From assembly GCA_002224055.1 (NCBI GenBank), contig AZLU01000028.1, positions 173,262 through 237,261 of the forward strand: a stretch of 64,000 bases of DNA, written 5' to 3'. Below are positions 1-64,000 of this stretch, piece after piece. The stretch comes from Pezizomycotina sp. ARF18 (lineage: Eukaryota > Ascomycota). A model generated the notes under the pieces. It had not been told where the DNA came from. It saw only the letters and a list, made by a program, of their open reading frames with translations, and did no database searches. Position numbers and translations under genes: made by a program. The stretch's first letter is position 1. The number at the start of each line of letters is the position of its first letter.

Positions 1-1546
1 TCCGCGAAATATAAGTCTATAGGTCTGAACCAACATCATCGTAAGTTGATCCTTAGAGACTCTATTCGAACTGCACAGCTACCGGACCTGTCATCATCTG
101 GCCTGAACCGTTTTGTTCGTTCAAGTTCCCTATTTCCGTTGTGCGATCAGTTCACGTTCATTCGAGATCTACCTTGATATCCTATGGATTTGTTGAATAA
201 CCGCAACTAAAGCACATGAGTCCGAACATCCAATTAACCTCTCTCAGTATTTAGATCGCCTATGAATAGCTAACCAGCCGCCTATAACTGTGTCAATGCG
301 CTTGATAGAAGTGGCTACTTTGACTGTAATAGTAACTCTTTAAAAAGAACGGCTGTGTATCCCGTCTGGCTATATCGACTACCGATGACTCGGGCCTGAG
401 CGGCCCGCAATTGCTGTATTACTCAAATAACTGTAGTACTATCCAAACTGAGCAGAAGGCTAAGGTTTAAGCCCGTCGCAACTTCGGTGCCTCTGCGTTT
501 ATTCTTTGTAAACGTCAACTTGACAGCGAAGTCAAGTCCTAGACATTCACAACCGTACCGCTTTACGCCAAGCGTAAAGCGAAAGATTTTATACTGACTA
601 CCTGCCAAAATACATGCGCTTCGCAACCTTTGCCGTAAAATTCAGACGCCGGGAAAATCCTAGAATCAGCGAGCTGATCTGTAGTTTTAAATATCCTGTT
701 AATGGCAATGCCATTTGACGTTGAGAAATGAATCTGCGTTGCATAGAGGAGAATAATCTATTGGAAACGGTGCTTCACCAATTTTGGAGAGTATCCTTCG
801 CCCTACTAATTGCTGGAGCATAAGAGATCCCAGGACCCGCAATCTCGTATCGATAAAAAGCAGCCGACGGAGGAAGGACGACCATGGGTAGGCGAAGAGC
901 ATGGTTTCTGAATCTGGAAAGTCGCAGAATCCCGCTGTTTATGCAAACAATATTGAAATGAAAACCGCCGCATATAACGGTGAGAATAATCAATGTTACA
1001 GCCCTAAATACGGCTAATATCATGAGAGAACCTCCTTTGCAACTTTTTAATAGGAACGATCCTGGTACGGTAGAAAATCCTTCTAGAAGGTCCCTCCGCG
1101 TTTGCATACACATTCTTGACGTCGTGTAAATGGCGAGAAAAAAGTTCGGGTAAAGCTTATAGTGGAAGCCTGGGTTACGAAGGGCAGATTTTTCACAGTT
1201 CTATGGTAACGAATATGAGTTCCGCACTGCAGCTTGTCCTCAGCCCTCTTACGGACTGTTTTAGATGTTCCTTGTGGTGTAGCATTTATAAAGACGCCGT
1301 CCTTGCTCGCGATAATACGAGCCTTACAGTATAAGGTACGGAAATTTCGTTTAAACAAGGAGAGACAGTGACACAAGACATCGACAATTGACAGTCTCAC
1401 GGCCCATAAAGCTTTTTCGCCGTGCATATCAGTCTAGCGGTTTACGAGGAATTAGAGATTGATTGTGAAGTATAAAACTCCCTCGGTCGGCCTCGTCTTA
1501 TCCTCATCGATCATCGCTAATCCCAAGCAAACCGACAACAATAGCA
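1..1546. other. no supported gene
   Basis: Open frames here are short and on conflicting strands. A minus-strand frame at 775-1023 begins with a hydrophobic stretch that could pass for a signal peptide, but it lacks any family motif, so it is not called. Codon-like bias is absent and no repeat is visible. Confidence 0.6.
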
Positions 1547-3348
1547 ATGTTCTCCAAATCAACTTCCTCGCCATCCTCGCTGCAGCAACCAGCGTCGCAG
1601 CCGACTGCAAATGCTCACCTCAAGATGCCTGCTGGCCGAAATCCGCCGACTGGACTAAACTAAACTCAACCATCTCCGGCCACCTCCTCCGCGGCGTACC
1701 TCCGGCGTCGGTCTGCTATGCCGGCGCGCTCTACAACAAAGAAGAATGTGACCGAGTTATCAAAGGATGCCGCAGCAGACGTTCCACACCTCCGATCCGA
1801 CCTCCGTGCTTTACTCCTCGTGGGCTAACGACCCGTGCCCGCCGACGACTGATCCCAGCAAGGAAAATGCATTATCGGCGGATACCCCGTCTACATCATA
1901 AATGCGACTAACGCAGAAGCTATCCAAGCCGGCGTTAATTTCGCTCGCGAGCATAACGTTCGTCTGGTTGTCAAGAACACCGGCCACGATTTTTTGGGGC
2001 GTAGCACCGCGCCAGGTTCGCTGTCCATTTGGACGCATAATCTGAAATCCATGGATTTCCACGACTCATTTTTACCGAAGAGGTGTAAGACGGCTAAGTG
2101 GACAGGCAAGGCTGTCACGCTCGGTGCTGGTGTACAGATGGCTGAAGCCTACACTAAGGCCAATGAGAAGGGTCTTGTTTCGTCGGTGGTCAGGATGGTA
2201 CGGTCGGCGTAGGTGGATACGCTCAGGGTAAGTTTTTGCCATTCCCGATCGCATGAGAGGCTAGACATTGACACTAACATTCCATTTTGACGAAACAGGA
2301 GGTGGCCACTCACCGATCAGCGCTCACTTCGGCCTATTCGTCGATCAGGTCCTCGAAATGACCGTCGTAACTCCCGACGGGAAGGTCGTCGTCGCAAATG
2401 ACTGCCAGAACCAAGACCTCTACTGGGCCATGCGTGGCGGCGGCGGCTCAACCTTCGGCGTTCTTCTCGACGTTACCGTCAAAGCTTTCCCCACTCCCAA
2501 GGTTACCTTCGCTATACTCCAAGCCAACCTGACCGCTAACTCCGACGACGCTCTATGGGACCTCCTCGCGGAATTTAACACCCACATTCCCGAATTCTCC
2601 GACGCAGGACTCCTCGGCTACTACATCTCCATGTCCAAAGGACCCTTCAAATCGCTCATCTTCATGCTTCACCTTCTCGACCGTCCAGTCTCTGACCTCA
2701 CCAGCATAATCAAGCCGTTCACAGACCTTTCGAGAAGCCGATTTACAAAGACAACTTGTCTATCGGTTATAAAGTCCCACCCATGACCGTGCCTGACTAC
2801 AAGACCTACGCCTTTGCCCACTTCCGCAACGACCAGGTCAAGCGCGACGGCCTCCTTCCTTCTCGCTTACTCCCGAAATCTTCCTTAAGTAAAGGCAACA
2901 AGGCCCTGCTCAAGACCAAGCTCAAGCAAGCCGCGGCTCCCACTGATTCGGACACATGGGTCGTCGGAGCCATGGGTGCCGGAAAAGCCGTCGCGGCCGC
3001 TCACAAGGCCTCCGACATGGCAGTTAACCCCGCCTGGAGAAAAGCCTACGTTCACATCTTCACCATGGCCGGCTTCCCGCAGCAGGAAGGCGAAGCCAAA
3101 ACGAAGGCGCTCGATTACGCTACAAACACGATGGAACAGGCGCTTATCGACCTTGCTCCGGAGAGCGGTGCTTATCTGAACGAAGCTAACCCGTACACAA
3201 AGGAATTCTATAAGACGTTCTGGGAGATAATGCTGCGAAGCTCAAGCAGCTCAAGAAGAAGTTTGATCCTAAGGATGTCTTTATGTGCAGGACCTGCGTC
3301 GGTAGCGAGAATTGGGTGGAGCAAGGGGATAAGATTTGCAGGAAGTAA
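1547..3348 (+). CDS. secreted FAD-linked oxidoreductase (berberine-bridge-enzyme-like)
   Basis: Probable secreted flavin oxidase. Starting at ATG 1547, the reading shows a hydrophobic signal segment (FLAILAAATSVAAD), then Cys-rich KCSPQDACWP, a PCMH-type FAD-binding domain and a C-terminal BBE domain. The FAD histidine is in KNTGHDFLGRS; the second site reads GGGHSP, without the cysteine that makes bicovalent FAD enzymes, so a single covalent link is expected. VGGQDG/GVGGYAQG and AMRGGGGSTFGVL are classic family motifs, and the end (KKKFDPKDVFMC then CVGSENW) is the usual fungal BBE terminus. An intron fits 2228-2298 (GTAAGT, CTAAC branch, CAG). The frame slips at about six places (near 1560, 1770, 1866, 2178, 2730, 3226), each explained by one missing base in a short homopolymer. 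Either assembly error or early decay. Substrate unknown. Confidence 0.87.
2228..2298 (+). other. intron of the FAD oxidase gene
   Basis: Donor GTAAGT, branch-like ACTAAC and acceptor AACAG flank 71 bases. Removing it joins Gln-Gly to Gly-Gly-His-Ser-Pro, restoring the conserved glycine-rich motif. Confidence 0.85.
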
Positions 3349-4181
3349 ATGATACCCACTAGCATAGTCCCAGCATTCATTATATTTCCCTGGCTTTTCT
3401 CATTTGCGTTTTGACGTCATAATTTTCCTTTCGTATTGCCAATTATATAATCATACGTTTTTACCGTAAGCATAGATCTTAGAGAAAAGTTTGCACCCAA
3501 TATTTAGAGATAGTCTTTGTAAATCAAGCCTTTTTTAGCGAATACCAGTGACATCTAAATAATGAGGAAATACGGATTCCCAGTAGTATATATACAGTGG
3601 AACCTAACTCCAAGGAGCTTCTTCGAATACGTAATGGTCACGAATTCGTGATATCACTTCGCTTCCACTGGCGGCACTCGGGCTTCGCTGTCAACAGCGC
3701 CCAGTCTAAATTTCTTCGCGTTTTGCTAGGCGAATGAGCGCCACGAAGTCTCTACCCAGTCAAGGCTATTAGGAAGACTTCTTCGTAGAATAAATGGCCT
3801 GTGTTCCTCCCGTATACTGACGTCTTGCTCCATATTTTGACGTATTACGATCCAGACCTAGGCACCCAAGTACGTGACTGTTTTCGTATTCCTGTGCACC
3901 ATTGATAGTAACACCAATCATTCTAGAAGCCGCAGCGTATCGCGACACATCCCAGAACACGAAAATCCAGGTTTTTTGTGCGTCTAAAAATTAAGGATAT
4001 CATCCGTTCGTCATTTCAATGAGGGTTCAGAAACTTGAAGGATATATTTTAGTATTGCTCTGATAAGTTACAATTATTCCCGGAATACTGCAAGTAAACT
4101 ACTAGTATCTGAACTCTTCTAGACCTTGTCAGAAGATCAATTGCTATCCAGATCAATCACTGTCTATATGTCCATTGTTGT
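3349..4181. other. intergenic, nothing supported
   Basis: About 830 bases with moderate AT content and no convincing frame on either strand. A short CAGTGGAACC at 3594 recalls a pogo/Fot1 terminal repeat, but no matching partner end was found. Confidence 0.6.
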
Positions 4182-4229
4182 TTGCTTAATCAGAACACGA
4201 ATGTACACTATGCCTTACCAATTCGCCTT

Positions 4230-4670
4230 CTCCACAAGAGCCTCGAAAAGCAAATATTGAACGGTCTCCTAGAGGAGTTCTCTCGTCCACCTACCAATGG
4301 AATGCTGCGCGAGGTGCATCGAAATACCTCAAAGCCAAACGCGAAGCCATCGAACTCCACCAAAAAACAGCAAACAAAGAAGCAGAAGACCTCGAGGCGG
4401 CCGAGTAAAAGCTCTAAGAAGACAGTCGAGGACCAATATCGGAAAGAAGCTGCTCATATCGAGTCCGTCATAAGCAGAACCGCAAAAATAGAAGCTTCTA
4501 GCCGCTCTAAGATAGGATCGAGGTAGATCGCCTAGCCTCTCTGCGGAGCGGCGATATGAGGAATCGGAAGAAGTTATTAGAGTATAGAGAGTTTCCGGGT
4601 CCGGGACAAGATGCCCTGAGGGAGACATTGGAGATACTATACGGGATAACGTGACGCGATGCTTTCTTCT
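4230..4670 (+). pseudogene. charged coiled-coil protein relic
   Basis: All three frames contribute lysine/glutamate-rich coiled-coil-like stretches in sequence order: KAKREAIELHQKTANKEAED around 4330-4400, then DQYRKEAAHIESVISRTAKI around 4430-4490, then SLSAERRYEESEEVIRV around 4535-4585. No single frame spans them and no ATG-led frame explains them, so this is a decayed or frameshifted coding stretch. I do not recognise the family. Similar charged coiled coils precede a kinase domain at 15.6-16.8 kb, but I see no clear alignment. Confidence 0.35.
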
Positions 4671-4865
4671 AAATATCCGAGTCACTTGTAATTATTCTCA
4701 GGCATGCTTTTTGTTTTCTCAGAAACGGAATCAAATAATCTGCAGGTAGCCACCACGTAAGAACAAACAACTACCATGAAAGAGGAACTGGAAACATGTA
4801 GAACGAAGAATGATCCATCTCGCCGAACTGATTTCAATATTAGAGACTCTCTTGGCAAGTTCAGG

Positions 4866-5730
4866 TCAAGTCATTATAGCCCCAAAAGGCGAACAGCGCT
4901 GCCCAACATCCCATAACGCATATAACAACGAGATATAGAAGGCTATCCCACTTCGTAAATCACTATCAAAATGTAACTCTCCCCGCGCCAACGCTTTTCT
5001 CTGCTCCTTCAGCCTTTGCTCTTCTGTAAGCAGGTCAAGCCTCTGCTGTATATCGTCCATTTTGGCATTTAGACTGCGAACCCGGAGCACCGCCTCTCTT
5101 GTAGCATTGGCGGTCTCTACTAGGACCTTCAGCGAGGCTTTCATCTCAGACAGTAGATCCTTCAGGTGGGCATCCCCATTCAGTTGCACAGCTATTTCTC
5201 GGGCGACTTCCGTTTGACGATGCAGTGAGTTCACGTTGTTGTTCGAACCGTTCATCCAGCTAGTCATACCCTTCGCAATGTTCCCTCCTCCATTATCAAC
5301 CATATCTGTTCCTTCAACCACATTCGCAACTGTCTCCTCGTCCACGTTGCCATCCATGCCTCCCAAATTCTCCAACGTAAAGCTCGGTCCTGTAAACTCC
5401 GTCGTCTTTGGCATCGCAGCAACAGCGCTCCACTTCACGCTCTGGTCCAAGCGTGGGATCTCTGCCTCCACCAAACATGCTTCTTTTTTCCCATCTCCGT
5501 TGTGTTCGTCAGGTTAAGCTCCAGCGGTGTAACCCCGTGCCTCTTAAGCATGCCCGCCCAGAAGTCGTTCATCGGCACGCCACCTTCCACCCTTCTCTTC
5601 TCGCAGTACCAGAGCGGGCGTGCGGTAGTGGGCAGCTGAGGAATGTGTGGTCGTTGGCTTTCCAGCAATTGGTACAGACCCTGCTGTCGGACTCGGAGAA
5701 GGCGTGGGAGTGACGCCGGGTATCTGACAT
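4866..5730 (-). CDS. zinc-knuckle-like, coiled-coil, tail-anchored protein
   Basis: Minus-strand gene reading from ATG 5730 to a stop at 4866. Near the N-terminus is CTNCWKANDHTFLSC, a C-x2-C-x5-H-x4-C pattern resembling a zinc knuckle, followed by DFWAGMLKRHGVTPLELNLT, an acidic Gly/Asn linker, a long predicted coiled coil (from HLKDLLSEMKASLKVLVE to LTEEQRLKEQRKALARG) and a C-terminal hydrophobic segment (SGIAFYISLLYALW) that could anchor it in a membrane. Two single-base slips (around 5600 and 5490) interrupt the frame, the second in a run of A. The copia LTR begins 207 bp upstream of the start and so occupies its promoter side. Function unknown; the domain order is inferred. Confidence 0.6.
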
Positions 5731-5932
5731 AACGTAGACGTGCTGCGAAATGATGACGGAGGAGAGGAAGTAGAACGGGGAAGCAAAGAGAAGAGATAGT
5801 AGGGAGGTGAGAGGGGTTGCGGTGGTTGACTTCGTGGGCGATGAGTGGGTAGTTGCGTTGATTAGGTATGGGTCGCGAAGTTGTGATGTGGTTTGTTTTG
5901 GAAGAGGAGAGAAGGGGAAATGGCGAAGGATA

Positions 5933-5937
5933 GTTTA
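5933..5937 (+). repeat. target-site duplication, left copy (GTTTA)
   Basis: Five bases immediately before the left LTR, repeated exactly after the right LTR at 10836-10840. Confidence 0.9.
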
Positions 5938-6251
5938 TGCTAGCTATTGGGCATGTCAAAGAGGCATGACAAATCTATAGGCATCGAGGTGATGCTTGTA
6001 TAGCTGAGGAACAAGGAACTTCAGCTGGAGATATCAAAATCTCAGCTGTAGATGTCAAGGAGATTACGACGACAAGGCTCTGCGAGCCGTCGAGGCAGAC
6101 TGCATACATTATATCAAGATTGTAGTATCATCAGTTCATTATATATAGCATCGTGTATTCCCTCAGTTAGTCTAGTTAGTTCTATAGTCAAATCCACAAG
6201 TTCGATCCCATCCTACATTATTAGATATCATACCATACATCTGCGCCAGCA
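5938..6251 (+). repeat. copia element, left LTR
   Basis: 314 bp, TG...CA, apparently identical to 10522-10835. Contains a TATATA stretch near 6141. A diverged solo copy lies at 51084-51392. Confidence 0.93.
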
Positions 6252-6263
6252 GGTTATGAGCCC
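6252..6263 (+). other. copia element, primer binding site
   Basis: GGTTATGAGCCC directly follows the LTR. Its complement is the anticodon-arm sequence of initiator tRNA-Met (CAU anticodon), the internal half-tRNA priming known for copia-type elements. Confidence 0.75.
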
Positions 6264-6327
6264 GGTTAGCAACATATCTTAATAAACTGACTCACTTCTC
6301 AATCTCCCCCAAACGACATATCTCACG

Positions 6328-9300
6328 ATGTCTCTCTCACTGAAGTTCAACGAGGCAAAGCTAAAGGCTGATCTCACGAACTACCTCGATTGGAGTACAC
6401 ACATGATTACGTTCCTCAAGTACAACAAAGTCTGGGATGTCACTAGTAAACCGCTCAAGGCTACGGCAGCCGACGCAGAGCCAAGTACTAATGATCAAGA
6501 CAACGACTTGAAGGCGTACACCATCATCGAAGCTCACTGCGAGGCAGAGACTCGACGGCTTATCTACGATCCACCAACAGCAGCGCGAATAAGGCATGGG
6601 ATGCCTTAAGTTCGGCGTACATCGCTGTTGCCGTTATTAGCAAACCTCACATTAGGAAGCAGCTAAGGCAGATTCGACTTGAGAACGAAGTCGATATTCG
6701 AGGATTTATACAGAAGCATCGAGATCTCATCAGAACGTACAATGAGATGTCAGGCTCGATCTCAACAGAGAAGACTGAGGCGGAGACGGCGGAGAAGACG
6801 GAGCTAGGCATGGGCTCGAAGGACAATATAGCCATGGCAGAGGCTGTTGATCTCGTCTGCAGCAACCTCAGTAGCGACTGGGAGACGTTCATCACGAACT
6901 TTCAGCAGATGACGGATTTGATGGCAAAGGAACCGACCCTCGACATGCTCGAGAAGGCGCTGCTCGTCGAAGAGGCAAAGCGCAGAATACGACATACCGG
7001 AGACGTTAGCTCCGAGGATAATAAGGCGCTGTTCGGAAGGAATGGCCGAGGCAAAACCCAAAGGAACGACAAGAAGGTTCGTAAGTTCGAGGGCAAATGC
7101 CACTACTGCGATAAGGTCGGACACAAGAGGGCCGACTGTAGGAAGCGCATAAAGGATGAGAAGGATGGCGGTGATAACGGGGCATCAGGCCTCATGGCAC
7201 GAACCTCAGTGCGAGATACCGGCTCTCAGAGAACGATCCGGTGGTTTCTCGACTCAGGCGCATCTTCTCATATAACGATGGTGAGAGAAGCATTCTCTAC
7301 CTATAAACCCCTCTCGAAGCCACAGAACATCACGATCGGTGATGGAGAAGTACTGCAGGCTATCGGCACTGGCTCAGTATTTGTAAGGCTCAGCAGGGAG
7401 CACGGCGGTAGTCTTATCGAACTTAAGAATACGCTATACGCTCCAAAGATGAAGCATAGCCTGTTCTCGATCTCTCGCGCAGATGAGGCAGGATGCACAA
7501 TGACGATCCGACAAGGCAGATGTACGATAACCAGACCGGGGCTGAGAATTGAAGCCACCGTAAAATGGGACTATGGGAGATCTCAGGTGAGATCGTAACA
7601 TCTGCAAGGAAGAGTTCAGCTCTCGCCACCATGCAAGAAGTGCATGAACGGCTCGGACATGTCGGTGAGGATCATATTAAGCGAATGATCAAGCACGGAA
7701 GCGTCACCGGCATCACTAAAGACGGTAAGGATCCTCAGGGCCATGTCAACTGCGAGGCCTGCGGACTTACCAAATCGAAGGCAACACCAAACCGCGAGAA
7801 ACCCCGTTTAGGCAAGTACAAGCCAATGGAGATAATCTTCTCAGATTTCTGCCAATGGGCGCATGTAAAGAGCCTAGGAGATTGCATAGGGTTTATCACC
7901 TTCCTCGAAGGGAATAGTCGGAAGTCCTGGATCCACTTTGTAAAAGATAAAAAGGCAGAGACGATGCTCTCGTGCTTTAATAGTACTCTCAAGACAGCTG
8001 AACGTCAGTCGAACCTCAAGCTCATTAAGCTACAACACGACGGAGGCAAAGAATATACCTTGATCGACAGACGCTGTAACGAAGTAGGGATCGCAGTTCG
8101 TACCTCAGCTGCATACGCATCTCAACAGAATGGCGCACCTGAGAAGCTCAATCAGATTCTTATCGACAGATCGAAGGCAATGTTGGCCGCATCGGAATTA
8201 CCGCCGCAGCTATGGGCAGAGGCGGTAAATTATTGCAATCTAATCCGCAACTACACGCTATCAAGGCCGCTCGAGGCACTGAAGGATGGCAAACAGACGA
8301 CACCGCAGGGAAGATGGGAAGGCAGAACTCCCGACATCTCGAATTTAGGACATTCGGTGAACCATGTTACGTACACATCGATAGCAAACTCCGGAAGAAG
8401 CCGGATAATACTGCTAAGAAGATGCACTTTGTAGGCCTGGAGGCTTGCAACATCTACCGAGTCTGGGATCCTACTATCCGCAAAGTACTGATCCGCAGAG
8501 ATGTTAGATTCCCGATCGAATCGACCTTCGAAGTACGTGACTTCGCAGAGGATGATGAAGATCCTCTCGAGTACGTTGAAACGGCAACGGCGCCTGATTA
8601 CGATCAAAACTCAACTTCCGATCGTCAATCAGATATCCACGAGACGATTACGCTGGAACAGCCCGAGGATGAGAGCGAAGATCTCGATGACGCTAGCCTA
8701 CAGCTGAGATCCGAGGATGCTCGCTCTCGCAGAGGAAGTCACGTAGATACTATGAGACAGATCTACGACGATCAACCAAAGATGACAGGCGCATTCCCGG
8801 AATCGCCGAAGATGAGATCTAGTAGTCGAACTACGAAGATACCCCACAGGCCAGGATACGTCAGTAAAGATCCAACGGCTATGCGCCTTAGAGAGAAGGC
8901 CCATAAAGGATTAATGGCATACATCGATGAACCAGAGCCACTTACCTACGAAGAGGCTATGAGCTCTGCGAACTGCAAAGGATGGCGTGCATCGATGGAT
9001 CGAGAACTGTCCTCGATCAAAGAACAAGACGTATGGAAACCTATAGATTCTCGAGATCCTCCCGGAAGACAACATCGTCGACAGCAAATGGGTGTTCAAG
9101 TATAAGCGCGATACCACCGGTCGGATTACGATGCTTAAGTCGAGACTAGTTGCTCGAGGCTTTACACAGAAGCAAGGGATCGATTACGACGAGACATACG
9201 CACCGGTAGCTAAGATGTCAACAGTAAGGCTATTCTTCGCATTAGTAGCCTGGCTCGATCTCGAATGCGAGCAGATGGATGTAATGACGGCCTTCCTCGC

Positions 9301-10503
9301 ACCTAAACTGAAGCAGAGAATCATCGTTAGGCCTCCAGAAGGGAGCGGAATCGATGGATTAGTTCAGTTAATAAAGACTCTGTACGGCCTCAAACAGTCA
9401 CCTCGAGAATGGTACGGAGAACTTACCTCAGTTCTCAAATCACTGAAGTTCGAAGTTTGTCGGCTCGACAATAGCTTGTTCATCAGTAAGGATCGTCAGC
9501 TAATAATAATCATCTACGTCGATGATCTGTTGATAGCTGGATCTAACAAATATGAAGTCGAGATGCTCAAGCGAGATCTCAGTTCACACTTCAAGATGAA
9601 GGATATGGGGCCGGTAGCCTGTTTCTTAGGCATACAGGTAGAACGGACCAGGTCTGGAAATCGACGTCGCCTAGTACTACATCAGTCCGCATACATACGA
9701 TCGCTCCTCAAGAGATTTAGGCTCGAGGATGCTCCCGGGATCAGTACTCCCATGGAAAGGGGAGGCATCCCTCGAACGGAGGATCAGGACACTACACCGG
9801 CAGTACAGTATCGACAGATGGTAGGAAGTTTGATCTACACTCTGTTTACTAGGCCAACCGATGCCTTCGCTATCTCGACATTAGGGCAATACGTCAGCGA
9901 AGCAAACCGAACTCACGAGAAGGCAGCAAGAAGAGTACTGCGACATCAGGGAGGATCCCTCGATCGTGCGCTTACGTACTATGCCCGTGAGACAGAGGAT
10001 GAGATGCTAGATCTGCGCATCCACGTAGACGCCGACTGGGCCGGATGCAAGCTCACTCGCAGATCCACTACCGGCTATGTAGTAACGTTCAATGGAACAG
10101 CCATCTCATACTGTTCGAAGAAGCAACGTACTGTAGCTACTAGCAGTACTGAGGCAGAATATATGGCTGCAGGGGAGGCTTCACGGGAAGCTCTCTGGGT
10201 ACTTCGGATACTAAAGGACATACAGCGAGCTTCAAGTTTGAGGCTCCTAACAGCATCGAGATGTACATGGACAATCAAAGCGCCATCAGTATTACGAAGG
10301 ATCCTAAACACCATAGCAGAACTAAGCACATCGATGTACAACATCACTTTGTGAGGGAACTAGTTCGAGAAGGAACAATCGAGCCTCGATATGTAAGATC
10401 GGAGGACAACATCGCGGATGTACTCACCAAACCGCTCACAAAGATATCTCACGATAGCGCTATGAAGGCCATAGGCATGAGAAGATGGGATGAAGATTAC
10501 TAG
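6328..10503 (+). mobile_element. copia element, gag-pol coding region
   Basis: Parts in order: gag from about 6328; CCHC zinc knuckle (CHYCDKVGHKRADC) near 7100; aspartic protease motif FLDSGASSH near 7245; integrase zinc-finger and catalytic core about 7620-8450; reverse transcriptase about 9090-9650 with YVDDLLIAG near 9520; RNase H about 10015-10450 with DADWAG and ADVLTKPL. The order integrase before reverse transcriptase defines Ty1/copia. The coding region is interrupted about five times. Confidence 0.92.
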
Positions 10504-10510
10504 CATCATC

Positions 10511-10521
10511 GATGAGGGAGG
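10511..10521 (+). other. copia element, polypurine tract
   Basis: GATGAGGGAGG abuts the right LTR, where second-strand priming is expected in LTR elements. Confidence 0.6.
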
Positions 10522-10835
10522 TGCTAGCTATTGGGCATGTCAAAGAGGCATGACAAATCTATAGGCATCGAGGTGATGCTTGTATAGCTGAGGAACAAGG
10601 AACTTCAGCTGGAGATATCAAAATCTCAGCTGTAGATGTCAAGGAGATTACGACGACAAGGCTCTGCGAGCCGTCGAGGCAGACTGCATACATTATATCA
10701 AGATTGTAGTATCATCAGTTCATTATATATAGCATCGTGTATTCCCTCAGTTAGTCTAGTTAGTTCTATAGTCAAATCCACAAGTTCGATCCCATCCTAC
10801 ATTATTAGATATCATACCATACATCTGCGCCAGCA
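10522..10835 (+). repeat. copia element, right LTR
   Basis: 314 bp, matching 5938-6251 base for base as far as I can read, followed by the GTTTA duplication at 10836-10840. Confidence 0.93.
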
Positions 10836-10840
10836 GTTTA

Positions 10841-11277
10841 TTAATAAATATAAATAAATATAAATAAATACGAATCTACATTTAAAATAAATAAATCGAC
10901 TGTGGGATAAGACAATAGCTGTGGTCGCTATAGACGGAGAACTTTGCATAATGAAATTCGTAGGAAAACACTGAGTATTGGGGTTGGTATAGGTTCAAAG
11001 ACTCGGAGTTCCATACAATACTGACATCCCCGTGGCCTCGATAAAGTCCCTTGAGTTTGTGGTGCACTGCTACAAGTACGAATTGGTATTAAAGATTTGA
11101 ATACATATTCTCATGTAACTTGAAGATTAATGCTATAGGTATAGAAGAGGAAGCACCGAGTTATCGATCTACCAAGAGTGCCTTGTAGCTCGTAGCCGAT
11201 TTCTTACAATAGTAATACTATCGCGATCTTCGAAAAGTTGTATTTTTATCGAACATTATTTTAATTTAAACACGGCG
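10841..11277. other. intergenic, AT-rich
   Basis: Begins with an (AAATAAAT)-like low-complexity run at about 10840-10895. No coding frame is supported; it is the upstream region of the gene at 11278. Confidence 0.6.
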
Positions 11278-11784
11278 ATGCGTCGAATGAAGCGTGTGGA
11301 GTCACAGCCTGATCTTACGGGCCGAAAGCGGCTGCAGCGTATCGATCTAGAAGATGTCATGAACCATAAAACCGATGATGCGATTCCTACTAAAGCCTTG
11401 TCCATGTCAACAGACCACGTCGCGCAGCTATTGTCCGAGATCCTGGAGGACGTTTACGTGTACGACGCCGCTCCGGGCTATTTACTGGATACTACGAACT
11501 CGGAAGCACGGCTGGAAAACCTGCGAAACCGCCTCCACTTCAAGTTGATCCAAGAAGCAGAACTCGGTACCGGCAAGGTTAAGATAGATGCCGTTGAAGC
11601 CATGCTCGGCCAGCTAGAGCATGCATTGAGGATGTCGAAGGAGCAAATCGATGAAGAAAATACTACCAGGTGGCGACCGGGATTGTATTTCGCAGAGCAG
11701 ATTGCGTCCTGGGCTTTCATGGCGCTATTTGGAGTTTCTCTTGCGGTGATAAGCCACAAAATACTTACCAAGAAAGGGCAATGA
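11278..11784 (+). CDS. small tail-anchored protein, copy 1
   Basis: Intact 168-residue frame. Basic N-terminus (MRRMKRVESQPDL), then RIDLEDVMNHK, a helical region with TDHVAQLLSEILEDVY and NLRNRLHFKLIQEAELG, and a C-terminal membrane segment around residues 140-160 (SWAFMALFGVSLAVIS) ending HKILTKKGQ. The layout is that of a cytosolic helical domain held by a C-terminal anchor. The gene at 12673 shares the opening pattern (MKR--SE, QR-DL-DV, TD-V-QLL-E-L, L--RLQ/HFKL), so the two are tandem paralogues about 0.9 kb apart. No known domain recognised. Confidence 0.62.
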   Translation: MRRMKRVESQPDLTGRKRLQRIDLEDVMNHKTDDAIPTKALSMSTDHVAQLLSEILEDVYVYDAAPGYLLDTTNSEARLENLRNRLHFKLIQEAELGTGKVKIDAVEAMLGQLEHALRMSKEQIDEENTTRWRPGLYFAEQIASWAFMALFGVSLAVISHKILTKKGQ

Positions 11785-12672
11785 TGGTTGTAGAGAGGTG
11801 CGTTAAAACACTTAGGGGGTGTACGAATCATTGTTATTGGAGTAGATAATGCAATCGGCCACCGCGTCTTTTTTCGTATTTACAATTAGTTAACTAAGAT
11901 ATATAATTACCCTGAATTTATACATAGTAGTGTATATAGGGTTTGAGCTGCGCGTAATAACATTAGATCAGGGCCATATTCAATGCGGTTGATAGTCACT
12001 CAACTAACTCGTGATATTCATGTCGCAAGAAGAGCATATCAAGGCTTAGTGCGATGAGCGTCGTAGCATTTCACATCATGGAGGGAGGTACTCCTTGAAT
12101 ATTTAGTCAAAGATTGTCCAGAAGCGCCTGCTCAAGTTCACACACGGCACTTCCTCGGGTGAAGGGTCAAATTACTACATTTAGGGACACTGTTAGAAAG
12201 TATCTGTAGTGATTCTGTGGCGATAAATTAACAAGAGCTTTGTTCAAAATAGACGTCAATAAATAAATAAATATAAATATCTCAATGTATAAGATTATAA
12301 ACTTTCTTCATCTTACAGACAACAAGCTAACTTTGTATATCTACGTGAGGAATTGCGTGAGGAATACTGAATACTGAATACGGTAATGTTGCTAGGGATT
12401 TAAAGCATCATTTATGTATGGTATTATGGATTAGCTGGGTGACATAAGAGATCAAATTACTCAAGCTTGCGATCTAGTGCTATGTGGACCTATCGGTACT
12501 ACAATTCTCGTATACATATATATTGAACCTCAAGCCTACCAGTATCTCTAGGAATGACAAGGAGGGGGAAGAAGTGCCTGGTATCAAGTATCTAGGAACT
12601 TAGCATTATGATCACTAGCTCGTACTCTTTATAGCAACGCTATATCGGGTTCATAAAGTATTATACCACCGA
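11785..12672. other. intergenic between tail-anchored paralogues
   Basis: About 890 bp, AT-rich, with no supported gene. Contains imperfect short direct repeats at 12341-12380 (GTGAGGAAT twice, then CTGAATA twice). Confidence 0.55.
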
Positions 12673-13109
12673 ATGAAGCGAACAAAATCAGAGGCATATC
12701 GCCAGCAGCGCGTCGACCTGGGGGATGTTGTCGATGACTCGACCTCTACCGAGGACCTAGCGCTCGCTACAGATCGTGTCACGCAATTATTATACGAGAT
12801 GCTGCAGAATGGCTATTCGTCTGACGCGGAAGTCTCGATAGAACAGCTGGAAAGGGTACGCCATCGTCTCCAATCCAGGCTCCTTCAAGACCATGAACAA
12901 CGTCAAGAGACTGAGAGAGAGACCGGTGGCACCAGTCCTGTGCCGCCGGAGCCTGTACTACCGCAACGACGGGAAAGGAAAGGAATCAGAACGAGGAACT
13001 ACCCTCGCAGAACATGTATCTCCTCGTAGTGGCGATCCTTGCTCTATTTTTCTTCATAATATGGATTGCTGGACAGGTTTATAATATCATTTTCATTATG
13101 AATATATAA
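12673..13109 (+). CDS. small tail-anchored protein, copy 2
   Basis: Paralogue of 11278-11784. MKRTKSEAYRQQRVDLGDVV leads into LATDRVTQLLYEMLQNGY and LERVRHRLQSRLLQDHEQ, then a charged linker with EPVLPQRRERKG. The first frame stops near 13029, but from about 12980 another frame reads NEELPSQNMYLLVVAILALF and onward through a second hydrophobic stretch to a stop at 13107-13109, supplying the expected C-terminal membrane anchor. One length change in the purine run near 12975 would explain the switch; a tiny intron is less likely. Function unknown. Confidence 0.5.
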
Positions 13110-13586
13110 TGGGGTTCCGAGACGTGGTTAACGCCTAGGGATGGATTTCGCTGAATTTAGCTGACGTGCAATGGGGGGAGCCTGATGTTTTGCTTCGTGT
13201 TTGGTACTGTACTGGTAGGGGAATACTATCATCACGGTCCCATAGCAATTATGTCTAAAATACATACGCATAGAGTATGAAACCATGTAGCCTTATGGAT
13301 TTAAGAATCATAGATAATTGAATTGAAGTCTCGGTGCGATACAAAAGACAGCCATTCAACTTAGCTTCTGATTTCAATATCGCGATAATATTAATAGTAT
13401 ATCATACGATGGCTCTATCTCATAAACGTTGTAGGAGCTACCATAATGTGTTCTTAAGCATTTAAACCAAAGAATATCTAGACAGGCTAGCTGAACCTGT
13501 CTATGTTAAGCCTAAAATCCAATAAGAGTTATCCAGCCAAAGCAACCCCTATTCCTTCAGTATCGCAGAAAATATACCCAGACGAA
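13110..13586. other. intergenic, nothing supported
   Basis: AT-rich spacer of about 480 bp with no frame or repeat I can support; presumably upstream sequence of the gene at 13587. Confidence 0.55.
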
Positions 13587-14333
13587 ATGTCCGGCACCGA
13601 ACGCTCACAGTCAATTCCGGCAAAGACTCGGAGGCGCTTTAGTCCTGACATTGATATTTAGGCTTTCATCGGACTGCGGGCCGCAACGCCCGCGGAGTTA
13701 AAAGCAAATCCACGCCTCCCGGATCCTACGTCGAAGAAACTTATCGACTACCTTGTGAGGTTCCACCAACCCCAGCCGTTCGACGTCGTCGGTAGTAAAA
13801 CCACCAGGATGGGAAACATCATGAAGAAGCGCCTTTACTTCAAAGAAATCCTCGACCGTTATTGCCTTAGAAGGAGGCTCGCGACACTTTGTGTTGAAAT
13901 GGACGCTTATCAACTAGTAGTTACCAACGCTATATGGCGCGCCTTCAACGCCAGGAGAGAGCGGGAGTCGTATGCCTTGGTCGGGGCGTTCGGGATTCTG
14001 CTCGCCATGCTGCTCAAAATACTTTCGCGGACGGAAGCTGGGATCTTGGCAAGCTATTCAGAACGGCTTCAATTTTTCTGGTCGCTCTGTATTTCGGCGG
14101 CTTCACCGGTTATGCTCCGTACTATGGGACGGAGGTCCGGAGCGTGCGCGTGTCACACAATAATAGGATGATACTGTATTATATGGCCCAGGGCGAACTA
14201 CGGGACGAGGTCATATCTCATATTGAAAGAGTATGTATTTAAGGAAGCGAAATCTGCCTGGGAGGAGAAGGAAAACAGTAATACGCTCACCGTTTACGTG
14301 AAAGCGTTGCGGTCGATGTTATCACCGAGTTGA
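13587..14333 (+). pseudogene. small membrane protein, interrupted
   Basis: Reading from ATG 13587: MSGTERSQSIPAKTRRRF, an in-frame TAG near 13659, then GLRAATPAELKANPRLPDPT, a basic helical region (KKRLYFKEILDRYCLRRRL), a hydrophobic span (ESYALVGAFGILLAMLLKI), a second span (TASIFLVALYFGGF) and a helical charged tail with KEAKSAWEEKENSNTL ending at 14331-14333. The frame slips near 14030 (one T short) and near 14225. The two-span layout and its position right after the tail-anchored pair suggest a related set of small membrane proteins, but sequence similarity is not evident. The TAG would be a C-to-T change of CAG. Confidence 0.5.
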
Positions 14334-14539
14334 AAAATTAGTATAACCAAAAAAAGAAGAATAAATACGTTCTGGCAACTATAGATATGGGATCAATTTG
14401 ATGGAGTCTAGATTAGACGTCCACTGGGTTAGTCGTCCACTGAGCAGTATAAAATCGAAAAGAGCCAATAGCTGGATAAATGCCAAAGGCCTAGGAGTCA
14501 AAACAACGGCCTACTCGTACCAGCGGTAGTCGGGAGCAT

Positions 14540-14935
14540 TACAACGAGGGAGGATGGTTTCTGATTGGAGTCGGGGCGTGAAAAAAGACTGGAACTTCTT
14601 AATTTTCGAGGCCGTGGCGAGTTTGTTAGAATCATTGCGCAAGCGTTTACTCACACTTGCATTCCTGAACACATGCACCGTGAAGCCACAGTGCTTAGTA
14701 AATCCTGAGATACACATTTTGAGCGACGGCCTTATTTAGACTTCTTGGAATTCTTGGTCACTTGTCAGATCTCGCGATCGTAGACGAGGCTGAGCATTTG
14801 TTACCGCAGATATACACTCATTTAATTGGCGAGGATGAGTCTTCAGCCTCCTCGTTCGTTGAGTTTCGTGTCATAAAAACCCCACCCCCATCGAATGTTC
14901 TCGTAGATTTGTTTCCGCGATAACATCTTTACGAC
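14540..14935 (+). pseudogene. unrecognised coding relic
   Basis: Two overlapping frames look protein-like: about 14540-14708 (with EFVRIIAQAFTHTCIPEHM) and 14725-14925 (with DLAIVDEAEHLLPQIYTHLI). Neither has a convincing start and I do not recognise the family. It could be the remnant of one gene. Confidence 0.25.
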
Positions 14936-15008
14936 TCTAGACAGTCTCTTTTTCTTCATGGTCAAGCGCTAGCCTTGCCTGTGTAACCGTAGCTCTCAGA
15001 AATCAACG

Positions 15009-15695
15009 ATGTCTCTCCCTTCCCTTCCTACAGAACTCCTCCTTAACGTGACGACGCGCTTACCCTCCGAAGCCGACCGGCAAAGCCTACGTCTCTCCGC
15101 ACGCCAACTCTACGAAAAGCTCCCGCCGCCGGACGTCGATCCGATACGAATAAGCATTCGCGGAACGGATGAGTACAAAAGCAAATCCTTTAGCATCGCG
15201 GTATGGCCACGCAACGGCGAGCAGTTAGACTTCCTTAGCCGCCTAGCGCGCGACGTCGACGGACAGACAAAGGTGGCTTGCATGCGCTGCGTTCGCCTAG
15301 TAGATTTCTCCGTTATAAAGGAGGTCGATCGATGCGATGTGTGCCAGTGTGGAGAGGGGAAGGTAACGTGGTGGAAGTGTCTGCTTTGCGGGGTAAGGGT
15401 GGTGGAGGGAGGACGGTTGCAGGGAGGAAGGGTAGCTTTCTCACACTCTATTTATCCTTTTCGCTTCTCGACTCAGTGGGACAATGTAGAACTGTCTTTG
15501 GCGGCTTTATTCATGATGAGAAAAAGCTTCATTCTATTTAGAGATTATCGCACTTCTTTAACTCTATTTGAGATTGCAATGGTATATACTTTGGGCATCG
15601 AAGCGTTAAATAGAGTTCTGCAGGATACGATACATGGATACGTCCTTCATTTAAATTGCTTATCAGTGGCGCCGGCCCTCTTCCGGCCGAAGTAG
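15009..15695 (+). CDS. F-box-like protein with cysteine pairs
   Basis: 228-residue frame opening with an F-box-type helix set (SLPSLPTELLLNVTTRL, then RQSLRLSARQLYEKL). F-box proteins usually link substrates to SCF ubiquitin ligases. A central region has paired cysteines CMRC, CDVCQC and CLLC spaced like a zinc-binding site (residues about 95-135). From residue 145 on, composition changes to AT-rich hydrophobic sequence, so the natural end may be earlier or the 3' part may be read out of frame. The 3' end overlaps, tail to tail, the kinase relic on the other strand by about 50 bp. Confidence 0.55.
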   Translation: MSLPSLPTELLLNVTTRLPSEADRQSLRLSARQLYEKLPPPDVDPIRISIRGTDEYKSKSFSIAVWPRNGEQLDFLSRLARDVDGQTKVACMRCVRLVDFSVIKEVDRCDVCQCGEGKVTWWKCLLCGVRVVEGGRLQGGRVAFSHSIYPFRFSTQWDNVELSLAALFMMRKSFILFRDYRTSLTLFEIAMVYTLGIEALNRVLQDTIHGYVLHLNCLSVAPALFRPK

Positions 15696-16794
15696 CCCGC
15701 CATTTCCCAGTCCACGAGACCCGCAATCTTATCGTTATCGACAATTATATTCAATTGGCAGAGATCGTTGTGCGCAAAGCCAAAGCGTCCAGTTTCGCCC
15801 GCGCCTTCTTTCTTTCCAAAGAGGATGTTGTGTTCGCCTTCATCTATGATTCCTTTCGGCACGAGGTTTAGGTCTGGCACTAAGTAACCCGGGACAGCAA
15901 ACCCTTCGGGCGGAGAGACTCAATCTAGCTTTCTTAGGACTTCGCGGCATTGGACTTTGAAGGACTGCTTTTGGGCCTTGAAGAGGTATGGCTAGGCAAC
16001 GTTAAGGCCGACGCCGGGGATCCGCGTCTCTACGATAACATCGTGGCCCGAATCTGTTGAACGATGATTACGCCAGCTGTCAGCTTTTTCACCCGTGCTC
16101 CCTTGTGGCCGGGCAATCAAATTCTTAATGTCTTCAGGATATCCTTTACCTTTCCTGAAAAAAGCACGCTGGAACCTTTATGCCTGTTTCGCATAACGCC
16201 TTGCGCGCAACCTCCAGCGCAGTGACCTCGTTCTTGTGCCTTGTGGAATAGCCTAAATGAGGAGCTTCGGCCTTGAGGTGGTAGATTTTACAATGATGCT
16301 TCCAGTGGCGAAGACATCGCGCGGAAACGTAGGAATGTCAGGAATATGTCGATTCGCCGGGCCGCAATTTCCCAGGACGACCGACTCCCAATACGCCAGC
16401 GACTCGGGTGTCGTCGATCCGATATACCGAGGGTCCGGCGTGTCAAAGTCATTCAAAGCCTCCTCTACCTCCTCCGCAAGCTCACGCTGCTGATCCATCA
16501 TCCCATCAAGCGCCTGTTCTATTTCCTGCGCTTCTTTCTCCTGTTTATCTCTAACCTCATCCATCCAATCCTGCAACTTCTGCTCCGTCTCCTCCGCTTC
16601 TTCAATTTGCTGGAGGCGGATATTGTCAAGTTCTTCTTCTAGTGCGGCGGCTTGTTCTTCTTCCATGTCGCGGATATCGTCCATTTCGTCTTGGAGCCTG
16701 GATTCCCAGTCGGGATCGTCGAAGGACCAAGTCTTCGGTTTCTTTGGGGCGGGACGCGCTTGCGAACTCGAGGAGGCTGGTTCGCGGTGGACAT
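15647..16794 (-). pseudogene. coiled-coil + APH-type phosphotransferase gene, broken
   Basis: From ATG 16794: a short Ser/Pro/Lys segment, KTWSFDDPDWESRLQ, an acidic coiled coil (residues about 40-100, many EE pairs), then SLAYWESVVLGNCGPANRHI, RDVFATGSIIV, a helix ALEVARKALCETGIKVP, VIVETRIPGVG, and the catalytic loop FAHNDLCQLNIIV (H-x-D-x4-N, near 15754-15783) with the metal-binding GLVDWEMAGY. This is the aminoglycoside-phosphotransferase/choline-kinase fold common in fungal genomes; natural substrate unknown. Broken by several frame slips, by in-frame stops (one where family members have Trp, TGG to TAG) and by an early stop after the DWE motif. True decay is likely here. Confidence 0.75.
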
Positions 16795-17399
16795 TATGGC
16801 TTCAACTTTGAAGAACGGTTGAGGTTATGTAGAAATGGAATATTAATTGTGGTAAGAAGGGGAAGTCAGTTTTAAGATGGTGACGTTAAGCGACTCGGCG
16901 AACCTCGGCGAAAAAGGCGTAGCCTCGTTTACTTACCTCGTCTTTGCGAAGGATCTTCTTCTCGATGGCTTGTAGGTGGTGAGCTCGAATGGATACGCGT
17001 TTCAATAACGTTATTCCTCGGGTATACGTGGTAGGCAGTAGAGGTCTCCACGGTGTTAAATTTTTTGTTGAAAAAGGTTCGAGAAATATCGACCCAGCAT
17101 GAAGGAACTCTTTACTTTATAACCAACCAAGCCTTCAAGTTGTTTACGTTGCAAGGAAACCAACAAGGACCTAGACTTTCTTTGCCTAACGGAATGAGAA
17201 GGTAGACAAACACCTAATGTCAATCCTAAGAATCCTTGTCACTTAGCAATCATGTGCAGGCTTCCGCGCAAAAACCCCTTCGCTACAGTATCTCTGTAGA
17301 TAGCTCCATTTGAGCCATGTATTCTAAACAATACTTCGGGTGCTATAGAACCCCACAGCGCTTCCACAGCCCGCCATAATTTTTTCCACACTCAAACAT
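16795..17399. other. intergenic, nothing supported
   Basis: About 600 bp upstream of the kinase relic. No frame with coding character on either strand. Confidence 0.55.
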
Positions 17400-17765
17400 G
17401 TTTACTGAACGTAGGTTCATTGACCAAATCCTCTTCATCCTGCACCTCCTCTCCCTCCTCCTCCGCCTCAAGCTCCATCCTCAGGCTATCAAACGCCTCT
17501 TCTGTCGCCCCCCCCCACTCCTCCAGCTGCAAATTCAGGAGACGGACATCGTCCAACAGTCACGGTCCTCAACGTCGTTACTCTCCTCCTCCCATTACTC
17601 CATCATCTCATTAAGCGCTTCCTCAGTCCTCCTCCCCAATTCTTCCTCTCAATCCATTTCATAAACGCGGCAGTCATCTAACCAATCGTCCAGGGCTTGT
17701 GCGTATTCTTCTTCTTCGTTGCGGATGTTGTCCATCATATCTTGCCTTCTGGTCCAGGCGCCTGC
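17400..17765 (-). pseudogene. relic of the coiled-coil N-terminus of the APH gene family
   Basis: The minus strand reads DMMDNIRNEEEEYAQALDDW, followed after a stop by EEELGRRTEEALNEMME and more acidic sequence. It resembles the coiled coil of the neighbouring kinase relic (EMDDIRDMEEEQAAALEEEL and EEVEEALND). Several stops interrupt it and no kinase domain follows, so this is a partial, decayed duplicate or the stub of a second copy. Confidence 0.42.
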
Positions 17766-18179
17766 TGAAGCATGCCTTCGCCGTTCGCGATCGACGTTCT
17801 GTCGCCCCGCGCACATGTTGCTTGCTCACCACCAACGCCAAGCGCCACTATTTAGGCGGCCCAATCGAATCTCCCTGTCTGGAATAAGTATCAAGGGCAA
17901 TGTACCCATATAATCTACTAGGTAGTAGGTTCAATTTGATACTCTGCATTCTATTATAGTCTAAGAAGCACCCGCTACGCTATATATATCTCGCTAACTT
18001 GAAAGGAACTATATGAACAGTACAAGAAACGAAACAGTGAACAAAAAGAACGTGCGGAAAAAAAAAAAATGAGGAGGAAGAAAAATTTATAGTAAATAAA
18101 ATGCTTTTCGGCTAGTATTTGATCTACTAATCTACTCGAAGAGAACCGCGTCTCTTGCAACATCACTTCCACCAAGCCC
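17766..18179. other. intergenic, nothing supported
   Basis: Low-complexity A run at 18060-18070 and AT-rich sequence; downstream of the minus-strand gene at 18180. Confidence 0.5.
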
Positions 18180-18563
18180 TCATTTCCAAAACTCCTCCAT
18201 CTCCTCAACCAGCATCTCTGCAATAGCATCCAACCTCGCCGACCTCCTCGCTCCGGTCCTAAACCACTCCTGCACATCCTCATCTACTTTATCCGCCCTA
18301 CTCTTCAACCTCTTCTCGGCTTCTTCCATGTGCTGCTTATGTTCTTCCTCCATAGTCGCGTCGTACTTTGCAACTTCTTGGTAGTAATGTTCTTCTATCT
18401 CGGACATGAGGTCCTTCGCGCGGCGTTCAAGCTTTTTATCGTGCGTTTTCTTGGCTTTTGAAGTTGAAGTTGAGTGGCGGTGGGTGTGCCTATGGGAGGA
18501 GGCTGAGGTTGTTGTTGGTGGCGGGTGAGAACCAAGGAGGTGTTTTTGAGGTTCGAGGTGCAT
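18180..18563 (-). CDS. hypothetical charged coiled-coil protein
   Basis: Intact 127-residue frame. A Ser/Thr/His-rich N-terminus (residues 10-35) leads into basic KKTHDKKLERRAKDL and then an acidic helix through residues 50-125, including MEEEHKQHMEEAEKRLKS and ending EEMEEFWK. Predicted soluble, mostly coiled coil; no membrane segment. Heavily charged coiled coils also open the kinase relic 1.4 kb upstream on the same strand, but I see no residue-level match. Function unknown. Confidence 0.5.
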   Translation of the reverse strand: MHLEPQKHLLGSHPPPTTTSASSHRHTHRHSTSTSKAKKTHDKKLERRAKDLMSEIEEHYYQEVAKYDATMEEEHKQHMEEAEKRLKSRADKVDEDVQEWFRTGARRSARLDAIAEMLVEEMEEFWK

Positions 18564-20022
18564 CGTGAGAGATTATAGCTTGTGCCTGTGGAATGTAGGA
18601 TACTTGAGGAGCTATTGAGAGCAAATCCGTGAACTGCAGTTTGTTCAAGTAGGATATAAAGGTTATATTACTTCGTTATTATTGGAAATCTCGCTACGAT
18701 AGTCCTTTTTTCCCATAAGATTTTCCGCGAAGTTCGGTATCTCGTCGTAAAGGTTTATGACGTATAGAAGTATACTGTTGCAAAGATTGCGAGTCCTTCG
18801 CGTTTATATAGGAGAGGTCAGGTTTCCCCAAGCTGTATAAAACTGCTATAAGTTTTCGTGAACTAACGCGACCAATCTCGAATCTTGAGATTTAGTGTCA
18901 TTTCTCGACGAAATTTTCATCACGGATGATGTCTTCCTTGCGCAAAAGAAGCTTCCCCTAGCTCTATTCGCGATACTATGCAAGCTGCAGCTTCCCGTAG
19001 GATCGTGCGTTGTCAAAGACACTATTCCAGGTTCTCCCCCGCAACGAAAGCGTTACAAGTATATATAAATGTTTTAGAAATGGATTGCTTCGGAGCTTGC
19101 TTCCTTAGCTTAGCTCTGTACGATAGCTATAGCTAAGCTAGTAGTTCGGAATGCTGGGTTTATAACGTCGTCTAACGGCGTCTTCCGCGAACCGCGAATT
19201 ACGAAGACACAAGCACGAAGCTACAAGCTCCATACTGGAAAAGTCTTGTGTCACAACACATGCCCGTAACGAGAGAAATTACATAGCACAATAACGGCTC
19301 CGTCGGGGTGCGCTGTTACACTCAGATGTCGATCGAAATTGTATCATCGAGATGAAAGCTATATCGGAAATCCAAGAAGCACAAAGAAAAGTTCATTCAA
19401 TCCCTTGTTACTTAATTCAAGATGTAAAAGACGTAAGAGGACTCTTTTTCATGACAATTCCCATTAACTGAACGACAATGCAACAACAATATGTGTGAAA
19501 GAAGGTCCTACGCCATTCGCAAGCTTCTCCATGGCTGAATCTAGCTACTAGTAACCATGAGGCCAGAACCACTCCCCCCTTTCCCGGGGGTATTGCAGAA
19601 ATAAACGCTTCTACAACTCGGATACAATATAATCTCTATAAACCTCTCTGCCGGGATGTTAATACTATATATACGCCACAGTTTCGCGGGTAAGGTAGTC
19701 ATTACCCCATTCTTCACTGCTGCCATCAAATGTGATGCAGTGTCTCTTACCATGGAAGCGCGATACTCATCCTAATCTAAATCCTCCCCACTTGATCAAC
19801 CTAAAATATTTTTAGAAATGCCTTGATTAAACTCGAGAAAATATAACGTTAAGCTTTGCATAGAAGGGAAAGCTTAAGAGCTATATACTTTTGCTCCAAT
19901 GTCTATGTCTCGTGTCTCTGCCCTTGGCCAATATGAGCTAATTTTCTTTTTCGTCAACCTAGTCTTCCCTTCCACGTTTTCATCTAAGTTACATTCCCCT
20001 CGCCAAAAAAAAAAATTTTTTT
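18564..20022. other. intergenic, nothing supported
   Basis: About 1.46 kb. No coding-like frame; short minus-strand frames around 19541-19753 are unsupported. Ends in an A11T9 tract at 20005-20024. Confidence 0.55.
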
Positions 20023-20024
20023 TT
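20005..20024. repeat. A11T9 homopolymer pair
   Basis: Eleven A followed by nine T, just before the coding-like frame at 20023. Such poly(dA:dT) tracts disfavour nucleosomes and often mark promoters; they are also places where sequence length is unreliable. Confidence 0.7.
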
Positions 20025-20370
20025 CACCTCCATCGCCTCGTCCCTCATCATCACCACCCGGTACATCCGCAATGCCATCGACCCGCCTCCGCTCCTCCTC
20101 CCCAATCCCCATCCGCCGTCCAAAACCGATCCCCAAAATCATCCCCGCTACGCCCAACGCACCCTCCTCCGCGTCGGCGTAATACAACCCTCCGAATTCC
20201 CCGCCGTCTGGCAGGAAACCCTCGCCACCCTCGGCGAGCGGGCACGGGACAAAGCCGCCGTTATAGAGTTTTTGGAAGGCGTACATCTAAACTCGGACTC
20301 TGACGAAGAAGAAGGGACGGAGACCGAGTTTATGAGCGATGAGGATGATAGCGATGAGGAGGAGGGATGA
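20023..20370 (+). pseudogene. hypothetical protein without ATG, copy 1 of a pair
   Basis: A frame open for 116 codons to TGA at 20368 with no usable ATG at its 5' end. It reads LIITTRYIRNAIDPPPLLLP, a Pro-rich part, RYAQRTLLRVGVIQPSEFP, AVWQETLATLGERARDKAAV, IEFLEGVHLN and an acidic tail (SDSDEEEG ... SDEDDSDEEEG). The 5' end disappears into the A/T tract at 20005-20024, so the true start is probably upstream of a length error or an intron. Third-position GC is high, unlike the competing frames. A related frame follows at 20517. Family not recognised. Confidence 0.42.
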
Positions 20371-20516
20371 TAGTTTCAAATGGTAGAGTTGCAACAGGGA
20401 TGATGGAAAGGTTAGAGGGGGATAGGAAGGTTGCTAAAGAGTATAAGGAGCAGGTTGCCCTTCCAGAAGATCCGAGCGCTCTTCATTATTCCTTCCATAC
20501 ACACCTCGATCACTAG

Positions 20517-20897
20517 ATCTCAGTCACTAGATCTCTTCGAACATACCATACTTCTCGCGACGAAATTATTTTCTCGCCTCCCTACAGATTCCTCCATGAT
20601 GAATTCGTCCATCCGCAGCGCCCGCACCATTATTGTGCCCAAGGAGGAGCTGTACCTACCGTACCGCCGCCGTATGTTTTTCACATACTCCGCAAACACC
20701 ACCCCAGCCGCGTTCTCGAAGCGTGGCAGGATGCAAAGAGGGCACTCGGCCCTGAAGGCATGCAGGAGAAGGAAGCCGTCAAGATATTCCTGAGAGCTTA
20801 TACGGGATGTTTAGAACGGCGGACGGAACGTCCAGCTTCTCAATTCCCTGTACACGGATCCGGGATACAGGACAGGGCGGCTGTTTACAGGCTCTAG
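20517..20897 (+). pseudogene. hypothetical protein without ATG, copy 2 of a pair
   Basis: Open for 126 codons to TAG at 20895, again without a starting ATG. It reads RDEIIFSPPYRFLHDEFVHP, then PTVPPPYVFHILRKHHPSRV, LEAWQDAKRALGPEGMQEKE and AVKIFLRAYTG. The core aligns with copy 1 as (L/V)-x-(A/V)-W-Q-x5-L-x5-x-(E/D)-K-(E/A)-A-V-x3-F-L, pointing to tandem duplication. Copy 2 lacks the acidic tail. Could be two exons of one gene, but the stop between them argues for two units. Confidence 0.42.
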
Positions 20898-22811
20898 GCG
20901 GTCGTGTCTCATCGCTCACTTCCACCAGCTAGCCAGTTTCGTATCTCCGACCGATTTTCTGCGTTTGTATGTTGATCCCCAGCGATAGAGGGGGATCTAA
21001 GGGCAAAAACAATGCCCGGGAAATGTGGAAGCAAAAAAAAAAGAAAGAGAGAAAGAAAGAAAAAAGCGGAAACCTTCCTTCGCTCACCACGAGCGGAATC
21101 GCTTTCGTACGGAGATGAGAAAGCCAATTTCGACTGAATATTTTTTTCTCTTCTTCGTTATTCACGTAAAGCAGGAAGCATGGACTTGTCTTGTATTATC
21201 ACGGCTTGCGAATATTAGCCCTACTCTCTGGCCCCTTTCCCCCTTTATCACCATAGTATCGGAAGATATTATTCTTATATTACACTAGTGTCGTATCAAA
21301 TAGATAGAAAGGATGTCTGTTAAAGCCACTGCATGCTCATGGGTTTTTCTTGTACATACCTAGATTACCAGGTTATCATATAGGCAGGCCTAAATCCCAT
21401 CCCGTTCTCCCTTCTAGTACTATAGTATTATTCAATTGTAAAGTTAAATGGAAAACAGGAATAATATGATTTTCATACCTTTTTTTTTTTTAGCTTTTGA
21501 AATAATTGCAACTGTAAAGTATTTTAAGTTGATGATCACTCGCATACTTAGAGCCTGCACTCGAAATTTACGGCGCGGCGGGTCCAGGAATATGACAGTC
21601 CGGACATGAAATCTACTCGAATCGGTAGCTTCCTTAACATATATTATTGCTGTTTATTCATAACTACAATATAACAAGAGATAAAAAGCAATCTGCAACC
21701 CAGGAACATAAGAGTAGTGACTGGACTGAACGAAAAGGAGACGTGAAAAATATAGCGTACGATGATTTAAAGCGTTCTGGAAAACGGTTTCCGCGCGGGA
21801 GTTCTACTTCCCCCGATATTCTCTTGTTTTAATGACGAAAAGTCTCCATTATCGGATGAGCAAAAGAAAGGCCCTACAAAACATTCACTTGCAATGCAAC
21901 CCAGCTGGGCCGTTTATAGAAAATTCCTCCCATTACGACGGCATATTACTCCCTGAAGTTTCGCAGAAACAGTTATAGTATTTCCAACGATATTCATTTG
22001 TTTAAAAAAAATGCACGTCGCTATTTCCATTCTCTCAAATTTGCGAATCGCTATATTAAAAAGCAACGCCGCGATCTTCATGAATCACCACCAATTCCGA
22101 GTATTCGAACAGAAGCTGGAAGCTTGTTATGTTCAACGTGACCAGGGTTTTTATTTTAAAACAAACCCCAAATTGCCGACTTCCGAATGCAACAAGATAG
22201 GATAGGGAAACTGCCAATGGGACATCTTCAGTAGCGAAAGGATTTCCTCTTTCTTTATAACATGGGAGTTATTATTTTAAAGCTTTTTAGCATGTCTTTG
22301 CCATTTCATTGAGCCGTAGCGGCACTACCACTACAAGTCGGTTTGTGGGCGGTGTTCGTAGCCCCACAAGGTGGGCTATTTATAGTGACCTCCCCACGAT
22401 TCCGTTCCTCTCCAGTTCTTCGCAGAGCTCCAAATAACCAGGTCTGCTCCTCGGCCACGACCTATCAGGCTCCGCTCTCTACTGTCTTTATTTAAAAAAT
22501 GCTCATAGGCGAATGGAACAAATAAGCAGGCTCAAAAAGTACCGTTTATTTAACAATGCAACGATGGCCTTCCTTCCAGGTTCGCGTAAATGCGATGGGG
22601 GGACCCATGTTCCGAAAGGAGTAGCTGAGTTCGCTTACAGGGCTGAGGAAGTGGACAGAGGCAGATGTCACCGTGACTGATGGGACGGATTGACCGAATA
22701 CCAGTATGATATCCTTGTTTGACGTATTGTTTTCGCAAAACAAAGACGAAAGGAACTAATGCACGATGGAAGGAGCGGAATAAACTATACCGAACCGCTT
22801 CCGGGACTTTT
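20898..22811. other. intergenic, nothing supported
   Basis: About 1.9 kb with no coding-like frame. Contains purine-rich AAAGAAAG runs at 21035-21065 and a T10 run near 21481. Confidence 0.55.
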
Positions 22812-22820
22812 TATATAAAA
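22812..22820 (+). promoter_or_regulatory. TATA box of the Cys-rich repeat gene
   Basis: TATATAAAA lies about 103 bp upstream of ATG 22923, followed by a C/T-rich leader (CCCTACTTTCTCTTAGCCC ...), the usual arrangement for strongly expressed fungal secreted-protein genes. Confidence 0.6.
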
Positions 22821-22922
22821 ACAAGGCATTTCCCAACACTCCCAGGCCCTACTTTCTCTTAGCCCTACCATCCATCAAACATCACACTCACGTCTCATCA
22901 TTCGTTTCAATAACTAAACACT

Positions 22923-24041
22923 ATGCTTTTCTCAACAACCTTCCTCCTCCTCCCCGCCCTCTCCCTCGCCGCCACGATCCCGGCGGCAAGCAATGCGGCT
23001 GGACCTCCACATCCTGCCAAGCCGACCAGTCCTGCTGCCTCAACCCGAACGACGGCTTCAACTCCGCAACCTGCTGCTCCGGCCTCCTCGGCCAGAAATG
23101 CGTAAACGGTCAGTGCGTGCCCAACAACACGCCCACGGGAAAACGGTGCGGTACGACGACGACCTACTGCCAGGGTGACCAATCCTGCTGCCTCTCCGAA
23201 GACGGCCTGCGCGCCGTCTGCTGTAGCGGCTTACTCGGGCAAACGTGCCGCAACGCGCGATGTACTACTGCTCCTACCCCTCCAACCGGTAAAAGTGCGG
23301 GTGGACGTCCACTTATTGCCAGGGAGACCAATCGTGCTGCCTGAACCAGGACGACGGCTGGAATTCCGCGACGTGTTGTTCCGGATTATTGGGCCAGAAG
23401 TGCGTGAACGGCAAGTGCGTTGCGGGAAATACGCCGACGGGGAAGAGGTGCGGTAATACGACGACGTATTGCATGGGTGATCAGAAGTGCTGTTTGAGTG
23501 AGGATGGTCTGAGGGCGGTTTGCTGCGATGCGCATCAGAGTGGGATCAAGTGTAGGAACGCGCAGTGCTTGAAGAGCGGAGGTAAATTCTAAATTCCTTG
23601 CTTTCTTTTTTTTCTTTTTCTCTTCTTTTGAGAGAGGGATGTTGCTTGAGCGGGGGGAAGGGGGGAATGGTGAACGAGGTTGGAAGAAAAAGTGGAGAAG
23701 AGAGAAGGGGAGGAGTGGGGAGAGTTTCAATTGTGTATGGTGACGAGGAGGGAGGCAGAGGTGTTGATAGATGAATGTTTGAGAATTGAAAAAGAAACAT
23801 TGATTATTGCATTATAGAAACGGCGTGCCGTATCTAGTTTCCAATTGTATTAGACCAAACATAGACCTCATGAAAAAAAAAGAAAAAAGTTTTTTTTTAT
23901 TTTTTTATTCTTTATCCATGATGTATCAATGAAGCGCGGTCAAATGCCTTGTTTCGAGCTTATCACTAACCAAGCTTTTTTTCATCGCCTCCAGGTTCGC
24001 CGGGTACTGGTAGTTCGTGCCCAACCACCTACGGCAAGTAA
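22923..24041 (+). CDS. secreted protein with four 8-cysteine repeats
   Basis: Signal peptide MLFSTTFLLLPALSLAATIP, then four modules. Modules 1 and 3 share C-x6-C-x5-CC-x11-CC-x7-C-x4-C (with GWTST, DQSCCLN, NSATCCSGLLGQKC); modules 2 and 4 share C-x6-C-x5-CC-x9-CC-x7/8-C-x4-C (with TTTYC, CCLSEDGLRAVCC). The order ABAB implies duplication of a two-module unit; NTPTGKRC linkers join A to B. Eight paired cysteines suggest a disulfide-knotted extracellular domain; I do not recognise the family. Two single-base losses in homopolymers (near 22986 and 23292) interrupt the frame. A 413-bp intron (23582-23994) followed by a short exon ending GSPGTGSSCPTTYGK is likely; if retained, the protein ends LKSGGKF at 23592. 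Confidence 0.8.
23582..23994 (+). other. probable 413-bp intron with retained-intron alternative end
   Basis: Donor GTAAAT, branch CACTAAC at 23964-23970, pyrimidine tract and acceptor CTCCAG. Splicing in phase adds a 15-residue Cys-containing C-terminus; reading through stops after three codons. Confidence 0.6.
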
Positions 24042-25312
24042 AGCCTACATTATCGGTGAGAAGCGAAAATCGAAAAGGTTCGCAAGATTGGAGGGAGGAT
24101 TACGCAAATGCCTCGCGATAACAGGGAACAGGGATATTATTATAACACCATGCGAAGGTGGAAGAGGATGAAGGGCGAATATGCGCATAGCTTTTGCCGA
24201 AAAACCAGGGAGTAGAAAGACATTTATAATTTAGGAGAGGATCATGGTTAAATGGATAGCTAGGGTGGCTGTGCTTTTCCTTGGGAGATGTAGCATGTTC
24301 GTATGTAACTAGCATAGTAAGATGGACTTATAGAAAAAAGAAACGAGTGCTATAAACTGAGATCCTTTCGGCGAAGTACTAGAGGGTAATCCATAGCCGA
24401 TGCATCCGTAGCCGCTTTCTTTATATATATATATATATATATCCTGGGAAACGAAACTTCCTTTATGATTCGGAGACACTAGGGGCGTGGGTTATGGTTA
24501 AACATATACCTAGGATTACAAGGCATGCAATACTGCGATAGGCTCGCGAAATCACGAGAGTTGTGGATAGAAAATCGCGGCTGATAAACTATTACTATAC
24601 GGTACGGTAGGAAGATGGTGGGTATTGAAGCTTTGACTGGTAGTGGTATGCTAGGACGGCAAGCATGGTAGTATCTATGAGGTCATACTGAAAAGCATTG
24701 ATGGGACTGAGAAATATGGAAAAGGGCCTTGTTATTGAATAGGTATTATAGAAAACAAATGATTTATAAACACTAAAACATTGAACGCTGGTTTGTCTAA
24801 GTAAACTGACAATGACCCCAGCTGTCTCCTCTTTGTTGCTGGAACTCTTATAAGAGAATTGTATAATCTTGAAAAAACACTATAAGAATTTATGTACCTC
24901 CTCCTCCTTATTAATACGAATAACAATGATGATACAAGGAAGAAACGAAGTTGTGAAACCGAACCGCTCGACTTATGCATTATCTCGAATAAAACGGGTG
25001 TATGTAATAAAAAAGGGGAAATCATGGAGGAGCAGAATCATTATGTATAAAGAAAGCGGAAACCGTAAGAAAGCATGGAACGTCGTTATCGTTGTCGTTG
25101 TCGTGATAAAGAAGGAGAATCGTCGTTAGTAGAGAATTAAAAAGTCATCAAACGATAAAAAGTCGCCCGACGAGATGATAAACACTTCAAACACCTTCCC
25201 CATCCCCTCCATCCACCTATCCCTCCCCCTTATCTACTGCCTCGCCCCAAAAAGCTCCCTAGTCCTCCACCAGTACCACCCCCTAACCGCCCTCTCCCCA
25301 ATAACCTCCCCT
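24042..25312. other. intergenic, nothing supported
   Basis: About 1.27 kb, AT-rich, with a TA microsatellite at 24422-24442. The frame on the plus strand at 25175-25708 is the reverse of the gene at 25313. Confidence 0.55.
24422..24442. repeat. (TA)n microsatellite
   Basis: About ten TA units in a row. Confidence 0.85.
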
Positions 25313-25855
25313 TCATCGCAACAAAACACCCCAAAACAACCCAACAGAACCAACCCCCTGCAAGCACTCGATATCGTACCCGTACCTCATCATGACAACG
25401 CTAACGAAAACCGCCGCGACGATCAGCTTGAGATCCTTAAACCACCTCGCAACGCTATCGAGCATGTCCATCTTCTCGAGCTCCATGTAAAAGTGCTTGT
25501 TCATGCGGAGGAGGCGCCTGGTGATCTTGCCGTGCATCACGCGCTGGTTGTAGAGGCGCTTGTAGGCGTACCTGTAGCGGGCGGGGTGGGTGGCGTCGAT
25601 GGCGATTACGAAGCGCTTGATGTGGTAGAAGTCCGGGTCGGTATCGCGGAAGTAGTCGCCGACGCTGAAGTAGGCGTGGCGGTGGGATTTGTGGAGGACG
25701 CGGGTTAGGTGGTAGTCGGCTCGTGTTGATGCCGGGTTGTAGCCCTTGAAGCGGCGGGGGGCTGAGGACGGCGGCGGGAGGGATTGGGTGCGGCGGTGGC
25801 GAACGGGTGGAGGGTGGAATTGGGGATCGGGTTGATAGGTTTGGACGGACGGCAT
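25313..25855 (-). CDS. hypothetical protein with one membrane segment
   Basis: Intact 180-residue frame from ATG 25855. Pro/Gln-rich N-terminus (residues 1-35), then a Tyr/Arg/His-rich middle (DYHLTRVLHKSHRHAYFSVG, DFYHIKRFVIAIDATHPARY, YAYKRLYNQRVMHGKI), and a hydrophobic span near residues 145-158 (LKLIVAAVFVSVVMM). High GC at third positions supports it over the antisense frame. It ends GVLLR, so the membrane span is near the C-terminus. Family not recognised. Confidence 0.6.
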   Translation of the reverse strand: MPSVQTYQPDPQFHPPPVRHRRTQSLPPPSSAPRRFKGYNPASTRADYHLTRVLHKSHRHAYFSVGDYFRDTDPDFYHIKRFVIAIDATHPARYRYAYKRLYNQRVMHGKITRRLLRMNKHFYMELEKMDMLDSVARWFKDLKLIVAAVFVSVVMMRYGYDIECLQGVGSVGLFWGVLLR

Positions 25856-26467
25856 TGTTCGCCTTTTCTGAGGACGTTGGTTGACGTAGACTTGAAGGAT
25901 GATAACGAAGAAGAGGGAGGTCGACGAGAGTTAAAGAGAGCGGATCAAAAAGGATAAGAAGGAAAAGAAATAATGAAGCCTTGAAAGAGGTTTACGGAGT
26001 ATATAGTATGTATCCTCTGAACAGTTTGAACCTTCTTAGAGTATTGATAATATGTATTAAGGCGATAAGAAGATTTTAATTATCCGTGATTATATTTCAC
26101 TGTGTTGGTAGACGATTGGAAAAAAAAAAAAAATAAAAGGCCGAAAAAGAGAAAATAACGATTAAATAACTGGGAAACAATAACAGTAATAATAATAATA
26201 TAATAATGACTTTTTTTTTTTTTTTTTTAATTTTTTGTTGCGCTTATATACTATAAATTTATATGTACCTGACGATCCAGTATTTAAAAGTCCCCTCGGT
26301 CATAAACGACCGTAGGTCAATATCCTTTCTATTTTGAAGGAAGCTAAAAACATGCCCGCGTAAGTCCTAAGGAATACTTATATAACTCCCTTCTCCTACA
26401 TATATACCGTTAGGGCCAAATACTCTTATAACGTCTTAGCACGCTTTAGAACGCGGCGGGGATAATA
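25856..26467. other. intergenic, AT-rich
   Basis: Contains poly-A (about 26119-26133) and poly-T (26212-26228) runs and no gene; it leads into the AT-rich retroelement fossil. Confidence 0.6.
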
Positions 26468-26472
26468 TTTAT
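26468..26472 (+). repeat. target-site duplication, left copy (TTTAT)
   Basis: Repeated exactly at 31527-31531 after the right LTR. Confidence 0.8.
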
Positions 26473-26713
26473 TGTTGGATGTAAGTAGTAAAGGAACATC
26501 AAACGACACGAATACATCGAGAATTGCCCGCAGCGCTATGTATCGACCGACCTCGGCCGAGCTCTGTAATAAACGGCATGTATCGATGCGAGGATATTAA
26601 TATCGTAAAGATTCGTTTTATATAGAATTCCTTTTATATATAAACGTAGGATACTACCCTCGGTAGATAGTTTTATTCTTTATGTAATTAATAATTTTAA
26701 TCTTTATCCTATA
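26473..26713 (+). repeat. RIP-degraded copia, left LTR
   Basis: 241 bp starting TGTTGGATGTAAG and ending CCTATA (CA changed to TA). Pairs with 31286-31526. Confidence 0.88.
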
Positions 26714-29700
26714 TAATAGTAATAACTATATTATAAAAGTAATAGCTATATCCCGCGCTATCTTAAAACGGTAATCTAGATCTTAGATAGTAACGTTATA
26801 AAGCTCGTAATATAGTACGTTCTTAAGAAATAATTCTATCCTTATCTCGCCGCCTATCGCGCTGTCGCGAGGTATTACGAGTATACTCGGCTATAGTAGA
26901 GTAAATAATCCTAATATTACGCCCGCTAACTTAATAGAAGATACCTACTATATAGCGCCGAGTATACCTAAGCTATCTAGTATCGTATAAAAACGATTCG
27001 CTATAATCCTATCCCGCTATTTAAGTAGAGTAGCGACTAGCTACTTTAAAAAAGGCGTATACTTATAGAACTACGTATATCGAAGCTTACCGATATTATC
27101 GTAAATCTAAGACCCTAGATAAGAAGCTTAGTAAAGATAAATAGGTTTATTATAATATAATAATAATACTTATTACTTTCGCGGTAGGAATCGAGTAAAT
27201 TTATTATTTTAACGCCGATAAACGAAGGGTATAGGTCGTTTAGATAGCTCTTAAATCTATAAACTTCGTAAATAACGAGGCGAATTAGTAAATATTAGAA
27301 CTTTAGCTAATAAATATATACTAGAAAGACGACGATATTATATATATATATTAACCGCGTAAAAGAATAATAGAAAAACTAAAGACTCTTAACTTAAAAT
27401 TCTACGATAATTAGCTTATCGAGAATATTTTAAAAGAATTACCTAAGTCGTATAATACCGTATTATTCTCTATTACGTTACTAATAGTAGTAGGAGGCGT
27501 TATAATAATCTTAAGTAAGTAATAAGCTTACTAAGCTAAGAAGAAGTACGTTAGAAAGTATAGAAGCTTATATATAATAAATCTAGCGCTAATATAAGCC
27601 GCGCTAGAAAGAAAAATAAGAGTAATAATAATATAGCCTATATAGTAATAAGAATAAGCGCCGGTAATAAGAATACTAGTAATAATATAATACCGATAGT
27701 AGTAAAGGAAGTAGAACGTATTAAGATAGCGTAGACGCCTTCTAAAAGGAGGTTATAGCCGCGGAAGATTTAGTAGCCGTAGTAGCTAGTAAGGCGCGCC
27801 ACCGCGAAGCGTATTAATATAGGAGTATAGTACTATATATACGGAGAATATAGCTATATATAGTACTACTACCTATAAGCGTTTAATCTTATAATTAACG
27901 CTAGTAATAAAGAAGAATTTTAGACCCGGTTTAATTATAGAGATAGCGCCGACTAATAATATTATTTAGATAACGCTAGAGGAACGAGATAGACTTTTTC
28001 CGCGCCGGCCCGCCGCTAACCGCCGCGCCTAACTATAAAGCTAAAAGGCGCCGCCTTAGCTATAAACTATAAAGAAGATAAAGACTAAATATAAATAGCT
28101 ATAAAATATAAGCGAAATAACGATATTTTAAATAATATTATAAGGCGTACCGTACTAGTTTAAATAACGGTTAGTAGTACGCTAATAATATAAATAATAA
28201 TTATATTATAGGATAATAAAAAGATCTCGTAGAGCCAATATAGCTTAAACTATCTTATCACATATATAGGGGACGATTATATCGTTCTAGCTACTTATAT
28301 CAGAAATATATACTTTAAAGTAAATATTAATAATAAACGCCGAGTTATTATAATAACCGGCGTCTATTATTATAAGGAATTTAGATAAGCTAAGCTACTA
28401 TTAATAGCGTAATTAATTAAATAGGAACTAATATTTAATCTCTTAGATTAAAACGTACTAACGTTTTAATACCGTAAAACGAGTAAAATCACTCTTTAAG
28501 CGCCTAAGTAGAAAAGGATATTCCTAATAGCTATATAGAATAATAACGAACTACTACAAACTAGCTTAATATATAGCGAATAGGCGCTCGTTATAGAATA
28601 GAGTAAATAGTATAGAAATAATATTAGGCCCTTAGCTATTTAAATAAAATCGATCTTTATTATTTATTATAAGATCTAGGTATAACTATTACGAAAGATA
28701 CGTATATTTAACGTCCCTATAAAGTATATATAATAAGTAATATATACCGTTAAACGCCTAAGCGTTAATAACTCGAGAAATTATACCTCTACGTAAGATT
28801 TATATAGATATATAGATAGCGCCCGTAAGTAGTAGAGTTTAAAAAATAATAGTAAATTTAATAATTAGTCGACGATACGACTTAATATAGCTAGGTACTT
28901 TATATAGTAATAAGAGAATAACTAATAAATAATAGATAAATAGATTAAGCGTAAATTACTAAATACGCCGCGAAACGCTCTAACTCGAGAGACCGCGATT
29001 AGTACCATATACTCTATTCTCGTTATTTATTATAATAGTAGCGGTAAGTATAGCGATTTAAACGATAATAAATTTAAAAATATACTAGCCTTATATAGTA
29101 TTAAGTAATAACGATACGCGCTAAACAATTATAATTAAAACGGAGTAAAACATTTTCTACTAACTATTATAATAAAGTACGCGCGGCGCTTTACGATATA
29201 AACCTACTACTTTATCTATAAAAAAAGCTACCCGATACGCCTACAAACTAAGAAATATATTACCTATAAAGGCGCTTTACGGTAAAACGCCCTATAAAGC
29301 GTATTAAGGCTATAAACTAAATATTAATAAACTATACCCATTTAATACTAATATATAGATAATAGAGATTATTATCCTATTAATAAACTACTATAAGAGT
29401 ATAGAAAAAAATATATAGAATTTAAAATAGCGGTAAAATAGTTAGAGTATATAATCTAACTTAGTATAAAATACTATAAACCTCTTACTTTATAATAGCC
29501 GCTAGATTAAATCTACTACGATAAATTAAGTACGATAATTCTATACTCGCCGCTTAAGTAGCTCTTTAATTTCTACTAACGCGGTAGCCCTCGCTATATA
29601 TTAGAATATTAAAGATCTAGATACCGTTACCTACGCTTAAGTAATATAATCGCCGAAGAAAGTAAAATAATAGGTAATAATAAAGAAAAAACTACTCTCG

Positions 29701-31285
29701 CTAGAAAAGTATGGCGTATAAAAATTAATTAAATAAATATAAGAAGAATTAAATAGTAGCGTCTACTACCGCTAAAGTAAGTACTTTACTATAAATAAAA
29801 TATTTAAAATAAGATCGTTCGCTATAAGATAAGACTAGTAGTTCTAGGCTATCTATAGGATTAATAAAATAACGATATATATTTACCGGTTATTAAATTC
29901 TCTATAGCCCGCGCTATTCTAGCGGTAGCCGCTATATTAGATCTTAAGGTACGATATAGAGATATTACCTCTATATTTCTTAGAGGGATCTAACGCCTAA
30001 TTAGTAAGTAAATATACTCGCGCCTAAAGGGTATATACTAGTATAGAACGATTTCTAATAAACTAACGTATAAAGGCGTAGTATACTCCGCCTTACTAAA
30101 TTATATATAGCCTACGTATCTCGCTATTATATAGAATAGTAAACTTTATAAAATACTAACTAATATAGGATTATATTAATTACCCTATAACACGAGTATA
30201 TACTATAGCTTAAGAGATATCGATACGGGAGGTATCGGTATATATATTCTCATATTTATTAATAACTTACTTATTATTATATATAATAAACTAGCTAATA
30301 AGATTAAAAAAAGCTACTTAACGGCTTAATATTAAGTAATTTAATAACGCGGTATACTTCTTAGAAGCTTAAATTAAAAGGAATCGCCATAAAAGGATAA
30401 TATACTTATCGTAGAAGACGTATATTAATAGATTACTTTAACGTTATATATATAAAACTACATAATTACGGTAATACTAATAGTTTAATATCCCGCGCTA
30501 CGCGTCCCGAGGAGAATTAAATCGTTAGACTAGAGGACTATTATAGTAAACTTAAAAGAACTTAGTATCCGACGGTTTAGACGCGTCTAGAACTAGCCTT
30601 CGCTTAGTTAGAATTAGCTACCTTTACTACCTACCTAGAAGACTTATAATATACTACGATAGCGGTTACTACGCTATCTATAGGGAACGCGTAAATACGG
30701 CCTACACTTCGGCCCGAGTAATACCGATAGAAAGATATAGCCTTAAGGATATATAGATAGCGACTTCGCTTAAGCCGAAGATCGCCGCTTAGTTAGTAGC
30801 TATACCTTTATAATATATAGAAAAGTAGTATCGTTTATATCTCGTAAATAAACTACCGTTACTATTTAATAACGGAGGTAGAATATATAGTACTTAGCGC
30901 CGCGATTCGAGAGGTAGTATAGCTTAGAAGGATACTCCGGTTAAGTCTACTTATAAACTAGTAGATCGGGGCTACTAATAACGAGAAAATAATTTCCGTT
31001 AAATTAAAAATTAATAATATAAGCGCCTACTACCTAGCTATAAATACGGCTTATAACGTTAATAAACGAACTAAGTATATCGATATTAAATATTATTTAT
31101 TAGGGAGAAAATTAAAGATTATAAGATCGCGCTAGCGCGCGTCGTATCGGCCGATAACGTCGCCGATATATTTACTAAACCGCTAGCTCTACTGGCATTT
31201 ATTAAACTAAGGTAGGCGCTAGGAGTACGCCCTATCCTAGATTATAAAAAATAGGGAGGCCTCGGCTATAGCGGGTAAGGGAGAC

Positions 31286-31526
31286 TATTAAATATAAGTA
31301 GTAAAGGAATATTAAACGATATAAATATATTGAGAATTACCGTAGCGCTATATATCGACCGACCTCGGCCGAGCTCTGTAATGAACGGTATACATCGATA
31401 CGAGAATATTAATATCGTGAAGATTCGTTTTATATAGAATTCCTTTTATATATAAACGGCAGGATACTGCCCTCGGTAGATAGTTTTGTTCTTTATGCAA
31501 TTGACAATTTTGATCTTCATCCTACA
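31286..31526 (+). repeat. RIP-degraded copia, right LTR
   Basis: 241 bp starting TATTAAATATAAG, which is the left start with G-to-A changes, and ending CCTACA. A CTCGGCCGAGCTC core is kept in both LTRs. Confidence 0.88.
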
Positions 31527-31527
31527 T

Positions 31528-31532
<5 letters not shown>

Positions 31533-31560
<28 letters not shown>
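31533..31560. repeat. (AT)n microsatellite
   Basis: About fourteen AT units directly after the element. Confidence 0.85.
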
Positions 31561-31565
<5 letters not shown>

Positions 31566-32642
31566 GTGCGGTAGCGATATAATACATATAAGTTTTTCCT
31601 AGTTATAATAATAGTGCGAGCGCTATAAAGAGATGGAATTTATAGTTGAGGTATTCGTTAAGGAGCTGTGGTATAATTTTAATAAAAATAATATTATTTA
31701 GATATTCCAAATACGGTGGTAGTTCGTAAAGATCACGATACTCTTTGATTAGTTTCGCCACAGATTGAAAGGGCGCAAAATAGCGGCGTGCATTTTTTTT
31801 TTCAACGGTTCATATCTTCTGTAAGCAATACTGTAAACGCTTCCCCTAAAATTTCAAGCCCTTAGGAAAAATAAATAATATGAATATCCAGTCGCGACGG
31901 ACGGAAATACTAGGATTCTGGAAAGATTCTCCTGATGTAACTATGGAAAGAAGGACCCGAAAGGGCTGCGGCTCCCATTTTACAATTCTTGTACGGAAAT
32001 CGAGTAGACCGAGGCATAAACAAACAACCAGGGAAAAGTTTCGCACCCGCAACACTTGCGTTAAGAATGTCTTTATGTATATATTAATTATCCCAAGGCT
32101 TCACGTATAAAGTAAATCTATAGCATTAACCGGGGGGGGGGGGGGATAATTTGGAGGTTCTGGGGGTATAACAAGCTTAGTCCATCGTGATTAATCTCGA
32201 GACGTTTTATTCTTATGATCGGGCTTTCTTGAATCATACGCCGAATATTAGCCTAAACGAAGAAGCGGTAATCGCTTTCACAGCGAACGGCTGCCTAGGC
32301 TTAAAGACGCTTGTCTCCCTCTATACGCCATTACTTTAGGACTTCGATTTATTAGCCTAAACACCTCCCAAACTAGAAGTAGTAAGGCTGTAAAGCTTTC
32401 CGTTCGCATCGTACATTATCGGTCCATAGCAATATGAACACTCAGACAATAAAACACACAAGGCATCAATAACTTATAGTGCGGCAGCCTACCGGGGGTC
32501 CACGCTTAGTCCTGTAGGAGCAAGCTCTTATGATTTAGTAGCGGCTGCTCCCTATCAAGTGATAGGTTTACTGCAATGTGGACGCCGTTTTTTTTCTCCC
32601 CTCTCCATCGTCGGAATTTCGCGCAAGTGGCTGTTCTGAGCA
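31561..32642. other. intergenic, nothing supported
   Basis: About 1.1 kb. Opposed short frames around 31846-32110 have no motif. Includes a G14 run at 32132-32145. Confidence 0.5.
32132..32145. repeat. poly-G run (G14)
   Basis: Fourteen G in a row, unusual in this AT-leaning spacer; length should be regarded as uncertain. Confidence 0.75.
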
Positions 32643-33023
32643 TTATGGCACTAATGTTGCGGCGACTATGGCGACTGCTATCTCGATCCAAAGGTATCTT
32701 TCCAAGCTTAACCCACAGAATAGCCACATCCCGAAGATTCCTAAAGCCGCGCCATGACGGAACCAAATATGAGAAGGGTACTCCTCAGTTTTCTGCTGGC
32801 TGCGCGGACATCGTTCTTAGACCTTCCCGCATTCCGTCTTGCGTGTGGTCGTAAGCCGATGAACTAGTTGTATTCACTCCATTGGCCGTAACTGGTAGCT
32901 TATTCGCAACTATCGGGACATTGCTATTTACAGCAGCAGCGGCCGCTTCCTGTCTCCTCTTCTCCGTCTCCACGCGGTCGTATAGCGCTTCAGGCGCTTC
33001 ACACTTTCCACATGCTTCCGCAT
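32643..33023 (-). pseudogene. small two-span membrane protein, interrupted
   Basis: Reading the minus strand from about ATG 33023: basic N-terminus, VETEKRRQEAAAAAVNSNVP, an Asn/Thr/Ser linker (VTANGVNTTSSSAYDHTQDG), then, after a frame change near 32802, EEYPSHIWFRHGAALGIFGM and two hydrophobic spans (GIFGMWLFCGLSL and WIEIAVAIVAATLV) ending at 32643. Same strand and same size class as the three two-span genes that follow at 35-37 kb. Function unknown. Confidence 0.42.
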
Positions 33024-34237
33024 AGACACTCCAGCCGGTTTAGCGCGACGTGCTGCCGCACATCTCCCTCTTCGCGTGCGCACCTCTCCTGATCTCAGAT
33101 AGCTTCACTGCAACGTCGTTCACGGTATCGAAAACGCCATGTAGTCCAGCGCGTTGTCCGGGGTCTCTTCGTGGATGGTGGGCCTACAGAAAGGTAGTTA
33201 GCTCCAAGATATACGTTAATGGAAAGGAGCAGAGGGCTTACAGTGAGTTATTGCTTCATGACGCCGGATCGGAGGCCTGGTTGCCATAAGACTATGCTGT
33301 ATGAATGGGTTGCGATGGAATGATAACTCCACGAGCAAGTTCTGCAATATAGATGCAGAAGGTAACGTATAATAGTAACGAAGGTATAAATTGACGATCG
33401 TTCGCCACGTTTCTACGGCAAGCAATGCCGCGAAATACTTGAATCTAATACTGAAATTTTCAGGATACTGTTGCTCTCGTGAAGAACTTTCTCGAAAGCG
33501 AAACCTGTCTCAAGCAGATCGAAACTGTGTTTTGGTGTGGAAAACTTTGTGTTTCCACGACAGATGGAAATTAAGAATTTGAGAGAAGGGACAATCCAGG
33601 GATCCACCGAAAGATCAAAAAGATATCAGAAACTCGGAGCACTTCGTAACCCAGGGCTGAGGCATGAATGTTGACTAATGTAATCTAATATCAATGCGAA
33701 AGAGATACAGAGCAAGCCTTCTTTGTTAAGATCTCGCCGAGGCCATAGGTTCAAATTACCAATGATTCACGCTAAAGGGTCAAGCTTATGGTGGATTCTT
33801 AATATTGTTACTATTTTTTTAGAGTTCTTTTTTTCCTCTACAAACGTGGTGACAAGTATGAACATGGTAGTACATATCGCAACCCTGCTGTCACAGTTGC
33901 GCCTGGTTCTATAACTGCATTAAAATATATACTGCTTCTGAAATCGTTTACACATGTAATCATATCGCTTCCTTCCTTCAGTACGTTCTCCGTTTCTTCG
34001 ACGGTGTCGGTACGGTTTCGTTATGGAGCCATGCCGCTTCGGTTCCGAGCTCGGTCCTCCCCTCCTTTGCTCCGCGCCTCGCTGTGCAACCGCGCCTTGT
34101 GGTCGACGAGACACATAAAATCGCGTATATGCCCTGCAGCAGCCGTGGTTGTGTGCGTTTTGTTGCATGCCCCGGCTATAGCCTGACTGGCCTCAGCAGT
34201 GTGCTGAGAGTGTGGGATAATCGGATTTTGTACTGTT
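33024..34237. other. intergenic, nothing supported
   Basis: About 1.2 kb; short frames on both strands (for example 33050-33289 plus) show no motif. Confidence 0.5.
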
Positions 34238-34754
34238 CTATTTCGCTACTGTATCCGCTAATCGGTTTACCAAGTCTCTTGGCCAAGGGTTGGTCGAAGG
34301 CGCGCTTAATAAATTGAGGACTGAGTCTTCGACACGTAACCCGGATTCGTCAACAGGTAAGGCTGGAGCTTCGACGGGTAAGGAGACCTGAACGGTAAGG
34401 CCGGTGACCGGGTAGGCAAGGGGTCGACCGGTAAAGCAGGGATTGAGGAGGTAAACCGCTGTTTGAAATGGTAGGTCGAGCGCTTGGACGTAAGGCTGAG
34501 GCTTCAAGTAGTAGAGCCGACTCTTCAACGGATAGGTTCGGAGCTTCGTCTGGTTCCGCAAGCTTGGTAGTTCTTCTGGAGGTAATAGGTTTCCGTCCAC
34601 TGTAATTGCAAGTCCAAAGGGTTAACGAGCCGGCTTCAAATAATAAATCAAATGATGGCTCGGACATATAAGCGCCGATGATGATGTATTGAGGCCGGTC
34701 GTCAACGGGAAGCAAGCTATTCGATATAATAGCTGTCGGTGAAGTTTGTGGCAT
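34238..34754 (-). pseudogene. relic with 60-bp (20-residue) repeats
   Basis: The minus strand carries two recognisable 60-bp units, at 34488-34547 and 34313-34372, reading EAPNLSVEESALLLEASALR and EAPALPVDESGLRVEDSVLN. Both show a five-residue rhythm (E-x-S/P-x-L). Between them more Leu/Pro-periodic sequence occurs in shifting frames. No start, signal peptide or family is evident. It looks like a decayed repeat protein. Confidence 0.32.
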
Positions 34755-35373
34755 TTACGCTCGGTGTGGGGGACGCGATAAAGGCTAAATGACCCGGGCT
34801 TTGGTCTACTATATTGGAGCGGATTAAGGTTGAATCGAAAGGGTTGGGGATCATCTACACATTAAATAGCTCCGCTATCAGCCCAGTAACCTTGTTTCGC
34901 GCACCCAGGCTTAATTATATACTTTGCGGAGTTCACGTTCTACAGATCTAGCTATTTTTTTCTAAGTTTGTTCAAAATGTGAGGAAATATCATTGCAAAT
35001 ATAATATATAGAGATAAGCAACAGGTAGTTTCTCCAGGCTATTGGAATTCCATTCGAATAGCAATTAACAGATGAGAGACCTTTAGCGCCCGTTTTATAG
35101 ACACTGTGACACTCGTGTAGTACGATTAAGTCGTCACGATTTATGTAGTATTGGGAAGGGATGTATCCTTGAATCTTAAAATGTTACATTTGTTCCAGTG
35201 GCTCACAAAAGCCACTGACACTCCTCCCAATGACTCGTTGCGAAAGAAGTTTCTAAATGGCGTTTACTACTACCGCAAAAATTAGCCTTAAGGTTCACTA
35301 TCTGGACCTCTTAAATAGCTGACCTATATCGTCGTCCAAACCTCCCTCACTCTCCCTCTGAGATGCCCCGCTC
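34755..35373. other. intergenic, nothing supported
   Basis: About 620 bp, AT-rich, no coding-like frame. Confidence 0.55.
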
Positions 35374-35755
35374 TTATCTGTTCGATCTCATCCCCCTTTT
35401 TCCGACCTGACCCAGGAGTCTGTGAATATTCAGAGCGATCGGGATCACCGACGCTACTAGAGAGAATGCGAAGAAAACAATCCAATAGCAACACCGGAAT
35501 CGAAGCGTCGTGATTTCGTCTTCTGTCAGTTTCCTATTGTTGAATTCGGTCTCGCTTGATATGTGTTTTAGGGAGTAGACTTGGATTTGGATGCCGAAGA
35601 TACAGCAGATGACGAAGAACAAAAACAGGTTGATGCTACAGGTTGATGCTGGCCCAGCACGAACTCCGCTGCTTGTCTAGCTTCAATTTTACGACATCGT
35701 ATTCGAGATCTTCGATCGTATGTAGGTAGTCCACGTTGAAGTCGGCGGCGGCCAT
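35374..35755 (-). CDS. small two-span membrane protein (13-bp duplication in the gene)
   Basis: From ATG 35755: MAAADFNVDYLHTIEDLEYD, VVKLKLDKQRSSCWAS, then a first membrane span (FLFFVICCIFGIQIQV), a loop with SSETEFNNRKLTEDEITTL, and a second span (YWIVFFAFSLVASVIPIAL) with a basic tail. The frame is interrupted only by an exact 13-bp tandem repeat at 35625-35650 (ACAGGTTGATGCT twice on the plus strand); counting the unit once gives a continuous frame. The layout matches the neighbours at 36172 and 36988: short polar N-terminus, span, polar loop, span, basic tail. No known family. Confidence 0.6.
35625..35650. repeat. exact 13-bp tandem duplication
   Basis: ACAGGTTGATGCT at 35625-35637 and again at 35638-35650, inside the two-span gene. 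Confidence 0.95.
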
Positions 35756-36171
35756 CGGGGTGATAAACTTTGGCAAAACGTGAAGGCTTCAGTAATAATT
35801 AATAGTATGCTTCAAGTAGATGCACGGTGTAAGCTGCGGGTATATATTTGGCTAATATATACTACAGTCATTAATTTGGTGTAGTATACTCTCATACTGA
35901 GGTCTAGACCAAGCCGTCTGCCAAGAAGCGGGAGAATGCTATAACTTAGTTTCAAGAAAGCGTACTATATGTAGTGGATGCGGAGTCCCCATGGTAGAGC
36001 TCGCCAATTTACTGGTAAGTTGCTAGCCGAAATTCTCCAGTGATCGACTCGACAACGTAGCCCTGCGGACGATGGTTTATTGCAGCTCCACAAGCTCTAG
36101 TAGTCTAAATACATCATTCTTTCGTTATCAACGTCTTCTATCCTCGCTAGTGATGGCACGTGACTAAATGG
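35756..36171. other. intergenic, nothing supported
   Basis: About 415 bp between two same-strand membrane-protein genes; no internal gene. Confidence 0.55.
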
Positions 36172-36621
36172 CTAAACTTGCAATACCCTTTCTCTGAGAT
36201 GCTTCCCCCGCTCTTTCCGCAGCTTCGATATCTTGTGTAAGTTCCTGCAAAAGGATAATAAGGAGTGTACGGCCAAGATCCCGAGCATGAGCATACAAAT
36301 ATCTGTTAACCATATGTCAGACCCAGTCGTTGAATTCGTAGACTCCTTTGTTGCGTCGTGAGATGATCCCTCCGTCTGGTGGCCCCTGGTATGTCTTTTG
36401 AGCTGTCCAACCTCTCGGTTCCGCAAAACGCCAAAAATGGTGAAAACGATGAATGACATGAGAAGACAGATATAATCACGGTCCGATTCGCTGTCAAGCT
36501 TCATTCTTTCGAGTTCGGAACAGACGTCCTCTAGCATGTGGCGGTCTTCAGCTCGAAAACTCTCGTAGGCTGAAGAGCACCCGGGTATGAGGTGAGCGGC
36601 AGCTTTCTCGCTCGCGTTCAT
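36172..36621 (-). CDS. small two-span membrane protein
   Basis: Intact 149-residue frame from ATG 36621. N-terminal acidic helix (EDRHMLEDVCSELERMKLDS), first span around residues 50-65 (YICLLMSFIVFTIFGVL), a polar loop of about 40 residues (basic RNREVGQLKRHTRGHQTEGS then Ser/Thr-rich), second span around 105-122 (TDICMLMLGILAVHSLLSF), and a basic tail (KISKLRKERGKHLRERVL). The basic tail suggests the C-terminus is cytosolic. Second of three such genes on this strand; spacing 0.4 kb each side. No known family. Confidence 0.65.
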   Translation of the reverse strand: MNASEKAAAHLIPGCSSAYESFRAEDRHMLEDVCSELERMKLDSESDRDYICLLMSFIVFTIFGVLRNREVGQLKRHTRGHQTEGSSHDATKESTNSTTGSDIWLTDICMLMLGILAVHSLLSFCRNLHKISKLRKERGKHLRERVLQV

Positions 36622-36987
36622 TTCGAATATTTCTTTCGATTGGATTCCGGCGTCTGGAGCTTAAAGGGTTGTACTCCTACTCCTACAATCGGGGAAGTTA
36701 TTTGGCTTGATCGTGGACCAAGAAAGCCAATTAGTCTCTTTCGATAGTTTATGATAATGTAATGGAGATATATTTAGAATCTCTGGTCATTTTTCTCTTT
36801 CTTATTTACTATCCCACTCAGGCCTGGACCTTTACTACGTAAAACAATGAGACATAGTACTCGCAGGCTGAAATTGGGAATTGATATTATGAGACATGTT
36901 CTCGCCATCGAGGAGAAATGGCGCTATAGGAGTAACGTAGAAGGCAGAACCTTCATCGTGCATAGTCCGAGCCCGGATAACGTATAG
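36622..36987. other. intergenic, nothing supported
   Basis: About 365 bp; presumed promoter of 36172 (minus) and 3' flank of 36988. Confidence 0.5.
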
Positions 36988-37371
36988 CTATCTATTCACA
37001 AATTCCCCTTGTTCAATCTCCCTCAGACGCTCGTTGGTCCTTCTATGGAGCGTGATCAGCTTATACGCTCCACCGATCACCAGAATTACTCCAAACGCCG
37101 TGAGCATTAGACAGAGGATAAGATCTCCAGCGTAGTTATTCTTCCACATAGCTGTATCTTTGCCATTTCGTTGTCGCCGGGATGAATCTCGATCTTTTGA
37201 TCGGTCATTCGCGTCGATGAGCTGGAAGCCGACAAGGCAAAAGAAGAACAGGACAGTACCGGTGTAAATGAGGTTCCAACAGATACTGAGTAGCCTTTCT
37301 TGCTTGATAGCTTGGATACTTTGTGCTTTGGATGTATTCGTCGCAGAGGTTTCTCGAGATGCCGCCGTCAT
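36988..37371 (-). CDS. small two-span membrane protein
   Basis: Intact 127-residue frame from ATG 37371. Ser/Thr/Ala-rich N-terminus, first span around residues 33-50 (LIYTGTVLFFFCLVGFQLI), a charged loop (DANDRSKDRDSSRRQRNGKD), second span around 82-102 (LILCLMLTAFGVILVIGGAY) and a charged tail (LITLHRRTNERLREIEQGEF). An overlapping frame continues upstream to about 37510 (WLKHRRPVRTLVWTFYILKR), so the true N-terminus may be longer if a length error lies near 37370. Shares its plan with the two genes downstream. Confidence 0.63.
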   Translation of the reverse strand: MTAASRETSATNTSKAQSIQAIKQERLLSICWNLIYTGTVLFFFCLVGFQLIDANDRSKDRDSSRRQRNGKDTAMWKNNYAGDLILCLMLTAFGVILVIGGAYKLITLHRRTNERLREIEQGEFVNR

Positions 37372-38016
37372 CTTGAGATGCAGTTAGGTCGTAGCGATGG
37401 CGTAGAGACTTCCTTCGTGATGACATGCGTTTCAAGATGTAAAAGGTCCAGACGAGTGTTCTGACGGGCCTTCGATGTTTCAACCACTCTCTCAAATCCT
37501 GCAATTTCAATGGTGTTCTAGACCGTCACAGCATAGCTTTTGTGTGGCATAGGCGGTGCCCTTTTTACACGTAACTTTATCGACTTAAACCCGGCTTCGG
37601 GTCCCCTAATATAAAAGTTGGTATCTTATGGTGTATCTGAGGTCTAAAACAGGCCGGGAAAGGCCCCACGACCACTATACTACGGCAGATTAAGCAGAGT
37701 TTCTTCCTGTTCGGGTATTACTAGATCGTATATTCATTATCAAATTGCAAGGCAAATCAAGACAGCCGAATAGAAGCGTGACCAGCTCCTAGACCAGATC
37801 GAAACCCATAGGGTATTTACATGAGTGAGAATGAACAAGACCCTCATAATGATGAACAAACCCAGCCAATATCACGCATCGGCGCTTGCGCCTAATAACT
37901 TCAAGTACTTGGCGCTCTTTATGGGTGTTTTCATTAGCGTATCGCCCCGTTCACAAAACTTTAGGAAGGGATCCTCCTTCATCCTCCGCTCTACCCTTCT
38001 TCTTTTACAGTGTCTC
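37372..38016. other. intergenic, nothing firm
   Basis: Apart from the possible N-terminal extension of the 36988 gene (up to 37510), no coding frame is supported. Confidence 0.5.
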
Positions 38017-39572
38017 TCAGTATACTGAAGTCCTTAAAGTCGTTATCGAACGGACTAAAGATAGGCCGCTTCCTGCCTCCAGAATCCGGTATAATGAGGG
38101 CATCTCGTCGGTTTCTTTCCAAAGAACCGTGTCTCGAGGGCTGCTGAAGTACGTATCGTGATACATCAGCTCTGAAAACCGGATCGTTGTCAGATTTTCC
38201 AAAGATTGGCTAATGTAATTAAACGCGACACCAAAGTAATCTTCACCAAAACCTGGCTCCATTATCGAAGAAGCCTGTATAAACGTCTCTACTTGGTGTA
38301 GTTCGAGGTGAACCAGAGTGGACGAAACATGCGTCAGAAAGCAGTCGCAAAACCACTTCACCCTGATAACCATCTCCGACAGCACCACTTTGGAAAGATT
38401 CGCAAACGAGAAGTTCTTGCTAATGTCGGGAAGATTCATCCAGCAACCCTTCGCGGCAAAACTGATGCTCTCTGGCCGATATATCAAGCGCGTCATGTAC
38501 GACCTCTCCGAATACTCCGAAGACGAGTGCTCCCACCTGCTGCTGGACTTATTCACCTCGTCGATGAGGTAAGAGAACTCCACGTTGCGTACCTGCGGAA
38601 ACATCTCGAACTCGCCGCCTTCCCTATGAACCGTCTCCACCTGCCGCCTGTGCAGTTGCAACGGATAATCGTGGAAATACTTCTCCGCATCGTCGATAAA
38701 ATTGCTCGGCGGGACAATAAAGTAATTCGGCGCGTCGAATTCCTCCGTCGTGAACTTCAACCTCCTCGCATTCCGAAGGCTACAATTACCAAAAGTATTC
38801 CTGCCTCCGAAGCTTATATCCTGCGTCGCGATCGAGGAACAAGTGTAATAAAAGAACAATGACATCGTCTTACAGAAGTACTCCTCGATCGCTTCGAAAT
38901 TATCGCCATCGTACCGCACGCGAACGTCTAACGTCGTGATGAGGTCACCGCCGTGTGGTAAAAGCTCTAAGAATTCAAGCGCTTTGGTGACGAACCGCAG
39001 GCCGGCGTCGGACATGGCTTTCCGGAGAAGCGGGGCGTCCGCGTTACATTGATAAAATCCCCGGTCCGACCGTGCGCGTCTACCCATCCTGTTCTCTTCT
39101 GGAATGCCCGAGGGACGATAATTTCCGGCGTAAATATTAGTCCCTTTATATGTTTTGTTATATCCGCGATATGACCCGGGCGGACACCTCTGGGGGACTG
39201 GCCCTCTTCGGTCGCGCGGGCTTGCGGCGAATCGGCGTGTGAGGGGACGAAACAGTCGCACGAAGGGGCGGACTCGGGGGAGATCTCCCGCAGGAAACAC
39301 AGCCGTGTTACAACATCGTGCGGATCGCGGCCGAGCGAGAGGGAATGGTTTGAAAGAGTACGGGAGTAGCGATATCGTTAAACATGGAGTCTGTCAGCCG
39401 GAGGTTCTTCAAAGCTTGGCGTTCATCTTCGACGTCCTTGTCGAGATGACTCACGATCTGGAGCAGAAAACACGTTAGCGCTGGGCGAGGGTACAATAGA
39501 CGAGGAAGGGAATGGAAAGGGGAGACCTACTTCTCGGAATATCTCATGAGGAATGTGAAACGGAATCATCAT
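38017..39572 (-). CDS. F-box protein with leucine-rich-like body
   Basis: Exon 1 from ATG 39572 reads MMIPFHIPHEIFRE; an intron fits 39458-39530; exon 2 continues IVSHLDKDVEDERQALKNLR, LTDSMFNDIATPVLFQTI, completing an F-box. The large downstream frame (to 38017) has repeated strand-loop motifs typical of F-box/LRR-like fungal proteins: LRFVTKALEFLELLPHGGDL, NVEFSYLIDEVN, NLSKVVLSEMVIRVKWFCD, STLVHLELHQVETFI, NLTTIRFSELMYHDTYF. The join between 39308 and the long frame (about 39080-39300) is unclear; an intron or length error probably lies there. Likely an SCF substrate adaptor; target unknown. The intron right after the E of the F-box is shared with the family at 44-63 kb. Confidence 0.7.
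39458..39530 (-). other. intron within the F-box
   Basis: On the minus strand, donor GTAGGT and acceptor CTCCAG, 73 bp. Splicing joins HEIFRE to IVSHLD, a standard F-box turn. Confidence 0.75.
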
Positions 39573-40651
39573 CGGACGATGTTACGGCGAAAGGCGCTAG
39601 AGGGTGTAAACGTCGCACGTTCGAGTATGCGATGGTTAACTGGATGATGATGACTTTCGTAGGTTACGTTGGGTAAGATTGTTGACGCAGACTTTTTTTT
39701 AATGGGAATTATCGCGACGACTCGTCTTACGGGATCCGCAGGATCTGATTGGAAATATCTGCGGCTGATGGCTACAGGACTGCCAAGCTACTAATGCAAT
39801 TAAATCCATATTCTTATAACCCTATACAGCGACCATAGGACGATACAAATATTATATTGCTGTAAGCGTCTCAAGGTGTTGTTTCAGATTCGCAGGCCAT
39901 TCATAGTGCTAATAGAGCTTCTGGAGACTCACTGGGGGACGCTGGATCGTCACAGCGAAAGATGAATGAACTGAGAACTTAGTAATGCCAATCATGCCAG
40001 CCCATGTAGGCAATGATGTATCCCTTTGTGGACCCAAAATACTTCGTTATTACTCAGGAAGTCGCCAACAGTGTCTGGGATTGGTGAGACTGGATTTACA
40101 GACAGTGGCTGGCAGTTGACGTGAGTAAACACCTATGACATAATAGGCTCAGATATTAATGGGGTTACAAATATCAACGAATATAAAACCAGTGACGGAA
40201 GAACTGATTAATACCCGGCTGCCAGCCTATATGTTGTAATACTTCATCAAGAGAGTTCTTTGGGAGCAGTATCGTAAGGGCAGATATAAAGCAAAATCAA
40301 TTTTGACTGTGGATATAACTTTGCTTTGAAGATTAAATATTCTTATAATGGCGCTGTTACTGGTGGGATATCGTTTAAAACTAATAAGGTTGGTAGATGA
40401 TTAACATTTAAACATCGTTGAAAAACATCGTTGAAACAGCGCGGTTTTTGGAAGTATAGGGATACCAAGACACCGCGAAAGTCTCGACTAAAGCATGATT
40501 AAGAGCAAAGTTGCAGGGACGAGCACAAGTAATAGACTGTCTTTCCCTTAGTGATAAGAACATTTCTACTGCTATAGGATGCCTAGAAAAGACTTTGAAT
40601 GCACGGGAAATCTAGCTGAAGGATCAGAAAATCACACCAATCCCGAAAGAA
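39573..40651. other. intergenic, nothing supported
   Basis: About 1.08 kb, no gene. Contains an exact 13-bp tandem duplication at 40410-40435. Confidence 0.55.
40410..40435. repeat. exact 13-bp tandem duplication
   Basis: AAACATCGTTGAA at 40410-40422 and 40423-40435. Confidence 0.93.
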
Positions 40652-41926
40652 ATGAAAACCGTCAACTGGTTGCTATCCACCCTTCTCGGCTACACGATCC
40701 TCGTATCGTTGCCGCTTGCAACCTTCGCAGAAGATCCATGGCAGAGCAAGAAACAGCCAGAGGAGCGTAGACCGGATAAAGGGGGGCGCCAACTTGGATA
40801 TCAAGGAACTTCTGCCGCGACTGACGAAGGCCGTCGAAATAACAAGAAAATGGCGACCTGCTGAACAAATAGCGCCAAAGGATTTCCCCGAAAAGGTCAA
40901 GAGTTTAAGGACGACTGCTTAGAGCTCTTTCACATCTTTCAGTTCTTCCGAAATCTCCCTGCTAATATAAAAGAGAACGGGCCCGGTTGGGTCATTAACG
41001 AGCGTCAAATCGAAGCCGCCAGGCTCGCATACGGCTTGAGAGTAAAGAGGCCAAAATGGAAGACGAGATCGAAATGGCTTCCAGGCTCGAGGCCACTCTC
41101 CTAGCGGCCATGAAAAGAGTAAAGGACATGGAAAGGAACTCGTCTCAGCGGTTGATCTCGCATTTCCCCAAGCTTTCCGCCATCCTGACAATCTTATCGC
41201 GCCCGTGATGATGGCCTGGACTGTCCACGTAAGCCTGTTCGGTATACTTTCCGGTTGGACCCTGATACGGTTTCCGTTGACGTCAACCCAGAATTAATAC
41301 GCCTGCTGGAAAACCCACGGTACCAACCGCGAGTGGATCAGATGGCTGTCCGCTCAGATAAAATAAATAGCAAGAGTGATCATTTCGACAACTTTCGATT
41401 TATGCGCACCCTCAGGCGTCAGGACTTGATCGACGGCCTTGATAGGGCGTACGCGCACGCCCTGATTAGCCGATTCACCGCCGCATTACGCAGCGCTATG
41501 GTGCTCGAGGACGAGAGAGCGAAGGCTAAAGGCCTCATCCCGCTCATAAAGGACAGCAAGGCCGCTACTCAAGCGTTGCAAAATTGGGCCTACGAGCCTG
41601 AACCGGGAACCAATTCAGACTCAGCAGATTTTCCGCTGCAACGGATGCTTAAGTCCTATAATCCCAAGCTCCCCCCGCGCGAGAAAGAACACTTAATACC
41701 CGATTTGCTGTACGTTGCACTCAAAGGTTATGAGGCTTGGAACGGCATCGACCCAGACGGTTTTAGCGCTGGCATCGTGGCTCATATGCGATGGGAGGCG
41801 TGCTTCCAAGCGGCCAGTAGAGCCAGGGCAAACCTCAAAAACCACGACTTCAAGACTACCAAGGCGGCCACCACTGACCTTTTTGGGAGGCTATTGGCAA
41901 GGTGGAAGTGTCCAATTAAAACGTAA
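40652..41926 (+). CDS. unrecognised secreted protein
   Basis: From ATG 40652 a clear signal peptide (hydrophobic core LSTLLGYTILVSLPLATFA) precedes a mature protein of roughly 400 residues. Legible stretches in order: NLDIKELLPRLTKAVEITRK; CLELFHIFQFFRNLPANIKE; EAKMEDEIEMASRLEATLL; HFPKLSAILTIL; RLDPDTVSVDVNPELIRLLE; FMRTLRRQDLIDGLDRAYAH; LISRFTAALRSAMVLEDERA; DLLYVALKGYEAWNGIDPDG; ARANLKNHDFKTTKAATTD; ending ARWKCPIKT. Mostly helical, few cysteines, no membrane span. About four single-base length changes (near 40785, 40911, 41037, 41200) interrupt the first third; the last 220 residues are one open frame. No domain recognised; a secreted enzyme or surface/effector-type protein are both possible. 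Confidence 0.6.
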
Positions 41927-43132
41927 AATCCTGCTGGGAGGCATTGAGACGACAGGCCCAGTAGAGGCTTGACAGTAGCGGTTTCAACTTTCTGTATCGT
42001 CTCCTATAGGTTTGGTATGGGTATGTAATTGCGACCGATATCGTCAATATAGATTATCGCGGCACTTATCCAGAGAAAGGTTATAGAGGCTATGATCGGA
42101 GTTGAATATCGAGAGCTAGCATAATATTTAATCGAAACTCGCCAAAAGAAATATACCATCTGTACATTATCGAGATCCCATAGACACTTATTAAATAGTG
42201 GACAATTACTTCAATATTCACTTGTATATTCTCAAAGGACCAAGATCTAACCCTAATGTTTTTCGCTCCGCGATTCGAATATTTTTATATTCCATATAAT
42301 ATCGTGGTTTTTGCTACAGGAGAGGCCGTTTACTTTCATATGTACTAGACACGCCCATAGTATACGGAACTACAGAGCCTTCTGTCGAGGTTCCCTAGCA
42401 GGTGAGAACGGTAAGATGATCAGTGGCGATTTCATCTTGTCAGCTATTGATTATATCGATGATATTGGAAATCTTTCCTTGTTATAAATTATCATGTTTT
42501 AAGGATAACCGTTCAGTATAGTACCGACAGTATACTTATATATGAGTTCTGTACAGAGTTATTCCCTAGTATTATCTTTATCCAAACTTGGGCGAACTTC
42601 CGAGTCGTCACCAGCCGGTGGGCACACCTAATAGCATCCCTCTTATCGCTCTCAGTTCAAACCCCTTTTACATCCTCCATCTCAGGCATTATACTTAATT
42701 TATATCTGATGATCGCTAACACCGGCATCCTAAACCCGGAGCAATGTAGACGTCGTAGATTTCTAGAACAAATCACAGGTATTCGCTCAACCTTGAGGCA
42801 GCCTTCGGCGGACTTCCGCGATACTGAGTCAAGACGACCCCTCGACTTGCAAGGTCCAAAGTTCAAACCCCCGGCGCTAGTCCAAAACAGACGCGCCCTT
42901 TATGAGGACGATACCTGCCGAAATTAAGATTACGCCTTTCGTATTTCCGGAACTGGATCAGAGACAAAAAAATAAAATAAAATAAAAAAATAAAATAAAA
43001 TAAAATAAAACGGAGGGTCAGTTTAAATTAAATTGCGCAGTCTCCCCCTCCATCGATCAACAAATTTCTTCCCTTCTTCGTTGATACTCTGTTCAGCATT
43101 ATCGCCACGTAGCCAGCTATCGCGAAACAATC
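41927..43132. other. intergenic, nothing supported
   Basis: About 1.2 kb. Short opposed frames near 42657-42927 lack motifs. An AAAAT microsatellite at 42965-43010 precedes a C/T-rich leader for the gene at 43133. Confidence 0.55.
42965..43010. repeat. (AAAAT)n microsatellite
   Basis: About nine near-perfect AAAAT units, about 125 bp upstream of ATG 43133. Confidence 0.85.
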
Positions 43133-43976
43133 ATGTCTTCAAAACTTCTGTTCCTCTTCGTCGCCCTCAGTAGTTCCGCTTTCGCGGCAAGCAGCGACGA
43201 CTACTTAAACTCCGTGTGCTCGCCAGAATCATTCTCCGGCTCCGTTATTCCCCTTGTATCTCCGTCGAGACGATCGAATCCGAATGCAAGCCTAAGGGAT
43301 CCTCTAAGGACGATTTCCTCCAATCCGCCCAGTGCATCTGCGGTAAAGGTTCGACGTACTTCGTCGACTGGTTAGGTTGCCGGAAATGTCTGGAGGTCCA
43401 CGGCGCGTTCAGTCCTCAGCAGTACAACGCCTACGTCCTTCAAGCCTCCGCAGCCAGCAGCACAATGTGCCAGGGTACCCCAACTGCCGACATTGCCGGT
43501 GTCTTCGCCAGTGCGCAGGTTCAGGAACGCCGACCGGCGCGACGACAACGAAAGATAGTTTCCCCAGTCAGTCCGCCGTCAGTTTGTATTATACGCCAGT
43601 CGGAAAGCAGGGACCCGCATCCGGTTCAGGTAAGTCTCCAAACTGTCTGTTCTTGACTCTCCCACCTATACATATGTAACACTAATATACTATATCCTTT
43701 TTTCAACAGGCGGTTCAGCGACGACAGCCACTGGCAGCTCAGGGCTCGAACCTACCGCATCTGGATCTGGATCAGCGACCGAGACTTCCGGACCAAGTCC
43801 GAGCGAATCTGGAACCGGAAACTCTGGCAGCTCGGGCACAAAGACTACTGGAGGAGCGGCACCACCGGAACCGCTGCCAGCCCCAGCGCATCCACGAAGA
43901 ACGCGGCAGACAAGACTGGTCACATTTCTACGCTCGGCTTACGATCATCGCGATTGTCGCCGTCGCGTTTGTCTAA
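43133..43976 (+). CDS. secreted Cys-rich protein, probably GPI-anchored
   Basis: Signal peptide MSSKLLFLFVALSSSAFAAS, then a Cys-containing domain (SVCSPE; SVETIESECKPKGSSKDDFL; QCICGKGSTYFVDWLGCRKC; AASSTMCQGTPTADIAGVFA), a short block SFPSQSAVSLYYTPVGKQGP, an intron at 43630-43709, a Ser/Gly/Thr-rich linker, and a hydrophobic end TIIAIVAVAFV with stop at 43974. The Cys domain, Ser/Thr stalk and hydrophobic tail are the usual layout of fungal GPI-anchored wall proteins; the YYT-GKQGP-like block recurs in a common but uncharacterised fungal family. The frame shifts several times (near 43230, 43520, 43860, 43945). Gene-body GC is high. Confidence 0.75.
43630..43709 (+). other. intron in the GPI-type gene
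   Basis: GTAAGT donor, CACTAATA branch region, pyrimidine tract and CAACAG acceptor, 80 bp; splicing joins SGSG to GGSATT in phase. Confidence 0.8.
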
Positions 43977-44623
43977 ATCAGGGTTCGATACCTTAGGAGT
44001 TTTATGGAGTTTATCTCTCAATCTTGTAATCACGGTGCGATGTATTTTCCGAAAGATAATGTTCAAAAAGAAACGTGTAATGGAGGCTAAAGTAATTAAA
44101 AGAGACATCACGAAGCATCAGTGAACGAAGCAACTTATAGAATTAGACAGCAGGTCTAAAAAGGAGTGCGTGAGTAATATGAAAACCAGGTGAAGGCGAC
44201 ACTAGCAGCTTCGTCTTTAAGCCATAAGCGCCTACCGGCAGTCAGTTCTTACGAGGGAGTGCGGATTCCTCCTTCTCACACCGTGCCGCTTGGTGACATG
44301 GACATCCGCAAACGTAGCCTCCGAGGCGTAAAATGGCAGGAGATGGAGCCCATTCCGCTGTTGAGCGAAGAACAAATCTCTAAATCAGAATACCGGCGGA
44401 ACACCTTAGTAAACTTGACTTTGTATTAAGACGCCTAATTTTCGCCGTCTTCCATACATGACAGAGCTTGAGTGATTCTCCAGCGTCCAGTGGGATGATT
44501 GCGATTACCCAGTGCTATTCTTTATTCCACAAGCGCAGGAGCGGCAGTTGTCCCTTTGCACATACCGACCCTAATATCCCTCCTTTCCTCCACTTTTATA
44601 TCACAAACAGATAGGGTTCCCGC
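43977..44623. other. spacer, nothing firm
   Basis: A plus frame at 44190-44429 (RIPPSHTVPLGDMDIRKRSL) looks faintly protein-like but has no start context, partner or family. Confidence 0.45.
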
Positions 44624-45540
44624 CTAGCCCTTCGACTGTCTTCTTAAACTCCTCCAAGAACGAACCCCAAAAAGCAGGCTCCCCTTGGCGGTCCGACAAT
44701 CCCAACTCCGAAACCTCCCGCCGACGGTACTAACCCGAACGCGCAAGTCGCTTATCTGCTGTAAAAGCTCCATAGGTTCTTTGGTGCTGCCGTTTCGCTC
44801 TGTGAGGTATTTCTCCCAATTCACATATGTTTTGGGATACTGCGAGAATTCGATGTTGATTGTTTGCTCGACCCGACCGTCCACTCCGACAGCTGTGCTA
44901 CGCGGATGAGATTGTCCGTTTTCAATGTCGGGCTTTTCAAATTCGCGAGATGATTATTCTCATTCCATGATGTTGAATATAAAGGATCATGTTCATTGTC
45001 CTGAGGAATGGCCATTGTGTACAGCTACAGTCTCGTTGTCGGGTTCTGCGCAGGTCCACGCCACGATCTCTATGCTACTGAGCAGCCGACCGATTGTATT
45101 GATGAAAGAAGTTGCTCCGAGGAAGAACTCCAGAGCGTTCTCCCGAATAGTATTTTCGAGGTCGGGCTCGGTTTGAGGAGCGTTTGGGCATAAGACATGG
45201 GAGTCGAAGACTATAGTCGTGAAGCATGCCTTCCAAAGCTCGTTCTTGGATGTTTTGAAAGATTCCATTCGGGATAAGCCGTCGGCAATAGATCTCGTTA
45301 CATTGAATTTGAGACCACGGCGGCGGCTGAGTATCGAGGTGAACACGTGGTTTAGTCGAGCGCATGTTTGACGAAGGCTCAGGATTGACTTCAAACCGGA
45401 CCGTCCTCATCCTCAAGGTCAACGTGTATTAGGATCTAGTAAACTCTCATTTAGTACCGCTCGTAGTGAACGCGAGAACATGAAGTTGGATATTGGCTAA
45501 CCTCGATGTAAACCTCGAGAGGAAGGCTGGCAAACATCAT
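44624..45540 (-). CDS. F-box-type family member 1
   Basis: From ATG 45540: MMFASLPLEVYIE, then an intron starting GTTAGC, then VDLEDEDGPV and SILSLRQTCARLNHVFTSIL. This completes an F-box. The body has the family boxes: NELWKACFTTIVFDSHVL and EFFLGATSFINTIGRLLSSI. Downstream frames carry NIEFSQYPKTYVNWEKYLTE and MELLQQISDLRVRVSTVGG, ending near 44624. Several length changes interrupt it (for example a missing T near 45395). F-box proteins recruit targets to SCF ubiquitin ligases; target unknown. Relatives lie at 46484, 56413, 58018, 59622 and 61402. Confidence 0.62.
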
Positions 45541-46483
45541 TTGGGCATATTACGCGGATGAACATTCTTTGTGAGCAAAACTTCCCCCAGCAAATAATCT
45601 GGCAGCCCCAGGTAATTTATATTCTGAGAAAAGTTTTGGATACAATACAGCCAGCGAACTCCAATTGCGTGTTATACATGCGTCGTATTTTCAAATACAC
45701 CAAATAAAACGTGTTTCTTGATATCAAACTTGCAGATAACGTAGCGTTGACAGATTGCGGGATCAACCATGTATCTTCGCATTTTGCATCTGGCTTCCAC
45801 CAGAGCGGCCTAGAACCTCTAGTCCTGAGCTAGGAAGGTCAGCCGTGGATCTCGCACACCTTGCAGCGGAATACCAACAAGAGTAAACGCCGTCGAATAC
45901 TGTCGGGGTGTAGTGTAGTCACCATTAAAAGCAACACTGTATAATGGATAGTATAATGTAGTAATAGTAAATAGAAGCAAAAACGAGTGGTATTCGACTA
46001 ACTATCCTCCTCCTTTGGAGGAGGAAAGCTAGCTTCTTTATATACACAACTTTTTAGCAGGGCTAGAGGGCATCGCGTGCGTTCTGCTAGGCCGCGCCTT
46101 CCCGCGCGCCCTTGACGCCAAAACACGTGCTCTCTTTCTGCACGACGACAATACGAAGAGGGAACGCCACTTGTTGTTTGTCTCGCGTGGGACTTTACTG
46201 TTATCATCGTGCTCCCATCAACACCCTGCCGTGCTTGGGCAGATTGCCGCATACGATTCAATCTCGTCGAGATAACTGTTTCGATATTCACAGGGAACCG
46301 AAAATGCATGGTATGAAACATTGCAAGGACCGGTCATAAAGAAGCTGAGATTAGAACGGCGACCCCACAGAGGAAGCTTATGTGACAGATGCCCGGTACC
46401 TACCTTATTTAAATTACCTTCCCTGGCAATACATACGATCCAAGTCTTTACTTGACTCTAAGATACGGTTTCTTTTAGTCCGT
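45541..46483. other. intergenic, nothing supported
   Basis: About 940 bp between two minus-strand family members; short frames at 45998-46339 lack motifs. Confidence 0.5.
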
Positions 46484-47532
46484 CTAGACACGATTTTCAG
46501 CTGATGGAAATCGAATTGTATCCAGCCAGGAATTAGAACGCATCAGGATATCCCAATGCTTGGAGTAATGCTCCACCCTGTCTTGCACTTTCGCATCCGT
46601 TGATGTTCGGTAAACGACCAGTTTTAAAATCATGACCTGGGTTTCTCCAGCACTTAAACGCTTTAACAAACCTATTGAACTCGCCTTCGGACGTCCGGAG
46701 CGGGTGATGATCCATTACGGAGGTATTGTGAATCTCCAGCTCAGTAATTCTGGAGAAACAATGGAATCGGCGCCCGGTCCGCCCATGCCCACTGCTTCCA
46801 TAGGTATTTGCTCTCTGTGATACATTTTGGATACGTAGGCTCCGTTCTCAAGCGAAAAGAATTTCGGTATCGTCTCGCCGCTCTGTGGCCATAATTTCAG
46901 CCCCGCGTCGTCAGGGCAATAATACGTGAAGTGCTTTAGAAAGTGACCCGAACAGATATCGATCTTTAAACGTCGGATATTTCGCAAGTAATCGCTTCCG
47001 GATTAGTGGAGTGGAGGAATATTATGGAGAGGGCCGGAAGAAGGCGTCTTGGATGACAACGCCCCAATACCAATTTCCCTGCCGGCCGACCGTTGAAAAG
47101 ATCTCTAGCGCTGTAAGCTGCGGCCGATCACCTGCACGAACGGCAACGCTGCAAGTAAGAAATCAAGAAAGGAGTACAGAATACAGTTCGGTGTTGAACT
47201 TGTTTTCGGGGCAAATTGCATCGGCGTTGACCGTCAGCGTCGAGAAGCAAGACTTCCATAGCGAAGCCCGGATAACTGGAAATCTTCCATCCGGGAAAAG
47301 GGGTCTTAAAGGGAATGTCCGAGGTGAAACTTTCGTTTTCCTTTAGCAATGAGTATACTAAGTTGTTGAGGCGACAACATGCACTTCGCAAATTTAGCAG
47401 GTCTTCCGGTTTTTCGGCGTCGAAATGCTCTATAAATACCTCGCGGGCAGACTTAGGAAGGAAGTCATGATTGTATACTGCTGCGAATGTCGTCGTCTCT
47501 GAGTGGAACAGCAGAGGTATACGCCACGCCAT
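46484..47532 (-). CDS. F-box-type family member 2 (divergent)
   Basis: From ATG 47532: MAWRIPLLFHSETTTFAAVY, DFLPKSAREVFIEHFDAEKP, LLNLRSACCRLNNLVYSLL (F-box-like, apparently without the intron of its relatives). Family boxes follow in shifting frames: AMEVLLLDADG, SFLDFLLAALPFVQVIG, QDAFFR, RRLKIDICSGHFLKHFTYYC. The C-terminal part (PQSGETIPKFFSLENGAYVS, VGMGGPGADSIVSPELLSWR, then SKHWDILMRSNSWLDTIRFP) has no counterpart in the other members. At least four frame changes are needed, so it is decayed or badly read. Confidence 0.52.
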
Positions 47533-48364
47533 CCTTTAATCCATATTCCTTCTAGTCGATATGAGTGTTCGGAGTCCGGCCCCTGATCACGTCAATATCT
47601 CAGACGCTGAAGCGCGAAAAGGACCTTCGCCCCGCCCACTAGCGGATATAATTGGCTAAATTGAGATCAAAAGCAAAAATGCTCCACACTTATGAACTGG
47701 AATGCGCCAAGCTTTCGCGAGGGTTATTGGGAATCTCGGATTTCCCCAGGTTGTCTATCCCGGACCTTCCTAACCGCTATGTACGTTTGGCCCTCTGGGC
47801 CAGATATTGATCTATACGGTGGTCGTACTAGAAGCAAATAGTCTTATTTTATCCAATGTTAATAATTACTAGTGACTGGTATCGATAGGGCCTTGAGAAC
47901 TGGCCAGGTTTCCGCGTTGTAGTGACCCTGGGCCGGCCATCTCGTGCAGATGAATTTGATTCTTAGGATATGCATATTGAATTGTTTAGATATCTGGATC
48001 ATCATTCAATTTCTCCTTTGAATTCTACTATCGTTTTTGTAGTGAGAGTATTATCATTGTGGTTTAAACATTCGTCAACGTCAGTTTAAAGACAGAAGGA
48101 AATCAAACTAGGAGAGACGGCGAGCAATTGCTGGCAATCTTAACTAATTAGAAGTTTGCTACGGCTTTTTGAGTGCTATATATCATACCTAGCACATTGT
48201 CATAACTTGAAGTCATCCAGAAGATCCTCACAGACTTATTTGGAGCTTCGTATGATATGAAGGGATGGGTTTGATCCACGACTCTTATGCAATTGCTTGA
48301 TAGTCCCACCACTACTAGAAAATTACTGCCCCTATACGAGATCTACGAAATGTGATTTACTCTC
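47533..48364. other. intergenic, nothing supported
   Basis: About 830 bp without a coding-like frame. Confidence 0.5.
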
Positions 48365-48743
48365 ATGAATTCCTCAGGGTCGTCTTCTGATCTCGATCGT
48401 GCCCTCGACCACGAACGGGCCAGGTACGGTGAAGGAAATTTATTCGTCTATCAGTAGTTAAGGCTTTGACCGGTCCCTGTAACCGTTAACCAAGACGTTA
48501 CAAATCCTTTTTAAACGTTTCATTTCATGCAGGTATCACACAAACTCCGGGGGGCATGGAAGCTTGGTCCTGTCCCGTCCTAAGAAATTCGCCGAAACTA
48601 AATTTAGCACTGCAATTGTTTTAATGGTCATCGGGAACAAGGGTAAGTTTTCGTTTGCAGAAGAAAATACGAATACTATGGGAACGCTTTTTATCGATCA
48701 TGATAAAATTGCTGGTAATATACTTCTTCAAGAAGAAGACTAG
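48365..48743 (+). CDS. small spliced ORF
   Basis: ATG 48365 gives MNSSGSSSDLDRALDHERAR; a 109-bp intron (48424-48532, GTACGG ... GTTAAC ... ATGCAG) joins in phase to YHTNSGGHGSLVLSRPKKF, a short hydrophobic stretch (STAIVLMVIG) and SFAEENTNTMGTLFIDHDKI, ending at TAG 48741. About 90 residues. Supported only by the clean splice junction and open second exon; no family recognised. A GTAAGT at 48642 could be a second donor. Confidence 0.35.
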
Positions 48744-49389
48744 CGAGAGATAAGACTCGAACCGATAGAATGGAGGTTTATTAGTTCAAGACGGATGTTT
48801 CGATATACGTTTTAACGATGATTTATCATCCAGTTCGTATTGGTTGAAGAGAGCTATAGACTCTTGCCCTAAATGTAGCGTGTGTCTTGTCTATAGTTAC
48901 AGGGAACGAGGTCATTACCATCGCGGAGGGACAGACAAAATAAACTCATGCAGTATTATTCAGGAAAAAGCTTCGATCATAGTCTTCAAGGCCCACGCTA
49001 GTTTTATCGCAGGTCTTTTCACTGAGACAATTCAAGTTATTGGAGAGAGGCTTTCCGACCAAGGGCTCGTGATTTGCGGATGATAGTCGATTCCATCAAT
49101 GATTCCGTGAGATCCGCGCCTCATTCTTGAATCCAATTAACCTCGATATTCTGTTCCACAGTGCAAACTATACGCGCATCGCCGTCTGGAGAGCTTTAAG
49201 ACCCAGGTACGTCAATCGGAGTTTTATCGTTAAACATGATACTACCAAGGGCAAATGGATGAAACATCGTTTAACACCTAACTAGAGTCAGTGATTCCAT
49301 TCTTAGCAAGAGCACCTCGTAGCCAACATCCGCATCAAGGTTTCCGGTCTTTTGGGTATTTAAGAATGCTCGAGATCCATTTATTCACC
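48744..49389. other. intergenic, nothing supported
   Basis: Upstream region of the GLEYA gene. A plus frame at 48844-49083 has no motif. Confidence 0.5.
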
Positions 49390-49510
49390 TTTTTTTTATT
49401 ACCATCATCTTCAGTTTCCCACATTCACTTGCTCTTTCTTCACGGCGCCTCTCAGCATCTCTTTCTTTAACCATCAACTTTTCGCTCTTTTTCTTGCTCT
49501 TTCTTTTCAT
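49390..49510 (+). promoter_or_regulatory. pyrimidine-rich leader of the GLEYA gene
   Basis: Long C/T-rich tract (CTTTCTTCACGGCGCCTCTC ... CTTTTTCTTGCTCTTTC) about 100-200 bp before ATG 49603. Such CT tracts mark transcription start regions of strongly expressed fungal genes. Confidence 0.5.
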
Positions 49511-49602
49511 TCTTTTTCGAAGCATTAGCCTTCAATACACCTTATTCAAATACATCTTTAATATACAATATTCATTCTTAATCGCAAGTCGAAAATTTCA
49601 CA

Positions 49603-50974
49603 ATGAAGCCCACAATTCTCTTCGCCGCACTTATTACCGCTGTATCTGCCACTCCAATATATGGGACTGGTTCTGATGAAAACGCGCAGTCCCAGGCTAG
49701 CACTAGCGCGCAGCTGTAAGCCAGTTCAACAACCTACATATACGTCCACCCCGACCGATGGTAGCTACGAATCAAGCGGAAACGATAACACCGACGTTAC
49801 TATGCAACAACCTACGACACAGCAATCCGTGACGCAGCAAAACACTCAGGACAATGCCAGTGGCTGTGAATGGCCCGAAGAAGTCTTGGAGTACTACCGA
49901 AAGATGAAGGGCCGCGTCGGCAAAAATAGGAAGCCTAAGAAGCCTAAACAGCCGAAGCAGCCCACCCAAGAACCACAGGCGGCGCCAATTATGGCAGCAG
50001 TGATGATTCCGTGCCGCCACTGACGTATAATACTGGCAGTGACGGTGATTCTACAACGACCACTACGGATAATACCGGAAACGAAACCGACGGGGATACT
50101 TACGTTCCTCCGGCTCCTCAGACTAGCAGTGGAAGCGGCGAGACACTCAACCAATATGGCCAGTCTGAAGACACGGGAGAAGCCAGGAGGAGGAAGATCC
50201 TGCTCCTGAAGCATGGTAACTTGTCCCGATAAATCGGCTTCCAGTTCGCTGTTCAGCAGAATACCGAGTCGCCACCTCGGACCCCACATATAAATCGTTT
50301 AACCCAGGCGATTACATGCAAGCCACCGTGATACAGTCTGGAGTTGTATCTAAAATTGGGGTGGACTCTAATATAGCCACTGCAGGCGGCCAAATGACCT
50401 ACGGCAACGCAACTTCCCCTGCGATAACACAGTTATCAACCTACGAGCTTATATGTTCGTACCTGAGAACGGCACTACACCTTTACATGTAACAGGCGGA
50501 CGACGTGGCCTTCATGTGGGTCAACCAACATGCTGCTTACAACGATTATAGCCGTGATAGCGCCAATATCGTCCAGTTCAAGAGCAATCCGGCCGGTCCT
50601 GTGAGCTATACGACGGACCTCGTGGCCGTTCTTACGTTCCTATCAGGTGAGCATGAGACTCTTCTTGACATACATCGCATTTACTCTGTTTGTATCTCTT
50701 TTATCCTCTTTTATTAATCCCTCCTGTCCCTGTTCACTCTTTCTTCGTCCACACTGTTCGGTATCATGCTAATCGTAATTCGTTTCCATTAATTAGAATG
50801 TTGTTCGCGCACGGAAATGACACTGCAGCCTTCGATTTTCACATCAAAAGCCCGAGCGGTATCAACATCCTCGATTCCGCGAAGGATACTCAATACATCA
50901 TTCAAACCAAGTGCGGAGCCGCCGCCGAAGGACAATGGAAGAAATATGAAAATTTCGGGGCCGAGACGTATTAA
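49603..50974 (+). CDS. secreted GLEYA adhesin-like protein
   Basis: Signal peptide MKPTILFAALITAVSATPI, then a Gln/Thr-rich stretch (MQQPTTQQSVTQQNTQDN), a conserved-looking CEWPEEVLEYYRKMKGR, a Lys/Pro/Gln linker (KNRKPKKPKQPKQPTQEPQ), a Thr/Gly/acidic stalk, and a C-terminal GLEYA domain: GFQFAVQQN, VSKIGVDSNIATAGGQM, NLRAYMFVPENG, YTFTC, ADDVAFMWVNQHAAYNDYS, and, across an intron, YVPIR joined to MLFAHGNDTAAFDFHIKSP. GLEYA is a PA14-related lectin-like module of fungal wall adhesins, so a carbohydrate-binding surface role is expected. About five frame slips interrupt the 5' two thirds. A solo LTR lies 110 bp downstream. Confidence 0.85.
50647..50796 (+). other. intron in the GLEYA domain
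   Basis: GTGAGC donor, TGCTAATC branch, ATTAG acceptor, 150 bp. It joins Y-V-P-I-R to M-L-F-A-H-G, the conserved GLEYA strand. Confidence 0.82.
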
Positions 50975-51083
50975 TTCGATCTAAAACCGAGAATAAAGCA
51001 CAAAATCTGAACACACACCAGATCAAATATTCTATCACCATTTCCTTGCCATTCTATATCGGAATCTCTTGTTGACACGTTTT

Positions 51084-51392
51084 TGCTAGCTATTGGGCAT
51101 GACAAAGAGGCATGACAAATCTACAGGCATCGAGGTGATGCTTGTATAGCTGAGAAGGAAGGAACTTCAGCTGAAGATATCAAGTTCTCAGCTGGAGATA
51201 TTAAGAAGATTACGACGACAAGGCTCTGTGAGCCGTCGAGGCAGATTGTATAAATTATATCGAGATTGTAGTATCGTCAGTTTATTATATATAGCATCGT
51301 GTATTCCCCCAGTTAGAATAGTTAGTTCTGTATCAAATCCACAAGTTCAATCCCACCCTACATTATTAGTATATCATAGATCTGCGCCAGCA
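51084..51392 (+). repeat. solo LTR of the young copia family
   Basis: 309 bp, TGCTAGC ... CCAGCA, colinear with the LTR at 5938-6251 but with scattered differences and small gaps (roughly 90 percent identical by eye). No internal region, so it is the product of LTR-LTR recombination. T4 flanks both ends, a possible remnant of the target duplication. Older than the full copy. Confidence 0.9.
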
Positions 51393-52109
51393 TTTTATTG
51401 GTGTCCGATGCATTGGTTGTTCTCAGGATCGGCATACAGGTTTTCGAGATTTTAAATAGATAAAAAAAAAATTACGTAAAATTTTATAGACTTAATGAAA
51501 CGAAGCGTGGTAGTCTCTATATGTATATATATAATTTTCCTATACGATATGATTAGTGTAATATACGTGCACAAATGTGCAAAGAGGATATCCCTTCAAT
51601 AGTTTTATAACTTGAAGATCTCTCATTGACCTATTAGTGCGTTACAAGCCGTTTTCTCGAGTCTTACGATACACCCGTGCTCGCAGACTAGTACGAATCG
51701 AGCGTAGAATACTTACAGAATATGGCCATTCCGTTGTCTCCAAAGGAACTCCGGATTTCTGGCCCTTACGATATATTCATTCCTTAGAAGAGCGGCATCA
51801 TCCTCCGTCGATTTGATCTCGATTCTCTCCACGTCAATAAAAACAATTACCTGGTTTGATGTCTAAACTTATCGGGACATTTAACTTCGGTTTTGACCAA
51901 TACTCCAACTTCGTTATCCAGTGTCTCAAACAGCCTCCATTCCACGCCACTATAATATGTAAAGCCCACTCGTTTCTTCCGTTCGCTTGCTGCCGGTTTG
52001 TTCAATTTTCAGGAAAGCGGGCGGGATGTCACGATCTCATAGGAAGAAACGTGGTTGTCAACTTTCCGGGAGGCGAACCAATGGAATTCCGCCGGCGATA
52101 TGCAAGCTT
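51393..52109. other. intergenic, nothing supported
   Basis: About 720 bp; plus frames at 51856-52187 have no family match. Confidence 0.5.
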
Positions 52110-52274
52110 TGGGGCAAGTGGGTGAAAAAATTGATAGGAAATTATCGATCTCTTCAGTGGACCCACTCTAACTACCCAGCTATATAAATCGTCAAAAAAA
52201 ATCCGTACCTGATTAGAGTGGGTCCGCTAAAGAGATCGATAATTTCCCATCAATTCTTTCACCCACTTGCCTGG
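52110..52274. mobile_element. foldback (MITE-like) element with 59-bp arms
   Basis: Inverted arms at 52113-52171 and 52213-52271 match over 59 bp with about four to five mismatches, separated by a 41-bp AT-rich loop. TGG on each side (52110-52112, 52272-52274) may be a 3-bp target duplication. No coding capacity. It would form a long hairpin in RNA or single-stranded DNA. Superfamily not assignable. Confidence 0.75.
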
Positions 52275-53040
52275 GAAACAGAAGCATAAGTTGTAAGAGT
52301 TTTTATACTTGGCGAAGGAGTAAACGAATCCTTATAAGCGACGCCCTTCGCCAACCAGGAACCCAATGACGATGCAGCGGTTTCCCCTAATAGTAGCTTG
52401 AATTACTAGGCACCCGATACCTATAGGTCTTTTCCAGGAAAGGAATGTAATCCTGTATAGAGCTGTCAGAGGCTGCGATGGTAGTGGCGGGCTCGTCACC
52501 GGGTAAGGAAAGAGTCGCCGCTGGACGGAGCAGTATAAGACGTCGATTATAGCAAAGTATCGAATGAGAATAATTTTTTTTAGGGGGTGTGCACTTCTTA
52601 CGTTCATGACACCATACGGATCCACACCCGGTTTTTCATAGAAGTATTTCCGGGATATAATGGACGACCACTCCCCGGATTCAGGGTTATCGGCATAGCC
52701 AGTACGGATATATCCTTAGGGAGCGATCTCTATATATACTATCTCTCAAAAATATTTTTCATTTGATTATAACGGCAGCCCTAACACCTTGTATCGATTT
52801 AGCAGAATTAGATCGCCATATAGGGTTTAGGCTGCGATAGAGATCATAGAGTGATGACTTTTAATTTAGATGTACGCTTCCCGAACCCTGACGTTTCTCT
52901 TTCTTCTCTTTTTTTTCCCTTTTCCCTTGTACAATATCTATTGAAAGTTAACATCTTTTATTAGGCATGAGACTGGTTTTTCCAGAGTTCGACCATAGTC
53001 GTCGTCGGCGTCAGGTTATAAGTCAGACTCGCGTCGCGCC
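52275..53040. other. intergenic, nothing firm
   Basis: About 770 bp. A minus frame at 52332-52625 is open for 97 codons but has no recognisable motif. A T-rich pyrimidine tract at 52898-52930 precedes the gene at 53041. Confidence 0.5.
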
Positions 53041-54175
53041 ATGGATCATTCAAGGAGCGGAGTACTGGACCATAAGCGACGCGTTCATTGGGCAGCCCTG
53101 GCGGCTAGTCTCTTCTTCGCCATAATTGGCACGATACTCGGCCACAAGTACGACTTTCCGAAGAAAATGTACCAGTCAAAAAATGGCATTTTTAACCCGT
53201 GGACACCGAAAGCGTTTGGAGAGATCTCGGCTGTATGTGGTGATGCATTTGCCCTTCATTTACATGCTAATCTTGAAATCATCCTGATGAAGAAGTCATC
53301 CAGATCACCTACATTTGTGGTCTTTTATATTGGTTGCGGACAGCATTTGTCAGGACGTCATTACTCTGCTTCTGTACCGAGATTGTCCCTGGTAGCATGA
53401 CGAAGATTCGATGGGCTATAAAAACCACGGGTGCCTGCGTTGTTATAGCACTTTGTGCTACGGTCGCAATATGGTCAACCATGTGTCAACCAAGTACCAC
53501 AAGGTGAGCTTGTAGTCCCGCACATAAGTCCCAGAGGGGTTACAAAATCTAACCATAGAGCGGCAGGAATTCGACGCCATTCGCGTTCGCAAAATGCACC
53601 TCTGGCGACCATCCAGGCCCTAAGAGCATCATCTTAGTGATGAATCTTACTTTGGATATCACGGGTATGTAAACATCTCAGCAAGTACAGTTGCGAGATA
53701 CCTCAGGCTAATGAATATCGGATAAACTCAAACATGAAGTATACACCATCCGTTCTTCATCATCCGAAAGGCCTCGAGCCTCCCGCTCGCCCAGAAAGTC
53801 GGGGTCTGCGTCATGTTCGCCCTCGGTGCTCTGTCTATCTGTTGCACTTGCGTCGTAGGTTGGTCGTTTCTACGAGTCCCGCCGGATCCCGAATCATCTT
53901 ACAGCAAGTCTCCCTTTCCAGAGCGAATGAGAAATCTCTAGGATATTGACATAGGCTTACACTGGTTGTTTTTAGAAACGATACTCGACAATGAAGTATC
54001 CACCAGGGCGGAGCAGTATACAGCTATTTACGTCGCGTGCGCACCAGCATTCAAGAAGCTCCTTTCCAGGCGGAAGCGAGAACCCTCTATTGCCAGCTCA
54101 GCGAATGCGAAAAAAGTCGTTATGATTCCAATGTCACCAACGATTCCAACGTCTGAAGCAGCTCTGGGGCTATGA
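53041..54175 (+). pseudogene. PTH11-like / fungal rhodopsin-domain membrane receptor, interrupted
   Basis: From ATG 53041: MDHSRSGVLDHKRRVHWAA into a first span (LAASLFFAIIGTILG). After frame changes come RTAFVRTSLLCFCTEIVPGS, a span (GACVVIALCATVAIWSTMC), FFIIRKASSLPLAQKVGVCV with the following span (MFALGALSICCTCVVGWSF), and LFLETILDNEVSTRAEQYTA leading to IYVACAPAFKKLLSR. The sequence I/L-R-K-ASSLPLAQKVGV-FALG, then an acidic/Glu helix, then AC-P-(F/L)-K/R-LL is the C-terminal signature of fungal seven-span PTH11-type proteins, which sense extracellular or surface cues. Middle spans are poorly legible. At least three breaks; likely decayed or badly read. Confidence 0.58.
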
Positions 54176-54378
54176 TTTGAATGGACTATGCTTTCCGTGG
54201 AAGAGATTGCAAGCACAAGTCTTCTGAAAATGTAAGTTGTTCCTCTCATGATGAAGCGCTTTCTACTTGGATCTTTCACCAAGCTCGTATCACTTAAGAG
54301 AAGTCCTGTGAAGAGGGAGAATGTTCGATTTACTATAAACCAAGAACAGAAAACTTCTCAGGAGTAGGAAAGTTCTAT

Positions 54379-55717
54379 CTATCGCGGGCGATGAGATTCT
54401 CCCTCCATCCTGTAATCGCTTCCAATATTAGGTGCATAACGCCCTTTTAACGTCACGAGAACATCGCCGATGTAATTATCCGCCTCAATTCCCCTTTCAT
54501 AAGCAACCTGCCAATTGCCCAGGATGTCCGACGACCAGGGAATCCGCGAGATATATTTTCGCAAGCGCGGGCAGGAAACCGCCCCGGTTCTTATTAAACA
54601 GCTGGTCCAGATCATCCAGCTCCTCCGGGGCCCTGTCGAAATTCGCTTCTGCTCTCATCAGAAAGATCCTCCCAAAGTCCAACCTCCCTGCTACGGCTCC
54701 ACGTACGCACGCTTCAAGTATCGCATTATCCTCCTGCGCAGTCATGCAGTACGTTCCAGTACCGTTCGTAAGCAGGTCCACGTACTTCGAAAACGAATCT
54801 CCCAACAGCGCGCCGTGGAAGAAAACGTCGGACTTCGTTACGTCGCACTTTACGACCGCCGGCGGGCTTCGTGCGACGGCGGGGAAACCCAATGAGCAGT
54901 ATAATTCGCTCGGTACGCGATCGCGGTATCGGAATTGTTGAGGTTTGCCTTCGAAGCTATTCGCGCTGCTCGGTCACGGAGGTTGAGGTTGAGCTCGAAG
55001 GCTTCGGTGCCGTATGGAAACCATGGATATTCGTTGGGTATTTCGCGCCGAGGGGTATGTAGCCAGTGTCGAATGTCGTGGGACTTCTCTGGTGTCGAAC
55101 TCGTATGCGAGGCCTACCTGGACGGCGTAGAGGGCAAACGCGACGGAACCGATAGTGGATTCGTAGGGGTTCACGCCTGGGATATTGTCAACACCATATC
55201 CGCTTGATGGGAAGGACTGAACCAACCTGCGACGCCAGCGATGATGAAATAAGTCAACTTGAAATCGAACAGGTCGTTGAATATGAGCGCAGCCATCGTC
55301 GCCGCGGCGTTAGTCTCTGTAATAAGAGATCAGAATATGCTCAAAATTCTCGAAAAACGGAGGAAGATAAGGGTCCCTTACCAGCTTCATCCGTTACGAC
55401 CTGGAGTACTTCCATCGTGGGCCAATACTTCAGATTGGAGAATAACGGCGAAAGACCTGGCACGCTAATATTCCGGTAATCTGGTCCGAGTTGATTCCAT
55501 GCTTCAAATCCGGGCGTAAACTTGCTCGGTCGGAATGTTAGAAAGTGGAACGAGACAAAACAATTGCGAATATCGGAATGTATACCAAACTAATGATAAG
55601 GACTTGGGGAGATCTTCTGGCACTGTATCTTCATGAAGCCGAAGAAGTGCAATCCCCGGGCAGCAGTGAAGCCACCACTGCGAGGGAAAGATGGGGTAGG
55701 ATACCGATCAACAACAT
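54379..55717 (-). CDS. purine nucleoside permease (NUP family)
   Basis: From ATG 55717 a signal-like segment (MLLIGILPHLSLAVVASLLP) leads into SPQVLIISL; introns at 55521-55585, 55317-55381 and 55177-55226 join FTPGFEAWNQLGPDYRNISV, PGLSPLFSNLKYWPTMEVLQ, TNAAATMAALIFNDLFDFKL, TYFIIAGVAG, VNPYESTIGSVAFALYAVQV. Then come PWFPYGTEAFELNLNLRD, VKCDVTKSDVFFHGALLGDS, FSKYVDLLTNGTGTYCMTAQ and EDNAILEACVRGAVAGRLDF. This is the fungal NUP family, described as purine nucleoside transporters and related in fold to nucleoside phosphorylases. Two or three single-base slips lie between 54880 and 55090 and one near 54530. Near full length. Confidence 0.86.
55177..55226 (-). other. 50-bp intron in the NUP gene
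   Basis: Minus-strand GTTGGT ... ATCCCAG; splicing joins AG to VNPYESTIGS, the conserved NUP motif. Confidence 0.7.
55317..55381 (-). other. 65-bp intron in the NUP gene
   Basis: Minus-strand GTAAGG ... TTACAG, joining VVTDEA to ETNAAATMAAL. Confidence 0.78.
55521..55585 (-). other. 65-bp intron in the NUP gene
   Basis: Minus-strand GTATAC, CTAAC branch and GCAAG acceptor, joining VLIISL to FTPGFEAW. Confidence 0.72.
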
Positions 55718-56412
55718 TGTGTTAGCTGGGGAGATCGGATGAGACACCCTGATCTTGGTCTTACATAGCTATGATCACGAATTATGCGCTTCTGGAAAAT
55801 TCTCACAACGTGTCTGGTAGCAGCAAAATAATGGAAATAATAATCCTATTCGAAATTTAGGCTAAGCGAGGCGTATGAACTCAACAACGAATCATGTCCA
55901 AGACACGTAATGAATAGATTCAAGTAGCAGCAGATTAGGATTTAACCTTGAGCTGAAGAACTTCATCTTTCGTTGAAGGGAGTTAGGTGCAGGACCCGGT
56001 GGTGTGCAGGACCCGGTGGTCTCATGAGGGATTGATATTAAGCCCTGCTTGAGTTTATAATATAGCATTATTTCTCGTCTCCTCCACTATGAACCTGAAT
56101 CCGAACGCTGGTTACCGTAGTAAAACTGAAGATCATATTGCAAACTTGAATAAGTCAAGACTGAGCTCTTTTAAATACCAGATTAGAGAATCAAGGTAAT
56201 ATGTCATAATACAATCCTCTACATGGGATTCTCAAGCTATTCATAGCGTCATCATGATAGTATTCAACATCATTGGGTTACGGAAACAATAGTCCTTTCT
56301 TCGGGGAGGCATAGATTGCTCGATGATATGGAGAGCGTCTTCGGTAATTATAAATCTAAGCCATCGACGTTGATTCAAAGTCACTTCATTGAGGCGGCGG
56401 CGAGGTAAGAGC
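55718..56412. other. intergenic
   Basis: About 695 bp, no gene; contains a perfect 17-bp tandem duplication at 55987-56020. Confidence 0.55.
55987..56020. repeat. exact 17-bp tandem duplication
   Basis: GTGCAGGACCCGGTGGT at 55987-56003 and 56004-56020. Confidence 0.95.
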
Positions 56413-57604
56413 TTATGGCGGCAAGACCGGGGACCATTGAGGAGAAACTAGTGAACGCGCTGAGACCGGAGAATGGGGTTGGGCGACGGGGAATGTACGG
56501 CGGTGAAACAGGTCCTCCAGCACCCTGAGATTCCGGAGGTCTAGGACTATACATGGCAACGTAGGACTGATAGGGGGTGGTGTTGGCGCGTAAGGTGGAG
56601 GAGACGGCGGCGACCAGAACCGAGGACCATCTGAGCCTCCGTGTCCGAGCAGACCAGAAGATCCAATATGTAGTGGCGAAAAAACGGGGTCCCGAGGATA
56701 GTTGAGCTGCTCTGGCCAATTCGAATATGCATTCACCATATATCAAGTCGAGAAGATGTTTTCACGCTTAGAAAGCACTCGAGGTCCGCGTCGAATTGGT
56801 TATCGGGAAGTCCATTCCATATTACCAATTCTTGTATTTGTTTGAAGAGAGGTGTTTCCGTCCGAGGTAAGGTCGGTTGCCATTCTTTAAATTGAGAGGC
56901 GCTCTTGTGGAAGTATTCATATCGGCTATAACGAGCTGGACTATCCGTTGATGGTATCCCTTGAAGGGAGGGGTCCGTTAGGTACCGAGTAAATCTGTCT
57001 AGGTATTTGCCGCACTAGATATCGACCCGAAATGTTGTGATGTTTGAAAGATAATTTTTTTACCCGTTCGTCGAGTGGAGAAATAAGAACGCTAGGGCTC
57101 GCAGGTACCGATCCTGCCTTGAAAGAAAAGCTCTTTATCTCGGTCAAGCCTGGAAGGGTTGCAGAGAACCTCTATGACCTTGAGCTGAGGCCCGATATTC
57201 TAGATGAAAGGTATCGCAGCGTCGAGAAATTTCATAGCATGTCCCGCTATTTTATGCTCGTTATCCCAAGGACGGTCGTCCGGACGAAAGCAATTTACAT
57301 CAAACGAGACGTGAAAACTAGATGCTCTCTACGCTTTAGGGGTACAGGCTGGGGAGGTCCGCATGTTTGATAATGTCGCTTTTAGCTTCAACTCGACCGC
57401 AGTATTGCTCCTCAAACTCAACACAGCCGGAACAGTTTCGCTTAGATCATGACACACTCGACGGAGTGGTAACAAGAAATGAAGCCCATCTTGTTTGAGA
57501 TACGAGAAAATCTTGATAAATGTATAACAATTGTGAAATATAGCAATTGCAATTCTTACCTCGATATAAAGCTCGGTTGGCAGACCGAGCAGTGCTACGG
57601 CCAT
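56413..57604 (-). CDS. F-box-type family member 3, Pro/Ser-Pro-rich tail
   Basis: From ATG 57604: MAVALLGLPTELYIE, a 48-bp intron (57512-57559), then IFSYLKQDGLHFLLPLRRVC, HDLSETVPAVLSL. This is a complete F-box. The body is badly eroded; AMKFLDAAIPFI, NIGPQLKVIEVL near 57170-57240 matches the family FLL-A--FIE--GPQL box. The tail (56413-56740) reads NWPEQLNYPRDPVFSPLHIG, RFWSPPSPPPYAPTPPPISP, YSPRPP, VSPPYIPRRPTP and ends VSPQWSPVLPP, in two alternating frames. This Ser-Pro-rich tail recalls the CTD-like tail of member 6. Many breaks in the middle. Confidence 0.6.
57512..57559 (-). other. 48-bp intron within the F-box of member 3
   Basis: Minus-strand GTAAGA ... ATCAAG. Being a multiple of three it does not change the downstream frame, but it falls at the same site as in the other members. 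Confidence 0.7.
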
Positions 57605-58017
57605 TTTCAAAAGTATTGATCGTAAAAGGCAACGCCTTCAAAACGCGTGAAGACAGACTTGGGGATTTATTTACAAACTTTTCTTCTTAGTATACTAGAA
57701 AAGTGGCCAAGAATGAAATCTCCACATGAATTCATCGCCATAGCTCTAACTCTAGCAGGTTAGCCTTATACTATTTTCAATTGCCCCCGCTTCAGTCAAT
57801 ATCATCCCTAACTGAAGATTTTTGTGCTTGAGCTGGAGTTTCTCGGCTGTGTAATTCGCAAAGTCGGCACCTTCCTAGCCTCAGTCAATCCATCCACAGT
57901 CCCGTTTATAAATCATAACATGCGCCATACCACGACTCAGCGCATTTTACATCAGCAGCAATTCTTATTCCAAGTGATCATAGAACGGTGTCTTCCACTG
58001 GCCATTTAGAGTAAACC
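57605..58017. other. divergent intergenic region
   Basis: About 410 bp between divergently transcribed family members 3 and 4; it could act as a shared promoter. No motif assigned. Confidence 0.5.
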
Positions 58018-59152
58018 ATGGGTATCCTGGATCTTCCCAGCGAGATCTTTGTCGAGGTTAGTTCCCTGAGCGATGAAATTATTGAGTTACCTTTCGAATA
58101 CACCACTATTATGAATCTGGCGAGAGGTTTTCTAGATCTTCGACTACCTGAACCCGGGCGGGATAATAGAGATGACAAGTGCGGCTTACAATTCTTTCTC
58201 GCTGTTCGGCGGACAAGCAAACGAGTGAATGATGAGGTCTGTAAATTTCTTCGAGGTCAGGTTAGAATTCGCATCGGCGGAGACACTGTCGCTGGCTTAG
58301 CCGGAATGAGGGAGTTCCTAGACTCCGGCTGAGCGGCGTGGAAATCCTCTTTCACTACGATCGCTTTTGATGCCGATATCCTACATGCGAAGCCGGTGAG
58401 AGAACGATTCGACCATCGTACTGTACACATGAGGATTACAGGCACCCGCTCGGACTTGAGTCGGTGGGAGAAAGCGCCGGCGCTCACAGCCTCGAGTTTT
58501 TGCTTGCCTCCATAAAATTTATAGAGACACTAGGGCTACAGATTACTTGCCTTAACCTAGTCTCGCGAGAGGAACATTTCTAAGACGAGGAAATGCAGGG
58601 CTCCTACTATCAGCAAGATCAGTTTTTCCGATCTATAGCTATCCTGCTACTTCACGCGACGCGGAATAAGATGCTACCGAAGGTCAAGACGTTACGTATG
58701 GCCATCAACTCGGGGCACTCGCTGGACCGCCTTATTTTGAACACTGTCGATGAGGAGACTGCCTCTATCATAGCAGAGGGCAAGATCGGGATAGTATTCC
58801 ACATTACTTCAAGCAGGAAGATTTCGATTTTGATGAGCGTATGTTGGTTCCTGGCGGGAATGACAAGGAGGGGCCAACTGAGGAGTCTGAGTACCCGGCG
58901 CCTATGCCATTCTTCGAGCAGATTCGCTCACCCTAAATCTATACTGTTAAATCTGATTTCCATGATATCTGGGAGTGGAAATTCACGGATCTTGTAAAAC
59001 GAGGAAGGGGAGACGATCTACATGTGTGCCTATCGCAAGAGAGATTTCCTATATGTGGAGTGAATGAGGTCCCGAAAGGACCCAACTTCTCGTTCAGGGA
59101 ATATTTTACGCATATTGAGGAATTATTTCCGGTAGAATACGATTCTGACTAG
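58018..59152 (+). pseudogene. F-box-type family member 4, acidic tail
   Basis: ATG 58018: MGILDLPSEIFVE, an intron starting GTTAGT (58057 to about 58126), then FFLAVRRTSKRVNDEVCKFL, RGQVRIRIGGDTVAGLAG, an in-frame stop, AAWKSSFTTIAFDADILHA, HSLEFLLASIKFIETLGLQI, another stop, YYQQDQFFRSIAILLLHATR, KMLPKVKTLRMAINSGHSLD, then in a further frame IPHYFKQEDFDFDERMLVPG, a third in-frame stop near 58935, FTDLVKRGRGDDLHVCLSQE, NFSFREYFTHIEELFPVEYD. It lacks the Cys cluster of member 5. Three stops plus about three frame slips mean real decay is likely. Confidence 0.68.
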
Positions 59153-59621
59153 GTGCTCACCGCGATATTCAAGTTGTTTGAATTCAAAATACACCATAAC
59201 TTTGTTACTTGCGCTTCAGATGTACAATTATTATTAAGCTTCCAAAATGGCCGTATTAGATACGCATGCTGATTCAATTGCTATGGAGTAATTTTGATTC
59301 CTCGAGGTTATTATCACTTTGGGTCGCCTTGGAGGCTGCTGAGCGCCTTTGCCATAACCCCGCAATTGTAAACGTGGCGGAGTGATGATATTCAGCTGAA
59401 AATGCGAAATATTGGAGCATCAGCTCTCACCTACAGAACGTTAACAGGCGTGCGTCATAGTGTCCTTAAAGTCATATTTATATATTCGCGTGCTCATGTG
59501 CTATCCTGAAGAAATTGGTCATGACTAGACACAGAACATGTACTACAAAGCGTTGTTATGTTTCGCAATTAAAAAACCGAGCTTGAACTTGAGGGAGCTC
59601 CTTTCGCCACGATCAACTGCT
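59153..59621. other. intergenic between tandem F-box paralogues
   Basis: About 470 bp, AT-rich, nothing coding. Confidence 0.55.
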
Positions 59622-60852
59622 ATGATGGATTTTCCGGTCGAGATATTCTTCGAGGTTTGTTTCATTATCAGCGATGGTACGATTCTATAGCTAATATAAA
59701 TGGCGAAACTGCTATTAGATCCTAAGTCAATTCGACCTCAGCCACCCAGATCTCCAAGCACTTTTGGCACTCCGTCAAACCTCCAAGCGTCTTCACGATG
59801 TTATTTGTATTTTTCTTCGAGGGCGGATCAGGCTGCGCGTCGGCGGGTCTATCGTCAAGGCCCTTGCTACCATGCGAGACTTCCAGAAGTCCGATTCAGA
59901 GATGTGGAAATCTACTTTCACTACGGTCGCCTTTGATGCATACGTCCTAGATACTGAACGCAAAACAAGAGCAATCCGCACTTTTACGATCGTGAGCCAA
60001 ACGAATCAGCGGTCGGCGAGAACGGCTTTAACTTCCTGCTTGAGGGCATAACATTCGTCGAAGCCGTGGGCCCGCAGCTCACCTGCGTCGATATCATATC
60101 CCCCGTACAATACGGCGGATTCTTCCGGCAGGACAGGTTCTTCAGGTCCATGTCGTTATTGCTACTACATGCGAATCACGATGGAAAAAACTTCATGCCA
60201 AAGGTGAAGACGCTGCGAATGCTCATAGAGACCGGCCACTTCCTCGACACGTTTACGCATTATACGGTAGACGAAAAAACTCGCATTGCCATGGAGAAGC
60301 GCAAGGCTGTCGGCTGGAGGAGCGTACCGTCTTACTTCACCATGGATATGAGCCGGTTCGTGTCCTGGAAAGCATCCCAAGATTGGCCGAATTGGCCCAA
60401 CAGGGGCGTCTGGCCTGAAGCCATGCCGTTCCTAAAACAGATTAAGTCCTTGCAGATCGTCAATAAGGACTATAACCACGACACCCAGCTGAGAAATTTT
60501 ATCGACTTTGTCGATCGCGGGAGAGGTATTCACGTTTCGCTATCCACGATAGTTTTCCGCGCCACCTTGCGGATAAGGTTCCCGAGAAGGATAGATTCTC
60601 GCTTGAATGGAAAACATGTTACGCTCAGAACGGCGTCAAGTGTGACTATTGTCAGGCGCGGGCGAAGGGCCAGACTACTTCAGGTTCGAGGTGTAGTTGT
60701 AGTTACAGGGACACCAACGTGTCATATTTGAACTCGCCACCGCCGAAGAGAAAGTAAGTCTTAGTTGTGATTATTTTTTGAGTTCTATCTTGCTCTTGTT
60801 ACTGAGATCTAACATCGATCGCAGGGACAACCATGATCGGTACAGATACTAA
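59622..60852 (+). CDS. F-box-type family member 5, Cys cluster, best preserved
   Basis: ATG 59622: MMDFPVEIFFE, intron 59655-59718, then ILSQFDLSHPDLQALLALRQ, TSKRLHDVICIFLRG (F-box and following helix), EMWKSTFTTVAFDAYVLDTE, NFLLEGITFVEAVGPQLTCV, RQDRFFRSMSLLLLHANHD, MPKVKTLRMLIETGHFLDTF, SVPSYFTMDMSRFVSWKA, MPFLKQIKSLQIVNKDYNHD, NFIDFVDRGRGIH, a cysteine cluster (TCYAQNGVKCDYCQAR, then RCSCSYRD) that could bind zinc, and SPPPKRK. A final intron (60754-60824) leads to a short last exon ending DNHDRYRY. Only two single-base slips (about 60010 and 60605). Tandem with member 4, same strand. Confidence 0.76.
59655..59718 (+). other. 64-bp intron within the F-box of member 5
   Basis: GTTTGT donor, AGCTAATA branch, CTATTAG acceptor; joins FPVEIFFE to ILSQFDL. 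Confidence 0.82.
60754..60824 (+). other. 71-bp terminal intron of member 5
   Basis: GTAAGT donor, TCTAACA branch, GATCGCAG acceptor; reading through would instead stop at 60755. Confidence 0.6.
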
Positions 60853-61401
60853 GCTAATTCTATAGGCAAACCTCGCCGCGGGCTGTACGGTATGTTGCTT
60901 GATCGCTCACGTTGCCGGATGAGTATGAAATACTGGACATGGAAATACTTGACCCTGCTAGTATGGCCAATCTAACACGCTTTTTATATTACTATATATA
61001 TATAGATGTACGAGTAGTTTAGTTGAATCATCCTTTTTCCTCATGATTAAGTACCTATGCCTACTACAAAAGAAAAACCTGATACATACGTGACAAATAC
61101 CAGAGATACTAGAGACTACTAATACGAATGAAGCTTGATACAAGTCAAGGGATATAAATTTAATCTGAAAGAACACGATTGAACAGAGAACATCCCAAAG
61201 TGTAGAAATAAATTCATTAAGATCATTCCCTCTTCCTCTTTTCACCGCGGACATTGCTCCTCGCATGCGATTTTATGAACATGTCCGCCTGAGCATGACT
61301 CAGTCCACAGCACACCTTTCCCATAGTAATCTCTGCACAGTCGTTCATGTTCATATAGAACAAGCACGACCTCTGCGGCGTAAACGAACATAACGGTAAT
61401 G
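60853..61401. other. convergent intergenic region
   Basis: About 550 bp between the 3' ends of members 5 and 6; no gene. Confidence 0.55.
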
Positions 61402-62936
61402 TCAGAACATACGGCGATGGGCTAAAGCTGACTGAAGTGTAGAAGGGGAAGTCGGAGAATATCGGGGAGAAGTCGGAGAGTACTGAGGGGAGCTTACGAC
61501 ATACCGGCGAGACAACCTCGTTGGAACGAACGTCGGTGAAGAAGGGGTGTAATTAGGCGACGTGGGTGCTGGCAGAGGAGTGGAAGGCGTATAACGAGGT
61601 GATATCGGAGAGAATCGAGGATACGAAGGAGATATCGCATCGCCCCATCCGGAATTAAAACTAGAAACATGGCACTCCCCGCAATAAGGATCATGTGCGC
61701 CGGAATAAGAATTGTGTGCAGGGAAAGTAGCGATCCAGGAGGAGCGACCCCACGGTGTAATCGGGCTATAAACCGCGACGTCGGGTAATAGCCATGCTGT
61801 GGCCTGAAAAATGCAGGCACAGGAAGAATTGTAAAGCCAGCCGGTTCTCTTTTAGGCGCAGGAGGTTCGGCGTAACCTGCAGGGTCGCAGGCCCAGAATG
61901 AACCATAGCAGCCGGGCCGACCGCAATTGACGACGGGATCTCTCCAGTTGGTCCATTCTCCACAGGTGCGGCTTAGGCACTGTGCGTCGGGATTTACAGT
62001 TTCTACGGAGCACACGAAAGCATCTACTTGACTTTCGAGGTACTGATCGTCTGGCCGACGGACCCTAAGGCTTCTAATTTGCCTAAACAAAGGTATCAGT
62101 CCAAGCGGTGGCCAGTCGTAGGCGCCTCTCCAGGTTTCAAAACCAATGCTGTCCAATTTGAAATACGATGGAGTCGGCCACCCGTAAACATTACGATAGC
62201 TCATCGCCATGGCGATGCTTGGATCAACGACAGGTTTGCTGAGGCGGTCTAGATACTGGATATTACCGGCCCAGACCTCTAGCGACAGCGTGTCCACGTT
62301 CACAAGATAGTTCTTCTTAGGTTGCGAGGCATGTAATAAGAGCATTGCAATAGCTCAGTAGAACCTATCGTGGTCGCTCCTGATACTTGGTGAATCGTAA
62401 GCGCTAGGGCGAATCTCCAGACGGCTTATGTGGGGCCAATTCTTTCGATGAAGTCCATCGCATCAAGTAAGAAATCGAGGTAGTTGCGACCGGGGTCGCT
62501 CTTTGGTGGGAGCGTCAGTTCGCCCGTGCACTCTTGTCGCTCCTCCATCACGTTACTCTTGAATACGACGGTTGCAAAGCACGAGGACCAGGCCGCAAAG
62601 TAGGGGGTGGATTTCGCGGTAGTAAACGATCGCATGCGGGAGATGCCATCAGCGAATTCGTCGTAGACAACGAATTTGAGTTTACCGCGAAGAAGATACG
62701 TAACGACATTCCTTATGGCGTCGCACGTCTGGCGGAAACGGAGGACAGTCTCGAGATCGCGTTTGTTCTCGAGATCAAATTCGCTCAGTATCTAAGGGTA
62801 GAAAATTCTCACGTTAACACACATTGCTGTTCCATAGTGCCATATAGCCGCACCGGCGGTGTATCTCCATAGGCAATATTGATGACAATACCTCAGCAAA
62901 CAGCTCACAAGGGAGCGCCAGAATTCCGGCCTTCAT
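61402..62936 (-). CDS. F-box-type family member 6 with RNA polymerase II CTD-like tail
   Basis: From ATG 62936: MKAGILALPCELFAE, intron 62792-62891, ILSEFDLENKRDLETVLRFR, QTCDAIRNVVTYLLRG, WSSCFATVVFKSNVMEE, YLDFLLDAMDFIERIGP, RFY then an in-frame stop, AIAMLLLHASQPKKNYLVNV, RLSKPVVDPSIAMAMSYRNV, TPSYFKLDSIGFETWRGAY, IPLFRQIRSLRVRRPDDQYL, and a Cys cluster (CLSRTCGEWTNWRDPVVNCG, CYGSFWACDP). After a frame change near 61795 the tail (to 61402) reads YSPITPWGRSSW, then SPSYPRFSPISPRYTPSTP, APTSPNYTPSSPTF, SSPQYSPTSPRYSPTSPS. The heptads fit the Pol II CTD consensus Y-S-P-T-S-P-S. Three breaks in all. Confidence 0.76.
62792..62891 (-). other. 100-bp intron within the F-box of member 6
   Basis: Minus-strand GTATTG ... 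ACCCTTAG; joins PCELFAE to ILSEFDL, the same position as in members 1, 3, 4 and 5. Confidence 0.78.
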
Positions 62937-63400
62937 GGTGTTGTTCGTTTAGTACTCAGACGACTCTTATAAGGACCTTCTGGGGTGACGCTGAAATCAG
63001 AATCAGACACTTGATCACAATTTGTCTATTTCCACGCCTACTCCTAATCTACTAAAAATCACTCTGATACAGTACGGGTATGTTCTTTTGGAGCAAAACT
63101 ACGGCCTATTGCTTTTACACTCTGCACTCTGCCAGCAATTATGGAGAGCAAGAATATTTTCAAGCGATGGAGAAAAAAGAGAATCAAGGGAATCGATGGT
63201 CTATATATAAACTACACCACGTGATGAGCCATGGGAGCAAGACTCATAAAGGGGCTGAGCCAACGGCTGAATCAGCGAGGACTCGGCGCTGCTAAATTCG
63301 GTTACCGAATCTCGACCTGCGTTCACTAATCAAGTTCCAAGCCTGAGCGAATACGCACAACCACAAAGCGCGGCCGTTATCTCGTCCTACAGATATATTC
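62937..63400. other. intergenic, nothing supported
   Basis: About 460 bp; short plus frames at 63022-63295 have no motif. Confidence 0.5.
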
Positions 63401-64000
63401 TCAAGTGTCTTGATGTACGATCTCCTGTATCATATCGTCATCTCTCCAGATAATCCGCCGATATAGGTCAGGAATAGCGAAGTCTTTCAAACGCGCGGTC
63501 TTCGAAACCTCATTTTCATATTTATCCAAGAACGCGAGCCACGGTTCATAGCCTAGACCCGCTTCGGCTCTCCTAGAGGTATAGGATTTTTTCAACTGCA
63601 TAAATGCCCTCATATCATATTTGAACGGCGTTACAATGGGCCTAAGATACGGCGCGTCAGGTATTATACTCCCGCCGGTATTCCTACCGTACCTCATGAT
63701 CCACTTTTGTGCCATAAGGTCCGAGTCCTCGCTTCTGTAACTGAGATATTCGATCCGGAGGCGTGTTAACCGGGCGCGGCTGCCAATAGACCGTCGAGAA
63801 ACTCCTCAATAACTCCTTTAGTATCTTCTTCTATGTTGCCCACAATTCCCAAGTCAATGTTAGTTCGAAAAACACGACTTGGCAATCAAATCAGCTCGAG
63901 GGAGGTTGAAGTCTGACGGAAACCTCCCAGGAGCGTATTGTTCATGTACTCTCCCTCGAACGGTGCTCGAATCATCTTGAAAGATTCCAGCGCCGGAAGT
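63401..64000 (-). CDS. partial F-box/LRR-like protein, C-terminal part, runs off the window
   Basis: The minus strand continues from beyond 64000: LPALESFKMIRAPFEGEYMN, NNTLLGGFRQ, after a frame change FRTNIDLGIVGNIEEDTKGV, IEEFLDGLLAAAP, then RLTRLRIEYLSYRSEDSDLM, a basic helical part (KYDMRAFMQLKKSYTSRRAE, YEPWLAFLDKYENEVSKTAR) and an end VHQDT at 63401. LPALESFKM and LTRLRIEYLSY look like leucine-rich-repeat-type strands of fungal F-box proteins; the N-terminus is outside the window. Two frame slips. Confidence 0.45.

Follow-up and report, generated by a model that had tools for sequence, protein, structure and literature searches.

Stretches that imitate the CTD of RNA polymerase II are known from proteins outside the polymerase. 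In yeast, each Nrd1-type mimic (NIM) is one short motif whose CTD-like part is preceded by negatively charged residues (PMC7110113), and the CTD mimics of Trf4, Mpp6 and Sen1 bind a CID (PMC7110113, PMC4186968). CTD analogues and PIE-1 are described as binding cyclin T1 and inhibiting elongation (PMC3745420), which offers a model for a tail that competes with the CTD. C. elegans PIE-1, a CTD analogue acting on P-TEFb, resembles the case described here in being a non-polymerase protein. No paper on an F-box protein with CTD heptads was found among titles and the beginnings of abstracts in the open literature, a collection that most subscription papers lie outside.

We examined such an array in a window of 64,000 nucleotides (the whole stretch of Pezizomycotina sp. 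ARF18 DNA analysed). It belongs to the sixth member (m6) of a gene family with F-box-like N-termini and lies on the minus strand, in an open frame of 149 codons plus stop at 61402-61851. A sequence-only reading had named several heptad motifs in this tail; all are present, in this open frame. Its count was too low, as nine heptads stand in register at 61441-61635 and a lone YSPITPW, which begins 135 nt before the array does, lies apart at 61750-61770. The array reads ISPSYPR, FSPISPR, YTPSTPL, PAPTSPN, YTPSSPT, FVPTRLS, a slip of two residues (RR), then YVVSSPQ, YSPTSPR and YSPTSPS, with unit starts at 61635, 61614, 61593, 61572, 61551, 61530, 61503, 61482 and 61461. The last two form an exact tandem pair at 61441-61482 (61482-61462 and 61461-61441). 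Pro3 is found in 8/9 units and Pro6 likewise, place 1 is aromatic in 7/9, and Ser or Thr occupies place 2 in 6/9, place 4 in 8/9 and place 5 in 7/9. In the PIE-1 motif Ala stands in for Ser; the m6 units instead mostly have Ser or Thr at place 2 and at place 5. Asp and Glu are absent from the whole array (61635-61441). The NIMs of Trf4, Mpp6 and Sen1 are short CTD-like stretches in disordered regions of proteins other than the polymerase (PMC7110113, PMC4186968), a setting that the tail would share. In contrast to them it is repeated and free of Asp and Glu, and because the negative charges are absent it is not a mimic of the Nrd1 type.

Pfam and a sequence search of the PDB both show the m6 tail to be CTD-like, as first proposed. 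The Rpb1 repeat model PF05001 matches it above cut-off (27.9 vs 20.3 bits, in 5 stretches), and the tail has the tandem heptads of that family, Tyr1-Ser/Thr2-Pro3-Thr/Ser4-Ser/Thr5-Pro6 with place 7 free. The search against PDB sequences gave 24 rows, which up to E = 1 are all RPB1 or CTD peptides except for one aminotransferase (0.95); the best match to RPB1 CTDs has an E-value of 4.4e-28, inflated by the repeats. The tail had no match at E 1 among phage records, and nothing at E 1 was found in NCBIfam for the tail and two bodies of the family. Unlike an RPB1 CTD, the array has nine units with only two exact ones, lies behind an F-box-family body that is read in a different frame, and is not joined to an RPB1 core. 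An F-box gene might have captured the 3′ end of an RPB1 gene. In favour are the exact wording YSPTSPS, the matches to RPB1 CTDs and, in four rows for budding-yeast RPB1, a best stretch that extends back across the linker (query 24-137). However, the 53 residues ahead of the array (61770-61612), when searched alone, match no PDB RPB1 up to E = 10, so that the likeness once drawn between the YSPITPW segment and the linker of a real CTD is not borne out; moreover the array is mostly degenerate, yet it retains the two prolines in nearly every unit, and the event must be old if the tail of another family member, m3 (below), is homologous. From these comparisons we consider capture unlikely, with a slim chance of being correct.

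The m6 heptads are real and their regularity is beyond chance. We devised a heptad score for the present analysis and compared the tail with shuffles that keep the composition of its 69 residues: none of 20,000 reached the observed score for two, three, four or five heptads. The tandem exact pair did not occur in 200,000 shuffles, while a single YSPTSP occurred in 500. Proline pairs tell the same: 12 are spaced by seven residues, a number reached by 0/20,000 shuffles, and there are none at spacings 1, 6, 8 and 13. In a six-frame scan of the whole window the m6 tail ranks first for two to five heptads.

For a rough base rate we searched prokaryotes and viruses, which stand in for fungi only as a loose yardstick, with a double-heptad DNA pattern in which places 2 and 5 may also be Thr. 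It was found in four contigs among 2.9 million viral contigs and in three contigs among 84,980 prokaryote genomes. Three of the matching contigs (L001, L002 and L006) carry ahead of the array what, to judge by its motifs, is RPB1-like sequence. In two others (L003 and L004) the long YSPTSPx arrays are of similar style but have hardly anything, or nothing, ahead of them, and the remaining two have repeats of YSPTTPS (Streptomyces) and YTPTTPR (Treponema bin). The three prokaryote contigs thus comprise two Thr variants and one apparent RPB1 contaminant, and an exact pair outside RPB1 is very rare in the prokaryote collection, again a rough yardstick for fungi. The apparent contaminant, by its motifs an RPB1-like CTD (L006:3569-3678), lies at the end of a Gemmatimonadaceae-binned contig and is probably of eukaryote or giant-virus origin. 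The Treponema-binned contig has its run of YTPTTPR-like heptads at L007:7134-7213, a convergent near-CTD repeat.

Fungal disordered tails are often rich in Ser, Thr and Pro. The m6 tail could be one of these, never a CTD mimic, that took on its heptad period through repeat growth and served as a set of phosphorylation sites or a plain linker; a tail rich in Ser, Thr, Pro and Tyr could have such a period with no link to CTD readers. The convergent arrays in the Streptomyces frame and the Treponema-binned contig demonstrate that near-heptad repeats do arise, family members m4 and m5 are without such a tail, and the last two heptads are identical at 15/18 nt across their six shared codons, so the final unit may be a duplication. 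On the other side, composition alone is insufficient for the register, because 0/20,000 shuffles reach the score, and the rarity of exact pairs without RPB1 among the prokaryote genomes also argues against repeat growth, within the limits of that yardstick. The silent sites bear on the same question. Between ten units (the nine array heptads and the lone YSPITPW) pS is 0.78 and pN 0.45, a ratio of 0.57, and the out-of-register comparison gives 0.80-0.94; the units were chosen by likeness, which itself lowers pN, and the out-of-register control corrects for this only in part. Silent sites thus differ between units about as much as random ones, unlike those of young repeats, while the amino-acid pattern is retained, and for this reason the entire array looks old and shaped by selection on the protein. 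All three differences within the exact pair are silent; that pair could be a later duplication, or just two conserved units. On balance we regard repeat growth as doubtful, although it deserves to be taken seriously.

Ahead of the tail, m6 resembles the other members of its F-box family. Its first exon (62892-62936, minus strand) holds the start of the F-box (LPCELFAE); a predicted GT..AG intron of 100 nt (62792-62891), placed by eye, would split the F-box, and the second exon (62429-62791) would supply the remainder and the part that follows. The body proper was traced by tblastn at 61770-62354, in a frame other than that of the tail, and aligns with m5 at 32% identity (126 columns, E 1.4e-16) and with m3 at 31% (121 columns, E 5.4e-11). 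The intron site in the F-box is apparently common to m3, m4, m5 and m6, as judged by eye. The assignment to F-box-type proteins made in the sequence-only reading is supported for the family through m5, whose spliced N-terminus passes the PF00646 cut-off (22.7 vs 20.5 bits); the joined N-terminus of m6 falls below the same cut-off (17.3 bits, E 0.0045), a longer version of 99 aa has no match at E 0.01, and the N-terminus of m3 is below that of PF12937 (22.9 vs 24.3 bits). The m6 gene is like F-box proteins (PF00646/PF12937) in its F-box-like N-terminal stretch, apparently split by one intron, and unlike them in its C-terminal heptad tail. A three-row alignment gave AlphaFold no usable fold for the m6 body (mean pLDDT 35.5), and no relative of that body was matched among the viral contigs. 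Prolines near the end of the m6 body were also examined for a period, which was rejected with 2,090/20,000 shuffles as good.

As assembled, m6 has no continuous coding sequence from F-box to tail. There are two frame changes, one at the end of the second exon near 62430 and one from body to tail, and an in-frame TGA at 62355-62357, where m3, m4 and m5 have Arg (by eye). The heptads do not lie in the frame of the preceding body, and the frame change ahead of the tail, already mentioned in the sequence-only reading, is one break among three; an intact SCF adaptor is not supported by the gene as assembled. From 61851 on, the body and tail frames overlap as open frames. A codon-usage scan for the frame switch gave no clear signal, the body and tail frame stretches being near or under zero, and RNA structure around the switch lends no support to a programmed shift (z -0.47).

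It is conceivable that m6 is intact in the organism and that the frame changes are assembly errors or are bridged by introns. The break near 62430 is beside a run of four C and the tail frame starts near a run of five T. For the step from body to tail, 16 GT..AG introns of 40-200 nt can be drawn, but none of the 16 has a CTRAY branch site. Five of 40-250 nt would bridge 62430-62355, and with it both the upstream break and the TGA; three of these have the branch site, but all five cut into 62509-62432, a stretch with a tblastn alignment to m5. Bridging introns are thus possible on paper and unconvincing. Furthermore, in-frame stops lie within the tblastn-aligned stretches of m6 (one), m3 (two) and m4 (two), and these are not made by indel errors alone. 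An intact gene is therefore improbable in our estimate. Decay is the simplest reading of the breaks, some of which could be assembly errors, and the m6 copy is most likely now a pseudogene.

Among the members read, none besides m6 has intact heptads, as previously noted, and m3 has degenerate ones. It lies at 56381-57604 on the minus strand and consists of an F-box-like start, a body with stops and a heptad-like tail; its in-frame stops at 57062 and 57017 are within tblastn-aligned stretches, and 57202 and 57331 are also in the stop list. The heptad-like units occupy 56489-56613, with starts at 56613, 56592 and 56571 and then at 56551, 56530 and 56509. They read SPPSPPP YAPTPPP ISPTLPC and, 20 nt on in another frame, YSPRPPE SQGAGGP VSPPYIP; as we read it, the seven-residue phase continues over the frame change (20 instead of 21 nt). 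Two further heptad-like units, HSPVSAR and WSPVLPP, lie ahead of the stop. The first stretch has a three-heptad score reached in 40/20,000 shuffles and a two-heptad score reached in 279/20,000; for the second the numbers are 2,690/20,000 and 666/20,000, and the scan there favours a phase other than the one listed. Proline pairs at spacing 7 are matched by 211/20,000 shuffles, and spacings 3, 4 and 7 are equal in number (9 each). The pN/pS of the m3 units is 0.74, and the m3 tail matches neither PF05001 nor the PDB. In the scan of the window it is the second-best locus for three heptads, and is outscored by other loci for two, four and five. When m3 and m6 are aligned, 26/2,000 shuffles do as well for the tail protein, 1,116/2,000 for the part before the heptads and 100/300 for the DNA; the end of the m6 body against the m3 tail is equalled by 154/2,000. 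These comparisons are suggestive only, and an ancestral tail common to m3 and m6 is possible to likely.

Of the plus-strand members, m4 (58018-59152) has in-frame stops at 58330 and 58581, and m5 (59622-60757) has the F-box that scores above cut-off when spliced; no heptad tail is visible in either. More remnants of the F-box family were found on the minus strand at 44300-47500, with a tblastn E-value of 4.9e-17 at 45403-45089 and weaker matches near 47 kb (8e-5 and 0.04). These remnants are absent from the 14 best rows of the heptad scan.

The window holds other elements. A Copia-type retroelement (gag, integrase and RVT_2) spans four overlapping open frames at 6495-10354, and a purine nucleoside permease (NUP) gene or remnant is on the minus strand at 54500-55589, divided between two frames and interrupted by an in-frame stop, though introns may be present. 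An AT-rich block at 26001-32000 (31% GC) has a strong RIP-like dinucleotide bias, with a composite index of +1.26, which would fit a filamentous ascomycete. The index of the F-box cluster is -0.26, and RIP was rejected as the cause of its decay.

We favour, tentatively and at slightly less than an even chance, the explanation that m6 is what remains of an F-box gene of fungal type, and that the encoded protein carried at its end a short CTD-like tail with about nine heptads. The tail, presumably disordered, would once have been translated jointly with the F-box body, and selection at the protein level would have kept it, from an ancestor common to m3 if the m3 tail is homologous. It may then have acted as a CTD mimic. 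Such mimicry is plausible, with the CID-binding CTD mimics on the non-polymerase proteins Trf4, Mpp6 and Sen1 as precedent. The F-box half would join Skp1-Cul1, CTD kinases or other proline-directed kinases would phosphorylate the Ser/Thr-Pro sites of the tail, and through the phosphorylated tail the ligase might gain, as substrates or as partners, the proteins that read the CTD (WW or CID proteins, CTD kinases or phosphatases); alternatively, the tail might compete with RPB1 for CTD readers. Docking of the tail on CTD-binding proteins is, as in the sequence-only reading, something that we infer.

The bolder form of this proposal is a fungal F-box family with a true multi-heptad CTD mimic that ties a ubiquitin ligase to CTD readers and writers, or competes for them. 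On this view m6 and m3 are copies in decay, and members that are still intact exist in other parts of the genome or in sister species. We consider this bolder form rather unlikely as a whole. The yeast CTD mimics in the sources cited above are single short motifs; if the proposal is true, an F-box protein bearing a whole array would connect protein breakdown with transcription in a new way, and would provide a natural test of which heptad features are sufficient for recognition off the polymerase. Even as a relic, m6 points to a family where the intact form may exist.
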